A DNA stretch of 64,000 nucleotides, taken from contig NZ_KE386491.1 of the NCBI RefSeq assembly GCF_000427405.1, forward strand, positions 4,939,303 to 5,003,302, in the 5' to 3' direction. This document shows positions 1-64,000 of this stretch, piece after piece; positions within the stretch are counted from its first letter, which is position 1, and every line of letters begins with the position of its first letter. Under the pieces are notes generated by a model that saw only the letters and a program-made list of their open reading frames with translations, ran no database searches and had not been told where the DNA came from. The stretch is from Flectobacillus major DSM 103. Lineage in GTDB: Bacteria; Bacteroidota; Bacteroidia; Cytophagales; Spirosomataceae. The translations under genes and the position numbers were made by a program.

Positions 1-3000
1 AAATGGTCTATGATATTGTATTCATACACACCATTGACAATTCGTCCTTCATCGTGGGAGGTTTGGTATAAAACGTTGTTTACATAAATCTCATCTTCTT
101 CATAATCGGTTGTTTCGCCATTAGAATCTATTTTTTTGAGTTTTGAGCCTTGTGCATCATACTGGGTTGTAATAGTTCTTCCGTTGTCGAATGTTATTGT
201 TTTGGGGAGTTTGAGGTAATTGTAAGTGATAGAGGCTATCTTTTTGTTCTTATCCTTTTTCAAACTACCATCTTCCCAGTATTCATAATCATTATTGGTA
301 TTAGTACCATCTCTAAAATCGCCTAAGTCTGGATTGCCAATGGTGGCATCTTGAATTTTTAGGAGCTTATTAGAATTGGTTTGATAGGTGTAACTTAGGT
401 TATCGACATTGCCAAAACTGGTATAATTGGTATTCGTTGCTCCATTTCTTGAAAGAGTTTTGATATTCCCATTAGCATCATAAGTTACGTTATTTAGGGC
501 ATAGTTTTCACCAGCTTTGGTACTTCCATAAGTGGCAGCGGTGATACGCGAAGCTCCGTCGTAGTTGTATTGGTAGGCTCTTTGGATACCGTCGATATTA
601 CTTTTCCAATATTGGTTTCTGATATTTCCGTCGTAGTATGTACCGTCTTCCTCGTAGTCTAGTTTATAGCTAAATAGGCTATTGGTTAGGTTGTTATTGG
701 CATCGAGATTGATTCCTTTTACCCCACCTCTGATATGGTATTTGTAATCAAGGCTATATAGAGTAGTAGTGCTAGCATTAAGACTGAGAGTTCCTAATTG
801 TAGCGTTCCGTTATTATATAGTGTACCAGCATTGTATAAACTTCCTGCTGTGGCGATTTTTCCTGTAGGAATGGTGATGTTATGCCCTGTATTGATACGA
901 ACATTGTCAGAGATACTTGGAATACTGCCTCCTTGCCATGTAGTGGAGTTTGTCCAATCGCCTGTTTGAGAACTCCCAATAGCCGATGTAGGACTAAATT
1001 GTTTGCTTTTTAACCGTCCTATTTCATCGTAGATATATTTGGCAATGGTTTTTTCATTACCGTTTAAAGAATGTCTAAATGTAGTTTTTCTGCCTAAATG
1101 GTCATATTCATAGCTGAGTATTTTAATGTTTGAGCCTTTGGTGATTCTCGTTGTTAGAAGTTCGCCATTAAAACGATATTGATAATCTTTTCTAATGATG
1201 TTCCCCCGAATGGTTTGTTGAAAATCTTGAATAACTCGCCCTTTATAATCGTAATAGTTGACAGATTTGTACCAGTCGTTGCTTTCAAGGTTTCGTACCA
1301 ATGCTCCTGTTTGGAGGCCTTTGGTATTGGCTTGTGTATGGAAGGCATTGGCCGCCTGGAAGTTGTAGGCTGTTTCTGTTTGCCATGTGTAATCGTCGTA
1401 GTAGTTGACGGTTTTTATGTTGGTCTCGGCAGGGGTATAACTGCTTGGAAACGAGCGATTGGTATAGCCCAAAAGGGTTGAGCCTCTTTCTTCGTAGGGA
1501 ACGCTTACGGCATCAAACTCGCTTTGTAATTGGCTACGGCTATAAGTACCAATGTTATTGATAAGTCCTGTTCGGATTACCCTTCCTAAGGCATCGTACT
1601 GGCTAAACTTCCAGTAGTTGGGACTGGTATTGGCATCTTTGTCATCGTTTTCAAGGACGATTCGGTCTTGTTTGTCATAAACGTAGCGTGTCCAGCCTGT
1701 TCCAGGGATATGTTTTTCGGTTAAACGCCCTTGGTTGTCGTAATGATAGCCGTAGATGCCTTCCAAAAATAAGTTATCGTTTTCTGTAAAGCTAGTAAAA
1801 GTACCATTTTCAAAGCCTTTGTAGGCATTTGGGGTAACAACGTAACTTAATTGACCTAAATTGTTATAAACATAAGCAGTGGTGGCAAAGTTGAAGGTAT
1901 TAGCTTCCAATTGTTGTAACTTACCTATTATTCTACCTTGTTTATCTTTTACCTCCATAGTCCAAATACCCCGTTCGCTGGTGATAAGATTGTTGTAAAG
2001 CGAACTATTGGGATATCGAGTATTGCCATTGACCAAGCCATTTGCTTGAATATCAAAACGAATCATCTCGTTGCCTGCTAACCAATAATCAAACTTAGTG
2101 AATTTATCTGCGGTTCTCCATGCTTGTCCTGCCCCATACTTTCTGAGGGGTCTATTCAAAGGACTTGATTCAAAAACGGTTTCTGTAAAAGGAAAATTAT
2201 CGCCATAGAATGTAATTCCCAAATTTTGAGCAGTGCTAGTGTATTCTGCGGTGGCAGTTTCGCTTGGTATTGGTAATATATCTTTATAGGGACGGCCATA
2301 AGTGTCATATAGAGTTGTTGATACAATTATATCTTTTGTTTTATCAGGGAGACCTTTCCAGATTAAAGATTGCAGACTTCGCCCTAATCCATCCATATAC
2401 TGTATCTGTGTGGTGGTTTTTTCTATATCCGAACTTAAGCTAGCCGTACCTTGAGCCTCTTTGGCTGTACGACTTACTACATAATTCATGGTGTTGGTAG
2501 GTATAATACCCCAACCCGAAAGAGCCGTTTGGTTGGCATAATGATAATGAAAGTCCTTTAAAAGGTAGCCTTGGGTGTCTTTTATAGATTTTAAACGAGA
2601 GAATACATCGTACCAATAAGTGGTTGTATACCCATTAATATCGGTTTCTGAACTTCGGCCAACTAAAGGTACATAGTCATAAGACACCGTTCTGTTTAGT
2701 AATGTTGCTGTTTTTGAGCCATCTATGGTTTGAGATTTCAAAAGATCTGTTTTCCCCAAATCTAATGTACCATAATACTGCATGGTGGCGGTTTGCCCAT
2801 TTCGAGTACTGTATTGTGTTAGATTACCTCGGGAGTCATAGTTGTCGAAGGTAATGGGCGTAATAATAGCACCACTACCAATCTGTGTTCTTATTTTTTG
2901 GGGTAATTGCAATGTTCCGAATGTTGCATAATCTGTAAATTTCCAAAAGGCTTGGGTATTATCTAACAAGTTGGTTTCTTCAATAACAGGAGCGATGATA

Positions 3001-5354
3001 TTTTTATTGGTCATCGTCAGATACGGCTCTGTACCGAAATCATACGGATATTTATAATTCGTCAAAAGCGTTTCTCCTTTGCTGCTTTGGGTAGATACCG
3101 ACGTAAGTTGTAGATAATTGGAATTACTGTAATGATAATTTGTGATGGTTTCAATAAAATTAGTAGGGTCGACATAAAGTCGTTCGGTTTCGGCTACTTT
3201 TTGTAGCCATCCAGAATACGTATAATATGTTTTTAGAAAATCTATGGTTTGCTGAATTGAAGGAGTGGCTGTAGCATTACCTGTATAGAGAGAACGAGCT
3301 TTATGCCTATCTACCAAATTGTAAGTGATTTTTGTCTCTTTGACTAAGGTATTGTTATTGTAATATTTTACTTCTTTTGGTAAAGAACGCATTAAAGAAT
3401 AGTTGGCAGAACTTCCTATTTGGTTGTTGCCCCACCCAAAGTTTACCCCCCAAAAGTCGTTATAGTCGTTGTGAGATGTAAACGTCGTTTTTGTGATAGA
3501 ATTATCGCTTAGGGTTTCGGTTACGTTTGTATAATAAATAGGTATTTCTGCCATAGTGTGCAAGCCTTCAGAATAATAAAAATCTTTGTTTGGTAGCACA
3601 GGAAAACGAGGTGTAGTAGGGGTATTGATAGGGGCATCGATATATCTCAGTTTGGTAAGACCAATCGATGATGAAATAACTCCACTGGATTTGTTGATAT
3701 TGCTAAAAGAATCATACTTATATTCCTTTTTACTTAGAATATCGCCATTCACGTCTTTGTCAATAATCGTTTTTATACGGAGGCCTCCATAATCTTTTTT
3801 GTTAATCAATACTCCGTTTTCATACTCCGACTCCCGTAGTTGTCCATAGTCGTTTTGTTCATACACAAACTGCGTTGAACCTCCTGTTGGGTAAATGATG
3901 GTGGTTAAAGCCCCTTTTTGAGTAGCCAAAAAATTAGGATTTCGCTGTGCATTGAAAGGAGGATCGGCTATAAGAGTAGTATTGTTATAGGCACCATTAT
4001 CAAAACCCCAATAATCAATGGCAAAAGGGTTTTGGTAGTAGAGATTTTGGGCATTATAGTAAGTAAAAAGATGTTGAGGTGCAATGGTATTATCAAGAGA
4101 CGATTCTGTCAATGCCGATAACAATAGGCCATCGGGATTGGTTAAATTGGAAAAATTAAATATGAATTTTTTGATTTCTTGTTTGGGAATAGTATTAGCA
4201 AGGAGGGTTGTTTTTATCAAGTAGGTTACATTCTCTTTTTTGTCATATTCAAAATTAACCGTCCAGTTCGTTCCTTTGATTGAGGTCAGAAAATTTTCTA
4301 AAGAGCTCACACAGCTCCACATATTATCATAATAATAAGTTTGCTGAGATGTATTGTATTGTCCACGGGCTACAGGTGAGCTAGTATTTCTACCTCGCAA
4401 AGTGAAGTTGAAATGATTATTGTCTCCACTTTGGTATAGGTAATCGTTGGTATAGTTGAAGTTGATTTTACTCCCGTTTTTATCGGCTATTTCAGCTAAA
4501 AACCACGAAGTGATATTCATATTTCCACCTGTACAATCAAAGTCAGAGCCTGAGGAAGAAAATTCTACATTTTTGATAGGTAGGCTTATATTGGTATTGG
4601 TATCTCCAAATTTGTAGGTTGTTCCATTTTCATCGGTAATCGAAAATTCTACAAAATGATATAAATCAATATTGGGGTTGTTGGCTATGGTTTGAGTAAG
4701 TTTAACAACTCTGTAGTCAATCTTTATCTTCCTGTCAGATACGACATGAATGGTTCCATCTTCTCCAAAAAAGAACTTACCAGTCATTCCCATAAAATTA
4801 AAAACAAACATATCGGGTTCTCCGTCAGGAATACTGTAAAATAGCGATTGCCCTGCTGGCTGAACAATTGTTCCATCGTTATTAATTAAATTTGCTATAT
4901 TTGTTCTGTTTTCAGCAGTAGCATACCCGTAGGCATTACTGGATACAGGCCTTCTTTCATCAGGTTTTGATTTAATAACGCGCGTTATCACTCCTCCAGC
5001 ACTTAATGACCACCCCCTTCCAAGAATACTTGGAGATTCAAAAGGCTTAAACCCTTTATATTGATACGAAATACCCACATTCATCTCAATATTACCTTCC
5101 TTTAAATCCAATAAGGAGATACTGGGTGTTGCTAAACCCGAACTTAGATTGATAGGGGTATTGCCATAATTGCCGAGTGTAGCTGCATGAGGCGAAGGGA
5201 GAATAAGATTGGGAGTATATGTATTGGAATTGGATGGTGGCGGTACAACACTTTTAATTATAAGCGAGTCACGTCCTGTGGAGTCTTGTTTTTGTGCTAA
5301 AGAAAAGAAAACGGTAAAAACTGATAGTACAAAAGTTAGGTGAGTTTTCTTCAT
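1..5354 (-). CDS. Giant RHS/YD-repeat secreted protein, C-terminus beyond the window
   Basis: The reading frame is open from an ATG at 5354 to the left edge; I translated it in several stretches and found the frame consistent, but did not check every codon. The N-terminus is a classic signal peptide (MKKTHLTFVLSVFTVFFSLA, then Q). A region resembling the start of other Bacteroidota RHS proteins follows (NYGNTPINLSSGLA), then long YD-type repeats (DGLGRSLQ, YDKQDRIVLE, YDYKGRVIQ, YDHLGRKTT). At about residues 1455-1525 lies an inserted beta-solenoid-like stretch with GDWTNSTTWQGG and NTGHNITIPTG. The frame leaves the window inside the RHS core, at the point where the paralogue at 30269-37183 reads YTDHIGNLRL, so the variable C-terminal domain is not visible. 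An in-frame ATG at 5441 would add 29 residues ahead of the signal peptide and is less likely. Such proteins form a secreted shell around a C-terminal toxin; whether this one carries a toxin cannot be seen. Confidence 0.9.
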   Translation of the reverse strand, partial: MKKTHLTFVLSVFTVFFSLAQKQDSTGRDSLIIKSVVPPPSNSNTYTPNLILPSPHAATLGNYGNTPINLSSGLATPSISLLDLKEGNIEMNVGISYQYKGFKPFESPSILGRGWSLSAGGVITRVIKSKPDERRPVSSNAYGYATAENRTNIANLINNDGTIVQPAGQSLFYSIPDGEPDMFVFNFMGMTGKFFFGEDGTIHVVSDRKIKIDYRVVKLTQTIANNPNIDLYHFVEFSITDENGTTYKFGDTNTNISLPIKNVEFSSSGSDFDCTGGNMNITSWFLAEIADKNGSKINFNYTNDYLYQSGDNNHFNFTLRGRNTSSPVARGQYNTSQQTYYYDNMWSCVSSLENFLTSIKGTNWTVNFEYDKKENVTYLIKTTLLANTIPKQEIKKFIFNFSNLTNPDGLLLSALTESSLDNTIAPQHLFTYYNAQNLYYQNPFAIDYWGFDNGAYNNTTLIADPPFNAQRNPNFLATQKGALTTIIYPTGGSTQFVYEQNDYGQLRESEYENGVLINKKDYGGLRIKTIIDKDVNGDILSKKEYKYDSFSNINKSSGVISSSIGLTKLRYIDAPINTPTTPRFPVLPNKDFYYSEGLHTMAEIPIYYTNVTETLSDNSITKTTFTSHNDYNDFWGVNFGWGNNQIGSSANYSLMRSLPKEVKYYNNNTLVKETKITYNLVDRHKARSLYTGNATATPSIQQTIDFLKTYYTYSGWLQKVAETERLYVDPTNFIETITNYHYSNSNYLQLTSVSTQSSKGETLLTNYKYPYDFGTEPYLTMTNKNIIAPVIEETNLLDNTQAFWKFTDYATFGTLQLPQKIRTQIGSGAIITPITFDNYDSRGNLTQYSTRNGQTATMQYYGTLDLGKTDLLKSQTIDGSKTATLLNRTVSYDYVPLVGRSSETDINGYTTTYWYDVFSRLKSIKDTQGYLLKDFHYHYANQTALSGWGIIPTNTMNYVVSRTAKEAQGTASLSSDIEKTTTQIQYMDGLGRSLQSLIWKGLPDKTKDIIVSTTLYDTYGRPYKDILPIPSETATAEYTSTAQNLGITFYGDNFPFTETVFESSPLNRPLRKYGAGQAWRTADKFTKFDYWLAGNEMIRFDIQANGLVNGNTRYPNSSLYNNLITSERGIWTMEVKDKQGRIIGKLQQLEANTFNFATTAYVYNNLGQLSYVVTPNAYKGFENGTFTSFTENDNLFLEGIYGYHYDNQGRLTEKHIPGTGWTRYVYDKQDRIVLENDDKDANTSPNYWKFSQYDALGRVIRTGLINNIGTYSRSQLQSEFDAVSVPYEERGSTLLGYTNRSFPSSYTPAETNIKTVNYYDDYTWQTETAYNFQAANAFHTQANTKGLQTGALVRNLESNDWYKSVNYYDYKGRVIQDFQQTIRGNIIRKDYQYRFNGELLTTRITKGSNIKILSYEYDHLGRKTTFRHSLNGNEKTIAKYIYDEIGRLKSKQFSPTSAIGSSQTGDWTNSTTWQGGSIPSISDNVRINTGHNITIPTGKIATAGSLYNAGTLYNNGTLQLGTLSLNASTTTLYSLDYKYHIRGGVKGINLDANNNLTNSLFSYKLDYEEDGTYYDGNIRNQYWKSNIDGIQRAYQYNYDGASRITAATYGSTKAGENYALNNVTYDANGNIKTLSRNGATNTNYTSFGNVDNLSYTYQTNSNKLLKIQDATIGNPDLGDFRDGTNTNNDYEYWEDGSLKKDKNKKIASITYNYLKLPKTITFDNGRTITTQYDAQGSKLKKIDSNGETTDYEEDEIYVNNVLYQTSHDEGRIVNGVYEYNIIDH

Positions 5355-6144
5355 ATTTACTAGGGTACAGCTTGTTGAAATAGTATTTTTCCCAAGTAAT
5401 TGTTTGTAGAGAGTTACCCCCTTTGAGGTTTTTTTAGGCATAATATTACAGATTTGTTTAAAAAAGAAGAAGATTTTATTATTGTGCGTATAACACCTTT
5501 AAGCATATTAATCGGGGGAAGTGAATGTAACTAACTTTTATGATAGGGAAAATGTATAGAACGCCCACTATCACGAAGAAAATATTTGATAAATTAGCCA
5601 AATAGATGTTTTTCATATAGGTGTATTTATAGGTTGCAAAGCGTATTTAGTTGTATTTTACTACAATATTATGAGTTCTTGTGATTTCATACAAGTGTTT
5701 TTTGATTTTTGCTAAAATTAAGTAAATACACAAAAATTGTCGGGTATAATTTATTATGTTTCTCTTAGGTGTACTGTAACGGTAACCTTTACGGTTACCA
5801 TTTGATCGAAATAAGAAACGGTAACCGCAAAGGTTACCGCTACAACGATTATTTCAAATAGTGTTAAGGCTCAATTTTGAAATGCCAGAAAATAGATGGT
5901 CGATTACTTAACAACCATTATTATCTATTTTAGTACTGGGGTGTAGACATCATTCACGAGTAGGTAAAAGATGATGATAAGATACCCTATTATCTTACAA
6001 TTACGGCCTATGGCACAATTCAGCTATAGAATTCATCATGACCAATCGGTAAAAAGCCGTACTTTTGTGTTTCCTTCTAAAAATAGAAAAAAAGATGGCA
6101 ATTGGCATGACAAATGCTCATTAACAACTAACAGATTACTGATA
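5355..6144. other. Divergent intergenic region between the RHS gene and mutS
   Basis: Apart from the palindrome at 5775-5844 this stretch is AT-rich and I see no RNA gene. An open frame in phase with mutS runs back to an ATG at 5971. The 58 residues it would add do not resemble any MutS N-terminus, so I treat 5971-6144 as mutS leader. It should contain both promoters, but I could not identify either convincingly. Confidence 0.5.
5775..5844. repeat. Long imperfect palindrome made of GGTAACC/GGTTACC units
   Basis: Arms of 25 bases (5775-5799 and 5820-5844) pair with two mismatches around a 20-base loop. Each arm contains GGTAACC and its reverse complement GGTTACC, so each arm can also fold on its own. 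It lies in the gap between the divergent RHS and mutS genes. It has no T-tract, so it is not an ordinary terminator. It could be a REP-like element or a protein-binding site. Confidence 0.7.
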
Positions 6145-8820
6145 ATGGCAAGACCTTCTAACAACACTGATAAAGATAAACCTGCAAAAAAAGCAACCGA
6201 AACACCACTAGCCAAACAATACAATCAAATCAAAACCAAGTATCCTGGTGCTTTATTGTTATTTAGGGTTGGCGATTTCTACGAAACGTTTGGGGAAGAT
6301 GCGGTGCGAGCTTCTAAAATTTTGGGAATTGTGCTAACACGCCGAAATAATGGCAATGCCGATGACCATTTGGCGGGTTTTCCTCATCATTCGTTGGATG
6401 TATACTTGCCCAAACTGGTGCGTGCAGGCGAGCGTGTTGCCATTTGTGACCAGCTCGAAGACCCAGCCACAGCCAAAGGTATTGTAAAGCGAGGTGTCAC
6501 CGAATTGGTAACGCCTGGGGTGTCGTTCAATGATAATGTCTTAGAAACCAAGCAAAATAATTATCTGGCATCGGTTTGTTTTTCTAATTTTTCCAAAGAA
6601 GTAATAGGTATATCTTTTCTGGATGTCTCTACGGGCGAATACCTTTGCTCGCAAGGCAACCCTGCTTATATCGAAAAACTCTTGCAAGGATTTATGCCTT
6701 CCGAAGTACTTTTTTGTAAGCAACATCGCCAAGAATTTACCAATTTATTTGGCGATAAATTCAATACTTTTGCCTTAGAAGAGTGGGTTTTTACCCATGA
6801 TTTCACCTATCCTTTGTTGGTAAATCATTTCAAAACCAATTCGTTAAAAGGTTTTGGGGTTGAAAACCTTACCGAAGGCGTAATTGCCGCTGGGGTAATT
6901 TTACACTATTTGTCTGAAACGGAACATAAAGAAATCGGGCATATTGCTCGCATTAACCGCCTAGAGGAGGAAAAATATGTTTGGCTCGATAAATTTACGA
7001 TTCGCAATCTCGAATTGGTATTTGCCCAGCAAGAAGGGGGTGTTCCTTTAATTCAGATTTTGGATAATACAACTACGCCAATGGGGGCTCGGTTGCTTAG
7101 AAAATGGCTAGTATTGCCTCTCAAAGAAAAATCTTTGATTCAAGAACGCTTAAATACGGTAGCTTTTTTCAAAAAGAATATCGAGCTACGTGAAGCTCTT
7201 CAACAATACCTTAAACAAATTGGAGATTTAGAACGCCTTATTTCTAAGGTGGCGGTTCGTCGTATCAATCCTCGTGAACTTGGGCAACTCAAAAAGGCCT
7301 TGCTCAATATTGCTCCTATCAAAGAACAAATCGGGCAACTGCTGCTTTCAGAAGAAAGCAAGCGTGGGGCAGGGGCAGAGGTACTGAAAAAATATGCCGA
7401 CCAGCTAAACCCGTGTATCTTCTTGCTAGAAAAAATAGAAAAAGAGCTGCGTGACGAAGTGCCTATTGTAACCAATCAGGGCAACATGATTCGAGAGGGC
7501 GTTGATGAAGAATTGGACAGGCTATTGGCTATTGCTTATTCGGGAAAAGACTTTTTGATTCAACTCCAAAACCGAGAAATTGAACGCACAGGTATTACTT
7601 CATTGAAAATCTCGTTCAATAAGGTTTTTGGCTATTATTTGGAAGTAACCAATGCCCATAAAGATAAAGTACCAAACGACTGGATTCGGAAACAAACATT
7701 GGTAAATGCCGAAAGATATATTACGCCAGAATTGAAAGAATATGAAGAGACTATTCTGAATGCTGAAGATAAAATATTTGTCATAGAACAACGTATTTTT
7801 AATGAATTGGTAAATGTAGCCAACGACTACGTGCATCAAATTCAGCAAAATGCCCGTATTATTGCTATTTTGGATGTACTAACCAATTTTGCCAAAATTG
7901 CAGAGAAAAATAATTATGCTCAACCCACTATTTCAGATAGCAAAGTCCTGAGTATTCAGGAGGGGCGCCATCCTGTAATTGAACAACAATTGCCTCTGGG
8001 CGAAAGCTATGTGCCTAATGATTTGTATTTGGACGATACTGCTCAACAAATTATTGTGATTACAGGGCCCAATATGGCTGGTAAATCGGCTCTTTTGCGT
8101 CAAACAGCCCTTATTGTGCTGATGGCTCAGATTGGGTGCTTTGTACCTGCCAAAACGGCCGAAATTGGTATTGTCGATAAAATATTTACTCGTGTTGGGG
8201 CAAGCGACAACCTTAGCAAAGGTGAGTCTACTTTTATGGTAGAAATGACCGAAACGGCTAGTATCTTGAATAATTTGTCTGATAGAAGTTTGGTTTTGAT
8301 GGATGAAATTGGCCGAGGTACAAGTACTTACGACGGTGTGTCGATTGCTTGGGCTATTGCCGAATACCTCCACAATCATGCCCAGTTTAGACCCAAAACT
8401 CTTTTTGCAACCCATTATCATGAGCTCAACGAGCTTGCTACCGATTTTAAACGCATCAAAAATTTTAATGTTTCGGTAAAAGAAGTGGGTAACAAAATCA
8501 TCTTTATGCGTAAACTTACCGAAGGTGGCTCTGAACATAGTTTTGGGATTCATGTGGCACAGTTGGCGGGGATGCCACAAAGTGTGGTGTTTAGGGCAAA
8601 CGAAATTTTGTCGGAATTAGAAAAAAATCGCTCGAAAGAGCAGCATCGTAATACCATCAAGGAAATGCCAAAACAAAATTTTCAGATGAATATTTTTGAG
8701 GCAGCCAGCAACCCCAAATTTGAAAAAATACAAGAATTATTAAAAAAGCTAGATATCAATACGCTGTCACCAATCGAGGCTTTACTAAAACTGAATGAAG
8801 TGAAAAAAATCCTAGAATAA
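6145..8820 (+). CDS. mutS: DNA mismatch repair protein MutS
   Basis: MutS binds mismatches and small loops as a dimer and uses ATP to recruit MutL in methyl-independent mismatch repair. Near the N-terminus is the mismatch-wedge motif in RVGDFYETFGEDA, with Phe and Glu separated by one residue. Around residue 640 is the Walker A motif TGPNMAGKS, followed by the signature SKGESTFMVEMTET, Walker B VLMDEIGRGTSTYDG and the conserved FATHYHEL. The C-terminus holds the helical dimerisation region. The chosen start (MARPSNN) gives 891 residues, close to the family's usual 850-890. The gene sits alone, divergent from the RHS gene. No key residue is missing. Confidence 0.97.
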   Translation: MARPSNNTDKDKPAKKATETPLAKQYNQIKTKYPGALLLFRVGDFYETFGEDAVRASKILGIVLTRRNNGNADDHLAGFPHHSLDVYLPKLVRAGERVAICDQLEDPATAKGIVKRGVTELVTPGVSFNDNVLETKQNNYLASVCFSNFSKEVIGISFLDVSTGEYLCSQGNPAYIEKLLQGFMPSEVLFCKQHRQEFTNLFGDKFNTFALEEWVFTHDFTYPLLVNHFKTNSLKGFGVENLTEGVIAAGVILHYLSETEHKEIGHIARINRLEEEKYVWLDKFTIRNLELVFAQQEGGVPLIQILDNTTTPMGARLLRKWLVLPLKEKSLIQERLNTVAFFKKNIELREALQQYLKQIGDLERLISKVAVRRINPRELGQLKKALLNIAPIKEQIGQLLLSEESKRGAGAEVLKKYADQLNPCIFLLEKIEKELRDEVPIVTNQGNMIREGVDEELDRLLAIAYSGKDFLIQLQNREIERTGITSLKISFNKVFGYYLEVTNAHKDKVPNDWIRKQTLVNAERYITPELKEYEETILNAEDKIFVIEQRIFNELVNVANDYVHQIQQNARIIAILDVLTNFAKIAEKNNYAQPTISDSKVLSIQEGRHPVIEQQLPLGESYVPNDLYLDDTAQQIIVITGPNMAGKSALLRQTALIVLMAQIGCFVPAKTAEIGIVDKIFTRVGASDNLSKGESTFMVEMTETASILNNLSDRSLVLMDEIGRGTSTYDGVSIAWAIAEYLHNHAQFRPKTLFATHYHELNELATDFKRIKNFNVSVKEVGNKIIFMRKLTEGGSEHSFGIHVAQLAGMPQSVVFRANEILSELEKNRSKEQHRNTIKEMPKQNFQMNIFEAASNPKFEKIQELLKKLDINTLSPIEALLKLNEVKKILE

Positions 8821-8929
8821 ACGATTGCATAACGAGCGTATTAACACTGTGTTAGAATCGTAGTTGAGGCTTCTTTTAAGCGTAAAGATTTAGTAAATTA
8901 ACCATCCAATATTACAAAATGTGAACTTT

Positions 8930-9502
8930 ATGAAAAATACCATTCTTTTGTTCTTTGTACTGGTGCTTGGCCAAGCAAAAGCCCAAAATATCATTGTTTG
9001 GAGTGAATTAAGCCCTTTGAAGCTAACTGATTTTGCAGCCAAAGCCCCTTCGTCGAGCAACAGTATTTATGGCTGTCGGGCAAGCTGTAATATAGATTTT
9101 GGCTATCAGATGAGTGCCGCATCTTTTATGCTGACCAAGAATTTTAATAGCAAGGTAAAAACAGTTTTTATCAAAAATACCTCTTATATTGTTGCTCCCG
9201 ATGCCAATATTACCCAAAATTTGTTGGCCTATTCACAAACTATTTTTGATTTGACCGAGCTGTATGCTCGTAAGTTTAGACAGCGATTATTTGAACAAAA
9301 AAAGGCATTTTCTAATAGTGATTTCTATGTGGCAGCACAAGAAGAAGTCCAAAAAGAGCTGTCGGAAAGAGAAAACTTTATTTTGAGTTCAACCAACTTG
9401 GGGCAAAATACAGAAGAACTTAAAAAGACACACGACCAAATCTTACAAGAAATTCAGGAACTTGCCGACTATTGTATGGAATGCAAGCCCAAAAAGAAAT
9501 AA
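8930..9502 (+). CDS. Secreted DUF922-like protein lacking the protease motif
   Basis: A signal peptide (MKNTILLFFVLVLGQAKAQ) is followed by IVWSELSPLKLTDF, which resembles the conserved W..L.L.DF opening of the DUF922 family, a group of predicted secreted zinc proteases. Further on, LLAYSQTIFDLTELYARKFR lines up with the family's central LL.HEQ.HFDL.E.YAR.LR helix. Here the HEQxH metal-binding motif has become YSQTI, so all three ligand or catalytic positions are lost. The last 70 residues are charged and helical. It is probably an inactive homologue acting in the periplasm. The ATG at 8930 is preferred over the GTG at 8921 because it sits directly before the signal peptide. The DUF922 assignment is from memory of the family pattern and is moderate. 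Confidence 0.6.
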   Translation: MKNTILLFFVLVLGQAKAQNIIVWSELSPLKLTDFAAKAPSSSNSIYGCRASCNIDFGYQMSAASFMLTKNFNSKVKTVFIKNTSYIVAPDANITQNLLAYSQTIFDLTELYARKFRQRLFEQKKAFSNSDFYVAAQEEVQKELSERENFILSSTNLGQNTEELKKTHDQILQEIQELADYCMECKPKKK

Positions 9503-9547
9503 GCACATTCAATAACTGACCACCCTGCAAAGTAATTTTTCAAAACC

Positions 9548-10324
9548 ATGAAAATAGAGGCTTACCAAATTGCTGAGGTGATAAACCTCAAAAAATTTAA
9601 ACAAGAATATGCTAGCGAACCAGCTTTGAATAACAATTCAGAGTTGTTTTATAAACGAGAAGAAGGGCAATATTTTTATTTGCTTAGCTATGGTGTAGTG
9701 GTTTTTGCAGGATTTAATGATTTGGAGAAAAGTGAGTTTTTGAAATTTGCCAAAAATTATGCCGAGGCCTTGGTTGAGGAAAAGTTTGAAGATGATTTTG
9801 ATGTACAAACCGACACCGCCGTATCGGTAGTATTAAAGTATAATTCGATTACGGTGTCAGAGCTTACCGACGACACTATCCGTATTATTATGCTGAATAT
9901 TGGGCAGTCGGTTTCCTTAGATTATTATGAAGCATTGACCTACAAAATTCTGACAAGTACCAAGCAGATGACCGACGAACTAGAGCAAAATGGTAAACTG
10001 AAAAGCTCGCAAAAAGAATTATTGATGTTTATTGGGAAAACACTCAATGTTAAAAATAGTATCATCGACAACCTGTATATTTTTGACTCGCCAGAAGAGG
10101 CTTGGGAAAACGAACACTTAGAACGTATCGATAAAGGGCTAAAGAAGACCTTCGACCTAAAAATGCGTTATCAGGATATAGACTACAAGCTCAAAATTGT
10201 ACAAGAAACCCTCATGCTATTTACTGATTTAGTGCAAAACCGTGAGAGTACTCGCCTAGAGTGGGTGATTATTATTTTGATTTTGATTGAAGTTTTTGAC
10301 TTGCTGATTACCAAAATTTTTTAG
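9548..10324 (+). CDS. RMD1/YagE family (DUF155) protein with C-terminal membrane anchor
   Basis: The protein has the layout of the RMD1/DUF155 family: a globular alpha/beta N-terminal half with DDTIRIIMLNIGQSVSLDYYE in its middle, a helical segment (FDSPEEAWENEHLERIDKGL), then a predicted hairpin of helices ending in one transmembrane segment (LEWVIIILILIEVFDLLIT) at the extreme C-terminus. Fungal members act in meiosis and mitochondrial translation; the bacterial role is not established. It starts 45 bases after the DUF922-like gene on the same strand, so the two may be cotranscribed. A terminator follows at once. Confidence 0.82.
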   Translation: MKIEAYQIAEVINLKKFKQEYASEPALNNNSELFYKREEGQYFYLLSYGVVVFAGFNDLEKSEFLKFAKNYAEALVEEKFEDDFDVQTDTAVSVVLKYNSITVSELTDDTIRIIMLNIGQSVSLDYYEALTYKILTSTKQMTDELEQNGKLKSSQKELLMFIGKTLNVKNSIIDNLYIFDSPEEAWENEHLERIDKGLKKTFDLKMRYQDIDYKLKIVQETLMLFTDLVQNRESTRLEWVIIILILIEVFDLLITKIF

Positions 10325-10328
10325 CAAC

Positions 10329-10363
10329 AAAAAGGCTACCTAATACAATAGACAGCCTTTTTT
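10329..10363. terminator. Bidirectional terminator between the DUF155 gene and clpB
   Basis: AAAAAGGCT and AGCCTTTTTT pair across a 16-base loop, with A and T runs on the two sides. It lies five bases after the DUF155 stop and can also serve the convergent clpB gene. Confidence 0.8.
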
Positions 10364-10443
10364 ATATTCTTGAATCAAAAAACAAGGGACACCTTCCTCA
10401 ACCTTTTTCCTCAAAACGTGTGTCCCATTGATTTGCTCCACTA

Positions 10444-13047
10444 TTATTCTACTTCTGTAGCAATATTTGAAAACGTTAGGGTATTATCTACGCCTGTATC
10501 CATCATTACTACTGAATCTTTGGTGACGTAATGACCAAGAATTTGTTTTGAAAGTTCGTTCAGAATTCTTCTTTGCATAACTCTTTTCAAAGGTCTTGCA
10601 CCCATTGTAGGGTCGTAGCCTTCGTTGGCCAATAGGGTCAAAGCTTCAGGTGAGGCTTCTAGTGTAATACCTTGTTCCTTCAAACGGTCTTGGATTTGTT
10701 TGAATTGTATTTCAACAATTTTACGCAAATTACCTTTCGACAAAGGTTCAAACATCACAATTTCATCAACACGGTTCAAAAACTCAGGTCTTACCACTTG
10801 TCTTAGCAAGCTCAGTACTTCTTCTTTGGCTTTGTCCATCACAATTTGGTCGTTCCAGCCTTCCATTTCAGCCATTTTTTCTTGGATAATATGGCTACCA
10901 ATATTAGAAGTCATGATAATAATGGTATTTTTGAAATTGGCAATACGCCCTTTGTTATCGGTTAGGCGGCCATCGTCCAATACCTGTAACAAGATATTCC
11001 AAACATCGGGATGAGCTTTTTCGATTTCGTCCAAAAGAATAACACTATAAGGTTTACGACGAACCGCTTCGGTTAATTGACCACCTTCATCATAGCCAAC
11101 ATAGCCTGGAGGTGCTCCAATCAGACGGCTTACCGCATGGCGTTCTTGGTATTCAGACATATCTATTCGTACCATCGCGTTTTCGTCGTTGAACAGATAA
11201 TCGGCCAAAGACTTCGCCAATTCGGTTTTTCCGACACCCGTTGTTCCTAAGAAAATAAACGAACCAATAGGACGGCGAGGGTCTTGCATACCTGCACGAG
11301 AGCGACGAACGGCATCTGAAATAGCCTCAATGGCTTCTTGTTGCCCTGCTACACGACGACCGAGCTCTTCTTCCATGTGAAGAAGTTTTTCTTGTTCGGC
11401 ACGCATCATTTTCGACACAGGAATCCCCGTCCATTTGGCTACTACTTCAGCAATATTTTCGGCCGTAACTTCTTCTTGTAGCATCGTTACCTCTTCTGAT
11501 TTTGGATTTTGAAGTTGCTTTAATTTGTTTTCAGCTTCAATCAATTTTCCATATCTAATTTCGGCTACTTTGCCATAATCGCCAGCACGTTCGGCTTGTT
11601 CGGCTTCAAGTTTGAGGCGATCGATATTCTCTTTTTCTTTTCTAACGCTATCCAATACCGATTTTTCGGCTTGCCATTTGGCCATCAAACCGCTTTTCTT
11701 TTCGGTTAGTTCGGCCAATTCTCGACTAATAATACCTTCACGTTCTTTGTTATTTTCACGACGAATAGCTTCACGTTCAATTTCAAACTGCATAATTTTG
11801 CGTTGCAAATCGTCGATTTCTTCAGGAACCGAATCTATTTCCATACGCATTTTGGCTGCAGCTTCGTCCATAAGGTCGATAGCCTTATCGGGTAAAAAGC
11901 GGTCAGAAATATAGCGGTTTGAAAGTTCGACAGCCGCAATAACGGCATCGTCCTGAATACGAACACCGTGGTGGAGTTCGTATTTTTCTTTGATACCCCT
12001 CAAGATAGAAATTGCATCGGTAACATCGGGTTCGTCGACGGTAACGGCTTGAAAACGACGTTCAAGAGCCTTATCTTTCTCGATATACTTTTGGTATTCT
12101 TTCAAAGTTGTAGCTCCAATAGCGTGTAATTCGCCACGAGCCAAAGCTGGCTTGAGCAAATTGGCTGCATCCATGGCACTATCGCCACCGCCCCCTGCAC
12201 CAATCAAGGTATGGATTTCGTCGATAAATAATACGATGTCACCTTCGGCATCGGTTACTTCCTTGATAACAGCTTTTAGGCGTTCTTCAAACTCGCCTTT
12301 GTATTTGGCTCCAGCAATCAACAAACCCATATCGAGGGTATATATGGTTTTGTCTTTGAGGTTTTCGGGAACATCGCCAAGCACAATTCTTTGGGCTAAG
12401 CCTTCCACAATGGCCGTTTTACCAACCCCTGGTTCGCCAATAAGCATTGGGTTGTTTTTGGTACGGCGAGATAATATTTGTAAAACCCTCCTAATTTCTT
12501 CGTCACGCCCAATCACAGGGTCTATTTTGCCCGATTTGGCTAATTCGTTAAGGTTTCGAGCATATCGCTCTAACGAACGATAAGTTGCTTCTGCATTTTG
12601 GTCTTTCACGTTGGTGTTACCTCTAAGTTCTTTAATGGCTGTTTTTAACGTATTTTCTTTGAAGCCACTATCTTTGAGCAAAGTGGCCACGTTGTCTTTT
12701 CCTAAAAATATTCCTAATAAAAGGAGTTCTACACTTACATACTCATCGCCAAAGTCTTTGAGTAGATTTTCGGCTTTACTCAAGGCTGCCGCACCGTCGT
12801 TGGCCAAATAAGGCTGACCACCCGAAACCTTAGGATAGGCATTTACAAGGGCATCTAATTTGGTAAAGAGTAATTTTTCATTTACGCCCATTTTCTTTAA
12901 CAAAAAACTGGACGTATTGGTATCTTCTTCTAATATAGCTTTCAGCAAATGCCCCGTTTCGATGGCCTGCTGACCGTTACCCGAAGCAATGCTAGCAGCT
13001 TGCTGGATAATCTCTTGGGTTTTGGTGGTGTATTTATTAAAATTCAT
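10444..13047 (-). CDS. clpB: Chaperone ClpB, Hsp100 disaggregase
   Basis: ClpB threads aggregated proteins through its hexameric ring, together with DnaK, and re-solubilises them. At 867 residues it has the full family length. It begins with two Clp N repeats (residues 1-145). AAA-1 follows with Walker A GEPGVGKT (204-211) and Walker [15 protein letters not shown]. Next is the long coiled-coil middle domain (about 400-530), which distinguishes ClpB from ClpA/ClpC. AAA-2 has Walker [10 protein letters not shown] (about 604), [16 protein letters not shown] and the sensor [10 protein letters not shown]. The pore-loop tyrosine is in [10 protein letters not shown] see no CIRCE element upstream. 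It is a monocistronic gene. Confidence 0.98.
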
Positions 13048-13518
13048 TGTATGAATAAGTTACGTATGAAAACATCGTAATAAGAATCTGGGTTAAGTAG
13101 TTGGTAACTTTTATAACTTTTGGTAGTAAGCTGCCCAACTTCTAATACTTGTATATTCACAAATAACTATCCAAACTAAAAAATCGGCAAAAATGTCTGG
13201 AAATAAACCTAGCTTCATGAAAATATCGGTCATTTTTACAGTATGTTTCCAGAATTACTGACTTTTTGGGAGTTGGGAGAATGGTGGATTGTTACAGAAC
13301 AAAGTATTATGTATTAAATAGATATTCAAAATGTACGTTTTACCTTAACATCTTTGTAGGTTCTCGTTCAAATAAAAAACGGTTTACAACTTCTTTTAGC
13401 TACTCGGTATTAACGAATGTTGTAAACAGAGGCTAGTTATTAGCTGGCGATTTTATTTGTTAGTCATTACAATATTAATATCCTTCAACAAGGTCATTTT
13501 TTTAAAACAACCAACAAT
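13048..13518. other. Divergent intergenic region clpB / aldo-keto reductase
   Basis: This stretch of 471 bases holds no ORF of note, RNA or strong hairpin. It must contain the clpB promoter and that of the reductase gene. A near-consensus -7 element (TACGTTTT) lies near 13333 on the plus strand, but I could not pair it with a -33 TTG. I found no inverted repeat of the heat-shock CIRCE type. Confidence 0.4.
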
Positions 13519-14496
13519 ATGAGACAATTTCAATCAGTAAATATTTCGGAAGTGGGCTTGGGTACATGGCAACTAGGAAGTGCCGATTGGGGCAATGTGT
13601 CGGAAGAAAGTGCTTTCGAGATTTTGCAAAAATTTGTAGAATTAGGAGGAAACTTCATCGATACCGCCGATGTATATGGCAGTGGAGTAAGTGAACAAGT
13701 AATAGGAAAATTCCTAAAAACTCGTTCGGAAGAATTGTTTGTTGCTACCAAATTGGGTAGACGAGGCGACAATGGCAATGGATGGCCTCAGAATTTTTCG
13801 TATGATAATATCAAAAGGCATGTAGAAGATTCGCTTCGCAATTTGCAACAAGAGCAGTTGTTTCTAGAGCAGTTACATTGTATTCCTACCGAAGAGCTAC
13901 AAAAAGGAGAGGTGTTTGAGCATCTACGCCAACTTCAGGCACAAGAGCTGATTCGTTATTGGGGCGTAAGTGTCGAAACTGCCGAAGAGGGCTTATTGTG
14001 CTTAGAACAAGACGGGATAGCTTCATTACAGATTATATTTAACCTTTTCCGACAGCATATTGCCGAGGAACTATTTGCCAAAGCCCAAGAAAAAGGAGTG
14101 GCCTTAATTGTACGAGTACCTTTGGCGAGTGGTTTATTGAGTGGAAGGTTTTCGGCCAATACAACCTTTGCCCCAACCGACCACCGAAATTACAATGCCA
14201 ATGGAGAGGCTTTCAATGTAGGAGAAACTTTTTCGGGAGTAGCCTTTGAAAAAGGAGTTGAGTTTGCCGAAAAGATAGCACAACTTATGCCCGACGAGCG
14301 TTTAGCACAGTGGTCGATTCGATGGATATTGGACCATCCTGCCGTAACAACGGTTATACCTGGGGCGTCCAAAATTTCGCAAGTAGTTTCCAACATGGAG
14401 GCCGCCCAATTACCTAGCTTGAATACTACCACTCATACAGCTTTGAGAGCCTTGTACGATACCGAAATTAAGGCTTCAATCAGGGGGAAATATTAG
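13519..14496 (+). CDS. Aldo/keto reductase
   Basis: This is an NAD(P)H-dependent oxidoreductase with the (beta/alpha)8 barrel of the aldo/keto reductase superfamily. The catalytic tetrad is visible: Asp48 and Tyr53 in FIDTADVYGSG, Lys78 in ATKLGRR, and His120 in LEQLHCIP. The C-terminal part carries WILDHPAVTTVIPGASKISQ, the usual cofactor-phosphate-binding segment. The length of 325 residues is typical. The substrate is unknown. It stands alone, divergent from clpB, and is followed by a strong terminator. Confidence 0.92.
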   Translation: MRQFQSVNISEVGLGTWQLGSADWGNVSEESAFEILQKFVELGGNFIDTADVYGSGVSEQVIGKFLKTRSEELFVATKLGRRGDNGNGWPQNFSYDNIKRHVEDSLRNLQQEQLFLEQLHCIPTEELQKGEVFEHLRQLQAQELIRYWGVSVETAEEGLLCLEQDGIASLQIIFNLFRQHIAEELFAKAQEKGVALIVRVPLASGLLSGRFSANTTFAPTDHRNYNANGEAFNVGETFSGVAFEKGVEFAEKIAQLMPDERLAQWSIRWILDHPAVTTVIPGASKISQVVSNMEAAQLPSLNTTTHTALRALYDTEIKASIRGKY

Positions 14497-14610
14497 CCCC
14501 AAAGGCTGCTTTATTTCTTAAAAAATGTTAAAACTGATACTTCGGTAGATTTTTTTTGCTGTTTTTTTTCTATTTAATATAAATCATTCTCGTTTGGAGG
14601 AGGAAACAAA

Positions 14611-14646
14611 AAAAATGGGCTATCCTGCAAGATAGCCCATTTTTTT
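14611..14646 (+). terminator. Rho-independent terminator after the aldo/keto reductase gene
   Basis: A perfect stem ATGGGCTATC / GATAGCCCAT with a six-base loop, flanked by a run of A and a run of seven T. It works in either direction. Confidence 0.85.
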
Positions 14647-14733
14647 AGGACTTACCCCCGCTATCGTATATCCAAAAATGTAAATTCTGTATTGTTAAAA
14701 TACAATGCTATGCAGTTCTAGTGCTTTTACAAA

Positions 14734-14765
14734 TTTGTAAATAACAGGGTTTTACCGTAATTTTG
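14734..14765 (+). promoter_or_regulatory. Bacteroidota-type promoter of the RlpA-like gene
   Basis: TTTG at 14734-14737 and TAATTTTG at 14758-14765 are separated by 20 bases, matching the -33 TTTG and -7 TAnnTTTG consensus of Bacteroidota. The ATG follows at 14789. Confidence 0.7.
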
Positions 14766-14788
14766 TATTCCACCATCCAAAAAACGAC

Positions 14789-15190
14789 ATGGTAAAATCC
14801 ATTTTCTTGCTCATACTATGCAGTGTAATTTCACTAGCAGTTTTAGCAAAAGATGAAACGTCATTTCAGGGAAAAGCGTCGTTTTATGCCAAAAAATTCA
14901 ATGGCAGAAGAACAACAAGTGGCGAACGCTACAAGAATAATGACTTCACTGCGGCACATCGTAGCCTACCATTTGGTACGTTGTTGGAAGTAACCAACAA
15001 ATCCAATGGTAAGACGGCTATTGTTCGTGTAAACGACCGTGGCCCACATCGAAAAAAAATAGCATTAGACCTGTCTTATGCAGCAGCTAAAAAAATCGGT
15101 ATTGTTAGGAAAGGTATCGGAACAGTTGTGTTCAAGGTAGTTTCCGAGCAAAATATCGACGATTCGATGGTAGCTCGTGCCAACAACTAG
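14789..15190 (+). CDS. RlpA-like double-psi beta-barrel protein
   Basis: RlpA proteins are septal or envelope proteins that cleave glycan strands lacking stem peptides. After a signal peptide (residues 1-20, ending VLAK) the whole mature protein is the double-psi barrel. It shows GKASFYAKKFNGRRTTSGE, AAHRSLPFGTLLEVTN, VRVNDRGPH and IALDLSYAAAKKIGI, which contain the family's conserved Asp and His. There is no SPOR domain and no lipobox, so at 133 residues it is the minimal, soluble periplasmic form. It has its own promoter and terminator. Activity as a lytic transglycosylase is inferred from the family. Confidence 0.88.
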   Translation: MVKSIFLLILCSVISLAVLAKDETSFQGKASFYAKKFNGRRTTSGERYKNNDFTAAHRSLPFGTLLEVTNKSNGKTAIVRVNDRGPHRKKIALDLSYAAAKKIGIVRKGIGTVVFKVVSEQNIDDSMVARANN

Positions 15191-15215
15191 CAACTAAGGT
15201 TTTCCCTTTTATGTG

Positions 15216-15247
15216 TCCTCGTGTGGCTTGCCATACGAGGATTTTTT
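15216..15247 (+). terminator. Rho-independent terminator after the RlpA-like gene
   Basis: The stem CCTCGTGTGG / CCATACGAGG (one wobble) has loop CTTG and is followed by ATTTTTT. Confidence 0.85.
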
Positions 15248-15549
15248 GTTGAGCCTACAGCCCTTGTATAAGCAATACCCTCGCTACAATTGAATAGGCT
15301 ATTACCAAAAGCTACTCCAAGTTTGCGCCGAGTACCTCCTGAGTATTTCTTCTATAAAACTCCGTATATACATTTCTGTAACTTTGTGGACTAAGGAAAA
15401 CTGCCTAGAACTCAATGTTGACCCACTTGCTTGTTTATCTTATTAGCTTAAAATACAGTCAATTATTGTTGAATAATCGAGATAATTTTTATTTTTATTG
15501 AAAAAATAGATTTATTACTTACCTCATATCAACAGACCGTTATCTATTT
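15248..15549. other. Intergenic leader before the aminotransferase gene
   Basis: There is no ORF or RNA gene here. A -7-like TAACTTTG lies at 15379-15386, but no TTG is found about 20 bases upstream, and it is 160 bases from the ATG. A long leader is possible. Confidence 0.35.
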
Positions 15550-16851
15550 ATGCAAAGACGAAATTTTATTCAGCAGATGATGCTGAGTTCGAGCGTGCTT
15601 ACATCCGCACCACTGATTAGTACTTTGGCACAGTCAAATTTTGAAAAAATTGCTCAGGTTGCTCCACAAAAAGATGTTACTACCGACGAAGATTTTTGGG
15701 CTCATGTACAACAATCATTTTCAGCTTCGCCCAATTTGATTAATATGAGCAATGCCGGGGTAAGCCCACAACCTATCATGGTGCAAGATGCGCTGTTTCA
15801 TTATACTCGCCTAAGCAACGAAGCTCCAACGTATTATATGTGGCGTATTTTGGACGAAAACCGAGAGGCTGTTCGTAGTAAATTAGCCGATTTGGCTGGG
15901 TGCTTGCCCGACGAAATAGCCATGAATCGCAATGCCACCGAAGCCCTAGATACGATTATTCTAGGACTAGACTTAGAAAAGGGCGACGAAGTAATATTAT
16001 CGAAGCAGGATTACCCCAATATGCTACACGGATGGCGACAACGAGAAAAAAGAGAAGGAATTGTCCTAAAATTTGTGAATCATGACCCCTTACCTTGCGA
16101 AGACAACGATTTGATGGTAAAACGATATGTAGACTTGGTAACACCCCAAACCAAAATTGTTCATATTACCCACATGATTAATTGGACAGGGCAGGTTTTG
16201 CCAGTAAGGGCTATTTCAGATGCCGTAAAAAAGAAAAACCCTTCAATACAAATAGTAGTAGATGCTGCCCATACTTTTGCCCAGTTGGCCTTTAAAATTC
16301 CAGATTTGGGTTGTGATTATCTAGGAGCAAGCCTTCATAAATGGCTTTGTGCTCCTTTTGGGACGGGTTTGTTGTGGATAAAAAAAGAAAATATCAAAAA
16401 AATATGGACTCATACGCCTTCCGACAATCCAAAGAAGGATGATATACGTAAGTTTGAAGGATTGGGTACACGTTCGTTTCCTGCCGAAATGGCCATAGGT
16501 CATGCTGTCAATTTTCATAATGCTATCGGTACACTTCGGATTCAGAAAAGGTTACAATATCTTAAAAACTATTGGCTAGAGAAGTGTATTGACTTGCCTA
16601 ATTTTAAAACGCAAACATCGTTAAAACCTAACTTTTCGGGTGCAATAACCATTTTTAGTGTTGATGGGCTCAGCACCAATGAGTTGCATGGGGCTTTGAT
16701 GAAAAAAGGACGTATTTATACATCGCCAGTAACCTGGGAGAATATTGCAGGTGTACGAGTAACACCCCATATTTATACGCCTATTAAGGACATGGACAAG
16801 CTTGTAAGCGTAGTAAAAGAAATTACACAAGAAGCTCCTAAAGCTAAGTAA
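15550..16851 (+). CDS. Secreted class-V aminotransferase-like PLP enzyme
   Basis: This is a fold-type I pyridoxal-phosphate enzyme of the class-V aminotransferase / isopenicillin N epimerase group. The N-terminus carries a twin-arginine-like signal (MQRRNFIQQMML, then a hydrophobic stretch ending LAQ), so export already folded with cofactor through Tat is likely. Motifs are MNRNATEALDTII (cofactor phosphate contact), VVDAAHTFAQ (Asp for the pyridine nitrogen) and ASLHKWLCAPFGTGLLW, whose Lys would form the Schiff base. The C-terminal small domain contains GVRVTPHIYTP. The length of 433 residues fits the family. The substrate is unknown. It is monocistronic. Confidence 0.88.
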   Translation: MQRRNFIQQMMLSSSVLTSAPLISTLAQSNFEKIAQVAPQKDVTTDEDFWAHVQQSFSASPNLINMSNAGVSPQPIMVQDALFHYTRLSNEAPTYYMWRILDENREAVRSKLADLAGCLPDEIAMNRNATEALDTIILGLDLEKGDEVILSKQDYPNMLHGWRQREKREGIVLKFVNHDPLPCEDNDLMVKRYVDLVTPQTKIVHITHMINWTGQVLPVRAISDAVKKKNPSIQIVVDAAHTFAQLAFKIPDLGCDYLGASLHKWLCAPFGTGLLWIKKENIKKIWTHTPSDNPKKDDIRKFEGLGTRSFPAEMAIGHAVNFHNAIGTLRIQKRLQYLKNYWLEKCIDLPNFKTQTSLKPNFSGAITIFSVDGLSTNELHGALMKKGRIYTSPVTWENIAGVRVTPHIYTPIKDMDKLVSVVKEITQEAPKAK

Positions 16852-16890
16852 ACCGATAAGCGTATTCCGAACTCTATATATATGATACCG

Positions 16891-16918
16891 AAGCTCAGTT
16901 ATTTTGACTGGGCTTTTT
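16891..16918 (+). terminator. Terminator after the aminotransferase gene
   Basis: AAGCTCAGT pairs with ACTGGGCTT (one T-G wobble) around a seven-base loop and is followed by a T run. Confidence 0.75.
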
Positions 16919-17046
16919 GTTTTTACCCCACATAATTACCTAAGCTATTAAACGATTGCACAAATGAGCAAGTATAGAATAAATATAAGATTTTAGGTGA
17001 AATAACAGCCTAATAATGAATACTTCTCAAAACTCTGTACGTTTAT

Positions 17047-17991
17047 TTATAGCATAATCCAGCAGAGGCTTAGGGTACTAATTATAACCCAAAGACTAAT
17101 ACCTTGCAACAATGGGCGAAGCCCGACGTGCCGAAATAGGGTATAGTGTAGGCTTGTACCTATAAAAAACAAACTAATGGTCAGGCATTTTTTGGCTAGC
17201 ATATTAGCTCCCCCTGCGATTATCGGGGCAATAGGACAATAATGTTGCCAAACCACCACGCCAATAAAAGCAAAAATAAAATAAGGTACGGGTAGTTTTT
17301 GGGTATCGCTTTTCATAAAAATGGCCGATGCCAAGGCTACAGGAATAATCCATAAAGCTCGGGTTAGCTTAACTGTGGTAGCAATCTGAAGGGCTTCATT
17401 GCCATATTTTGAAGCTGCACCTACGACCGAACTGGTGTCGTGAATAGCAATAGCACACCACATACCAAATTGCTCCTGACTCAAATGCAGTTTTTGACCT
17501 ATGGCTGGAAATACCAACAAAGCTATGGTATTCAATAAAAAAATCGTTCCTAATGCTACCGAAATCTGCTTTTCTTTAGCACGAACTACAGGACTGATGG
17601 CCGCAATAGCACTACCGCCACAAATAGCCGTACCACAGGCTATCAGGTAGGCCGTGATTTTGTCGATACCCAGTATTTTTCCTAAAACAATACCTCCTCC
17701 CAATGTAATAGCAATAGACAATACCGTAAGCGAAAATCCTTTCTGACTGATGGTAAATGCCTGAGTGAGGTGCATACCAAATCCTAAACCGACAACTGAA
17801 GTTTGTAACAAATATTGCGATACCTTGTGCTGAATAGCCACGTAGCTATTGCCAATGGTATTGGCCAAAATAAAACCAAGTAATAATGCAATAGGAGCGT
17901 TGATAAGTGGCGATAAACAAATAGCAAGGAAGACAAAAAATGAGATTTTTTGATAAAAAAGGCTTTTACTGGTATATTGGATTGTTTTCAT
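17047..17991 (-). CDS. YeiH/UPF0324 family putative sulfate (anion) exporter
   Basis: The protein is a ten-or-so-helix membrane protein of the YeiH (Cons_hypoth698) family. Diagnostic stretches are ACGTAICGGSAIAAISPVVR, in which the CGGSA core is the family signature, and AIHDTSSVVGAASKYG, as well as GTSLHYTLFRHVG near the end. I place the start at the ATG at 17991 (MKTIQYTSK); the open frame reaches a TTG at 18036 but that adds an unconserved tail. It is the last gene of a tetR-lysR-transporter cluster, 76 bases after the LysR stop. In Escherichia coli yeiH lies next to the LysR gene yeiE, and the same pairing here supports the assignment. The substrate is not proven. Confidence 0.85.
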   Translation of the reverse strand: MKTIQYTSKSLFYQKISFFVFLAICLSPLINAPIALLLGFILANTIGNSYVAIQHKVSQYLLQTSVVGLGFGMHLTQAFTISQKGFSLTVLSIAITLGGGIVLGKILGIDKITAYLIACGTAICGGSAIAAISPVVRAKEKQISVALGTIFLLNTIALLVFPAIGQKLHLSQEQFGMWCAIAIHDTSSVVGAASKYGNEALQIATTVKLTRALWIIPVALASAIFMKSDTQKLPVPYFIFAFIGVVVWQHYCPIAPIIAGGANMLAKKCLTISLFFIGTSLHYTLFRHVGLRPLLQGISLWVIISTLSLCWIML

Positions 17992-18067
17992 AAGACTATC
18001 AGAATAATATTGATAGCCCAAAGGTAGTATGAGCAACGTATTTTGCCGAATGGTAAAATCTTATAAG

Positions 18068-18967
18068 CTATAACTTTTTGTTATACTGTTGAATTGTAAA
18101 TTTGATAAAAGTTTCGGCCAAACCACTGGCTTTGCCCTGAAGATGCACAAAATAAAACGTACGGTCAATAGTAAGGTTGGGTATTTCTAGCACTTTAAAC
18201 TCGCCTTGAATCAGTTCTTTGGCAATAGCCTGAATAGAAAGAAAACCAATACAATTGCTATGCCTCAGAAAGTTTTTGATACTTTCGGTACTTCCCAAAT
18301 ACATGGCTACCGAAAGGTCCGATAACTTGATTTTATGTTGAGCAAGTTTGTTTTCGATAATTTCGAGTGTTCCTGAGCCTCTTTCTCGGCAAACAATCGG
18401 AATCTGAGCCAATTCTTGTAATGATATTTCGTCTTTCAGAGCTACCTTTTGTTGGGTACAAGCCACCGCCACAATTTCGTCTTGCATAAAAGGGTGATAT
18501 TTTAAATCACTATTGTGGGTTTTACCTTCTACAATCCCCAACTCAATTTTGTGTTCAATAAGGGCTTGTTCTATTTTTTCAGTATTATCGTTAAGCAACG
18601 ACAACTTTATGTCGGGAAACGACTGGTAAAATTTGGCCAAAACCTTGGGCAACACATACTGCCCAATCGTAGTACTAGCTCCTAATTGGATTTGTCCAGC
18701 ATAAGTGTTTTTGAGAATACTGAGGTCAAAATCTATTTTGTTATAGATATACAAAATTTGTTCGGTGTGGCTTAGTAAGATTTGACCCGCTTGGGTAAGC
18801 TCTATTTTATTACCTTTTCGCTCAAACAAACGAATATCAAACAGGTTTTCTAATTCTTGGATATTTTTACTGACAGCAGGTTGGGTAATAAATAACTCGT
18901 TCGAGGCTTTAGTAAAGCTCAAATGTGTAGCCACAGCATGAAATACTTTAAGTCGGAAGTCGGACAT
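18068..18967 (-). CDS. LysR-family regulator (YeiE-like)
   Basis: It has an N-terminal winged helix-turn-helix (about residues 3-62, with FTKASNELFITQPAVSKNIQ as recognition region) and a two-lobed periplasmic-binding-like effector domain starting at GQIQLGASTTIGQYVLP. The length of 299 residues is typical. It is cotranscribed with the YeiH transporter gene downstream and lies 12 bases after the tetR stop. The likely role is control of the transporter in response to a small anion, by analogy with YeiE. Unlike the usual divergent LysR arrangement, regulator and target lie in the same direction. Confidence 0.9.
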   Translation of the reverse strand: MSDFRLKVFHAVATHLSFTKASNELFITQPAVSKNIQELENLFDIRLFERKGNKIELTQAGQILLSHTEQILYIYNKIDFDLSILKNTYAGQIQLGASTTIGQYVLPKVLAKFYQSFPDIKLSLLNDNTEKIEQALIEHKIELGIVEGKTHNSDLKYHPFMQDEIVAVACTQQKVALKDEISLQELAQIPIVCRERGSGTLEIIENKLAQHKIKLSDLSVAMYLGSTESIKNFLRHSNCIGFLSIQAIAKELIQGEFKVLEIPNLTIDRTFYFVHLQGKASGLAETFIKFTIQQYNKKL

Positions 18968-18978
18968 AGCATAAGCAT

Positions 18979-19539
18979 TTAAGCATCTATTCTTTTAATA
19001 GCCCGAAGGTAACAATCTTTATAATAAGTGCCATCTCTGTACAATTTGGCCATCATGACAGCACCTTCAAACTCCATGATAGTTTGTTGAGCTAGTTTCA
19101 AAGCAATTTCGGGGCTGTGGTTTTCTTGATAAAGATGAGCTAGGCTACTGGTAATTTCGTTGATAAGCGATTGTAGGATTTTCTGAAAAGGAGGATAATG
19201 ATTGGCAGTTTCTAAAATAGTGTTACCTACAATACAGCCTCCATCTTTACTAAATACTACTTTTGAAAACTGTTTTAAAAATAATTCCATACGCCTTTGG
19301 GCTGGTAAATGATGCCGATAAGCAATAGGATACACTTGATGGCGAAGGTTACTTTCGATAGATTCGAGTACCTCTTTCATCAGTTCTTCTTTGCTGAGAA
19401 AATAATGATAGAAGCTGCCTTTGAGAAGCCCCACGGCAGAAGCCAAATCGGCCATTGAAGTATTATGGTAGCCCTTAGAGCGAAACACTTCTAACGACTT
19501 TACAAGAATGTCATCTTTTGTTACTTTTTGAATAGGCAT
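18979..19539 (-). CDS. TetR/AcrR-family transcriptional regulator
   Basis: It has an N-terminal helix-turn-helix, IL.KSLEVFRSKGYHNTSM then LASAVGLLKGSFYHYFLSKE, which is the standard TetR pattern including the FYHYF of the recognition helix. The remaining 130 residues form the helical ligand domain with one Cys pair member (GGCIVGNTILE), a sequence seen in the YxaF/NemR-like branch. It is the first gene of the cluster with lysR and the YeiH transporter, so it probably represses this operon. Confidence 0.9.
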   Translation of the reverse strand: MPIQKVTKDDILVKSLEVFRSKGYHNTSMADLASAVGLLKGSFYHYFLSKEELMKEVLESIESNLRHQVYPIAYRHHLPAQRRMELFLKQFSKVVFSKDGGCIVGNTILETANHYPPFQKILQSLINEITSSLAHLYQENHSPEIALKLAQQTIMEFEGAVMMAKLYRDGTYYKDCYLRAIKRIDA

Positions 19540-19874
19540 CTTGAGGGAAAAATGTTAAATAGACTAAATTCTACTCTAATTTACAATGCTTTCATCAAGT
19601 AATTGACAAAAAAAATAATAGTTTATTAAATGGTAAGATGAACCTAAAAACGCCCTATTTTTTGTTTTAAAAATGCAAAATAAGAGATAAGCGTATCTGT
19701 TATATTTTTGATAAAACTATTATGAATAGCGAGCCCTATGCTATTGGGTGGTTAATAGAATAGCTTTTTTGCCAAAATAATAGCGTTGTTAATCTTTTGT
19801 TAAAGCCAAAAACTATCATAATTGTTTAAGGTTTTCTCTGTATTTTCGTTATTCTAAACAAACAAATCGCACGA
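19540..19874. other. Divergent intergenic region tetR / thioredoxin-like gene
   Basis: These 335 AT-rich bases hold no ORF or RNA. On the plus strand TATTTTCG at 19841-19848 is one base off the -7 consensus and lies 26 bases before the ATG at 19875. Confidence 0.35.
19565..19583. promoter_or_regulatory. Possible TetR operator
   Basis: TAAATT and AATTTA form an inverted repeat with a seven-base spacer, 26 bases upstream of the tetR ATG, where autoregulatory operators usually lie. The sequence is AT-rich, so chance is a real alternative. Confidence 0.3.
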
Positions 19875-21239
19875 ATGAAATACATACTTTCGCTTGTCTT
19901 TATAGTAATGGTGTCGCTAACAGGATGGGCTCAGCATCGCATCGAGTTTCGTATCAAGGGTGTTCGAGATTCTACGTTCTATTTGGTCAATACCTACGAA
20001 AATAGTTATTTGGTACAAGATACCGCCAAGGCTGATGCCAATGGTAAAATTGTTTTTGAGGGCAACAAGCCTTTGATGAAAGGATATTATTTGTTGGTTC
20101 AAAATAATAGACGGTTATTCGATTTTTTGTTGAATGACCAATCTTTTACTATCGAAACTGATACTGCCGATTTTATAGCCAACTTTAAAGTAACAGGTGC
20201 TTCCGAAACCCAAAAGTTTGCAGAGTTCTTAAAAACCGTTAATGAAAAAGGTACCAAGATTGGCAAGGCATCTGCTGCCGAACGCCCTCAGTTGATAGCC
20301 GAAATAGAGCAATACAAAAAAGACTTTGTGAAGAAATACGAAGGTTCGTTTGCCGCCAATATCGTAAAAATTAATACCGAAGTACCAGTGCCTCCGCTAC
20401 CAGCCAAATCTACTGTAAAAGATACTGTTAGAAGAAATGAGTACATCCTCAAACATTTTTTTGATAATGTAGCTTTGTCCGACGAGCGTATGGTACGAAC
20501 GCCATTTTTAGGCAACTTGTTTGCCAATTACCTCAAAACACTCGAAAGCTCGTTCGACCCCGATACCGTTATTCAAATTGCGGATTATATCATTGATAAA
20601 ACACCTCCAAGAACCGAAATACGTAAATATGTAGTAGGCAAATTTGCCCAAAAATTTATTGCATCCGACTTTATGGGTAAAGAAGGAATTTATACGCACG
20701 TAGCCGAAAAATATATTCTTAGCGACAAGGTACTTTGGGATTCGTCGACTATCAAAAAGAATTTTGAATATGTGTATCGTATGAAACCTGTGTTGATTGG
20801 CAAAATTCTCAAAAATATGCCTCTAACCGACACCCTCGACCGCCCAATGCCTTTGCATGCCATAAAATCAAAATATACCTTGGTGATGATTTATGACCCT
20901 AATTGCCATCATTGTCAGGAAACCACCAAGCAGTTGGTAAAAGATTACCCCAAATTAGCGGCTGCGGGGGTTAAAGTATACATGGCAAGTGGAGTTGCTG
21001 GCGATAAACGCAAAAAAGACGAATGGCGTAAGTTTATCCGTGATTTTAAAACACAACCATTTATCAATGTCTATGACTCGAAAAACCTTGTAGATTTTAC
21101 CAACGAATACAATACAATTACATTCCCGAATGTGTTTTTGGTAGATAGTAATTTTAAAATATTGGCTAATAAAAAACTAGAAACAGAGCAGTACTTACGG
21201 CTGATTTCGGTTGTTGAAAAGGCTAAAACAAAAAAATAG
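19875..21239 (+). CDS. Periplasmic thioredoxin-like protein with DUF4369 and DUF5106-type regions
   Basis: A signal peptide (residues 1-19, ending GWAQ) precedes a small beta domain with FRIKGVRDSTFYLVNTYE, the pattern of DUF4369. A helical middle region of about 200 residues follows, as in DUF5106. The C-terminal thioredoxin fold has a CHHC redox motif in YDPNCHHCQETTKQL and the cis-Pro loop in ITFPNVFLVD. Such proteins are membrane-associated thiol-disulfide oxidoreductases of the TlpA/ResA type in Bacteroidota. The substrate is unknown. It is monocistronic; a MITE-like repeat begins seven bases after the stop. Confidence 0.85.
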   Translation: MKYILSLVFIVMVSLTGWAQHRIEFRIKGVRDSTFYLVNTYENSYLVQDTAKADANGKIVFEGNKPLMKGYYLLVQNNRRLFDFLLNDQSFTIETDTADFIANFKVTGASETQKFAEFLKTVNEKGTKIGKASAAERPQLIAEIEQYKKDFVKKYEGSFAANIVKINTEVPVPPLPAKSTVKDTVRRNEYILKHFFDNVALSDERMVRTPFLGNLFANYLKTLESSFDPDTVIQIADYIIDKTPPRTEIRKYVVGKFAQKFIASDFMGKEGIYTHVAEKYILSDKVLWDSSTIKKNFEYVYRMKPVLIGKILKNMPLTDTLDRPMPLHAIKSKYTLVMIYDPNCHHCQETTKQLVKDYPKLAAAGVKVYMASGVAGDKRKKDEWRKFIRDFKTQPFINVYDSKNLVDFTNEYNTITFPNVFLVDSNFKILANKKLETEQYLRLISVVEKAKTKK

Positions 21240-21246
21240 CTGTTGT

Positions 21247-21483
21247 AAACATGAGTTATGCCAAGTTGAGTGAATGGCGGTTATTTTTGAATATGATTTT
21301 TACCAGTAGAGACGCAATGCTTTGCGGCTAGTGTCATTTAACCTAAAAAAGGCGGTCGAAAAACAATTTTCGACTGCCTTTTTTAAGCCTCATCAAAGTA
21401 CACTTGACGACCTTATGAATCACAACAAATACAAATAGAGGGTATCTTTTAATATTACCTAATGTTTGGGATGACTCATGTTT
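21247..21483 (-). mobile_element. MITE-like repeat, copy 1
   Basis: This 237-base element has terminal inverted repeats: AAACATGAGTTATGCC at the left end and GGGATGACTCATGTTT at the right, with two mismatches between arms. It shares its end sequences, internal blocks (TTATTTTTGAATATG, TCTTTTAATATTACCTAA) and two hairpins with the copy at 37698-37968. There is no coding capacity. It fills the gap between two convergent genes and ends three bases before the stop codon of the rhamnosidase gene. The strand is assigned so that it matches the direction of the adjoining minus-strand gene. Confidence 0.75.
21347..21385. terminator. Hairpin terminator inside MITE copy 1
   Basis: AAAAAAGGCGGTCGAAAA pairs with TTTTCGACTGCCTTTTTT, including one G-T wobble. 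A and T runs flank it, so it can stop transcription of both converging genes. Confidence 0.75.
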
Positions 21484-21485
21484 TT

Positions 21486-23849
21486 CTATTCAGCTACAAA
21501 AGTGTATTTCCCTCCTTTTGACACTTCAAAATTTAGGTAATGTTCATTGCCCGGTACCAAGTCGATATAAGCCAGGCTTGGAATGTATTTGGTATTGTGA
21601 AAAATCGTTTGCCCATTACAAACAATTTTTTTGTAAATATCTGCAATAATAGGAATTGAAATAATCCCTGTCATATTTTCAGGTATTTCAGCCATTAAAT
21701 TAAGCTGTTGATTGCTATAAGTTATATTGAGTTTTATGATACCTTTTGGGGTAGGCACTTTGCATTGTACGCTTGAAAGTGAGCCAAGCTGTGGCTGAAT
21801 ACGGAACGACTGAAAGCCGTCGGACAATGGCGAAATTCCTGCAACATATTGTGATAAAAGGGTGATTGGGCCACCTGTCCAGCCATGGTTATAAGTGCCT
21901 CCACCGTACAGATGACTATTCACAGCCCAGCCTTCCCAAAGAGTTGTTAAAGGGCTATTAACCATTTCGGTATAACGTTTCTTCATTCTAGTCAGACCAC
22001 CTTGGGCATCAGCCATCATAAAAAATGCTTCAAGGATATATTTTTCCATGTAGGGGCTGGCGTGCATTTCATGAGAAAGAAATTGTTGGATAGCAGGAAA
22101 TTTATCGGCATCGGCCAATCCTGCCACTACAGCAAGTCCATTGCCTCGGTCGTCGGTAATGCCTTGATAGTCTGGGCTTTTATAGAAAGTTCCTTGCCAG
22201 AAAATAGTATTAAAAGCCTCTTTTAGTTCCTGCATTTTGTACTCATATTCGGCCATGTCTTGCTCGTTGTGAGTGAGGTGGGCCATTTTGCTAAGCCCTT
22301 TTAGTGCCAAATAATACCACGCATTATCTAACAGCGGAATATCTAGGTTATCGCCCCAATCGTGCCACATCCAGCCACCAGTACGGTGCTCTACCAAGCC
22401 ATCTTGCTTGGTATGCCAAAGAGCTAGGTATTTTTTGACGTGTGGATACACCTCCTTGATAAGGGCGGTATCGCCTGTGTATTTGAAATAATTCCAGAAG
22501 CCATATTCCCCAATACTGGTTAGCATTTGCCCAGGTAATTCTTTATCCCAGTTACCAGCAGGAATAGGCGAAAAAAGTACCCCATCGGGTTTTTGCCAAT
22601 GTACTAACTCGCGAATAGCTTTTTTTAGTGAACGATGCCCCATTACGTCCCAATAATAAAATATTTCACCTTCATTAATCACGACATCGCCCCACCACTG
22701 AGCTCTTTCACGGTCGGGACAATCAGAAATAACATCCCTAACATTGAGGGTTAGGGTATTGAGGGCTTTTTCTTTTAAGGTATTATAAAAAGGGTCGTTA
22801 CAACTAAAATCGCCCACTGTTTCGGCATTGTATCGGGTTTCTCGGTATTTAAGGGCCAGTACTTTTACACCTTTTGGGAAAAAATATTTTACATCGTGGC
22901 CATTAAAATAGGCATAACTTTCAAACTCCTGAATACCCTTAGTTGTAATATATTCGGTACGAATGTTGGGGGCACTTCCTCCAAGATAGTTATCGGTACG
23001 AATGTCGATTTTGAGTCCGGCGGGAGCATCAATTTTGAAATAAGGTGTAACAGTCAAGTTTTTGGGTAAAGCCATCGCAATTGTGTCGCCTTGTGCTGTA
23101 AAAGGCAGTGTTGGATTGGCTTTATGAGTAATATAGCTTATTGTATTAGGATAATTTTTTAAGCCTGCATTGTACCATTGTGGAATAGGACGAGCAATCA
23201 GCTTGTTCCAAGGGCTTTCACCTGCATAGGCTAGCTCGGTAGCAGCATTCCATTTTGAATCATCATATTGAGAGGTATACCACAAAGGTAATTGTAGGTT
23301 GGCATCGAAAGAAACATTTGATTCGGGCATTCGAAAATTGGGGTGAGGTGCAGGCGTTTCGCCAAAGGCTGGATGCACTTTGGCTAGCCAAGTAGCATTA
23401 CTAACAAGGCTAGTTTGTAAACCAAGCGATAAGTCAAATAACAAACCAGTTTTGCCCGAACTTTTGTGATTAAACCCATCTTTTCCAAAATACCATACCA
23501 AAATAGCAATGGTATTGTCTCCATTTTTGAGGTATTGAGCTATATTAATTTCGTCATAATAGGTATCGTTTGGATTCGGGCCTCTTTTTAGCCCACCCTC
23601 AAATACCACCATTTGACCATTGACCCAAAGCCAATATTTTGAATCTACTGCAATTTTGGCTATTGCATAAGAGGATGATTTTGGCACATTGAATTGCTTA
23701 CGAAAACAAATCCACTGATTAGGTTTCTTTGATTCGGTATTAGTGCTAATCCAACGTGCTGATGTACTAAACTGTGCCATAGCCGAATAACTCAGCCCGA
23801 TTATGACAATAATAGCTTGGAAAATAGAGAGGTAAGGTATTTTTTTCAT
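21486..23849 (-). CDS. Secreted alpha-L-rhamnosidase-like glycoside hydrolase (GH78 type)
   Basis: A signal peptide (residues 1-25) is followed by beta-sandwich domains (ARWISTNTESKKPNQWICFR, YWLWVNGQMV) and then a six-hairpin (alpha/alpha)6 barrel. The barrel opens with NVRDVISDCPDRERAQWWGD, the counterpart of the GH78 DCP.R.ER..W.GD motif that supplies the general acid region. It continues with WHDWGDNLDIPLLDNAWYYLALKG and TLWEGWAVNSHLYGGG, and ends in a C-terminal rhamnosidase beta domain (FRIQPQLGSLSSVQCKVPTP). These enzymes release rhamnose from plant or microbial glycans in the periplasm. At 787 residues it is within family range. Substrate specificity is not proven. No SusC/SusD partner lies nearby. 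Confidence 0.85.
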   Translation of the reverse strand: MKKIPYLSIFQAIIVIIGLSYSAMAQFSTSARWISTNTESKKPNQWICFRKQFNVPKSSSYAIAKIAVDSKYWLWVNGQMVVFEGGLKRGPNPNDTYYDEINIAQYLKNGDNTIAILVWYFGKDGFNHKSSGKTGLLFDLSLGLQTSLVSNATWLAKVHPAFGETPAPHPNFRMPESNVSFDANLQLPLWYTSQYDDSKWNAATELAYAGESPWNKLIARPIPQWYNAGLKNYPNTISYITHKANPTLPFTAQGDTIAMALPKNLTVTPYFKIDAPAGLKIDIRTDNYLGGSAPNIRTEYITTKGIQEFESYAYFNGHDVKYFFPKGVKVLALKYRETRYNAETVGDFSCNDPFYNTLKEKALNTLTLNVRDVISDCPDRERAQWWGDVVINEGEIFYYWDVMGHRSLKKAIRELVHWQKPDGVLFSPIPAGNWDKELPGQMLTSIGEYGFWNYFKYTGDTALIKEVYPHVKKYLALWHTKQDGLVEHRTGGWMWHDWGDNLDIPLLDNAWYYLALKGLSKMAHLTHNEQDMAEYEYKMQELKEAFNTIFWQGTFYKSPDYQGITDDRGNGLAVVAGLADADKFPAIQQFLSHEMHASPYMEKYILEAFFMMADAQGGLTRMKKRYTEMVNSPLTTLWEGWAVNSHLYGGGTYNHGWTGGPITLLSQYVAGISPLSDGFQSFRIQPQLGSLSSVQCKVPTPKGIIKLNITYSNQQLNLMAEIPENMTGIISIPIIADIYKKIVCNGQTIFHNTKYIPSLAYIDLVPGNEHYLNFEVSKGGKYTFVAE

Positions 23850-24114
23850 AAGAATGCTATAAAAACACCTCTAAATATAAAGAATAGTTGACTATGATGT
23901 ATCATGATGTAGACGAATGCAGGGCTAATCTTTGATACTAAACAAGGTGAAGCTATTTTTAATTTGATAAAATAGAGAACAAAAAATTTAGTACTCAGGT
24001 TGATTCTTCTGAATAATCATTAAATATTTCTTTTAATCAGGGCTTTCAAAGTGAAAGGATAGTTGTTGATTTTTGAACAACTTCATTGTTATTTCACCCA
24101 CAATCATTTTGGCA

Positions 24115-25740
24115 TTAATCCTTAATCATCTTAAAAACCTGTTGCTGAGTGTTATCTTTTATGCTGAGAAAGTACAAGCCATTTTGGAGGTTTTCGCATG
24201 GTATAGTTTGAAGTTTGTGGGTGATACTACCCGACAAGACGGTTTGTCCCAATGTATTTACTAGCTCGAAAGAGTAGCTATTCTGAGCATCGAACTGAGC
24301 AATAGCTATTTTGATTTGATTAGAAATTGGATTGGGAAATGCCCAAAACTTTCCCTCAAAAGTAATAGGTTGAGCCAATTGCATGGCACGTTCAAAATGA
24401 GGTACTCCATAACCCAACTGTGGGGTAGGCTTGGTGTACGTACTTCCCGACTGCTGTATTACACGAATAACCTCTTGGGCCTTCATTTGGGGATTGGCTT
24501 GCCAAAAACCAGCCACCATACCACACAAAATAGGCGATGCAAATGATGTTCCACTTGTGGTGGTATAATTACCAAAAGCATTGGCTACGGCTACACTTTG
24601 CCCCATGGCTGCCACATCGGGCTTGACGCGTCCGTCGGCACTTGGACCAATAGAGGTAAAAACAACATACGATTGGTAGGCATCTACTGCCCCTACGCTT
24701 AGTACAGAATCGGCGTCGGCAGGTGTCGAAATATATTTCCAATCGCTATTACCTTCGTTGCCTGCACTGATAGTACAGATGATTCCTTTGGCGGCAGCCA
24801 ATGCTGCAGCACGGGCTGCAATAGTTGTTTTTCCGTCAAAATCTTTATATTGGTGGTTGGTAGCAGGATTGTCAAATTCGGTATATCCCAATGAAGAATT
24901 AATTAAATCTACGCCAAGGCTATCGGCGTATTCAGCTGCAATAAGCCAATTTACTTCTTCTAATAACGATTCATTTTCGGTATCTTCTGTTCGCAAGAGC
25001 AAATACGACGCATTGGGGGCTGTGCCAACCAATCTACTGGTTTGTTGTGCGGCCAAACATGACAGTACGGCCGTTCCGTGGCTACTACCTTCATATACAA
25101 ACGATTTGTTGTTGACGAAGTCGTATGTACCTACAATTTTGTTTTCGTTGAAAAGATATGAAAATACAGGCAGTGTATTTACCGACGAGTAGCCTGCATC
25201 TAAAATAGCAATTAGCATACCTTCGCCCCTAAAGCCTTGTTCGTGCATTTTGTCAACACCAATCATATTGTTTTGCATATAAGCCAAGCCAAAATCGGGA
25301 GCTGTATCGAAGGCTTCAAATTTGGCCTTTTGACGGGTAGCTCTATTGGCTGTATTGCGTTTTTGTAGAGGTGTATTCCCTTCAATTCCTTTTACATAGG
25401 GAAGTGATAAAATTTGTTGAAGCTGAGTGTCGTTAGCTTCGACCAATGCCCCATTGAACCACCTAGACGTAAACCCGACTTTAGCACCGGTTTGCTTTAT
25501 TGCATTTAGGTAACTGATGTTAACGGGCAAATCCTGAGTAGTGATTGAGATTGATTGCCTGTTTCTGCGTTGTATAGCCCTTTCCGAAAGAAATTGTCGG
25601 GGAGTGGCTACATTGTAAGTAGAGTTAGCTTTATCGCTAAAAAGAACTAAATACTGTTGGGCGTTTTGTGCCGAAGCTACCGAGGTCAGTAGCCAAAAAC
25701 AGCAACAATATAGTATTGAAAAGTAATTATTCTTTTCCAT
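24115..25740 (-). CDS. Secreted subtilisin-like serine peptidase (S8) with type IX sorting domain
   Basis: After the signal peptide (start taken at MEKNNYFS, 25740) there is an inhibitor-I9-like propeptide region, then a subtilase domain. The triad is visible: Asp in AILDAGYSS, His in SSHGTAVLS and Ser in TTSGTSFASPI, at 192, 232 and 410 when counted from the frame's upstream start at 25773. The oxyanion Asn lies in ISAGNEGNSDW. The last 80 residues form a type A T9SS sorting domain (FWAFPNPISNQIKI, GLYFLSI, FKMIKD), so the enzyme is probably exported through the type IX system to the cell surface. Its start overlaps the end of the upstream lipoprotein gene by 14 bases, suggesting translational coupling. 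Confidence 0.92.
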   Translation of the reverse strand: MEKNNYFSILYCCCFWLLTSVASAQNAQQYLVLFSDKANSTYNVATPRQFLSERAIQRRNRQSISITTQDLPVNISYLNAIKQTGAKVGFTSRWFNGALVEANDTQLQQILSLPYVKGIEGNTPLQKRNTANRATRQKAKFEAFDTAPDFGLAYMQNNMIGVDKMHEQGFRGEGMLIAILDAGYSSVNTLPVFSYLFNENKIVGTYDFVNNKSFVYEGSSHGTAVLSCLAAQQTSRLVGTAPNASYLLLRTEDTENESLLEEVNWLIAAEYADSLGVDLINSSLGYTEFDNPATNHQYKDFDGKTTIAARAAALAAAKGIICTISAGNEGNSDWKYISTPADADSVLSVGAVDAYQSYVVFTSIGPSADGRVKPDVAAMGQSVAVANAFGNYTTTSGTSFASPILCGMVAGFWQANPQMKAQEVIRVIQQSGSTYTKPTPQLGYGVPHFERAMQLAQPITFEGKFWAFPNPISNQIKIAIAQFDAQNSYSFELVNTLGQTVLSGSITHKLQTIPCENLQNGLYFLSIKDNTQQQVFKMIKD

Positions 25741-26422
25741 AGTCGGTGATTTGATAGGTCGTAATTGAGCCAAAGTCTATAATCGCTTTTCCTAAACAAT
25801 GGGGTTGATAACAATAAGATACATCCGTTTTTTTCAAAAAAATCATTCCAATATTGGCTGCATAAACCGTGAGCTGACTTTTTTGTCCCAAAGCTGTAGA
25901 GTCTTGATACTGAATAACATGGGCAGTTTGTGGAAAAGTTTGATGATTAACCACAAAGGTATTTTTGATTGCCTGCAAAGATGCAATAGCTTTACCCAAA
26001 GTGTTATACTGATGGTAGTTCCAAGTTTGTCCTACAACCAATGGCGATGGCAGTAAGTACAAAGGTATATTTTGTTCTACCTGAATCACTTTATCTGTAT
26101 AAACCATAATCTGTACAAGTTGTTCGGTTTGCCAGTTTTGCTGAGGTGTATTACGCCTTCGTTGTACTATTATCAATTTTTCTTCTCCCGAAACTTGCTT
26201 TTCAGACGACTGTAGTTGGTATTGCAACTGGTATGTTTGTTTTTCAACGGATTGATTGATTCCATATTGTATTTGTTCTACGGCATAGGTAACATACTGT
26301 CCTTTTTCTTGTAAAAGAAAAGTTCGAGCCAGTAATAGAGGTGCTATTTTGGGCTCTTGAGTTGACTGGCAAGTAAGCATTAAAAGGCTTATAAAAATAA
26401 GGGTGTAGCAATGTTTAGGCAT
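25727..26422 (-). CDS. Lipoprotein of unknown function coupled to the S8 peptidase gene
   Basis: I do not recognise the family. The N-terminus is a lipoprotein signal with lipobox LMLTC (Cys18). The mature part is beta-rich, with many Gln and Thr residues. A segment such as PLVVGQTWNYHQYNTLGK is common in Bacteroidota envelope proteins of the DUF-type lipocalin-like beta barrels. The gene ends inside the first codons of the subtilase gene, so the two are expressed together, and it could be a chaperone or inhibitor for that protease. The start is unusual: a complete intrinsic terminator stem ends six bases upstream of the ATG. Confidence 0.7.
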   Translation of the reverse strand: MPKHCYTLIFISLLMLTCQSTQEPKIAPLLLARTFLLQEKGQYVTYAVEQIQYGINQSVEKQTYQLQYQLQSSEKQVSGEEKLIIVQRRRNTPQQNWQTEQLVQIMVYTDKVIQVEQNIPLYLLPSPLVVGQTWNYHQYNTLGKAIASLQAIKNTFVVNHQTFPQTAHVIQYQDSTALGQKSQLTVYAANIGMIFLKKTDVSYCYQPHCLGKAIIDFGSITTYQITDYGKE

Positions 26423-26427
26423 AAAAA

Positions 26428-26457
26428 TAGCCCAATAGAAAAGTGACTATTGGGCTA
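26428..26457 (-). terminator. Intrinsic terminator abutting the lipoprotein start codon
   Basis: On the minus strand TAGCCCAATAG pairs perfectly with CTATTGGGCTA across an eight-base loop and is followed by TTTTTA. It ends transcription from the M61 peptidase gene. It lies only five bases before the ATG at 26422, so it also occupies the ribosome-binding region of the next gene. Confidence 0.85.
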
Positions 26458-26488
26458 GAAATTTATATAAAAAATAAAGAAAAATCAA

Positions 26489-28360
26489 TTATTTGTTTTC
26501 AGGGCTCAACCATGCTTTTAGCAAGTTAATTTGTGTATCGGTAGGTACAGCTACTGGTTTGAGGAGGTTTTTCTCAGTAATTTCAGGAATAAATAACGCT
26601 GCTGATAATTTGGTTTCTACCTTTTTATCTCCGTCTTTGCGTAATACTATTACTTCGACATTATCGTTTTCCTTGGTATTCTGCATAAAGTCTAAGCGAG
26701 TAGCTCGGAACGAATTGAGGTCTAAAGGCTTGCCATTCAACGACACAAATTCGTCGCCAGCTTTGTAGCCTAGCTTACGGCCAAAAGCATCGATACCTTC
26801 ATCGTCGACAATGAAAATACCCTTTGTGTCGGGATTAATGCCAAGATTATAGACCGACACCCCGATTGATTTTTCACGCACCTGAACGCTTTTCTGAAAC
26901 TCTAGGCCAACACTATTGAAAATTTCGGTTAATGGAAGCGGTTCTTTTCCTTCTACATATTTAGCAAAAAACTGGCGAATAGCAGGGAATTTAGTGATTT
27001 CGGCAATTTTATCAAAAAGTTCAGCATCATTAAATGACTTTTCTTTGCCATAGTATTTTGACAAATCACGCATCAAATTCTGAGTACCATATTTTCCTCC
27101 AGACAATTCACGCAGCTTAATATCTAGGCACAAGCCAATCAATGCTCCTTTTTCATAAACATTGGCATATTGGTCTTTGTATTTGTCCAATACATCTACG
27201 CTCATTTCTGTAAAAGGTACGTTATCTTGGTAGCGGTCGTACATATTATTGATTTTGCTACGCAACATATTGAGGTATTGCGGCAATTCAATCAAACCAT
27301 ATTTGATTTGCATGTGGCCAGCAGCGTATTCGGTCATACCTTCGTACATCCAAAGGTGCTTTGACATTTTTGGTTTGTTGTAATCAAAATTACCAATTTC
27401 GTCGGAGTGGATACTCAAAGGAGTAACAATATGAAAAAACTCATGAGCACAAACATCTTTTATTGTTTGAGACAACTCTTCGGCCGAAGCCTCAGGCAAG
27501 TAATAGAACGATGAGTAAGAGTGCTCCAAAGCTCCATAGCTGCCATTTTTGAGGTTATCAGAAAGCACAATCAAGAACGCATATTTTTTAATAGGAAGCG
27601 AGCCACCCAAATACTCTTTCTGAGCTTCTAAAAGGGTTTTTACGTTATCGGCAATTTCGGCTGAGGTTACTTTTTTGTTGGGCGAATACACGGCAATCAA
27701 AATATCGGCACCACCAACTTTCAAAATAGTAGTATCGGGTTTTGAATACATAATAGGAGCATCTACCAAATCCATGTAGTTGCCTGTGCTAAACACGTCC
27801 GACTTGGCATCTGATTTATTAGCAATCAGCGATGTTGCCCCATAAAACCCTGTAGGTTTTGTAAAAGTAACTTGGTACGTAACTTTTTTGAGGTTGTCAA
27901 AATACCCAAAGAAGCCATGAGTATTAATGGCAAAAAGGGTATCTTTTTCAATATCTGTACCAGCAGGCTCGAATACATATTCGCCACTGATTTCGGGCGA
28001 GTCCCAAGTGTCGTCTACTAAGTAAGTAATTTTGTAAAGGGATTTAGCTTTTTTGATTTTGTAGCTATTTTTATCCAATTTCTCGATAGTCAGAGCTTTC
28101 CCAGAAGCATCAAATGCTTTAAAATCAGAGGCATATCTACCAAAATCATAATTGGCATACGTACCTGGCACAATTTTGGGTAAATTGTACACAATTTCAT
28201 CTTTCTGGATTTTGGGTGTAATCAAAGATACCTCTAGCTTATCATTTTGCACATTGGTTAAGTCTACAAAGAACTGATAGTTAGTATTTTGTGGCACTTT
28301 TTGTGCAAAAATATTTACACAAAGCAAAAGTGCAAAAAGCGTTAAAATGCTATTTCTCAT
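26489..28360 (-). CDS. Secreted M61 family metallopeptidase with PDZ domain
   Basis: A signal peptide (1-19, ending FAQ) precedes an N-terminal beta domain (LPKIVPGTYANYDFGRYAS is typical of M61). The catalytic gluzincin domain has HEFFH at residues 306-310 as zinc site and Glu340 in LWMYEGMTEYAA as third ligand. A C-terminal PDZ domain contains KGIFIVDDEGIDAFGRKLGY and VIVLRKDG. M61 enzymes are glycyl or acidic aminopeptidase-like; the physiological substrate is unknown. The length of 623 residues is normal. It acts in the periplasm. Confidence 0.93.
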   Translation of the reverse strand: MRNSILTLFALLLCVNIFAQKVPQNTNYQFFVDLTNVQNDKLEVSLITPKIQKDEIVYNLPKIVPGTYANYDFGRYASDFKAFDASGKALTIEKLDKNSYKIKKAKSLYKITYLVDDTWDSPEISGEYVFEPAGTDIEKDTLFAINTHGFFGYFDNLKKVTYQVTFTKPTGFYGATSLIANKSDAKSDVFSTGNYMDLVDAPIMYSKPDTTILKVGGADILIAVYSPNKKVTSAEIADNVKTLLEAQKEYLGGSLPIKKYAFLIVLSDNLKNGSYGALEHSYSSFYYLPEASAEELSQTIKDVCAHEFFHIVTPLSIHSDEIGNFDYNKPKMSKHLWMYEGMTEYAAGHMQIKYGLIELPQYLNMLRSKINNMYDRYQDNVPFTEMSVDVLDKYKDQYANVYEKGALIGLCLDIKLRELSGGKYGTQNLMRDLSKYYGKEKSFNDAELFDKIAEITKFPAIRQFFAKYVEGKEPLPLTEIFNSVGLEFQKSVQVREKSIGVSVYNLGINPDTKGIFIVDDEGIDAFGRKLGYKAGDEFVSLNGKPLDLNSFRATRLDFMQNTKENDNVEVIVLRKDGDKKVETKLSAALFIPEITEKNLLKPVAVPTDTQINLLKAWLSPENK

Positions 28361-28432
28361 GTAGTAAAAAATTAAGGTCTAAAAGTTCAGCAATAGCTTG
28401 TTGGTAGCTTTTAGAAATGAATGGAATAAGTA

Positions 28433-28459
28433 ATGCCAACCATTTGGAATGATTGGCAT
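28433..28459 (-). terminator. Terminator-like hairpin after the TIM-barrel isomerase gene
   Basis: ATGCCAATCATT pairs with AATGGTTGGCAT (one wobble) around a three-base loop. There is no long T run on the minus strand, so termination may be partial. Confidence 0.55.
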
Positions 28460-28590
28460 TTTGAAATGGCAATATTTCAAAGTTAATAATCTTTAACGGG
28501 ATTATAACGAAAGATTATCAAGGAAAGTGTTGAGAAGTAAAAATAGCCTTACAAAAGGTCGAAAAAGCCTTTAAGCTGTAGAATAGCCAT

Positions 28591-29511
28591 TTATTTGGTA
28601 TTAGTATATCTTTTTCGCAACATATTTAGCATATATACATTAATAGCCCATTGGTTGGCTACGGGCTGCTGGGTATAAGGCAAAGTTGGCAAATAATTGG
28701 GTGGTCCAAACTCGGTAAGCATAGTAAGGGCTTGTCCTTTTTTCATTTTTAGGGCTACTACAGTGTCCCACCATTTTAGGTGAGTCTGAAATGCCGCTTC
28801 CCATTCGGGGGCACGGGGGTCGTTGACCTGTGGCCCTTCTTGATGCCCTACTCGGGTATGAATATGTCCTGTGCGTTCAAGGGCAAGTTGTACGGTTTCG
28901 GCTTGGTCTTCGAGCAACGATTCGTGTACATTACACCAATGCGAAATATCAAGAGTTAGTTCTAATGCGGGGTTTTTTTGGAGAAAATTATGGGCAATAT
29001 GAGCTGCAAAAAGCATGCGTCCTCGGTGTGTTTCATGATAAACAGGAATACCCGACTTTTGGGAGACTTGTGTCGTAAGGTCGATAAAAGCCTTATTTTG
29101 TTCATAAGTAAAATAATCGCGTCCACTATGACAATTAATATAGAGGGGCTTGATAGGCGATTGGCTAGTAGCAGCCTCAAGGTTTTTTTGGAACGTAGCC
29201 AAATGCTCTTTGGGGTCTTTCTGATGTCCTCCACAAAGGTATCCAATAGCGAGATTATGCTTTTTTAAAGCTGTAAAAAGCTCTTCTTGGGCATTTTTTT
29301 CGGTTGGCCACCACATTTCAATACCATCGTATCCTTCCTTTTTAGCGGCAGCACAAAAGGCATCGACAGTTCCGTTAAAGCCCCAGTTAGTGGCTAAGAT
29401 TTGTAAGGAAAAACCTTTTTCGGGTTGGGGAAAAGCTATCTGATGCGTTGTTGATGCCATTATCCCGAGGCTAGCCAACGAAGTAGTACTCATAAAATCA
29501 CGACGATTCAT
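28591..29511 (-). CDS. Exported sugar phosphate isomerase/epimerase-like TIM barrel protein
   Basis: From the ATG at 29511 the protein begins MNRRDFMSTTSLASLG, a twin-arginine signal. The mature part is a xylose-isomerase-like (AP endonuclease 2 fold) barrel with GYDGIEMWWPTEKNAQ, INCHSGRDYF, PVYHETHRGRM, LTLDISHWC, IHTRVGH and LTEFGPPNY. The Glu, Asp and His residues in these strands are the usual metal ligands. The reaction is unknown; relatives act on keto-sugars or inositol derivatives. The open frame begins at a TTG (29541), but the ATG before the Tat motif is preferred. Confidence 0.88.
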   Translation of the reverse strand: MNRRDFMSTTSLASLGIMASTTHQIAFPQPEKGFSLQILATNWGFNGTVDAFCAAAKKEGYDGIEMWWPTEKNAQEELFTALKKHNLAIGYLCGGHQKDPKEHLATFQKNLEAATSQSPIKPLYINCHSGRDYFTYEQNKAFIDLTTQVSQKSGIPVYHETHRGRMLFAAHIAHNFLQKNPALELTLDISHWCNVHESLLEDQAETVQLALERTGHIHTRVGHQEGPQVNDPRAPEWEAAFQTHLKWWDTVVALKMKKGQALTMLTEFGPPNYLPTLPYTQQPVANQWAINVYMLNMLRKRYTNTK

Positions 29512-29647
29512 GTTGTTAAAAGGTTTGTTTAAGTTGACCAAATATACAGCTTACTAGCAATAAAACTGTACGGCTGCATGATGTAACCAAACAAACAAGA
29601 GGCTACTTTGTTACTGAATCATCAGACGGAGTATAAATCTTATTTTT

Positions 29648-29839
29648 TTAAGCTAATATATCCTTGTAAAGAAGTTGCTGAAGCAATTCGGCAGGTGTTC
29701 CTTTGATACTCGCTGCAATAGATGCCATAAAAAGTACGGCAATTCCCTTGCCCATTGCTCCTGAGCAATTACAGCCATGTGCATAATTAGTAATCCCCTC
29801 TAATTCAAAAATATTTCCTATATCAATATAATGTATCAT
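29648..29839 (-). pseudogene. Truncated macrodomain protein (ADP-ribose-binding fold)
   Basis: The first 35 residues match the start of a macrodomain: MIHYIDIGNIF, then NYAHGCNCSGAMGKGIAV (residues 18-35), which contains the Asn and the glycine-rich loop that bind ADP-ribose. After LF the similarity stops and 27 unrelated residues lead to a stop. A complete macrodomain needs about 140-170 residues, so this is a 5' fragment left by a deletion or recombination at about 29735. The start overlaps the 35-codon ORF upstream by 17 bases, and AAAGAG lies just before the ATG. It sits in the AT-rich tail of the RHS cassette. Macrodomain enzymes remove or bind ADP-ribose, which fits a history as antidote to an ADP-ribosylating toxin; that link is inference. 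Confidence 0.65.
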
Positions 29840-29930
29840 CTCTTTCGTTCCAAATTGAGTTAAACTCTTGTTCTGTTATAAAATCTTTTTTATCTAAATC
29901 AAGAGATTCTAATGATTGGTCAAAAAGCAT
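29823..29930 (-). CDS. Small ORF of 35 residues with strong ribosome binding site
   Basis: The ORF reads MLFDQSLESLDLDKKDFITE and so on to TLY; it is acidic and probably helical, with no family I know. AAGGAG stands seven bases before the ATG, one of the strongest Shine-Dalgarno sequences in the window, where most genes have none. It starts 25 bases after the immunity-candidate stop and overlaps the macrodomain fragment, so it belongs to the same transcript. It may be a real small protein or a translational coupler for the former macrodomain gene. Confidence 0.5.
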   Translation of the reverse strand: MLFDQSLESLDLDKKDFITEQEFNSIWNERDDTLY

Positions 29931-29954
29931 TGATTCTCCTTTTGTAAAAAGTTT

Positions 29955-30257
29955 TTATGCTATACCTATAACTTTACTTATAATACCAGAGCCTATAAAT
30001 GTGTTACCCTCTAAAATCCTAAATTCTCTACCAACAAAAAACTCATTTTCAACATCTAAATCTTCGTGAAAATAAATTTTAAATAATATATCATCATACG
30101 ATTTATCCATTTCAAGATATGGCTTATCTTCTAAATCAATTAAGCCTGAGCGTATAACAGTATTTGAAAAAGAAAGTAAGGGTCTGTAATGATTCCCTTT
30201 TATTTCTTGTTTCCTATATTCATCAGAAAGGTTAATATTTGCTTTGAAAAGATACAT
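29955..30257 (-). CDS. Stand-alone EF-Tu domain III-like protein, candidate immunity protein
   Basis: At 100 residues, the whole protein can be laid against domain III of elongation factor Tu. FKANINLSDE corresponds to the first strand. HYRPLLSF (23-30) corresponds to the YRPQF strand. SGLIDL corresponds to the TG.I.L strand. EFRILEGNTFIGSGIISKV (78-96) corresponds to F.IREG..TVGAG.V..V. No GTPase domain is present. There is no signal peptide, so it is cytoplasmic. It starts 12 bases after the RHS stop on the same strand, exactly where immunity genes of polymorphic toxins lie. It is very AT-rich: 30 of the 120 bases at 30001-30120 are G or C, against 23 of 60 at 31201-31260 inside the RHS core. 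The similarity is read by eye and function is inferred. Confidence 0.7.
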   Translation of the reverse strand: MYLFKANINLSDEYRKQEIKGNHYRPLLSFSNTVIRSGLIDLEDKPYLEMDKSYDDILFKIYFHEDLDVENEFFVGREFRILEGNTFIGSGIISKVIGIA

Positions 30258-30268
30258 TAGCTTTATTA

Positions 30269-33200
30269 TTAAAATTTAAAAGAAGTTAAAACTTTTACTC
30301 TTCTTAATGAACTGCTTGGAACATTATAAATATACTTTAGACCATCAACACCATATAATTTTTCAAATGTTACTCCCGCAGGGATTTTAGCTTTCATAAT
30401 TATTGAATTATCGAATGCCTTACTATACATTTTTGCATCAGAAAGTTTATCAGCAAATAGCTTTCCAGTTGCATAACTATTTTCACCCGGTTTAAATCCA
30501 TTTTTAAGAATATCTTTATATTCATCTAAACTTACAGACCTATACACAGTAGTTGATTTTGTTGCAACTACATTTTCAACATTATTTATTCCATTTCCAA
30601 AAGCTCCTCCCAGAGACTTGCTAACATACTGCTTAGTAGCCTTAATCCCTACATCAATGGTGGTAGTGATAGGCTGACCATTGATAATAACCGTATTAAT
30701 TGATTCTTTAGCGTATGCTTGGAAACTATTTTTAAACCAACCGCCAATAGTATTTCCTAATTTAGCTAAGGCTGGCCCAACTACTTTCGCTATTTTAGCC
30801 CCTGCAAAAGAAGTGGCTGCACCCACCGCAGCTTCTTTGCCAACGTACAAAAGTGCATCCGTTGGATTATTAAAATCAGGAACATTACCTGTGGCAATAT
30901 CAATGGTGGCATTTCCTGCCGAAGTAATTGCTCCTCCTGCCAATGGATTGGTTAAACTGACTACACCACCAGCAGCACCCGTTCCAAAATAGCCGAGTGC
31001 TTGCCAAGGGTTTTTAATTTTACTCCAGTTGGTTGCTACGTTCAAACCGCCACCAATTGCTCCCGCAATAATAGGAATTAAGATTGGTAATCTTCCATCA
31101 GGGTCTATATGTGAGGTAGGTGTATTAAGAGCATAAGCAAAAGCCGATATGTTCTCGTAAGGGTCTTCGGGGTCATAGCTATTCATTCGCCCAATGACTG
31201 AATCATAATGTCTCCAATCAAGCAGAATGTTTCCCGTGATATTATCGGTTTCTCTACCACTAACAAAATATCTGTCTATTTGATTGGGTGATAGTTGATA
31301 TTCCGAACCTGCATTAACATTACTCCAAGGGTCATACGACTGACTTTGCGTAATAAATGCCACGCCTAAAGAATCCTTGTAGCTTAACCGAAGGTTTCCA
31401 ATATGGTCAGTATAAGCATACTCTAACTTCCCATTTGTAAAACGCCCCTCTTGATTTTGAACCTCCGAAACTTTAAAATCATCCAAAGAGGTATTTACAC
31501 CTGTGAAGGTATAAACTATTTCTCCATCGTAAAGCGTATAAGACGTTACGCCATTTTTGGTAACTTTTCGCTGTCTTCTTTCTCCAGTAGAGGTATAAAA
31601 ATACTCGACTTTGGTAGAGTCATTGAACGTAACTTTCGATACCAAATCTAAGAAATTATACTTGATATTGTAAATACCCTTATTGTTGTCTTTGGTAATT
31701 TTGCCATCAGGAGTATAGGCATAATCCACTCCCGAAACGTCCCTAAAGTCATTTGCTCCCACGTTACCCGTTATGGCATCATCTACTTTTTGAAGTTTAT
31801 TACCCGTTCCAAGGTAACTATAAGTCAAGTTATCGACTAAATCGTAAGTGTTTGAGCCTGTCTTACTGTACCTTTTCAGGTGTAGTAAATTACCGTTGGC
31901 ATCGTAATCGGTCGTAACACTATAATTTTCATTCCCAACGCCAGTGAACTGAGCATTAATGAGTTTATTTGAGCCGTCATAAGTATAATCGTAACTTCTA
32001 CTTTGGGGGGTGTTTTTAGCAATCCAAGTATGTTTAGCAATTGAGCCGTCAAATATTTTACCGTTTTCGTGATAATCCAATTTGTAACTAAAGAGTTTTT
32101 CGGTAGCTACTTGTGGATTTCCCGAAGCATCTAAATTTACGCCTCTTAATTGCCCCCGTACATTATAAGCGTACTCAATCACTTGCAAGCCAGCACCTCT
32201 AACGGGAGCGAGCGTACCCATTTCTAATTTACTATTCAGAAGGAATTTAAGCGTACCTGCATCATACAATGTACCTGCTTGTACGGTTGTATTAGCAGGA
32301 ATGGTAATGGTATGCCCTGTATTAATGACCGCAGGAGTAGTAAGACTTGGTATAGCGTTATTCGCCCAAACACTTGGCGTAGTCCAAGAGCCAGATTGAA
32401 CGCTACTGACCACATTGGCATTGGGTTGAATGATTTTGCCCTTTAATCTTCCAATGTTATCATAGTATAGCGAGCTGATTTTTAATCTTGGTACTTTATT
32501 GGTCGTACCTTCTACGAGGGTGTAATAAATGTCTTTACTTCTCCCTACATGGTCGAGGGTATGCTCATGGGTTCTAATCAAATCACTCGCCCCTCTTTTA
32601 CGATATACCATTCGAGATTGCAGAGTTTCCCCCACGAAATTGTACTGAATATCATTTTGGTTACGAGCGTATAAATCGTGATAAACAATACTTTGAATAG
32701 GTCGGTTTTTATCGTCGTAAAATATGCTACTTGGAAAAGGGAAATCCCCAAAATTGTCAATTTTGTGTAAGCCACCCGTCATTAACCCCTTGGCATTGGT
32801 TGCCGAATAAGCCGTTGTATTGTAGGGATTTGACTGAAAACCGTAGTCGGCAATTGTACCCGAATTGCCATCGGCATACCGCCAATCAGCATCGTCGTAA
32901 TAATAGATGTTTTTCCACGTGGCATCATTGATGTAAGACCTGAGAGCCGAAGGAAAACAACGATTGGTGTAATTACGAACATTGCCCGAAGCGGTAGTTC
33001 TTTCTTCAAACTGTTGACTATCGGTAAAATTATCAAAGAGGTTTTGCAGGTAGGTACGAGTATAAGTGGTTGGCAGAACCATTTGTCCCACTCTTACCGT
33101 TCTTGCTTGTCCGTCTTTTTGAACGTAGTTCCATGTATTAGCCTTCGCTAATTCATCATCATCTTGGCTGAGTACCACTTCATTTAGGCGATTGTAAACT

Positions 33201-36200
33201 ACTCTCGTCCATCCAATGCCAGGGGATTTTTTTTCTATTACCCTTGATTTACCGTCGTAACGAAACGCATGGACATTTTCATTGAACTCTGACCACGATT
33301 CAAAAGAAATACTCGATAGTGTTCCCAAAGCATTATAGGCTTTAGGGGGTAGAATGTAACGGATTCTGCTTGCTTTGTCAAATACGTAAGCGGCTGATAG
33401 ATAGATGTTTACATTCGATTGTATATCTTTTTGAACGATATTTCCCGATTTATCTTTGTACTCAATGACTTTATATCCCCGTTCATCGGTAGAGACTGTT
33501 TTTAATAATTCATAATCGGAATATGTACCAATAAAAGAGGCATCAGTATTATAAAATAACTTAAATTTTTTAATTCCATTAGCGGTTTCGTAACGATTTT
33601 GAACGTATTTACTACTATCCCTAAATACTTTACCCGTTCCGTAGCTCTTAAGAACTCTGCTCAATGGCGAAGCTTCATATTCAAAGACTTCTGAGTATGG
33701 CATTTGGTCTTGATAAAAACTTTTGGCAGTTGATTTAACCGTAGCCGTATCTAATAAACTACCGTCTGCTTGGGTACTTTCAACGGATAACCATGTTTTT
33801 TTAGGACGAGTAAAAGCATCGTAATCAACCACGCCAGTAATCAAATCTTTTTGATTGGGTGATGCTTTATAAGCCACATTTTCAATCGTTTTCCCAAATC
33901 CATCAAGATATTGGACCCTAATTTCACATTGGTTGAAGTCCAAATTGAGAGCATCGGTGGTCGCAATTCGTGGAATACGAGTAATGATACGATTATAAGC
34001 CGTAGATGTATTGAGTATTGGGTCACTATCTGCTTTACCACGATAAACATATTGCAGGTGTTTTAAAACCTTTCCGTCTTTATCGGTTTGCTGTTTTAGC
34101 TTCCCATCAGGATAATATTCGTTTGAAACCGATAAGCCGTTTTCATTGGTTTGTGTGCTTGCTCCGTAGAGAATTTTAGCATACTGAGTGCTTACAGTCT
34201 GTTCGGATGGTTGCCCAACATTACTGGTTTGACTGATTGCTAAAGTTGGGTAAGTAGCATCATAATTTATTTTGGCAACCGTCCCAAAATTGATAGAAGT
34301 TTGTTTGGGCAGTCCAATACTATTGTAAGCATCCACCGTAGTTTTTACAATATAATCGGTGTCTTTGCTAAACGTTGTATTATTAAGATTATAGCTTGCT
34401 TCTGAAAATGTAGCTCTTGGCACATTTTCTAAGACATAATTTGATTTTAGTAACCCTGCACTATATGTGGTTGAATCCTTATCATAATAGTTTTGATAAG
34501 AAGCATTTACAACGAAAGTATCACCAAATGTATTTTTAATACGATTGATATTTTCAATCACCGCAGTATAAATATGTTTTTGTTGTAGCTGATAAATACC
34601 CTTTATTTCTCTATTGCTTAGGTTCGGATTCATCCCCAAATCAAAATCAGGAGCATATTTTAAGGAGTTTTCAAGCGTGTTACCATAACTATCACTGGTT
34701 GAAATCTTAATAAGTTGATTGTGTTTGGCATTATTAGGGTACTCATAGGTCGTCACATTAACCACTGGATTAGTACCGTCTTGGCTGTATGTTTTAGTAG
34801 TGTCGGAAGTGATATGGAAGGTATTATAAAACTCATAATAGCTTCTTTCAAAATTATAATTTTTATCTACTAATCTAAATGAGCGATAGTTTTGTTGGAT
34901 ATTACTTGGAATAGGAACTTGTAATTGCTGTTCGGTGTAAACACTACTTTTTACGGAAAGTAACTGATTATTTCTACCGTAGGTTGCCACTTGAGTAGGA
35001 ACGCCTACCGTATTTTCATGATATGGATACCATTTCCAAGGGCGTAAATAGCGACTGGTATCACAAGTCGTAATTGGATAGGGTACAGCTGGTGGATATT
35101 GGGTAACGCAATTATAGGTAATTGTCTCAACCAAATTTATTTCTGTTAAAGGCTGTAAAAACTCCGAAATCGTATAACCCAAACTATCAGATTCATCTCC
35201 TGTTAAAATGGTTTCCTTGACCCGTGAGTACCCTACATTAGGGCGACCCGTTTCAGAAAGAATTTGTTGATACAAGCCTGAATACCAATATTGATTTGGA
35301 GAGCCAGAATAATTGGTTTTATCATCAAAATGATATACAGGCTTCAAACATAGAAAACCTGATGATTTTCCATCTACTTGTTTATAATCATATCGTTTAA
35401 CTCTTTTAAGATTAGAAATCGAATCCAAATAAATAATTTTCTTAATGCGACTTCCTCCAATGAGGGAAGTATAATTTCGAGCGTCATTATTTTCGTATTC
35501 AAAAAAGACATTACTCCCTGTTGAATGAGACATAGTAGTAAGTGTTCCATATTGCGACCATCCGTTAGTGGCATCACGATTTCCATATTGATTATTGGCA
35601 CAATTACGGAACGCATCTTGCCCAATCAAGATATTTGCTCCCAAAGCACCATTCAAATAGCCCCAATGGTCAAGACCTTGCGTGAACCTGCTTGGTAGTC
35701 CATAACCATCATCATAGTATTTAAACGTGTACTTATTGCCGTCAGGCTCTTCAATTGAACGGAGTTTGAAACGCTTTTGGTGGGTGTATCCTACAATGTC
35801 ATAAGAATACCCCGCAAAAGTGGTGAATACATTACTTTGGTCGCTTCCTGTATTGTAATCGTACTTAAATTTCCATTCAAAGACTTTGGATGTATCGTCT
35901 TTGGCATATACCGATATTTTATGCAATGCTCTACCTGTTGGTGTAGCAAAATTGTAGAAATTGTCTAAATCTTCACGGGCAGGATATGTATTATTGAGAT
36001 ACCTATAATTGTAATTGGTGTTTTTTGACCAACCACCCTTGTTTATCTCTACCACATGGGTACTATTACTAATCTTAAAAAGGGTTGAAGAGATAACGTA
36101 AACCCGATTTATCTTTTTATCAATTCCGTTAAAGGTACAGTTAATGGTAACAGCTTGTTGCTCTGCTACACGGTAAAAAGAATATTGAGTGGAATGGTAT

Positions 36201-37183
36201 TCAAAAATGGTTTGATGACCAAAAGGCGTTTGTATTTTGGTTAGATAATAAGCCGATGTTACCGCTTCATTTGTCCAATATACATCTAAATCATCTACTG
36301 AAATATTTTTTGAAGCACTCGCTTCCATTTCAAAACTACTTTCTGTTGCAGCACCATCAAAGTAGTATTTTGTACCATCAGGCATAGTTACAATCCAATT
36401 GGTAAAATATCCTGCGGTTAATATGTTGCTACCCGATGCGGTATATGGAGTCCATGTTACCTGCACATCAATGTCCGCTTCTGGGTAAAAATGAGCCTTT
36501 TTATAGTTATCAAAACTAAATTTATAACTCGTGCCATTGATGTTTAAAAAGAATAAATCGGGCTGAGAATCATTTTCATCATCATTATCAGCATGGAGCC
36601 CATGTTGATAGAATCCTTTATGAGTGGTGGCATAATAGTAGTCGTTATTTTCATAAATGACTTTTCCTTCATCTGGAATACCCCGAACAATTCTTGAAAT
36701 CTGTGGCGTTAGGGAATTAGCTGTCCAATTCATACCTGTCCATGATGAAACATCATGTCCTTTCATTCCCGAAGCATTGTAAGAAAGACTAATAGGTACG
36801 GTTGCCCCTCCTGCTTCAGTTAGCGTATAAATGGGTAATCCAATAATGGGAGTACCCATGAATAAATTGACAGGAATATCTTGAATACGATTATTAAGAG
36901 TGCCATCTTGAGAACTTGTTGGCGTTTTTCCTGCGGGTAAGCTACCTACAAAAGCATTTGAATTGGCAGGAACTGGAGGTTTTGGTTCTTCTTTTTTCGG
37001 AGCTTCTTTTACCTCAATCGGCTTATCTAAGGGTTGCTCTTTGGGGTTTTGAGGATTTGGAACGGTGCTTTGCTGAGCAAAACAATAAAAGTGAATGCTT
37101 ATGAACAATAAGCACAAAATCTTAGTGTGAACTTTTTCATGTTTGGTCTTTATAAATAGCTTCAAAATAGGGAGCGGTAGCAA
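30269..37183 (-). CDS. Giant RHS polymorphic toxin with ADP-ribosyltransferase-like tail
   Basis: The frame codes for 2304 residues. In order: a hydrophobic signal segment (KILCLLFISIHFYCFAQQ) and a Pro/Lys-rich linker. Then an N-terminal RHS region (PVNLFMGTPIIGLPIYTLTE) and YD repeats with a DUF6443-like stretch (VQYLDGFGKTIENVAYKASP). A beta-solenoid-like insert lies near 1590-1640 (SGSWTTPSVW, NTGHTITIPANTT). The RHS core (YTDHIGNLRL to HIDPDGRLP, about 1921-2028) is followed by a glycine-rich hydrophobic region. The last 94 residues (from TTVYRSVSLDEYKDILKNGF) look like a toxin domain with an ART-type first strand (YRSV) and a YATGKLFADKLSDAKMYSKA segment. No good start exists in frame: 37183 is TTG, and the ATG at 37140 that would give MKKFTLRF is in the +1 frame. 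The gene may therefore carry a 5' frameshift. Confidence 0.85.
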   Translation of the reverse strand: MLPLPILKLFIKTKHEKVHTKILCLLFISIHFYCFAQQSTVPNPQNPKEQPLDKPIEVKEAPKKEEPKPPVPANSNAFVGSLPAGKTPTSSQDGTLNNRIQDIPVNLFMGTPIIGLPIYTLTEAGGATVPISLSYNASGMKGHDVSSWTGMNWTANSLTPQISRIVRGIPDEGKVIYENNDYYYATTHKGFYQHGLHADNDDENDSQPDLFFLNINGTSYKFSFDNYKKAHFYPEADIDVQVTWTPYTASGSNILTAGYFTNWIVTMPDGTKYYFDGAATESSFEMEASASKNISVDDLDVYWTNEAVTSAYYLTKIQTPFGHQTIFEYHSTQYSFYRVAEQQAVTINCTFNGIDKKINRVYVISSTLFKISNSTHVVEINKGGWSKNTNYNYRYLNNTYPAREDLDNFYNFATPTGRALHKISVYAKDDTSKVFEWKFKYDYNTGSDQSNVFTTFAGYSYDIVGYTHQKRFKLRSIEEPDGNKYTFKYYDDGYGLPSRFTQGLDHWGYLNGALGANILIGQDAFRNCANNQYGNRDATNGWSQYGTLTTMSHSTGSNVFFEYENNDARNYTSLIGGSRIKKIIYLDSISNLKRVKRYDYKQVDGKSSGFLCLKPVYHFDDKTNYSGSPNQYWYSGLYQQILSETGRPNVGYSRVKETILTGDESDSLGYTISEFLQPLTEINLVETITYNCVTQYPPAVPYPITTCDTSRYLRPWKWYPYHENTVGVPTQVATYGRNNQLLSVKSSVYTEQQLQVPIPSNIQQNYRSFRLVDKNYNFERSYYEFYNTFHITSDTTKTYSQDGTNPVVNVTTYEYPNNAKHNQLIKISTSDSYGNTLENSLKYAPDFDLGMNPNLSNREIKGIYQLQQKHIYTAVIENINRIKNTFGDTFVVNASYQNYYDKDSTTYSAGLLKSNYVLENVPRATFSEASYNLNNTTFSKDTDYIVKTTVDAYNSIGLPKQTSINFGTVAKINYDATYPTLAISQTSNVGQPSEQTVSTQYAKILYGASTQTNENGLSVSNEYYPDGKLKQQTDKDGKVLKHLQYVYRGKADSDPILNTSTAYNRIITRIPRIATTDALNLDFNQCEIRVQYLDGFGKTIENVAYKASPNQKDLITGVVDYDAFTRPKKTWLSVESTQADGSLLDTATVKSTAKSFYQDQMPYSEVFEYEASPLSRVLKSYGTGKVFRDSSKYVQNRYETANGIKKFKLFYNTDASFIGTYSDYELLKTVSTDERGYKVIEYKDKSGNIVQKDIQSNVNIYLSAAYVFDKASRIRYILPPKAYNALGTLSSISFESWSEFNENVHAFRYDGKSRVIEKKSPGIGWTRVVYNRLNEVVLSQDDDELAKANTWNYVQKDGQARTVRVGQMVLPTTYTRTYLQNLFDNFTDSQQFEERTTASGNVRNYTNRCFPSALRSYINDATWKNIYYYDDADWRYADGNSGTIADYGFQSNPYNTTAYSATNAKGLMTGGLHKIDNFGDFPFPSSIFYDDKNRPIQSIVYHDLYARNQNDIQYNFVGETLQSRMVYRKRGASDLIRTHEHTLDHVGRSKDIYYTLVEGTTNKVPRLKISSLYYDNIGRLKGKIIQPNANVVSSVQSGSWTTPSVWANNAIPSLTTPAVINTGHTITIPANTTVQAGTLYDAGTLKFLLNSKLEMGTLAPVRGAGLQVIEYAYNVRGQLRGVNLDASGNPQVATEKLFSYKLDYHENGKIFDGSIAKHTWIAKNTPQSRSYDYTYDGSNKLINAQFTGVGNENYSVTTDYDANGNLLHLKRYSKTGSNTYDLVDNLTYSYLGTGNKLQKVDDAITGNVGANDFRDVSGVDYAYTPDGKITKDNNKGIYNIKYNFLDLVSKVTFNDSTKVEYFYTSTGERRQRKVTKNGVTSYTLYDGEIVYTFTGVNTSLDDFKVSEVQNQEGRFTNGKLEYAYTDHIGNLRLSYKDSLGVAFITQSQSYDPWSNVNAGSEYQLSPNQIDRYFVSGRETDNITGNILLDWRHYDSVIGRMNSYDPEDPYENISAFAYALNTPTSHIDPDGRLPILIPIIAGAIGGGLNVATNWSKIKNPWQALGYFGTGAAGGVVSLTNPLAGGAITSAGNATIDIATGNVPDFNNPTDALLYVGKEAAVGAATSFAGAKIAKVVGPALAKLGNTIGGWFKNSFQAYAKESINTVIINGQPITTTIDVGIKATKQYVSKSLGGAFGNGINNVENVVATKSTTVYRSVSLDEYKDILKNGFKPGENSYATGKLFADKLSDAKMYSKAFDNSIIMKAKIPAGVTFEKLYGVDGLKYIYNVPSSSLRRVKVLTSFKF

Positions 37184-37586
37184 TATTAAAACGGTAATCT
37201 ATCAAAAAATAATAGTTTTGTGAAATGCTATTATTAGTACTGGTGGAGCAGAAAAAATATTGTTTTTTTTATATCAAAAAAGAGCGTGAAACTTTACTAT
37301 TACTTCGTATTTGAGGAGTTCGACTTCCTTTTACGCAAAAGTAAAGCAACGCTCACGCTCTTAAACGTGAACGCCTTGCTTGTACCTCCCTGCGTAATTA
37401 CTGGATATTGTCGACCTCCGAATACAGGAACTTTAAGCTAAACACTATTTTATGTTATATTTACTACCAAATTTATTAATCAGCGCATTTATAAAGATTA
37501 TATTGAATGTTTTAGTGCAGAATTACCTAATCTTTCAAAGATTATGAAAATATTTTATATTCTATGAAACTGTTTGACTTAAACTG
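37184..37586. other. Intergenic region upstream of the giant RHS gene
   Basis: It is AT-rich. Apart from the nested inverted repeat at 37280-37362 and a small palindrome (AATCTTTCAAAGATT) near 37532, I see no gene or RNA. It should contain the RHS promoter. Confidence 0.4.
37280..37362. repeat. Nested inverted repeat upstream of the RHS gene
   Basis: AAGAGCGTGA (37280-37289) and TCACGCTCTT (37353-37362) are perfect 10-base arms. Inside them CTTTACT and AGTAAAG form a second pair. The 83-base structure lies about 100-180 bases upstream of the RHS frame. It may be an IS remnant or a leader structure. Confidence 0.55.
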
Positions 37587-37700
37587 TTAATTTTTTAGTG
37601 CAATTCTAATAAAAGCCATTCTGATAAAACTTCCGGAAAGGCTTGTTAAGTGCTCAAAATCTTCACTTAAACGCCTATAATGTTGAGGAGGTGCTAAAAC
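37587..37700 (-). pseudogene. C-terminal remnant of an IS5-type transposase
   Basis: The minus strand from 37700 reads APPQHYRRLSEDFEHL, then SFIRMAFIRIALKN and a stop. This matches the usual last 35 residues of IS5-family transposases, including the YRRL..D.E.L and the helix ending FIRI. The rest of the gene is missing: the fragment is cut exactly where the MITE-like repeat begins at 37698. It is therefore dead. Confidence 0.7.
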
Positions 37701-37968
37701 ATGAGTCATCCCAGATTTTGCAGATGAGTGATTATTTTTGAATATGCTTTTCACCAGTAGAGCTGCAATGCTTTGCAGCTAAAGATATGTCATTTAACAT
37801 AAAAAGGCGTTCGAAAAACTAATTTCGAACGCCTTTTGCATGAATAGCCCCTACTTTTCTATCATTTGAGCAATTGATAAGCCTCTTCAATGTTTACTTG
37901 ACGAATCCCAACAAACACAAAAAGGAGGTCTCTTTTAATATTACCTAACATTCGGGATGACTTATGTT
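37698..37968 (-). mobile_element. MITE-like repeat, copy 2
   Basis: This 271-base element begins AACATGAGTCATCCC and ends GGGATGACTTATGTT, imperfect terminal inverted repeats. It is collinear with the copy at 21247-21483 but has about 35 extra bases in its right half (around 37837-37875). It has no coding capacity. The left end truncates the transposase remnant; the right end lies 12 bases from the guaA stop. The same relation to a minus-strand stop codon is seen at copy 1. I found no clear target duplication. Confidence 0.75.
37799..37837. terminator. Hairpin terminator inside MITE copy 2
   Basis: AAAAAGGCGTTCGAAA pairs perfectly with TTTCGAACGCCTTTT. Compared with copy 1 the T-A pair here replaces a G-T wobble, so base pairing has been kept while the sequence changed. 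Confidence 0.78.
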
Positions 37969-37980
37969 GGGTTGGTATTA

Positions 37981-39507
37981 CTATTCCCACTCGATGGTTG
38001 CTGGTGGTTTTGAAGAAATATCATATACCACTCTGTTTACACCACGAACTTTGTTGATAATTTCGTTCGATACCTCTGCCAAAAACTCATAAGGTAAGTG
38101 ACACCAGTCGGCGGTCATACCGTCTACTGAAGTTACAGCACGTAACGCAACTACTTTTTCGTAAGTACGTTCGTCGCCCATTACACCTACCGACTGAATT
38201 GGCAATAGAATAGCTCCAGCTTGCCAAACTTGGTCATAAAGTCCTTTTTCTTTTAATTTATTGATAAAAATAGCATCAACATCCTGCAGAATAGCTACTT
38301 TTTCGGTAGTAATATCTCCTAAAATACGGATAGCCAAGCCTGGGCCAGGGAAAGGGTGACGGCCTAAAATAGCAGGTTCGATACCCAATGATTTACCTAC
38401 CAAACGCACTTCGTCTTTGAACAATGTATTCAATGGTTCTACCACTTTCAATTTCATATAATCAGGTAAACCACCCACATTGTGGTGCGACTTGATAGTA
38501 GCAGAAGGGCCTTTTACCGATACTGATTCAATTACGTCGGGGTAAATAGTACCTTGTCCTAACCATTTTACATCTTCAATCAAGTGAGCTTCTTGGTCAA
38601 AAACATCAATAAAGGTTTTACCAATAGCTTTTCTTTTAGCTTCAGGGTCGCTCAAGCCAGCCAATGCTGTATAGAATTGCTCTTTGGCATCAACGCCTTT
38701 TACATTTAAGCCTAGGTTTTTGTAAGAAACTAATACTTCTTCAAATTCATTTTTGCGAAGCAAACCGTTGTCTACAAAAATACAATAAAGGTTTTTGCCA
38801 ATAGCCTTATGAATCAATACTGCCGCTACTGAACTATCGACACCTCCCGACAAGCCTAATACTACTTTGTCATTACCTAATTTTTCTTTTAATGCTGCTA
38901 CTGTAGTTTCAACAAACGAGTTTGCTGTCCAGTTTTGCGAACAACCACAAATACCTACTACAAAGTTTTTCAACATTTCTTTTCCTTCTTCCGAGTGAGT
39001 TACCTCAGGGTGGAATTGGATACCGTAGGTAGTTTCATCTTGGATTTTGAAAGCTGCAACCTTTACAGAATCGGTAGAGCCAATAATTTCGAAGTTTTCA
39101 GGAACAGACATAATGGTATCGCCATGCGACATCCATACCTGCGAACCTTCCGAAACACCCGCCCAAAGGTCTGATGGTTGAACTTTCGTCATTTTGGCAC
39201 GGCCATATTCACGGTGGCCAGCATTGAATACTTCGCCACCTGCTGTATGAGCCAAAAGCTGAGCTCCGTAGCAAATGCCAAGCAAAGGAAGTTTTCCTCT
39301 GAAAAGAGACATATCCACTCTTGGAGAATCTTCTTCACGTACAGAACAAGGACTACCTGAAAGAATAACCCCTTTTACATCTTCGCCAATTTCGGGAATA
39401 TGATTGAAAGGGTGAATTTCGCAATAGACATTCAACTCACGGACTCTACGAGCAATAAGCTGAGTCACTTGTGAACCAAAATCGAGGATTAATATTTTTT
39501 CGGTCAT
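37981..39507 (-). CDS. guaA: GMP synthase (glutamine-hydrolysing)
   Basis: GuaA converts XMP to GMP with ATP and glutamine in the last step of guanine nucleotide synthesis. The N-terminal class I glutamine amidotransferase shows [18 protein letters not shown], the nucleophile Cys in [13 protein letters not shown] and the His-Glu pair in [14 protein letters not shown]. The ATP-pyrophosphatase domain has the PP-loop [13 protein letters not shown]. The C-terminal dimerisation domain has [15 protein letters not shown] and ends PPATIEWE. At 508 residues it is complete. The MITE-like repeat begins 12 bases after the stop and provides its terminator. Confidence 0.98.
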
Positions 39508-39693
39508 GATACTTTGGGATTAGGCGGTTGAATATTAGGCAATTATGCCCTACTCAACTCCTACTATTCTGAAAAGAAGGTGCAAATTTCGGAAAAAAAC
39601 TCTTTGCTTATTAAAAAAATGGTAAAAATAATATTATAACAAGTTTTTGAGCCTTGAACCAAGCATCGCTATTATATTGGGGGCGGTATTTTA

Positions 39694-41169
39694 CTAAAAC
39701 TGAAAATAGATAAATTGAGCCTGACTTTGGTACATTCCCATAAAAAGTGTGGCAAAAATAATTCCATAATACAAAGCCCAGCGAACATACCTTGGTTTTT
39801 GTCGTATAATATCTCTGAGCTGCTGACCTCTTTGTAAAAGATGAACTGTTTCCATTAGGGCTATTGCTAGTAGGGCTATCACAAAATTAAAGACACCTTT
39901 GCCTAGCATAATATTGTCGGTAATAAATGCCCAGTTGGCTAACTGGTGAAGTTGTTGTGGAAAACCCGTGAAGAGGTGTGTTACAATATAAGAAGCCGTA
40001 GCAAAATCTTTTGCCCTGAAAAATATCCAAGCAAAACTGGTAAGACCAAAAACCGTAGCAATTTGTACGATTTTGTAAAAGGTAGGCCATTTTTTGATAC
40101 CAATTTGTTGAACAATCGTATTTCGAATATGAGCTGTTTGGTTGGCAAAAATTAAATAAAAACCATGAATAGCTCCCCAAATAATAAAGTTCCAGCTAGC
40201 TCCATGCCAAATACCACTGACCAAAAATACCACAAATAAGTTAAATTCTTTTCGCCATTTGCTTACTCGGTTGCCTCCCAAAGAAATATACAGATAGTCT
40301 CTAAACCAAGTAGATAGCGAAATATGCCAGCGTCGCCAAAACTCTGAAATGGTTTTAGAAAAATAAGGGCGGTCAAAGTTTTTCATTAATGTAAAGCCCA
40401 TTACCTGAGCCGAGCCCAGAGCAATATCTGAATATCCCGAAAAATCACAGAATATCTGTATTGAAAACAAGGCCGTAGCTACCAATAAGGGTATCCCTGT
40501 GTATTGATAAGGGTGGTCATACACCTGCCCAACCATACTGGCTAGGCGGTCGGCAATAACCACTTTTTTGAACATTCCCCATGCCATTAGTTTTAGGCCA
40601 TCGGTAACTCGCTGGTAATCGAAATCGTAGTTTTCATGAAACTGATGCAGGACATTCTGGGGGCGTTCGATAGGCCCCGCTACCAGTTGCGGATAAAACA
40701 TCACATACAGCGAATAAATCCCAAAATGGCGTTCGGCTTTTTCATGTCCTCTATATACCTCAATGGTATAGCTCATGGCCTGAAAGGTGTGAAAAGAAAG
40801 CCCAATAGGTAACAAAATATGTAAATAAGGAATGGGGTTTTGAAGAGCAAAGCCTTTGAGCAGCCACGTAATATTATCGTTGATAAAATTATAGTACTTG
40901 AATACAGCTAGTACCCCAATGTTGGCCACTAAGCTCATCACAAGAAACAGCCTACGCCTTTTCCCTTCCGATTGCTCTATATAAATCCCTGCGAAATAGT
41001 CGATAATAATGGTAAAACCAAGAATAAGCATGTAAATAGGTACGAAAGCCATATAGAAATAGCAGCTTGCCACTAATAACAACAGCCATCTGAACCGATA
41101 CGGTATTAAAAAATACAATATCGTAACAATAGGAAAAAATAGTAAAAACTCTAATGAATTAAAAAGCAT
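39694..41169 (-). CDS. MBOAT family O-acyltransferase (AlgI-like)
   Basis: This is a polytopic membrane protein of about 11 helices with the AlgI/DltB pattern. Visible motifs are FLPIVTILYF-type N-terminal helices, GLSFHTFQAMSYTIEVYRG, the PQLVAGPIERP loop, FCDFSGYSDIALG, FWRRWHISLSTWFRDYLYI, and the catalytic His in VSGIWHGASWNFIIWGAIHG. Such proteins move acyl groups (usually acetyl) across the membrane to a periplasmic or surface polysaccharide. It lies 74 bases behind the SGNH-like gene, the usual transferase partner. The acceptor glycan is not known from this window. Confidence 0.93.
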   Translation of the reverse strand: MLFNSLEFLLFFPIVTILYFLIPYRFRWLLLLVASCYFYMAFVPIYMLILGFTIIIDYFAGIYIEQSEGKRRRLFLVMSLVANIGVLAVFKYYNFINDNITWLLKGFALQNPIPYLHILLPIGLSFHTFQAMSYTIEVYRGHEKAERHFGIYSLYVMFYPQLVAGPIERPQNVLHQFHENYDFDYQRVTDGLKLMAWGMFKKVVIADRLASMVGQVYDHPYQYTGIPLLVATALFSIQIFCDFSGYSDIALGSAQVMGFTLMKNFDRPYFSKTISEFWRRWHISLSTWFRDYLYISLGGNRVSKWRKEFNLFVVFLVSGIWHGASWNFIIWGAIHGFYLIFANQTAHIRNTIVQQIGIKKWPTFYKIVQIATVFGLTSFAWIFFRAKDFATASYIVTHLFTGFPQQLHQLANWAFITDNIMLGKGVFNFVIALLAIALMETVHLLQRGQQLRDIIRQKPRYVRWALYYGIIFATLFMGMYQSQAQFIYFQF

Positions 41170-41243
41170 AATCTCGTAAAAATGATGATACGCAATAACA
41201 GTAGCGTATTATTGATAGTAAAGAAGAAACACATACAGCCTAT

Positions 41244-42215
41244 CTACAAAATATATTGCAGTGCTTCTACTAAGCGATACGTCCAGATTTTACGTCCTTC
41301 GGCATTGGGGTGATAGATATTATCAAAAAACAGCTTGTCGTCCATCACACCCGACTCGGGCTGTCCAACAATTGTGCATTTTAGTTTTGCTCGTAGTTGA
41401 TTTTCTATAAAATGAATACGATGTCTATTTTCCTCAAAATTACTCTGACAGTAGCTTGGGAAAGTGTATAATACTTTGGCTCCTTTTTGCTCGGAAAACT
41501 CCACAAACTCGTTAACATCTTTGATAGGTTCTCTAAAATCTACATTATTGCGATTGATAGGCAGAGCTTGCAACAAGTACGAAGGGTTGTTGAGATGACC
41601 AATCATATCGCCTTTGGCTGAAAAACAGTTTCTGTAGAATATAGAGGTCGAGTCATTAACCGTTGGTACTTCGTCGTGTTTGCCTAGGCAATAGCCCAGT
41701 AACAAATGCGAGGCATTGAGGCAGTGTGCAAAATAACGTAATACTTTTTCTTTTTTTGTTTTACCTGCAACCCACTGGCTAGCAGGCTGATAAAACTCGG
41801 CAGCAATATATTGTTCTTCAGGCTCGCCCTCCGAAAGTATATTGTATTCTAAACAAATGATAATAATATCGCCTTTTCGGATATTTTGTTTTAGCTGATT
41901 CATCATAAACCTACTGCCTAGATTATAATGCAAAGCCATATTAACAACGGGTATTTCAAATTCTTTCTCTAAAATATCGCTATTGATACCAAATGCCATA
42001 CACGAGCCACTCATCAAAACAATTCGTGGAGAAGGTACAGAATCAAGTAAATGTTGTTTATCAATGATACTTGCTAAATACATGTTGTGTGAGAATGATA
42101 AATGCTTGAAATACACATTTTTGAGTCCCCAAATGGCCAATAATGGTATGGTAATACATATCAGCATTTTCATGCCTAGGCGTAGTATTGAATGAAAGGG
42201 AGGCGTTTTTTTCAC
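41244..42215 (-). CDS. Membrane-anchored SGNH-like protein, partner of the MBOAT acyltransferase
   Basis: There is one N-terminal transmembrane helix (MLICITIPLLAIWGL) followed by a periplasmic domain. The SGNH blocks are recognisable: the nucleophile Ser in VLMSGSCMAFGIN, then Asp and His in FFDNIYHPNAEGR near the C-terminus. This matches the AlgX/AlgJ/DltD-like acyl acceptor proteins that work with MBOAT proteins. The frame starts with GTG at 42215; an ATG at 42173 is a possible alternative. It is first in a two-gene operon with the MBOAT gene. Enzymatic activity is inferred. Confidence 0.78.
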   Translation of the reverse strand: MKKTPPFHSILRLGMKMLICITIPLLAIWGLKNVYFKHLSFSHNMYLASIIDKQHLLDSVPSPRIVLMSGSCMAFGINSDILEKEFEIPVVNMALHYNLGSRFMMNQLKQNIRKGDIIIICLEYNILSEGEPEEQYIAAEFYQPASQWVAGKTKKEKVLRYFAHCLNASHLLLGYCLGKHDEVPTVNDSTSIFYRNCFSAKGDMIGHLNNPSYLLQALPINRNNVDFREPIKDVNEFVEFSEQKGAKVLYTFPSYCQSNFEENRHRIHFIENQLRAKLKCTIVGQPESGVMDDKLFFDNIYHPNAEGRKIWTYRLVEALQYIL

Positions 42216-42346
42216 TTAATTTTTAATATAGTGTATATAGTAATACCCTAAGATATACTTCGTTACAAAAATAAAGATTGATAATACCAACCTAGTAAAA
42301 GTAACGAAGTATACTTTAAAGACAAGGAATAATACCCAATTTTGAT

Positions 42347-43525
42347 TTAACGGTAAAGCAAGTATTTTTTACGAATAGCCTTGTAGTGGTCTAAATCCTT
42401 TTGCCAAGACTGACGAATTTGTTCTTCGGTTAAGCCTTCTGCCAATTGTTTTCTGAGTATATCGGTACCAGCGAGCTTGTCAAAGAACGACGCATTGGTA
42501 AAGAATTTTTCCTTATTGGGCGATTTTTTATAGAAATCTAAGACGTATTTCAGAGTAAGCCCCATCTGAGTAGCATCAATTTTTGAAAGGTTCAAGCCAT
42601 AACACAAAACCCCTTCTTGGGGTGGATTATTAGCTCCGGGCTTATCTACAGGCGTAAATGTATAAGCACCGTCAAAAGGATGAGGCGAGCCAATCACCTG
42701 AAACTGTAGGTCTGTACCACGGCCTACGCTTACTTCGGTAGGTTCAAAAAGGCAAATAGAAGGGTATAACAAAATCGACTGTAGATTAGGCATATTAGGC
42801 GACGGAGCAATAGGAGGAGCGTACGGAGTATTATGCGTATAATTTTTGCATTTTACGATTTTAAGGTCGCATTTTACACCATTTTTTAGCCAACCTTCTC
42901 CGTTAATTAATAATGCTAGCTCGGCTACAGTACAGCCATGTACAATTGGTACAGGATTGAGGCCAACAAAAGAGGCAAATTTGCGGTCTAATACGGGGCC
43001 ATCAACATAATGTCCATTAGGATTGGGGCGGTCCAAAATCAAGAGAGGTTTGTTGTTTTCGGCACAAGCTTCCATCAAATAGTGCATCGTAGAAGTATAA
43101 GTATAAAAACGAGCACCAACGTCTTGAATATCAAAAATCAGAATATCAATGCCTGCAAGTTGTTCGGGCTTGGGTTTTTTGTTAGAGCCATACAACGACA
43201 CAATCGGAATACCCGTTTTTTTGTCGACCCCATTACTTACATGTTCGCCAGCGTCGGCAGTACCCCTGAAGCCATGCTCAGGGGCAAAAATAGTTTTGAT
43301 ATTAATACCAAGCGACTTTAGCGAATCGGCTAAGTGGGTTTTGCCAATGGTAGTGGTATGGTTGACCACCAAGGCGACGGTTTTGCCCTTCAATAAAGGC
43401 AAATATTCATTGACTTGTTCAGCTCCTGTTTGTAAGCTAGTCGATGTTTTTGGGCTTGTACTGGCACATGCTGCGAGTACAAAAACTAAATAGAATGCCA
43501 GAGTATGTTTGATGAATCGGAACAT
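42347..43525 (-). CDS. namZ: DUF1343 / NamZ-type exo-beta-N-acetylmuramidase lipoprotein
   Basis: The protein belongs to the YbbC/DUF1343 family, shown in Bacillus and Tannerella to be exo-beta-N-acetylmuramidase (GH171), which removes terminal MurNAc from peptidoglycan fragments. It has a lipoprotein signal with LAAC. Conserved stretches are VALVVNHTTTIGKTHLADSL, FAPEHGFRGTADAGEHV, DIQDVGARFYTYTSTMHY, LDRPNPNGHYVDGP, SPNMPNLQS and EPTEVSVGRGTD. At 392 residues it is normal. The likely role is cell-wall recycling or scavenging at the outer membrane. It stands divergent from the FtsX-like permease gene. Confidence 0.9.
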   Translation of the reverse strand: MFRFIKHTLAFYLVFVLAACASTSPKTSTSLQTGAEQVNEYLPLLKGKTVALVVNHTTTIGKTHLADSLKSLGINIKTIFAPEHGFRGTADAGEHVSNGVDKKTGIPIVSLYGSNKKPKPEQLAGIDILIFDIQDVGARFYTYTSTMHYLMEACAENNKPLLILDRPNPNGHYVDGPVLDRKFASFVGLNPVPIVHGCTVAELALLINGEGWLKNGVKCDLKIVKCKNYTHNTPYAPPIAPSPNMPNLQSILLYPSICLFEPTEVSVGRGTDLQFQVIGSPHPFDGAYTFTPVDKPGANNPPQEGVLCYGLNLSKIDATQMGLTLKYVLDFYKKSPNKEKFFTNASFFDKLAGTDILRKQLAEGLTEEQIRQSWQKDLDHYKAIRKKYLLYR

Positions 43526-43759
43526 TTGTCTTTTATTTGTAAAACTTACGTGAATGATTGATTAAATATGGTTAAACAACACTCATATCGTGTTCTTTTA
43601 CCGACAGCCACAATACGATTGAGTTAATAATTGTATTGTTTTATCAAAATTAGTGAAAAGACCTTGTAAAGTTGGAACGAATTGGTAGGAGATGTGCCAA
43701 AGCTATAAGTTTTCATAAAAAATATCGTTTCTCTGCTAGGTAATCTATAACATAACGTC

Positions 43760-44980
43760 ATGAATTTTCCTCAGTTTATATCACAACGCATACAAAATAC
43801 TAAATCTACCTCTTTTTCTGCTACAGTTACCAAAATCGGTGTTGGAAGTATTGCTTTGGGCCTAACCGTAATGATTGTGGCCTTTGGGGTATTATTTGGC
43901 TTTAAGGATGCTATTCGGCAAAAGCTGTTTAGTATTACACCTCATATCAAGGTAGCTAAGTTTTCGGCCAATGAATCTTTTGAAGAATATCCTATTACCA
44001 AACATGCTGATTTGTATAGACATTATAAAAATGTGCAAGATATTGCTCATTTACAAGTGTCAGCTCATAAAGCAGGTATTCTAAAAACTAAGGAAGATAT
44101 GCTGGGAGTGGTAATGAAAGGAATTAGCACTGATTTTGATTTTGCCAGATTTGAGTCGGCCATGATAGATGGGAAACCTATTCAATTTTCAGATTCATCT
44201 TATTCAAAAGATATTTTGGTGAGTAAGCTGATTGCCGACAAACTTGAATTGGGGGTTGGCGACAATGCTATTATTTATTTTTTGAATGCTCCTGACCGCC
44301 CTCGCAAGCTAACTGTTTCGGGTATTTATGAAACAGGCTTGGAAGAGTTTGACAAAAATCTGATTATTGGCGACCTCGGATTGATTCAACGAATCAATGG
44401 CTGGGGGGCTGATTCGGTGGGGAATTATGAAATTTATGTCAAAGATTTTACTAAAATTGACGCTTCGGCCAAAATCATTCAGGATAAACTACAGCCCGAC
44501 ATGAAGCTTGAAAAGGTGACCGATAAATTTATGGGTCTATTTGACTGGCTGGGTATGCTCGACAGAAATATGGTGATTTTCTTGACCCTGATTCTATTTG
44601 TAGCATGTTTCAATATGATTTCAATTTTGTTGGTACTCATGATGGAAAGAACTCCAATGATTGGTTTGTTTAAGGCTTTAGGAAGCTCCAATTGGCAAAT
44701 TAGAAAAATCTTTCTTTGGAGTGGCTTTACCATGATATTCAAAGGGTTGATTTATGGTAATATACTAGGCATAGGCTTTTGTTTATTGCAGCAACACTTC
44801 AAACTCATACCCCTCGACCCTGCCAATTATTATATGAGTACAGTACCTATAATGATGAACTGGTGGGTTATTTTATTGCTCAATATTGCTACTATTTCAT
44901 TGGTGATTTTGGTACTGACTATTCCTACTTTTGTAATTACCAGAATTCAACCAGTAAAGGCAATCACTTTCAAAAAATAA
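43760..44980 (+). CDS. ABC transporter permease of the LolC/LolE–FtsX type
   Basis: It has four transmembrane helices in the FtsX layout: one N-terminal (IGVGSIALGLTVMIVAFGVLFGF), a large periplasmic MacB-like domain of about 220 residues, then three C-terminal helices with the FtsX core (MVIFLTLILFVACFNMISILLVLM, ERTPMIGLFKALG, IRKIFLWSG). It resembles LolE, which extracts lipoproteins for transport to the outer membrane. The ATPase partner is not in the window. Confidence 0.85.
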   Translation: MNFPQFISQRIQNTKSTSFSATVTKIGVGSIALGLTVMIVAFGVLFGFKDAIRQKLFSITPHIKVAKFSANESFEEYPITKHADLYRHYKNVQDIAHLQVSAHKAGILKTKEDMLGVVMKGISTDFDFARFESAMIDGKPIQFSDSSYSKDILVSKLIADKLELGVGDNAIIYFLNAPDRPRKLTVSGIYETGLEEFDKNLIIGDLGLIQRINGWGADSVGNYEIYVKDFTKIDASAKIIQDKLQPDMKLEKVTDKFMGLFDWLGMLDRNMVIFLTLILFVACFNMISILLVLMMERTPMIGLFKALGSSNWQIRKIFLWSGFTMIFKGLIYGNILGIGFCLLQQHFKLIPLDPANYYMSTVPIMMNWWVILLLNIATISLVILVLTIPTFVITRIQPVKAITFKK

Positions 44981-45035
44981 GGATTTAATCGGAACAAAAG
45001 TTGATAAATAACAACAGCTTTGTGCTGTTTTAGAG

Positions 45036-45066
45036 AGGTAAGGGGCAAAAAACCTTACCTTTTTTT
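45036..45066 (+). terminator. Rho-independent terminator after the permease gene
   Basis: AGGTAAGG pairs with CCTTACCT across a nine-base loop and is followed by TTTTTT. Confidence 0.85.
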
Positions 45067-45307
45067 ATGGCCATTGGTCAGCTAAAACAAGTAGTTGGTG
45101 TGTTTTTTTTGGTGTTTTGTACTGTTTTTGCTAAGTAAAACAAAAAAAACGTGACTTTGGTTTGAGGGTGTGGTCTTACAAACAAGCAAAATGTACATTT
45201 TCTTAAATAGTTCTATCATACATTTAGACAGTTCTACAATGAATTGATAGGGCATTCTTCTTCAAAGGAGAATGCTATTTTTTCCAAAACAATATCAAAA
45301 AAAAATT

Positions 45308-46030
45308 ATGAAAAAGAAAAACATATTATGTCTTGCATTATCAATCATTGGTTTTGCGAGTATGGCTCAAAATAGCAATGATACCACAATTGAAAAACCT
45401 TTTTTAGTAGGGGTAAAGTCTGGTTTTGGTGCTATTGCTGGCGATGGTCAAAAGTTTGGTGGAAGCTTGGTATATGGTGTCTTTGCAGAGAAAAATCTTA
45501 GCCAAAATTTTGATTTAGGGCTCAATTTAGACTTCGGTTCAATCGATACCAAGGCGTATGAAGGGTATAACTATACTGGTACTACTAGTTTTTTTCAGGT
45601 TTCGGTATTAGGTAAATATGATTTAGCGAAAGCTGTTCGAGATGCTAATTCTAAGGGTAAAGTGTCTTTTGCTCCGTTTGTGGGTGTTGGTATGATTTTT
45701 TATAATCCACAAGTAAGCCAAAACGGAAAAGTAATTCGTTACGCTGCGGGTACGGCCGATAACCCAACAGGAGTAAGTGACTTTATCATTCCTGTAGGAG
45801 TAGAGCTAGGCTGGAAATTATCGGACAAAACTAAATTATCGTTTGTGGCACAATCAAATTTTACTTTTACAGATCGCCTCAATGGAACAGTAGGTGTTAC
45901 AACCCCAAGTGCTACCTTACCCGATGGACATAAGTTTGTTGGAAAGATTGTAGACAATACCAATGCTTCGAGCAACGACATTGCTCTTTTCTTGGGCTTG
46001 AAATTAGGTTTTAAATTAGGCAAGAAGTAG
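45308..46030 (+). CDS. Outer membrane beta-barrel protein
   Basis: After a signal peptide (MKKKNILCLALSIIGFASMAQ) the chain alternates in the manner of an eight-strand OmpA/OmpW-like barrel: GVKSGFGAIAG, SLVYGVFAEKNL, FDLGLNLDFGS, FAPFVGVGMIFYNP, IPVGVELGWKL, TKLSFVAQSNFTF and the last strand IALFLGLKLGFKLGKK. There is no periplasmic OmpA domain. The function is unknown. The ATG at 45308 before the signal peptide is preferred over the upstream ATG at 45272. Confidence 0.8.
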   Translation: MKKKNILCLALSIIGFASMAQNSNDTTIEKPFLVGVKSGFGAIAGDGQKFGGSLVYGVFAEKNLSQNFDLGLNLDFGSIDTKAYEGYNYTGTTSFFQVSVLGKYDLAKAVRDANSKGKVSFAPFVGVGMIFYNPQVSQNGKVIRYAAGTADNPTGVSDFIIPVGVELGWKLSDKTKLSFVAQSNFTFTDRLNGTVGVTTPSATLPDGHKFVGKIVDNTNASSNDIALFLGLKLGFKLGKK

Positions 46031-46057
46031 TAATTGGTGATAGATAGGTTAGAATAT

Positions 46058-46086
46058 CCTCGTATAACAAGTTTATACGAGGGTTT
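46058..46086. terminator. Bidirectional terminator between converging genes
   Basis: CCTCGTATAA pairs with TTATACGAGG around loop CAAGT. It overlaps the last codons and the stop of the minus-strand gene at 46073. Confidence 0.75.
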
Positions 46087-46738
46087 CTATTTCAAAAAAA
46101 AGAATTAAAGCATTATTTGATAAAGCCTCAAAATCTACTTGATTTGTCGCTGTTAATAAAAGAGCATCTTGTGCATGTAATAGCCTATTTTGCACTTCAA
46201 ATACACCGTCTATTACGTAGGCCAATACAGCATGGTTTAGTGATTTGGTTGTTATTGAGCCTTCAGCCCTCCCGTCAAACTGTCCAATCCAACTGTTCTT
46301 TTGGCTATTTATGGCCATCATTGTATTTAATTGTTTCTGTACCTCAATCGGATGAATTTCAATAGCCTGATTCATAAAGGGCTTTTCTAAAGTAGCTGTA
46401 AAAAAGCAAACAGCCTCGTCATTGTAGGGGTTTATTACTTGATAATCAGTCATAGCATCTGCATAAAACCTCAATGACTGGTTCTCTTCTAGTTGTAGGT
46501 TATTGTGGGGATTAACCCACTGTAAATCGCCGATATAAGGAATGATTACGATTTCTTTTGGTGTTTCTACCAAAAAATTATGCTGTACCTTGGGTAACAA
46601 AATATGACTTTTGAGCGATGTCAATTGCCAATTGGACTTTGTATTTGGGGGCCATATCAAAGTAGTTTGCATGACTTCATTCTGTTCGACTAGCTGGTTA
46701 TCGCCTAAAAAAATATAGGCTTCACTTGGAGTTATCAT
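46073..46738 (-). CDS. Pirin-like bicupin protein
   Basis: The 221 residues form two small beta-barrel halves. The C-terminal half (SWIGQFDGRAEGSITTKSLN, then VLAYVIDGVFEVQNRLLHAQDALLLTA) resembles the C-terminal cupin of pirin/YhhW quercetinase-type proteins. The N-terminal half lacks the three-His metal site of pirin, so enzymatic activity is doubtful. There is no signal peptide. Its ATG overlaps the stop of the upstream gene in ATGA fashion, so the two are translationally coupled. Confidence 0.6.
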   Translation of the reverse strand: MITPSEAYIFLGDNQLVEQNEVMQTTLIWPPNTKSNWQLTSLKSHILLPKVQHNFLVETPKEIVIIPYIGDLQWVNPHNNLQLEENQSLRFYADAMTDYQVINPYNDEAVCFFTATLEKPFMNQAIEIHPIEVQKQLNTMMAINSQKNSWIGQFDGRAEGSITTKSLNHAVLAYVIDGVFEVQNRLLHAQDALLLTATNQVDFEALSNNALILFFEIETLV

Positions 46739-47247
46739 ACGTTTGAAACTGGTTTGAACGATGTAATACTTAAATATGGCTGTAGTCTGAGCAAGTCTGT
46801 CTCGAAGGTGTCTTTTTGATTATTGGTATTGTAGCTAATGAGGATTTGGTCGCCAATCGAATCGAGCCATACAAGGGGGTTACTATAAAAGTAAATGGCA
46901 ATTTTATGTTGCTGTTTGTCGCTAATATGCGAATGTACAATATCGAATTGGTATTGTTCAAAGGGCAAGCATAATTTCCCGAAAGTATTGGTAATGTCTG
47001 GCACAATCCCTTTGAGCTGTAAAATATAGCCATGTGCTGCTGTACTTACCAAAAATGGTAATTGGCTGGCATTGGGTATATTATCGACTAGCTCTTGGTA
47101 GGTTTGGTATTTGCCATCTTGGTTATAGTACTGTGCTTTCATAAAAAACTCCATGTAAGTATCTTGAAACACATATTGCTCCCAGAGTTTGGTGGAGGTG
47201 CTATCAATAATTTTGCGATAACATAACTGAATTGTTCCTTTACTCAT
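46735..47247 (-). CDS. Protein of unknown function coupled to the pirin-like gene
   Basis: I do not recognise this family. The 170-residue cytoplasmic protein has a mixed alpha/beta look, with YNQDGKYQTYQELVDNIPNA and SHISDKQQHKIAIYFYSNPL as its most distinctive stretches; the segment VDNIPNASQLPFLVSTAAHG is probably ligand or partner facing. It has no signal peptide or membrane helix. Its four-base stop/start overlap with the pirin-like gene shows that the pair works together. Confidence 0.7.
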   Translation of the reverse strand: MSKGTIQLCYRKIIDSTSTKLWEQYVFQDTYMEFFMKAQYYNQDGKYQTYQELVDNIPNASQLPFLVSTAAHGYILQLKGIVPDITNTFGKLCLPFEQYQFDIVHSHISDKQQHKIAIYFYSNPLVWLDSIGDQILISYNTNNQKDTFETDLLRLQPYLSITSFKPVSNV

Positions 47248-47309
47248 AATTGATTGGATAGCGCTAAAAGTTCTTTAACAGCAAGTACTTTGTGAATAAG
47301 CTAAGAATA

Positions 47310-47373
47310 CTGGATTGTGAGTATTTTGATTGAGGAATTATTTGTTACTATCACCAGATCACTCGCAATCCAG
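47310..47373 (-). terminator. Long-armed hairpin after the dioxygenase gene
   Basis: CTGGATTGTGAGT and ACTCGCAATCCAG form a 13-base stem with one wobble and a 38-base loop, 36 bases behind the stop of the minus-strand dioxygenase gene. The large loop makes a normal terminator less certain. Confidence 0.5.
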
Positions 47374-47408
47374 AAACCCTATATCATGGCTACAAAGTAG
47401 CAGGCTTA

Positions 47409-48134
47409 CTAAGCCGAAACCACAATATTATGTTTTAGTACAAAACCATCGGCAGTATTGCCCGACACTTCCGACATTTCGTAGGTTACGCCGTCGCCAA
47501 ATACATTATCGCTTGCATTCGTGGTATCTGCTTGGCCATGGCTAGCATAAACACCTTGTGCATATACAATCTTACTAATATCTTCGGGAAAGGCAATTTG
47601 TGTAACCAGCAAAGATTTGCCAGCACTGTTATAAATATGAACGTGAATATGTGGAGCTCGCCCCGAATACCAACCTGGATAAATACTGGTAAATGTTACC
47701 AAACCTGCAGAATCACTTGTTTGGCGGCCTCTCAGGAAGTGAACAGAAGTGTAGTTGGTTGTCTGCATATTAGTACCACCGTATTCAGAGTAATTGCCTT
47801 GAGCATCGCAATGCCAGATGTCGACTAAAGCATTAGCTAAACCAGCACAACTACTATTTTTATTTTGAACCGTAATATTGATAGTCAACTTTGTGCCAGT
47901 TCTATCCATGGTAATATCGTTTTTTACCAAAGTAGAAGGCGATTTTGTTGGAAATGGCCCCTCTGTTTCGGACGGAGTGCTGGTACAATTGGTATTGGTA
48001 GTGCCACTAGTGGTAGTGCTACCAGTGGTAGTTGTAGTGGTGGTAGGCGATACATCTTCAGTTTTGCATGCAACAGCTACTTTGGCTGTAAGTAATCCTA
48101 AACCTGCTCTTTTTAAAAAATCAATTCTTTTCAT
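47409..48134 (-). CDS. Exported intradiol ring-cleavage dioxygenase
   Basis: The enzyme is of the protocatechuate/catechol dioxygenase beta-sandwich type and uses Fe(III). The likely ligands are Tyr in CDAQGNYSEYGG, Tyr in YPGWYSGR and the two His in RAPHIHVHI. The N-terminus (MKRIDFLKRAGLGLLTAKVAVAC) is an export signal ending in a lipobox-like VAVAC, so the enzyme is probably a periplasmic or outer-membrane lipoprotein. A Thr/Ser-rich linker of about 25 residues follows. The natural substrate is unknown, and no aromatic degradation genes lie nearby. The ATG at 48134 is preferred over the frame's upstream start at 48158. Confidence 0.88.
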   Translation of the reverse strand: MKRIDFLKRAGLGLLTAKVAVACKTEDVSPTTTTTTTGSTTTSGTTNTNCTSTPSETEGPFPTKSPSTLVKNDITMDRTGTKLTINITVQNKNSSCAGLANALVDIWHCDAQGNYSEYGGTNMQTTNYTSVHFLRGRQTSDSAGLVTFTSIYPGWYSGRAPHIHVHIYNSAGKSLLVTQIAFPEDISKIVYAQGVYASHGQADTTNASDNVFGDGVTYEMSEVSGNTADGFVLKHNIVVSA

Positions 48135-48301
48135 GGCTGATGTTATTGGGGTTAACAAAGTGATTTATACTCGAAAGCTCTTTCCAGATTATATTGTAGT
48201 AGACTGCTTTGGTAGCTACTTTGTTGCCTTTAGTCTCAGAATTGAGGTGAACGCCATTTTTTTGTCGGTTAATCAAAAGAATTGTTGTGTATTCTGAAAA
48301 G

Positions 48302-48997
48302 TTAAGTTCTAAGCTTATTGAAAAGCTCTTTTTCATAAGTTTGTCCAATCGGAATTTTAAATTCTTCCAAGTAGGCTACTCGATTTCGGATGTGTGTGAT
48401 TTTGTTGAAAGCCACAATATAGGATTTATGAATACGAACAAATTGCTCGGGAGGCAGTTTTTGTAAAATAGTCTTCAAGGTCATTCTAGCAACAATGGGT
48501 TTGGGCTGTCCGTAGTGTATTTTGATATAATCGTCGAGAGCCTCAACAAACCAAATTTCATTGGTAGCAATTTTGTGCAAAGCATAATCTGCTCGAATAT
48601 TGATAAAGTTGGGTAGCAATTCTTTTTTATGAATATTTTCAAAATAAAGAATTGCTTTTTCGCAAGCCTGCCGAAATCGTTCGGGCGTAATAGGTTTTAG
48701 CAAATAATCAATAGCCTGTAAATTGAAACCTTCCAAAGCATATTCACTAAAAGCCGTTGTAAAAATTAAAAGAATAGGCTGCTGGATACTGTTGAAAAAC
48801 TCAATTCCTGTAATAGAAGGCATATTGATATCCAAAAACAGCAAGTCTACAGGATTGTTTTTCAAATATTCGTGTGCCTCTGATGGCCTCGTAAAGGTTT
48901 TTAAAAGCTCGATACGGTCTACAGTCGAACACAGGCTTGCCAAAACCTTCAGTGCTGGCGGTTCGTCGTCGAGGGCTATCGCTTTAATTGATGTCAT
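48302..48997 (-). CDS. LytTR-type response regulator
   Basis: It has a receiver domain with acidic pocket (ALDDEPP), phosphorylation site Asp56 in DLLFLDINMPSITG, and the Thr and Lys of FTTAFSEYALEGF and YLLKPI. A LytTR DNA-binding domain follows (WFVEALDDYIKIHYG, FVRIHKSYIVAFNKI). Its start overlaps the end of the kinase gene by 14 bases, so the two form one operon. Confidence 0.95.
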   Translation of the reverse strand: MTSIKAIALDDEPPALKVLASLCSTVDRIELLKTFTRPSEAHEYLKNNPVDLLFLDINMPSITGIEFFNSIQQPILLIFTTAFSEYALEGFNLQAIDYLLKPITPERFRQACEKAILYFENIHKKELLPNFINIRADYALHKIATNEIWFVEALDDYIKIHYGQPKPIVARMTLKTILQKLPPEQFVRIHKSYIVAFNKITHIRNRVAYLEEFKIPIGQTYEKELFNKLRT

Positions 48998-50096
48998 GAG
49001 AGCTTAAATTAAGGTTTAGTTCTACCGTAAAAGTATCTTCAGATTTGTTTATTATAAGGGTATATTGATTAGGGTACAATAATGCCAAGCGGTTCTTGGT
49101 ATTAGAAATTCCCAAGCCTGTACCTTCGTACAAATGCGTTTGGTTGGCATGTAGGTTGTTTTGTACCCAAAGCTGTAAATGGCTTTCGTGCAGCTTGATT
49201 TTTATATCAATAGGCGAACTATTTTCGGGATTAATTCCATATTTAAAAGCATTTTCAATAAATGGTATCAAAATAAGAGGAGCTATTCTATATTGTTTTA
49301 GGATACCTTCTACCTGAAAATGAATATCGGCTGTTTCGGCAAAACGCATTTTTTGTAGGGTTACATAATGGCTAATGTATTCTATTTCTTTGTCGAGCGA
49401 AACCCAATGATGATTGGCCTCCATAATCACATGACGCATCATTCCCGATAGTTTGATAATAGCTGAGCTAGACTTAAACGCTTTTTCCTCAATCGCCAAA
49501 GCATAAATCGTATTGAGCGAGTTAAATAAAAAATGAGGGTTGATTTGCGATTTAAGAAAGCGTAACTCTACATCAGTTTTGTCTTTGTACAAATCAAGTT
49601 GGTATTGCCTTGTTCGGAACAAGGTTGTAAATAAGATTCCTAGTAAATAGATAATAATTGATTTGCCAAAATCGAATTTGGTACTTGGTGGACTCATCGA
49701 ATCGAAATGAGGAGGAGCATGCTCGTATTGAGGTGGAGGAGGTGGCGACAATGGCAAAAAATGCCTTGGAAGAGAAGGCTCGGTGGTATTGCTTCCCAAA
49801 AAATAGGGCCAATTGATTTGGTTAGATACAATATATATTATGCCAAAGCTCAATGATAATACCAGTAAAAAAGGAATGTGTTTTTTGGTAAAATAGAGCT
49901 TGGGCGTGAACAAATAGTAGTTCAGGTAAAAAATGATAAACATTAAGCTATATGAAAACAAATTGCTAAGCTCGTGGGGATTTTGCTTGAGCTTGTCCCA
50001 AACCAGTAAATCTTCGGGTGTAAATACATAGATTAACCCCATAAAAGAAAGGCCAGGAATAGAATGTAATATGAAGGATGATAGCTTGGGTTTCAT
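48984..50096 (-). CDS. LytS-like sensor histidine kinase
   Basis: Four transmembrane helices (about 10-28, 48-66, 74-92 and 145-162) precede a His_kinase domain with His188 in LKSQINPHFLFNSLNTIYAL and a HATPase domain with PLILIPFIENAFKYGI (N box) and GTGLGISNTKNRL (G box). Between the third and fourth helices lies an unusual Pro/His-rich loop (LPLSPPPPPQYEHAPPHF), which would face the periplasm and could bind metal. It pairs with the LytTR regulator. Confidence 0.93.
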   Translation of the reverse strand: MKPKLSSFILHSIPGLSFMGLIYVFTPEDLLVWDKLKQNPHELSNLFSYSLMFIIFYLNYYLFTPKLYFTKKHIPFLLVLSLSFGIIYIVSNQINWPYFLGSNTTEPSLPRHFLPLSPPPPPQYEHAPPHFDSMSPPSTKFDFGKSIIIYLLGILFTTLFRTRQYQLDLYKDKTDVELRFLKSQINPHFLFNSLNTIYALAIEEKAFKSSSAIIKLSGMMRHVIMEANHHWVSLDKEIEYISHYVTLQKMRFAETADIHFQVEGILKQYRIAPLILIPFIENAFKYGINPENSSPIDIKIKLHESHLQLWVQNNLHANQTHLYEGTGLGISNTKNRLALLYPNQYTLIINKSEDTFTVELNLNLSSHDIN

Positions 50097-50150
50097 ATTA
50101 CAAACTTATCAATATCGTACGAGAATCAAAATAGCTAGGAGCAAGGTAAC

Positions 50151-50181
50151 GTCTCAGCGACGTTATAAACGCCACTGAGAC
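50151..50181. repeat. Imperfect palindrome between kinase and phosphodiesterase genes
   Basis: GTCTCAG and CTGAGAC are perfect arms; inside them CGTT and AACG pair around ATA, with two mismatched positions. It lies 16 bases before the minus-strand phosphodiesterase stop and could be a REP-like unit or a weak terminator. Confidence 0.5.
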
Positions 50182-50196
50182 TGATAAATGAGGGTT

Positions 50197-51453
50197 TTAT
50201 TTGAGAACAATCCAACGATTAAGGGTATTGTTGGGAGCTTCTAACACAATTTTATAAAAGTTAGACACAGGTATTTTGTCTTTAGATATACTGATTTTTT
50301 CCTGAGCCAAAGCTACAGTATCTAACAAAATATAATTATCCTTGCCACCTTCTTCAAAATTATTACTGGTACTAAGCCAAACTTTTACTTTACCCTTTTT
50401 CTCTAGGGCTGTCCATGTAATATCTAGGCTTTGGGGGCCTAATGTTGCAGTTGGGTGAATAGCCGAAATAGCTTTGTTTAGAGCCACACCATCTATTTCA
50501 AAAGCCTTGTCTTGTGGGATTTTTACCGACAGAAAATGGGCAATCGTTGGCATAATGTCTACAATAGCGGGCTGTTCGTTTTTAAAATAACTATTAAGCT
50601 GAGCAGCGTTGGTAGCTATCCAAGTAGTACGCTCTCTGTCAGACTGGCCACCGTGGTTTTTGCCTGTTTTGGCATCTCGCCCGTGGTCGGTGGTTATTAT
50701 AATCAACCAATCTTCCTTCAATTTCTTTTGACGTTCTTCTATTGAATTCCACAGTTTACCTATCTGATTATCAACATATTCTATGGCTTGGTTTAATTGT
50801 GGGCTATCGCCAAATTTATGGCCCATGTCATCAGAATATTCCATGTACAACCACGATAAATCAGGAGCTTGTTTGAGCAAACAGGCACTTGCATCGTCGC
50901 TTACTTTTTCATCTATTTGATGGATATAACCACTAAGTTTGTCGTGTGGAAATGCTACAGTATCAAGTTCGTAGCCATCCGACACATAATCCATTTTAAG
51001 GTGGCCTGTTTGAGGAAGCCCTTCGCCAATAAGTTTGGTGCGGTTGTCGAGCCAAGTCGAAAATACACCAATTTTTTTAGTAGGATATTGCTCCTTAAAC
51101 AATCTAAAGATAGTCCAGTAATGATAGTTGGGTTTACTGATGTCGTTGCCCCAAACATTGTGTTTATTTACCCAAGTACCAGTTAAAAGGCTATTATAAC
51201 CAACCGCCGATATGGTTGGCGTTTGCGAGTAAGTATCTTTTTGTCCGCCTACATAAGCCCTACGAAAACCGCCAATAGCGGCTATTTTACGAATATTGGG
51301 CGTAGGTGCTTTTTCGATTACATCGGCAGGAATACCGTCTACAATAACGAAAATGACTTTTTTCTGAGCAAATAATGAATGGTTAACTAAGAAAAAGGAG
51401 ATACAAAACAGCAGACGTAATGGTCTGGAAAAAGAAGAAAATGGGGCTTTCAT
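50197..51453 (-). CDS. Secreted alkaline phosphatase-superfamily phosphodiesterase
   Basis: A signal peptide is followed by a type I phosphodiesterase / nucleotide pyrophosphatase domain. Metal and nucleophile residues are visible in [30 protein letters not shown] (Thr nucleophile), [27 protein letters not shown] and [10 protein letters not shown]-terminal beta domain of about 90 residues follows. The substrate is unknown; relatives act on phosphodiesters such as nucleotides or glycerophospholipids. Confidence 0.9.
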
Positions 51454-51617
51454 GCGTTTATTGGTAGTATGATTGAGGTCAAAATTGCAAAGGTTCTATT
51501 AAATACAAGAAAAAAGTAGTTAAAATTAATGTTAAAAAATAAGTCAAGCATCGCTTCCAAATGCTGTTGGGGTAACGACAAGCTGTATTTGTGCTTTCAT
51601 TTTCCCTGTTAAAAGCC

Positions 51618-51625
51618 TAAATTTG
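51618..51625 (+). promoter_or_regulatory. Promoter -7 element of the PRTase gene
   Basis: TAAATTTG fits the TAnnTTTG consensus and lies 33 bases before the ATG at 51658. A TTTG at 51588 is 26 bases upstream, slightly too far. Confidence 0.45.
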
Positions 51626-51657
51626 ATAGATTCATCCAAAAGCCCATCTCCTGTATC

Positions 51658-52302
51658 ATGTTTATTTTACAAGCACAAAATTCTATTGCAAATCATTTCA
51701 TTGCCGAAATGCGCAATACCAATATCCAAACCGACTCGATGCGTTTTCGGAAAAATATGGAGCGTTTGGGCGAGGTACTGGCCTATGAGGTGTCTAAACA
51801 ATTGACTTTTCATCCTGCCGAAATACAAACGCCTTTGGCTATTGCCCCAACCCACTTGTTGACCGAACAGCCTGTTTTAGTAGCAATTCTACGAGCGAGC
51901 TTGCCTTTTCATCAAGGGTTTTTAAATTTTTTTGACAAAGCCGAAAATGCCTTTATTGGTGCTTATCGAGGCAAACACAATCCCGACGAAACCTTTGAAA
52001 TTCAGATGGATTATTTAGCTTGCCCATCGTTGACGCATAAAACGATAATTTTGATAGATCCAATGTTGGCTACAGGCAAATCGTTGTTAAAATCGTATCA
52101 GGCTTTGTTGCAACATGGTACGCCTGCTCGGGTTATTATGGCGGCGGCTATTGCTGCACCCGAAGGAATACGTTTTTTACAAGAAAACATTTCAAATGTT
52201 GAGCTGTTTGTTGGAGCTGTAGACGAGCATCTCAATAGCAAATATTATATTGTACCAGGTTTGGGAGATGCAGGAGATTTATCGTTTGGTGAAAAATTGT
52301 GA
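51658..52302 (+). CDS. upp: Uracil phosphoribosyltransferase
   Basis: It converts uracil and PRPP to UMP in pyrimidine salvage. The PRPP-binding loop is IILIDPMLATGKSLL. The uracil-binding C-terminal motif YIVPGLGDAGDLSFGEKL is the classic Upp ending. The N-terminal RNTNIQTDSMRFRKNMERLG and PVLVAILRASLPFHQGF are also typical. The length of 214 residues fits. It is a single gene. Confidence 0.92.
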   Translation: MFILQAQNSIANHFIAEMRNTNIQTDSMRFRKNMERLGEVLAYEVSKQLTFHPAEIQTPLAIAPTHLLTEQPVLVAILRASLPFHQGFLNFFDKAENAFIGAYRGKHNPDETFEIQMDYLACPSLTHKTIILIDPMLATGKSLLKSYQALLQHGTPARVIMAAAIAAPEGIRFLQENISNVELFVGAVDEHLNSKYYIVPGLGDAGDLSFGEKL

Positions 52303-52305
52303 TCG

Positions 52306-52339
52306 TCCTTGAGAGCAATAGAGCTATTGCACTCAAGGA
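52306..52339. terminator. Bidirectional terminator between upp and the DUF1080 gene
   Basis: CCTTGAG-A-GCAATAG pairs with CTATTGC-A-CTCAAGG around a two-base loop: 14 pairs with one A-A mismatch. Confidence 0.75.
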
Positions 52340-52340
52340 T

Positions 52341-52955
52341 TTATAATTCCTTGATTTTAATTTTTCGCCATTTCACCTTAATTCCTCCGCCACTATGAAT
52401 TTGTAGGGCAATAGAACCACTCCTCGAACCAATTTTCTCATCGTTCAGGCTAATCATTTCAGTACCATTGAGCCAAGTTGTTACCAAATTGCCCTGTACT
52501 TTGATTTTCATGGTATTCCATTCACCCATTTTCAAGGCCTTATCTTTGTCATCGGTAGGCTTTATGAGCCATCCACGCCCATAGGATTCGTAAATACCGC
52601 CTGTCCAGTGGCCAGTAGGTGCAACTTCGGCCTGCCAGCCAGTGATTTTTGTACCCTCAATACTTGAGTGAAAAAATACACCACTATTGCCATCGGCCTC
52701 TTGCTTAAACTGAAGGGTCAGTTCAAAATCTTGAAAGGTTTGTTCTGTTGCCAAATAGCCATATTCCTTGTCGGGGCCACTTTCGCAGATTAGTTCTCGA
52801 TTATCTACATACCATTTTTCTGTACCGTAGATTTTCCAACCAGTAAGGTCTTGTTGATTAAAAAGGCTTTGTGATTTACCTTTTTTGTTTTGAGCAATGC
52901 CCGAAAACCCTATTAATAAGGCCAAAGCAAAGATTGTTTTTTTGAAAAACATCAT
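52341..52955 (-). CDS. Secreted DUF1080 protein (3-keto-disaccharide hydrolase family)
   Basis: From MMFFKKTIFALALLIG (signal peptide, start 52955) the mature protein is one concanavalin-like beta-jelly roll. It opens with SLFNQQDLTGWKIYG and ELICESGPDKEYGYL, and contains FQDFELTLQFKQEADGNSGV and LQIHSGGGIKVKWRKIKI. This is the DUF1080 pattern. Some members cleave 3-keto-glucosides; no keto-sugar partner gene is nearby. The open frame extends to a TTG at 53042, before any signal peptide. Confidence 0.9.
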   Translation of the reverse strand: MMFFKKTIFALALLIGFSGIAQNKKGKSQSLFNQQDLTGWKIYGTEKWYVDNRELICESGPDKEYGYLATEQTFQDFELTLQFKQEADGNSGVFFHSSIEGTKITGWQAEVAPTGHWTGGIYESYGRGWLIKPTDDKDKALKMGEWNTMKIKVQGNLVTTWLNGTEMISLNDEKIGSRSGSIALQIHSGGGIKVKWRKIKIKEL

Positions 52956-53141
52956 AGTTAAGTTTTGGGTGATTTTGTTAATGTATTTTCTGCTAGGGTA
53001 GAGCCAAGAACAATATTTGGGCAATAGACTGTAGGTTATCAAGAAAAAGGAATAAACTACAAGGCTTTCAGGATTTTCTTTGTTTATATTGCTCGGCTGT
53101 TCTCAATTATAAAATAGAAGTAATTGAAAAGTTTTCCTGAA

Positions 53142-53348
53142 TAGACCACGATAAAACTTTTCAATCACCTTGTGCTTTGCACGATTACGGATAAAAGTAA
53201 AGGCAAAAGTTGGTTAGCCCAACCCTGTACCAATATACCTAATTTGCTGTATGAAGTTGTACGCAATAGTTTTCCTTTGATGAAGGACAAGCAATATGAA
53301 GAAATTTTTCAAATCCTGTATCATGATGAGGAGGGGTATTTGTTTTAG
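53142..53348 (+). pseudogene. Possible gene remnant, unrecognised
   Basis: In the 450-base gap before the DUF1080 gene an open plus-strand frame without a proper start runs to a TAG at 53346. It reads KGKSWLAQPCTNIPNLLYEV and, at the end, QYEEIFQILYHDEEGYLF. The composition is protein-like, rich in Leu, Tyr and acidic residues. I do not know the family. It may be the 3' end of a deleted gene; chance is possible. Confidence 0.35.
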
Positions 53349-53406
53349 TACGAATCATAGCATTATTGGTAAAAAACGGCAAATCAACGTCCTCTTTTTG
53401 GTATGT

Positions 53407-54696
53407 TTATCTGCTAAGGCGATACAACAACACAGCCGTTCTTTTAATAAGAGCAGGTAACTCTTTGATATTGAGGGTTTCGCCAGGGGCGTGTGCTCCT
53501 TTTCCCGAAGCTCCTAGGCCATCTAAGCAAGCCATATACTGAGCCACATAAGAAATATCGCCAGCACCACGAGAACCCGGGTCACCAGCCTTTACGTCGC
53601 CATAGCCCAAATCTTTACTTACTTTGTTGAGTACCCCCAAAAGCTGTTCGTTTGCGGCAGTAGGCTCCATAGCAGGAATGCCGTCCGAAAATGAAATTTC
53701 AGCTTTGGTTTCGGTAAGGTTTTTGGCAACAATAGTCCTCATGGTTTCACGAGCATTATTCTTTTGGGTTTCGGTCAAAAACCTTAAATCTCCATTGACA
53801 ACTACTTCTGGCGAAATAATATTGGTTTTTCCGACAGCCGTACCATTGGCTTTTGCTTCGTTGTAGTTAATTTCTGAACCACCCAAAATGAGGCCAGGGT
53901 TGAAGGTGAGGTATTTTTCACTGCTCAGTTTTTCTCTAAACTCATTTAAAATCCGAGCCGACTCATAAATAGCCCCATAGCCCATTTCAGGACTAAATAC
54001 CCTAGACGAATGCCCTGTTTTGCCATAAGTCTTGAGCTGCCAGCCACTTGCCCCACGGCGAGCTGTAGCTACGGTGTGAAGGCTTACGGCGGTTTCAAAA
54101 GCCAGGGCAATATCGTGAGTTTTGGCTCGATCAATAAAATCCTTGCGGCTTATCGAAGTGGGGCGGCCAGCACTTTCTTCATCGCCCGTAAAATAAGCCG
54201 TAATAGAAGTATTATCGAGCAAGCCATTGTTATAAAGTGCTTGCAAAGCTGCTAAAATAACAATATCACCCCCTTTCATATCGTTTACACCTTGACCCGT
54301 CACAGTAGAATCGTTGAGATAGGTATAAGGCGAAAAGGTCATTTCTTTCTCAAAAACAGTATCGAGATGGCCAATCAAAAAAAGTTTTTTGCCTGCTTTT
54401 CCTTTGCGTTCAGCTACCAAATGTCCAGCTCTTTTGAGCGAATCGGGCAATGTAACCCATTCGGTTTTAAAACCAATTTTATCAAATTCTTGTCTAAGAA
54501 TATCGCCCACTTGCTTCACGCCAGCAATATTGAGTGTACCACTGTTGATATTAACGACTTGTTTAAGTAGTGCTTCGGTTTGGGGAAATTTGGCATCGAT
54601 ATAATTAACGATTTTTTGTTCGGTAGGGTTGATTTTTTGGGCATAAGCCGAAACTCCAATGGCGAGGGCAAAGCAAGACGTAATTAGTTTTTTCAT
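53407..54696 (-). CDS. Secreted M20 family metallopeptidase (carboxypeptidase G2-like)
   Basis: A signal peptide (1-19) precedes an M20 dizinc domain with LFLIGHLDTVF (His and Asp ligands), TGQGVNDMKGGDIV (bridging Asp), TGDEESAGRP (catalytic Glu and ligand) and a final His in GASGKGAHAPGETL. The lid domain is inserted at about 215-330, with GKTGHSSRVFSPEMG. The length of 429 residues is typical. The likely substrate is a small peptide or N-acyl amino acid in the periplasm. Confidence 0.92.
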   Translation of the reverse strand: MKKLITSCFALAIGVSAYAQKINPTEQKIVNYIDAKFPQTEALLKQVVNINSGTLNIAGVKQVGDILRQEFDKIGFKTEWVTLPDSLKRAGHLVAERKGKAGKKLFLIGHLDTVFEKEMTFSPYTYLNDSTVTGQGVNDMKGGDIVILAALQALYNNGLLDNTSITAYFTGDEESAGRPTSISRKDFIDRAKTHDIALAFETAVSLHTVATARRGASGWQLKTYGKTGHSSRVFSPEMGYGAIYESARILNEFREKLSSEKYLTFNPGLILGGSEINYNEAKANGTAVGKTNIISPEVVVNGDLRFLTETQKNNARETMRTIVAKNLTETKAEISFSDGIPAMEPTAANEQLLGVLNKVSKDLGYGDVKAGDPGSRGAGDISYVAQYMACLDGLGASGKGAHAPGETLNIKELPALIKRTAVLLYRLSR

Positions 54697-54870
54697 AATA
54701 ATATATTAGTATAACGGTTTGTTGTTGTTACTTAAAGATAGGCCGAAATCGTTGAAAATAGTAGGTAGTCGGGGAATTTTCTGTGAAAAAAACAGGTTCT
54801 AACAATACATTAGCCCATCAGAATTGCCTACATTAAAGCTTTAAGGCTACCATTTCGAGATAAATATCCT

Positions 54871-54878
54871 TAATTTTG
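54871..54878 (+). promoter_or_regulatory. Promoter -7 element of the two-component operon
   Basis: TAATTTTG fits the TAnnTTTG consensus, 24 bases before the ATG at 54902. No clear TTG is found at the -33 position. Confidence 0.45.
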
Positions 54879-54901
54879 ATAAATCATACCCCCGTCAGCT
54901 T

Positions 54902-55582
54902 ATGAGAATCTTATTGATAGAAGATGAAGTAAAAACCGTGCAGATTATTCAGCAGGGCTTAGAAGAACAACACTACGAGGTAGACATTGCCTACGACGGT
55001 GCTATGGGTTTTCAGTTGGCTATACGCAATCCCTACAGTTTGATTATTTCAGATATTATTTTACCTGTTTTTAATGGCCTAGAGCTATGCCGAAAAATCC
55101 GTGAGGCTCAGATTTCTACGCCTGTACTGATGCTAACGGCATTGGGTACTACCGACGATAAAATTGTAGGGCTCGACGCTGGTGCCGATGATTATTTGGC
55201 CAAACCTTTTGAATTTCGGGAATTATTAGCCCGTATTAGGGCTTTGACTCGTCGTGGAAATACCACTATTCAGACATCCAATGTACTACGAATTGCTGAT
55301 TTGGAGATGGATTTAGACATGAAGGCCGTTAGCCGAAGTGGGAAGGATATTCCATTGACAGCCAAAGAGTTTACCCTTTTAGAGTATTTTATTAGGCACC
55401 AAGGAAGGGTTATTTCAAAAGCCGAGTTGGCCGAGAAAATCTGGGATGTCACCTTCGATACAGGCACAAATGTAATAGAAGTGTATGTTAATTTTTTACG
55501 AAAAAAAATAGATAAAGACTTTTCTACCAAATTGCTTCATACACAAATAGGCATGGGCTATGTCCTCAAAGTAATGTTATAA
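54902..55582 (+). CDS. OmpR-family response regulator
   Basis: It has a receiver domain with Asp51 in LIISDIILPVFNG, acidic pair in LLIEDEVKT, and YLAKPF. A winged-helix Trans_reg_C domain follows, with LTAKEFTLLEYFIRHQGRV, EKIWDVTFDTGTNVIEVYVN and IGMGYVLKV. It is followed two bases later by its kinase gene. Confidence 0.95.
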   Translation: MRILLIEDEVKTVQIIQQGLEEQHYEVDIAYDGAMGFQLAIRNPYSLIISDIILPVFNGLELCRKIREAQISTPVLMLTALGTTDDKIVGLDAGADDYLAKPFEFRELLARIRALTRRGNTTIQTSNVLRIADLEMDLDMKAVSRSGKDIPLTAKEFTLLEYFIRHQGRVISKAELAEKIWDVTFDTGTNVIEVYVNFLRKKIDKDFSTKLLHTQIGMGYVLKVML

Positions 55583-55584
55583 AA

Positions 55585-56961
55585 ATGAATATACGCTTTC
55601 GACTTACCAATCAATTTATTGCTTTAGTAACAGCAATACTCATTTTTTTCTCTGTAGGTGTTTATTTTTTTAGCAAATTATATCTCGAAAAACGCTTTTA
55701 TAAACGGCTACAAGATAGTGCCGTTACTACGGCAACGTTGCTTTTTGAAATACAGGCAGCCGATACTACAGTTTTTAAATTAGTAAATGTATCGGACAAA
55801 GAGATTTTGTACAAAGAAAGTATTTCGGTGTATAGCGATAGAACCCATCAATTTATATTTTCGACCAATCAGGGCAACGAAATTGTACACGAAAATGTAC
55901 TTCCTTATGTAATATCGTCGCTTACGAGTACTTACAAGATTATAGGCGAATATCAGGTGTTTGGTATGGCTATTCAGCATGCTGGGTATAACAATTGGGT
56001 GATTGTTAGTGCTATTGACTATGCAGGAAAAGAGGCCTTGTCAGACCTGCGAAAAATATTAATAGTAATGATACTGGTGGGGGTACTTATGGTGGGGTTA
56101 AGTGGCTGGTTATTTGCAGGTAAGGCTCTTGCTCCAATGTCTACGATTATCAAACAAGTCAACGAGATTTTTCCTAAAAATGTAGAAAAGCGAGTTGAAC
56201 ACCCCAATCGTTCAGACGAAATAGGGCTGTTGGTCGATACCTTCAATCGCTTGCTCGACCGAGTAGAGCAAACGTTGCTCACACAGAAAATATTCATTGC
56301 CAATGTATCGCACGAACTCAAAAACCCACTTACCAAAATGTATGCTCAGTTGGAGGTAACCCTAATGCAGCCACGGTCGTTGCCAGTGTACCAACAAATG
56401 CTAGAATCGCTAAAAGAGGACACCCGAACACTTACGCAGTTGACTAATACGCTATTAAACTTAGCTAACACGATTGTGGATGCCCAATCGTTGGCCAAAG
56501 TACCTGTACGAATGGACGAACTTTTGTGGGAAGCCAAAGGACAAGTCCAAAAGTGGCATGAAAACTATCAGGTAAATATCAATTTTGTGAATTTTCCTGA
56601 CGAAGAGGAATCGCTGGTGGTTAATGGAAATGAGGCTGCCTTGAAGGTAGTATTGATGAATTTGATGGACAACGCTTGTAAGTTTTCTGAAAACAATACG
56701 GTAAAAATTGATTTTGAAGTATTCGATAAATACCTTCAATTGGCTTTTTTCAACGATGGCCCAGCAATTCCGTCCAAAGATTTACCCAATATTTTTGAAC
56801 CATTTTATCGAAGTAACGCCACCGCTCAGTCGGTACAAGGGCATGGTGTTGGCCTAACGATTGTCTCCAAAATCACAGAATTGCACGGAGGGAAAGTAAG
56901 CGTTCAGTCGTCCAGTAAAGGAACAACCTTTATACTGCAGTTTCCCTTGTCTTTGAGCTAG
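55585..56961 (+). CDS. Sensor histidine kinase of the OmpR/EnvZ type
   Basis: There are two transmembrane helices (about 10-30 and 155-177) with a periplasmic sensor domain between them, a HAMP segment, a HisKA domain with phospho-accepting His near residue 242 in ANVSHELKNPLTK, and a HATPase domain with LMNLMDNACKFSE, PFYRSN and GHGVGLTIVSKI. It resembles CusS/ArlS-type kinases. It forms one operon with the regulator. The signal is unknown. Confidence 0.94.
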   Translation: MNIRFRLTNQFIALVTAILIFFSVGVYFFSKLYLEKRFYKRLQDSAVTTATLLFEIQAADTTVFKLVNVSDKEILYKESISVYSDRTHQFIFSTNQGNEIVHENVLPYVISSLTSTYKIIGEYQVFGMAIQHAGYNNWVIVSAIDYAGKEALSDLRKILIVMILVGVLMVGLSGWLFAGKALAPMSTIIKQVNEIFPKNVEKRVEHPNRSDEIGLLVDTFNRLLDRVEQTLLTQKIFIANVSHELKNPLTKMYAQLEVTLMQPRSLPVYQQMLESLKEDTRTLTQLTNTLLNLANTIVDAQSLAKVPVRMDELLWEAKGQVQKWHENYQVNINFVNFPDEEESLVVNGNEAALKVVLMNLMDNACKFSENNTVKIDFEVFDKYLQLAFFNDGPAIPSKDLPNIFEPFYRSNATAQSVQGHGVGLTIVSKITELHGGKVSVQSSSKGTTFILQFPLSLS

Positions 56962-56970
56962 TTTTCCCTA

Positions 56971-57004
56971 GAATCGTGACCCTTTTGCTAAAAGGTCACG
57001 ATTC
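56971..57004 (+). terminator. Hairpin after the two-component operon
   Basis: GAATCGTGACC and GGTCACGATTC form a perfect 11-base stem with a 12-base loop. There is only a short T run after it. Confidence 0.7.
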
Positions 57005-57364
57005 TTACAGATTGATACCCCCATTTTAAATACTTTGAATCTGCTTGTTTTATGGCTTCATAATTTATTTGCTTTATCTAACTATTAATTTCCTTCTCTT
57101 TTTTCTACTATTATATACTACTTGATAGATTGTCTTGGGTTACTAATGTATTGTATTTCAATATATTGTGGATTTTTATACTAGGCTTCTTAAAAAAAAC
57201 TTTTCATTTTAAGCTAAATTTAAGGTCGATTTAACTCGCCTTTAAAGTATGCGTAGTTGTTTTGCTATCAGAAAACGAACAAAAAATGGTAACTAATTAA
57301 ATTTATCCTTACTAACTAAGTTAAATCATAAACAATCTTTTAACACTTTAAATAGCAAATTACT
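57005..57364. other. AT-rich intergenic region
   Basis: These 360 AT-rich bases contain no ORF or RNA that I can support. They must hold the promoter of the coiled-coil gene, but no consensus TAnnTTTG was found. Confidence 0.35.
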
Positions 57365-58306
57365 ATGGAAACAAATAATAATCAGACGTTCTTCAAAGCC
57401 GCATTAGGTGTTACAGTGGGTATCATTGCTTTATTGAGTTACTTGTTTATAGGTGCAAGAAATGAAACCTTCGAATTACAGAAATCATTGACAACCAAAG
57501 TAGAACAGTTGTCGTCTACACAAATAAAACTAGATTCTATAGCTAAGGTATTAGACTCGAAAATTGCAGAGATTGAGGTGTTGGGAGGTAATATTTCAGA
57601 GCTAGAAAAAGTAAAAGCTCAGTTGGAGCAAGATAAGAAAAAGTTGAAATCTGATTTGAACTTCTCGGTTAAAAACTACGAAGCAAAAATCAAAGAATAC
57701 GAAAACTTTTTGGCTGTAAAAGACGACGATATTCGTAAGCTGAAAGAAGAAAATGGAGAATTGGTGGCTCGTACCAAAACCCTAGAAAGTGAAAAACAAG
57801 AAGTGTTGAATGAAAACACAGGGTTAAAAACAGAAAAAGCTACATTAACTAAAACGGTGGCTGATTATACCGAGCAAAACGAAGAGTTGAAACGAAAAGT
57901 AACGATTGCTTCGGCTATGAAAGCTACCAATGTTGAGGTATTTGCTTTGGCCTCGAACGGTAAACTTCGTGATGGGGGTCGTTATAAAGCTTCAAAAATC
58001 GACCGTTTGAAAATTTCTTTTGTGTTGGCGAGCAATCCTGTAGCTGAAAAAAATGTAAAAGATGTATTTATCAGAGTACTTGACCAAAATGGTGCAGTAA
58101 TAAGTACCGACGGTACAGCAGGTATTTTACAATACGATGGCAAAGAAGTAGGATATACCGTAAAACAAGCTATTCCATTTGAAAATAACGACCAAAAAGT
58201 GGACGTAATTTACTCGAAAGGGTCGGCATACAAATCGGGGAAATATTCAATCGAATTGTACTCTGAAGGTTTTAAAATCGGAACAGGTACTTTTGAAGTA
58301 AAATAA
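57365..58306 (+). CDS. Membrane-anchored coiled-coil protein
   Basis: One transmembrane helix near the N-terminus (AALGVTVGIIALLSYLFIGA, residues 12-31) is followed by a heptad coiled coil of about 140 residues (EQLSSTQIKLDSIAKVLDSK to EELKRKVTIASAM). A C-terminal beta-sandwich-like domain of 110 residues comes last, with RLKISFVLASNPVAEKNV and YSIELYSEGFKIGTGTF. This suggests a periplasmic structural or scaffolding role. No known family name comes to mind. It is followed after 106 bases by the EEP-family gene. Confidence 0.75.
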   Translation: METNNNQTFFKAALGVTVGIIALLSYLFIGARNETFELQKSLTTKVEQLSSTQIKLDSIAKVLDSKIAEIEVLGGNISELEKVKAQLEQDKKKLKSDLNFSVKNYEAKIKEYENFLAVKDDDIRKLKEENGELVARTKTLESEKQEVLNENTGLKTEKATLTKTVADYTEQNEELKRKVTIASAMKATNVEVFALASNGKLRDGGRYKASKIDRLKISFVLASNPVAEKNVKDVFIRVLDQNGAVISTDGTAGILQYDGKEVGYTVKQAIPFENNDQKVDVIYSKGSAYKSGKYSIELYSEGFKIGTGTFEVK

Positions 58307-58412
58307 TCAAGCATTTATTGAGTACAATCATTATGAGAACGGTGCAGGGAAACCTTCATCGTTCTTTATTTTAAGCCGCTTTACTAACACTAATTTAAAA
58401 CTTATAACACAC

Positions 58413-59588
58413 ATGAAAACTTATAATAATACCCTGCCACGAAGTTTATATATTACCTATTTGGTAATTAGCACGAGCGATTGGTTTGAGTCGTTAGAAG
58501 ATATTCTTGCTCAATCTTGGAAATCCTTTCGTCAGTTTCCTATGGCCTTTTTAGGAATTGGTTATTTGTTTATAAGTATGTCATTTTGTTATTGGCCTAT
58601 ATTTCAGCATTGGTTGGCAGGCTTTATGATGATGACTTTGCCTGTTGCTATTGTGTTAGGGGCTATTTCTACCCTTTATTTGTATATCAAAAAACAACGT
58701 TTGTTGGCTACAATTGGCTTGGTTTGGTGCTTGATGACTATCCCTTTGGCCAAAAGGATGATGGGAGCAGGCAATACCAGCCCCGAAATAGAAGGAAATA
58801 CCTTGAAGGTATTAAGTTTTAATAGTGCCAAATTCTCAGATTTTCCAAGCGACTTTGGGCAATGGAGCGACCTACAGGCCGATATTGCTTGTTTTCAAGA
58901 GTATTCGCCCAATCATAATATAGAGCAAAATTATACCGAAAAGGCTGTTTTACTAGCTACCGACCTCGACGAACCCGTTGGCTTAGGGCTTTTGTCAAAA
59001 TACCCGATTCATAAACAATATGGTAGAATCTGGGATAGAGAGGGCGGCCCCAATATCAATGGGTTTATTGTAGCTGATATTGTGTATAACAACGATACTG
59101 TTCGTGTTGTAAACGCCCATTTGTGGTCGATGGGTATCCGTATTAATCAGGCTTTTGATGCGTTGAAACAAGGTGAAATCAAGACCTTTTTTCACGAAAT
59201 GAGTGATACATTTAGCCGTTTGAAACATGGTTTTGAAGAAAGAAACAGACAAATAGAAGAAGTACAGGAGTTTGTAACAGGTAGTAGATACCCTGTTATT
59301 ATTTGTGGCGATTTTAACGAAACGCCCTTTGGCTATGCTTATGGCAAAATGAGTCTTTCGTTCAGAAATGCTTTTGAGGAGTCGGGCGAAGGTATGGGAT
59401 TTACGCTTAATCGACAGCCCTACTGTGTGCGTATCGACCAGCAATTCTATAGTAACGAATGGAAAGTTCAGTCGTGTAAGACTGTCTCGTCAGTATCATT
59501 TTCTGACCACTTTCCACTCATGGCTCATTATCAATTAAATAAACCCGTGAAAATCAAATCAGGAGAATTACTTGCGGGTCGTTTGTAG
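58413..59588 (+). CDS. Membrane-bound endonuclease/exonuclease/phosphatase family protein
   Basis: Two or three N-terminal transmembrane helices (about 40-110) precede an EEP-fold domain. Catalytic and metal residues are seen in KVLSFNSAKF (Asn), IACFQEYSP (Glu), RVVNAHLWS (His), VIICGDFNETPFGY (Asp, Asn) and SFSDHFPLMAHY (Asp-His). Relatives cleave DNA, phosphoinositides or sphingomyelin; the membrane anchor with the active site outside argues for an extracytoplasmic phosphoester. The substrate is unknown. Confidence 0.87.
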   Translation: MKTYNNTLPRSLYITYLVISTSDWFESLEDILAQSWKSFRQFPMAFLGIGYLFISMSFCYWPIFQHWLAGFMMMTLPVAIVLGAISTLYLYIKKQRLLATIGLVWCLMTIPLAKRMMGAGNTSPEIEGNTLKVLSFNSAKFSDFPSDFGQWSDLQADIACFQEYSPNHNIEQNYTEKAVLLATDLDEPVGLGLLSKYPIHKQYGRIWDREGGPNINGFIVADIVYNNDTVRVVNAHLWSMGIRINQAFDALKQGEIKTFFHEMSDTFSRLKHGFEERNRQIEEVQEFVTGSRYPVIICGDFNETPFGYAYGKMSLSFRNAFEESGEGMGFTLNRQPYCVRIDQQFYSNEWKVQSCKTVSSVSFSDHFPLMAHYQLNKPVKIKSGELLAGRL

Positions 59589-59602
59589 GTTTTAGAGGGA
59601 GG

Positions 59603-59953
59603 CTAGTTAATAAATCTTAGTTTACGTTTTAATAAATACTTTCTTCTTCTGGAAATACTGGCTCGGAGGTTGTTACTTAAATAGAGCGATTCGGTGTCGG
59701 CATCGTAGCCTTGCAAATGAGAGCAGTTGATAATAAAAGCTTTATGGATTCTTTCAAAGGTATGACCTTTGAGAATATCCTCAAATAGTTTGATGGTTCT
59801 CGAAAAAATAAATCGCTCACCATTGCTAAGGTACAGATGTGTATAGTTACTGTCGGCTTGTAGCATAACAATATCCTCGATAGCAATCTCTATTTTTTGG
59901 AATTTAAAGTCGAGTTTTCCTTGCGATACATTACAGAAGTTTTCAAAGTTCAT
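59603..59953 (-). CDS. Stand-alone LytTR DNA-binding protein
   Basis: The 116 residues are one LytTR domain: IEDIVMLQADSNYTHLYLSN, RFIFSRTIKLFEDIL and FERIHKAFIINCSHL are its three signature stretches. It has no receiver domain and no membrane helix. Such short proteins bind direct repeats in promoters; the input is unknown. It converges with the EEP gene, 15 bases between stops. Confidence 0.88.
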   Translation of the reverse strand: MNFENFCNVSQGKLDFKFQKIEIAIEDIVMLQADSNYTHLYLSNGERFIFSRTIKLFEDILKGHTFERIHKAFIINCSHLQGYDADTESLYLSNNLRASISRRRKYLLKRKLRFIN

Positions 59954-60433
59954 ATTTTTTCAGGTTATGTGTGTGTATATGGACAGTTGGTATATTGTAA
60001 ATAGTTCTTGGTAAAATACTATTTAATAGGGGGCTATTTTTGTGATATTTGTGTGCTCTAATATGATTTTTTAGACCATAAAATCATGCTAGAGGTTACA
60101 CTAAATTACGCCTAAAGAATATATGATTCTCGACAAAATGTGTGAAAGCTACATTTTGGTATGTGAAATGATTATATAGGTGTGTTAAATCAATTACAGA
60201 ACAAACTTGTCTGAAGTTTCTAATAATGCCAGTCTTTCTTGCGAATCATCCAAAACCGCCCGTAAGTGATATACCCACAATCTCCAATATTTACAAATTT
60301 ATCATCTTAGCTTTGGCTCGAAAAGGTCTATTCATTGGGGCATATAGATGCTCAATGGGGCTTGTATAAGTAAGTTAGTGAGGCATGAATGAGTCATTGT
60401 GGTAAACGAATCGTGCTTTTCTTCGTACTCTTC
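59954..60433. other. Intergenic region upstream of the LytTR gene and behind dinB
   Basis: A 480-base stretch with no ORF above background, RNA or strong hairpin. It must contain the LytTR gene promoter; no convincing element was found. Confidence 0.35.
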
Positions 60434-61507
60434 TCAAAACTCCAATGTTAATTGTTTGCCTTCCCAGTCTTGAGTACTTTCAAGGTTTGATAGTGAAATT
60501 CCTAGTAGCCGTATGCCTTTAGCAACAGGTAAAAGCTGTTCGAGGAGTTCAAAAGATAGCCTTTCTAGCAAATGGCTATCTATAATTGGTGAAAGGGTTG
60601 TTTTGCTTCGTGTGATTATTTGAAAATCATTGAATTTTACTTTGAGCGATACCGTTCTGCTATAAATTTGGTGTTTTTCACAATATCGCCATACATCTTG
60701 AATCAGAGGCTCTAAGCCAATTTGTAGTTCGGCTCGTGCTGTTAGGTCTTGATGAAAGGTATTTTCAGAACCTACCGACTTACGAGTACGGTCGGGGTTG
60801 ACGGGGCGGTCGTCGATACCCCTAGCAATATAGTAATAGTAGCTTCCTATTTTGCCAAAGTGCTTTTTCAAAAAAGCTTCATCATATTCTTTAAGGTCTT
60901 TACCTGTAAAAATCCCCATTTTGTGCATTTTTTCGGCTGTCACTTTACCAATACCATGAAACCGATGTATTTCTAGTTGCTCAACAAAAGCCTCGCCTTG
61001 GCTAGGTTTTATGACAAAAAGTCCATCGGGCTTATTGTAGTCTGAAGCAATTTTGGCTAAAAACTTGTTGTATGAAACCCCTGCCGAGGCTGTCAATTGG
61101 GTAGTGTTTTTGATTTTTGCTTTGATTTGTTGGGCTATTTCGGTGGCCGAAGCAATACCCAGCAAATTATTGGTGACATCCAGGTAGGCTTCATCAAGCG
61201 ACAAAGGTTCTATTAATGAAGTATAGCTGGCAAATATATCTCTAATTTGAAGCGATACAGCTCTATAACTTTCAAATCTTGGTGGTACAAAAATAAGATT
61301 AGGACATTTTTGTGCGGCAATCTTTGACGACATCGCCGACCTTACCCCAAATTTGCGAGCTTCATAACTTGCAGCCGCAACTACGCCACGGTTGCCAGAA
61401 CCACCCACAGCCACAGGTTTGCCTCGCAGCGAAGGATTATCCCTTTGCTCTACCGAAGCAAAAAAAGCGTCCATGTCAATATGAATGATTTTTCTAAGCG
61501 AAGTCAT
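60434..61507 (-). CDS. dinB: DNA polymerase IV (Y-family translesion polymerase)
   Basis: DinB copies past DNA lesions. The metal site is in HIDMDAFFASVEQRDNP (Asp11) and SLDEAYLDVT (Asp105, Glu106). The palm and finger motifs YEARKFGVRSAM are present, followed by the thumb with GIGKVTAEKMHKMGIFTGKD (helix-hairpin-helix) and a little-finger domain (SVGSENTFHQDL). At 357 residues it is complete. It lacks the usual C-terminal beta-clamp pentapeptide in obvious form; it ends QLTLEF, which may serve. I see no SOS box. Confidence 0.95.
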   Translation of the reverse strand: MTSLRKIIHIDMDAFFASVEQRDNPSLRGKPVAVGGSGNRGVVAAASYEARKFGVRSAMSSKIAAQKCPNLIFVPPRFESYRAVSLQIRDIFASYTSLIEPLSLDEAYLDVTNNLLGIASATEIAQQIKAKIKNTTQLTASAGVSYNKFLAKIASDYNKPDGLFVIKPSQGEAFVEQLEIHRFHGIGKVTAEKMHKMGIFTGKDLKEYDEAFLKKHFGKIGSYYYYIARGIDDRPVNPDRTRKSVGSENTFHQDLTARAELQIGLEPLIQDVWRYCEKHQIYSRTVSLKVKFNDFQIITRSKTTLSPIIDSHLLERLSFELLEQLLPVAKGIRLLGISLSNLESTQDWEGKQLTLEF

Positions 61508-61732
61508 ATTCGTTAAGAGAGTCTTGGTTAAGTCCTAATTACGAAGAACTCCGCCAGGGTACAAAATAGTTCTTCAATCAAGGGTTTGTTGATAACTGAA
61601 AGTATTGTCAACTCATCTTGAAAATCATTTTAAACTTTTCTATGGGCTATTGTTTAAATATAATTGGGCAACTCCCAGATACTACTTTATGATACGCTAC
61701 TAATTTTTCCTAAAAATGGTTCATAACTTTAA

Positions 61733-61740
61733 TACTTTTG
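61733..61740 (+). promoter_or_regulatory. Promoter -7 element that fixes the arfB start
   Basis: TACTTTTG fits TAnnTTTG and lies 21 bases before the ATG at 61761 but downstream of the in-frame ATG at 61716. It therefore favours 61761 as the true start. Confidence 0.55.
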
Positions 61741-61760
61741 TAAAAATAACCCACACATTT

Positions 61761-62177
61761 ATGACACCACAAGAAGTAATACAACAAGATTTTTCGCCCG
61801 AATGGTCATTTCAAGCCTCAAGAAGTGGAGGGGCAGGGGGGCAAAATGTCAATAAGGTTTCGTCGAAAGTAGAATTACGTTTTAACGTACAAACCTCTCA
61901 GTTGCTGGACAATACCCAGAAAGCCCTTATTTTAGAAAAACTAAAAAATCAAATCAATACTGAAGGCGAATTAGTTTTGGTATCGCAAGAAGACAGAAGT
62001 CAGCTTCGCAATAAAGAAAATGTTATCAAAAAATTTAAGGAGGTACTACAAAAGGCTCTTTTTATTCCTAAAAAACGCAAGCCCACAAAGCCCACAGCAG
62101 CCATGATTGCCGCCCGACTAAAAGGTAAAAAAATCAATGCCGAACGCAAAGCTATGCGAGGTAAAGTTCAGTATTAA
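61761..62177 (+). CDS. arfB: Peptidyl-tRNA hydrolase ArfB (ribosome rescue)
   Basis: ArfB rescues stalled ribosomes by hydrolysing peptidyl-tRNA. The catalytic GGQ motif is in SRSGGAGGQNVNKVSSKVEL (residues 26-28 from the chosen start). A helix leads to a basic C-terminal tail (KKRKPTKPTAAMIAARLKGKKINAERKAMRG) that enters the empty mRNA channel, as in ArfB/YaeJ. With the start at 61761 the protein has 138 residues, the family's usual length. There is no codon-recognition domain, which excludes a normal release factor. Confidence 0.93.
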   Translation: MTPQEVIQQDFSPEWSFQASRSGGAGGQNVNKVSSKVELRFNVQTSQLLDNTQKALILEKLKNQINTEGELVLVSQEDRSQLRNKENVIKKFKEVLQKALFIPKKRKPTKPTAAMIAARLKGKKINAERKAMRGKVQY

Positions 62178-62320
62178 GTTTGTTGGGATATTTTTTAAAA
62201 TAACTCAAATACAGTGAGTTATATCGGGGGTGTCTGTATTAGGCTGTAGCAATTGCTGCTTGTAAATGATAAAATTATATAGCCTTTACAATAAATAGGT
62301 AATTGCAAGCTATGTTTTTG

Positions 62321-62328
62321 TAACTTTG
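62321..62328 (+). promoter_or_regulatory. Promoter -7 element of the agmatine deiminase family gene
   Basis: TAACTTTG fits the TAnnTTTG consensus and lies 20 bases before the ATG at 62348, so the leader is very short. A TTG at 62303 is 15 bases upstream. Confidence 0.5.
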
Positions 62329-62347
62329 CAGCCTAAAAATTAGTAAT

Positions 62348-63385
62348 ATGACCCCGAAGCAACAAGGATTTGTTTTTCCGCCTGAATGGCATCCGCACGT
62401 AGCTACTTGGCTAACGTTTCCACATAATGAGGCATCTTGGCAAGGCAATAAACGCCAACAGATGTACCCGCAGTATTTTGGCTTAATAAAAGCTATTTCG
62501 AAAGGTGAAAAAGTTGGGCTAAATGTTAATGATGAAACTTTAAAGGCTTTTATTTTGGGTGAATTACCCAAATACGAAATAGACCCCAATCAAATAGAAA
62601 TTTTAGTAAATTCTACTAACGATGCTTGGTGTCGTGACCACGGCCCAGCTTTTCTTATCAATCCCCAAACCAAAGAGCGAATGATTGTGAATTGGGGGTA
62701 TAACGCATGGGGCGGAAAATACCCTCCATACGATTCTGACAATAATTTACCTGCAAAAATTGCTGAATACCGTGGTTTGTCTTATTCTACACCGGGTATA
62801 ATTATGGAGGGTGGCTCGGTAGAATTTAATGGTGCAGGTACGATTTTGACCAGCCGTGAATGCTTGTTGAACGAAAACCGCAACCCACATCTTAACCAAG
62901 ACCAAATAGAACAATATTTATACGATTATTATGGTGCAGAGCAGGTACTCTGGGTAAACGATGGTATTGTGGGCGATGACACCGACGGCCATATCGACGA
63001 TACGGTTCGTTTTGTGAATCAGGACACCGTTGTCACTATGGTAGAACCCAACAAGGCCGACGATAATCATGAAATCTTGGAAGAAAACCTACAGCTTTTG
63101 AAAGGAATGCGTTTATTGAATGGTAAACAGCTCAACATTGTAGAAATACCAATGCCAACCCCAATTGTCTTGGACGATTTCCGCACGCCAGCTTCGTATG
63201 CTAATTTCTTGATTTGTAATGCAGGCGTACTTGTGCCAACATTCAACTGTAAAAATGATGATGTTGCACTCGATATTCTGTCGCAGGTATTTACCGACCG
63301 TCCAGTGATTGGGCTTCCTTCCGATAAAATTATTTGGGGGCAGGGCAGTTTCCACTGTTTAACCCAGCAAGAACCAGCCATTTAA
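62348..63385 (+). CDS. Agmatine deiminase family protein
   Basis: The family hydrolyses the guanidine group of agmatine or peptidyl-arginine to citrulline-type products and ammonia. The barrel's catalytic residues are present: Asp97 in NDAWCRDHGPAF, His in GDDTDGHIDDTVRF and the nucleophile Cys337 in GQGSFHCLTQQEP at the C-terminus. The length of 345 residues is that of AguA. There is no signal peptide, so it is cytoplasmic and more likely an agmatine deiminase than a secreted PAD. The usual partner N-carbamoylputrescine amidase is not in the window. Confidence 0.92.
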   Translation: MTPKQQGFVFPPEWHPHVATWLTFPHNEASWQGNKRQQMYPQYFGLIKAISKGEKVGLNVNDETLKAFILGELPKYEIDPNQIEILVNSTNDAWCRDHGPAFLINPQTKERMIVNWGYNAWGGKYPPYDSDNNLPAKIAEYRGLSYSTPGIIMEGGSVEFNGAGTILTSRECLLNENRNPHLNQDQIEQYLYDYYGAEQVLWVNDGIVGDDTDGHIDDTVRFVNQDTVVTMVEPNKADDNHEILEENLQLLKGMRLLNGKQLNIVEIPMPTPIVLDDFRTPASYANFLICNAGVLVPTFNCKNDDVALDILSQVFTDRPVIGLPSDKIIWGQGSFHCLTQQEPAI

Positions 63386-63568
63386 TATATTTCAAATCAA
63401 GCATGAATGGTGGCTTAGTAGTGAATAGCTAACAAATAGAAGCTGTGTATTGGAGCATCATTGTTGAATATTACAACCCCGTACTCGTAATACAACACCC
63501 ATATTATAGCCGCCCTATTGTTGAGCCACCAATCAAGTTGTTCCAGTATTCATCAATCATTCAATTCC

Positions 63569-64000
63569 ATGAATAAACATTTGTTATTTATTGCCTCATT
63601 GGGATTATTGTTGGGCTTAAATGCCTGTAAATCTACAAAGCCCCTTGTCCAGAATCAGGGAAGCGTAGTGGCTACCCCTGTAGCAGAAGTTGTGAAATAC
63701 GAACACAAAACCCAAATGCAAATCAAGCAATTGAAAGCGATAGACTTGGAGGAAGATTGGACATTTGCAGATGAGTTGGTACTAAATTATACCCTTACGG
63801 CTGTTGATTCCAATCAACAGATTGTTCAGGTAGTCAATGGCTCTTGGGGGGTAGAAAGTGTGAAGCAAGGACAAATTATTTTGGCTGATAAGTTCAAGCC
63901 AATAGAGCTTACCTTGCCCGAAAATGGAAAGGTTTTGGCTTCGGTAGTGCTTACCGAAATAGAGGACTATCAAAAAGCACAAGCCATGGTCAAGAAAATC
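63569..64000 (+). CDS. Lipoprotein of unknown function, 3' end beyond the window
   Basis: The frame opens with MNKHLLFIASLGLLLGLNAC, a lipoprotein signal with lipobox LNAC, and stays open for 144 codons to the right edge. The mature part contains YEHKTQMQIKQLKAIDLEED, then NYTLTAVDSNQQIVQVVNGS and a beta-rich stretch (FKPIELTLPENGKVLASVVL). The family is not recognised; the order of segments suggests a beta-sandwich periplasmic protein. Confidence 0.75.
   Translation, partial: MNKHLLFIASLGLLLGLNACKSTKPLVQNQGSVVATPVAEVVKYEHKTQMQIKQLKAIDLEEDWTFADELVLNYTLTAVDSNQQIVQVVNGSWGVESVKQGQIILADKFKPIELTLPENGKVLASVVLTEIEDYQKAQAMVKKI

What the first reader, a model, noticed from the sequence alone, without database searches (positions are those of the whole stretch)
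21247..21483. MITE-like family: two copies with terminal inverted repeats
The segments 21247-21483 and 37698-37968 share ends (AACATGAGTCATCCC / GGGATGACTCATGTT), several internal blocks and order, differing by point changes and one 35-base indel. They have no coding capacity. I do not recognise this element from any described family.
Basis: seen in the sequence. Interest (0 to 1): 0.65.

Follow-up and report, generated by a model that had tools for sequence, protein, structure and literature searches.

The report
DNA repeat that replaces gene terminators
This is a short, non-coding, hairpin-rich repeat scattered through a bacterial genome that sits just after gene ends and, at some places where related species can be compared, appears to have taken the place of the gene's own transcription stop signal.

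Summary
The two segments are real members of a high-copy family. Their 15-base end occurs 209 times in the genome at up to 2 mismatches, against 6 for the reversed control. Copies are non-coding, mostly 130-320 bp, with nested inverted repeats around a terminator-like hairpin and unrelated flanks. No consistent target duplication was found in 79 own copies or 20 from another genus.

Copies sit just after stop codons (median 18 bp): 53 of 79 between convergent genes, 0 of 79 between divergent genes. Whole contigs of three congeners show the same bias.

In 6 of 11 polymorphic loci the species lacking the element has an ordinary terminator hairpin there, and the filled allele lacks it. At 4 of these the borders match the hairpin's foot. 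One locus shows this on one side, one is nested, three are unresolved. Element-free orthologous ends kept their hairpin in 136 of 153 comparisons.

Best reading: a MITE-like element that spreads by replacing terminator hairpins. The enzyme is unknown and termination is untested.

The parts
21247..21483 (.). Element copy 1, between convergent genes; 7 bp from the + strand stop codon and 2 bp from the - strand stop codon
21247..21264 (+). Left terminal inverted repeat of copy 1 (AAACATGAGTTATGCCAA)
   Evidence: I2
21466..21483 (-). Right terminal inverted repeat of copy 1 (TTGGGATGACTCATGTTT)
   Evidence: I2
21344..21385 (.). Central palindrome of copy 1, 19-bp arms, 4-nt loop, A-tract/T-tract: terminator-like
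   Evidence: I1; consensus terminator hit on - strand only
37698..37968 (.). Element copy 2, 12 bp after the stop codon of a GMP synthase (guaA) gene
37698..37719 (+). Left terminal inverted repeat of copy 2
   Evidence: I1
37947..37968 (-). Right terminal inverted repeat of copy 2
   Evidence: I1
37802..37837 (.). Central perfect palindrome of copy 2 (15-bp arms, 6-nt loop): terminator-like by inspection
   Evidence: I2; RNA fold of the whole element z -6.7; the simple terminator scan gave no hit here
37761..37780 (.). Inner small hairpin (AGCTGCAA/TTGCAGCT) preceded by GTAG
   Evidence: I4
19875..21239 (+). Upstream neighbour of copy 1 (thioredoxin-like domains)
21486..23849 (-). Convergent neighbour of copy 1 (alpha-L-rhamnosidase-like)
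37981..39507 (-). guaA-like gene whose 3' end abuts copy 2; congeners G001-G003 have an ordinary terminator-like hairpin there

Best explanation
The segments are two of many copies (209 matches to its end, at up to two ends per copy) of a non-coding palindromic element. Its constant part is a 16-23 bp end repeat (AAACATGAGTCATCCC...). Its inside is a set of nested hairpins around a terminator-like hairpin, and the inside differs between genera. SHOWN: the ends, the abundance, the position just after stop codons, the lack of a consistent target duplication and, in six loci compared between species, the absence of the gene's own terminator hairpin where the element stands (borders at the hairpin's foot in four, looser in two). 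INFERRED: the element spreads by hairpin-for-hairpin replacement, its A-tract/T-tract ends joining at the A-tract and T-tract that border intrinsic terminators. Once in place it serves as the (often two-way) terminator of the adjoining genes, which makes the swap harmless. How the swap is made is not shown. I favour a structure-driven process, either template switching between single-stranded hairpins or cleavage of an extruded hairpin followed by copying, over classical cut-and-paste, because arms co-vary within copies, loops are found in both orientations and one flank pair has become palindromic.
For: Abundance and dispersal. Same ends with another interior in genus g46 (20 copies, pairwise 83-99.6% identical, median 92%), in g2 (L064) and in a Saprospiraceae MAG (L060). 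Context: 53 of 79 own copies convergent, 26 tandem, 0 divergent; 132 gene 3' ends at a median of 18 bp; G049 16 of 20 convergent, 4 tandem; congener contigs 35 of 50 convergent, 15 tandem, 0 divergent, against 158/761/161 junctions. Replacement with borders at the hairpin foot: L153, L157, L067 and G003 set-1 263678. Native hairpin missing with looser borders: G003 set-1 308529, G003 set-2 46307. Left side only: G002 set-2 92606. Control: hairpin kept in 136 of 153 comparisons. Fisher against 17 of 153: 7 of 11 P = 1.4e-4, 6 of 11 P = 0.0012, only the four sharp loci of 11 P = 0.036. Leftover spacer at convergent copies has a median of 37 bp (n = 53) against 145 bp in 31 element-free own gaps. 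Arms: 0.63 against 2.62 mismatches of 14 within and between copies, 68 of 79 hairpins parsed, 0 of 2000 permutations as low. Loop in both orientations: own 21 and 11 of 39 (7 unclassed), G049 15 and 4 of 20 (1 unclassed). A bare end-repeat hairpin inside a 57-nt palindrome where G002 has a longer copy.
Against: Only 6 of 11 polymorphic loci show loss of the native hairpin on both sides, and only 4 with sharp borders; 1 is one-sided, 1 (L076) is a nested gain that keeps the outer hairpin, 3 are unresolved. I recognised the native hairpins by eye, while the control used a script that found a terminator in only 153 of 506 reference ends. For the window's own copies the swap is seen on one side at best: guaA side of copy 2; at copy 1 the congeners carry other repeats. 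No experiment shows termination; the simple scan hits copy 1 on one strand and not copy 2, and a stricter script calls terminators on both strands in 15 of 79 copies. Small-number excesses of 2-4 bp repeats exist (G049 k=2: 4 against 1.95, k=4: 1 against 0.16; 11 others k=2: 2 against 0.6, k=3: 1 against 0). Insertion followed by loss of the old hairpin is not excluded. No enzyme was found, and only the Y1 family was searched for.
Confidence: 0.55

Rival explanations
1. Ordinary MITE moved in trans by a transposase that I did not find, with strong preference for terminator hairpins as targets; the old hairpin is deleted during or after insertion.
For: Terminal inverted repeats; closely similar dispersed copies in G049; a breakpoint exactly at the outer end of the repeat between G001 and G002 (L078/L075) looks like the work of an end-recognising enzyme; a few own copies have inverted flanks as if inserted into a hairpin loop (score >=9 in 20-nt flanks: 4 seen of 79, 0.37 expected).
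Against: No consistent target duplication; no partner element recognised among 149 of 209 own ends; the old hairpin is absent, not split, in the sharp loci.
Confidence: 0.26
2. The repeats are old, selected bidirectional terminators that change mainly by homologous gene conversion among copies, with little true mobility.
For: Many copies are shared at the same junction between congeners; arms co-vary.
Against: Presence/absence polymorphism with unrelated native hairpins; closely similar dispersed copies in G049.
Confidence: 0.11
3. REP/BIME-like element moved by a Y1 (IS200/RAYT) transposase.
For: Location at gene 3' ends as for REPs; GTAG before an inner hairpin; no consistent target duplication.
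Against: The Y1_Tnp family search finds 0 in the own genome and 5 in congener G004, where the element was not found.
Confidence: 0.03
4. Segmental duplication of two loci.
For: Only two copies in the window.
Against: Many copies with unrelated flanks.
Confidence: 0.005

Closest known systems
Prokaryotic MITEs (Correia, ERIC, BrickBuilt of Porphyromonas gingivalis, MITECca01 of Cardinium)
   Same: Short, non-coding, terminal inverted repeats, intergenic, dispersed.
   Different: BrickBuilt has ends like those of IS5-family elements and putative target duplications, and at the one site discussed leaves the native terminator in place (PMC4596501, passages read). The element here has no consistent target duplication and, where comparable, stands in place of the terminator.
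REP/BIME palindromes
   Same: Palindromic, mostly between convergent or unidirectional genes, downstream of coding regions (PMC3733652, passages read).
   Different: REPs are 20-40 bp with GTAG or CGTC tags (search listing); here 118-365 bp with a constant outer repeat and no Y1 transposase found in the own genome.
[quoted passage not shown]
   Same: A repeat with terminator-like structure that clusters with, and takes part in insertions among, other repeats (PMC10969869, passages read).
   Different: Sequence not compared; the passages read do not mention terminator replacement.
Insertion sequences that target REP hairpins (ISPsy8, ISPa11, IS1397)
   Same: Insertion directed to palindromes at gene ends (PMC1525189, passages read).
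   Different: They insert into the palindrome and, for ISPsy8, split it and leave a 3-bp direct repeat; here the hairpin is missing at the sharp loci and no consistent repeat is seen.

Membership tests
MITE | Terminal inverted repeats shared by the copies | tested here: met
   79 of 87 candidate copies pass end and palindrome cut-offs; the ends were also the search key
MITE | No coding capacity, 50-1000 bp, high copy number | tested here: met
   coding capacity checked for the two window copies only
MITE | Target site duplication | tested here: not met
   k = 2-9 about as expected in 79 copies; G049 20 copies k=2: 4 against 1.95, k=4: 1 against 0.16; 11 others k=2: 2 against 0.6, k=3: 1 against 0; none at k of 5-7 in either
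MITE | Partner autonomous element with the same ends | tested here: inconclusive
   none recognised among 149 of 209 own ends; viral contigs 0 for one exact pattern; plasmids only one short chance-like match each
MITE | Inserted DNA is added to an otherwise intact target | tested here: not met
   6 of 11 polymorphic loci lack the native hairpin (4 with sharp borders), 1 more on one side; 1 nested gain does keep its outer hairpin, 3 unresolved
REP/BIME | Palindromes of 20-40 bp at gene 3' ends | tested here: not met
   location met, size not
REP/BIME | Y1 (RAYT) transposase in the genome | tested here: not met
   PF01797: own 0, G001 2, G002 1, G003 2, G004 5
Intrinsic terminator | G+C-containing hairpin followed by a T-tract just after a stop codon | tested here: inconclusive
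   hairpin and position met; script on both strands 15 of 79, probably because the arms run through the A/T tracts; scan hit in copy 1 only
Intrinsic terminator | Terminates transcription | not testable with these tools
   needs RNA 3'-end mapping or a reporter
Rfam families | Match to a described RNA family | tested here: not met
   0 matches in the window at gathering threshold

The most novel reading that the evidence does not exclude
A class of mobile element without its own transposase whose unit of movement is a transcription terminator: a hairpin with A-tract/T-tract ends that overwrites other terminator hairpins across the genome by structure-driven copying, carries interchangeable inner hairpins between genera, and persists because each new copy replaces the function it destroys.
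Probability: 0.32. Interest if true: 0.85.

Novelty: new variant of a known kind. Interest (0 to 1): 0.7.

Why it matters
If confirmed, a genomic parasite avoids harm by replacing a needed part with one of its own, and gene ends, usually ignored in comparative genomics, become a moving habitat. It would explain why such repeats pile up between convergent genes without target duplications. It also makes a testable claim about how single-stranded hairpins exchange.

Tried and rejected
Segmental duplication: rejected. Target duplications: no consistent one. Insertion into hairpin loops as the general rule: only a few copies have inverted flanks (mean effect z about 1.7 at 20 nt, 88 of 2000 permutations as high). 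Synteny breaks at copies: in G049 the flanks of 4 of 4 loci were not adjacent in up to 7 relatives, some in hundreds of contigs, but outward control junctions were kept in only 5 of 15 comparisons; in G001 against G002, element junctions and control junctions were adjacent alike, 7 of 9 informative each, of 10 tested each. I dropped this idea. Y1 transposase link: not supported; other transposase families were not searched. Rfam, plasmids, viral contigs: nothing of use. The one scan of genome contigs gave a single Saprospiraceae hit. First terminator script was too strict and was replaced. Phages and E. coli collections were not searched.

Rows dropped before counts: 8 of 87 candidates (weak ends or no central palindrome) before the 79-copy tests. 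Polymorphic loci: 6 with the native hairpin missing (4 sharp, 2 looser), 1 one-sided (G002 set-2 92606), 1 nested (L076), 3 unresolved (G002 set-1 284701, G001 set-1 139808, G001 set-1 99160). Not counted as polymorphic: set-1 44776, a decayed shell in both species; L234, the same locus as set-2 104336, where G003 holds a shortened element-like sequence; set-1 336430/353873, where G002 has about 2 kb between the genes and was not resolved. L078 and L235 turned out to have element-like sequence in G003 too. L170 could not be compared (left flank not found). In the control 353 ends without a detectable terminator were set aside, the three species pairs are not independent, and at least one of the 9 'other hairpin' cases is itself a member of the family.

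Changed on re-checking: the G049 copies are closely similar, not near-identical; 4, not 6, loci have sharp borders; the congener contigs were picked by synteny with known copies, so they are less biased, not unbiased; the palindrome is 57, not 58, nt. I lowered the main odds from 0.60 to 0.55 and the bold reading from 0.35 to 0.32 for these reasons.

Full report
OBSERVATION. Both copies exist at the stated places with the stated ends. Flanks do not align. A family profile finds no further copy in the window.

FAMILY. Searching the 6.22-Mb own genome with each copy gave 163 and 172 first-look candidates; 40 of each were scored, the weakest at E about 2e-50 and 7e-20. The 15-base end occurs 209 times at up to 2 mismatches, against 6 for the reversed control. 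A strict central-hairpin pattern occurs 74 times in the own genome, 59, 45 and 30 times in congeners G001-G003, and 0 times in congener G004. In 101 genomes sampled from the family, end counts (control in brackets) are own 209 (6), G001 151 (10), G002 154 (15), G003 127 (9), G004 8 (9) and, in another genus, G049 120 (5). Several others are lower but above control, for example G005 38 (12), G061 30 (6) and G051 25 (2); most are at control level.

ANATOMY. From 95 merged own stretches (490,872 bases with the window) I took 87 candidates, of which 79 passed cut-offs. Outer consensus is AAACATGAGTCATCCC ... GGGATGACTCATGTTT (base counts). Lengths run from 118 to 365 bp; 72 of 79 are 130-320, with 38 at 230-305 and 27 at 140-200. 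Inside lie further inverted repeats and a central hairpin such as AAAAGGCGTTCGAAA/TTTCGAACGCCTTTT. Arms of the central hairpin match each other within a copy far better than between copies: 0.63 against 2.62 mismatches of 14, in 68 of 79 hairpins that could be parsed, 0 of 2000 permutations as low. In copies aligned in one orientation the loop occurs in both orientations: 21 and 11 of 39 own (7 unclassed), 15 and 4 of 20 in G049 (1 unclassed). The 20 fetched G049 copies are 83-99.6% identical (median 92%, 51 of 190 pairs at 95% or more), share the outer repeat, and have a different interior with a similar hairpin. G005 (L064) and a Saprospiraceae MAG (L060) show the outer repeat around yet other interiors. 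The smallest form seen is a bare end-repeat hairpin inside a 57-nt palindrome (28-nt arms, one central base) in G003, at a junction where G002 has a longer copy.

POSITION. Of 79 own copies 53 lie between convergent genes, 26 in tandem, 0 between divergent genes; 132 adjoining gene 3' ends lie at a median of 18 bp, 26 5' ends at 240 bp. Genes are simple ORF calls. That sample was chosen by the repeat itself. Whole contigs of three congeners, chosen for synteny around known copies, gave 38 and 12 copies: 35 convergent, 15 tandem, 0 divergent, against 158, 761 and 161 junctions; many of these copies are shared between the species, so they are not independent. In 160 kb of G001 taken at arbitrary places there were 3 junctions with a copy: 2 convergent, 1 tandem. 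G049: 16 convergent, 4 tandem, 0 divergent of 20. Leftover spacer at 53 convergent own copies has a median of 37 bp, against 145 bp in 31 element-free own convergent gaps and 181 bp in 123 congener gaps. A terminator-like hairpin between stop and element was seen at 2 of 132 ends, of which only 28 have 45 nt or more of room.

REPLACEMENT. Comparing orthologous junctions, sharp borders: (1) L153, G001 filled; G002 and G003 have a hairpin of the type AAAGCCCGATAAG...CTTATCGGGCTTT in that place, with matching sequence on both sides. (2) L157, same, a GGCTACTG hairpin followed by T6. (3) L067, same, a longer native hairpin, border read by eye. (These three.) (4) G003 set-1 263678, filled; G001 and G002 have AAAGAGGTTGTCC...GGGATAACCTCTTT after the identical TCTAAAGAAA. 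Looser borders: (5) G003 set-1 308529 and (6) G003 set-2 46307, where G002 has AAAAAAAGCCCAAG...CTTGGGCTTTTTT; in both, the G003 copy has decayed ends and extra sequence beside it. (7) G002 set-2 92606 shows the swap on the left side only. (8) L076 is a nested gain: G002 and G003 carry only the outer palindrome and G001 has the core in its loop. Three loci are unresolved. In element-free orthologous ends the hairpin is kept in 136 of 153 comparisons, another hairpin is found in 9, none in 8. Fisher tests against 17 of 153: 7 of 11 P = 1.4e-4, 6 of 11 P = 0.0012, 4 of 11 P = 0.036. Direction: a native hairpin shared by two species against one filled species occurs with G001 (loci 1-3) and with G003 (loci 4, 5) as the filled one, so at least one set is a gain under any tree of the three; for locus 6 only G002 was available. 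At the window's copy 2, G001-G003 have an ordinary terminator-like hairpin after guaA that is missing in the own genome, where the element ends 12 bp from the stop; the other flank is not comparable, and G004 has no such hairpin next to the stop. At copy 1, G001 and G002 have the same gene pair with other repeats between.

MECHANISM. Shown: ends, location, lack of a consistent duplication, exchange in comparable loci. Inferred: joining at A-tracts and T-tracts, and terminator function. Co-varying arms, loops in both orientations and a palindromised flank are what hairpin-primed template switching would leave; they do not prove that it moves the element between loci. A breakpoint exactly at the outer end of a copy (L078 in G001 against L075 in G002) could instead point to an end-recognising enzyme. 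No partner element was recognised: of 149 ends examined (209 in the genome) 135 lie in short pairs and 14 in or beside decayed or miniature copies. Of 26 wider pairs, 25 have at least one end in a short copy and the last has one end beside a copy and a 4-mismatch other end; genes between them were not family-scanned. Y1 transposases do not track the family.

LITERATURE. Eight searches of the open library listed no paper whose title or shown abstract start describes an element replacing terminators. The lists are small and the library lacks most subscription journals. Passages read: PMC9769881, PMC10969869, PMC3733652, PMC4596501, PMC1525189.

VERDICT. Real, not an artefact. MITE-like in form, but two tested MITE features fail (target duplication, intact target). 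I rate it a new variant of a known kind; the bolder reading is given separately.

Noticed in passing
G003:C99 about 88475 (L337): Bare end-repeat hairpin in the middle of a 57-nt palindrome (28-nt arms, one central base) whose left flank looks rewritten as an inverted copy of the right flank.
   Followed up: partly
L075 (G002) against L078 (G001): Element and one flank are about 95% identical but the other flank changes completely exactly outside the end repeat.
   Followed up: partly
L254 (G003:C29:255000-257500): At the junction orthologous to L078, G003 has about 1.7 kb between the two genes with an element-like sequence next to each gene end, as if a segment sits between two copies.
   Followed up: no
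G001:C30 and G002:C45, the junction orthologous to copy 1: Other palindromic or tandem repeats (GGCACAAAGG type; AGGCAAAAAGGC..TTAGGCAATAG type) occupy this convergent gap; a GTGCTGGATTCC..TCCAGCACC repeat occupies another. Several hairpin repeat families seem to use gene ends.
   Followed up: no
G049 copies L182-L201: 15-base (CCGCAGCGGCGGCCG) and 16-base inserts are present or absent among otherwise similar copies.
   Followed up: no
G016: Exact end repeats lie about 60-78 bases from the start of several contigs, suggesting that identical copies broke the assembly.
   Followed up: no
G100: 58 end matches but also 27 for the reversed control, 24 of them on one strand; unexplained.
   Followed up: no
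window 30269-37183: Very long open frame (2304 aa) upstream of copy 2, not identified.
   Followed up: no
G000:C6:1026254-1026313: 60-bp miniature own copy made of little more than the two end repeats.
   Followed up: no
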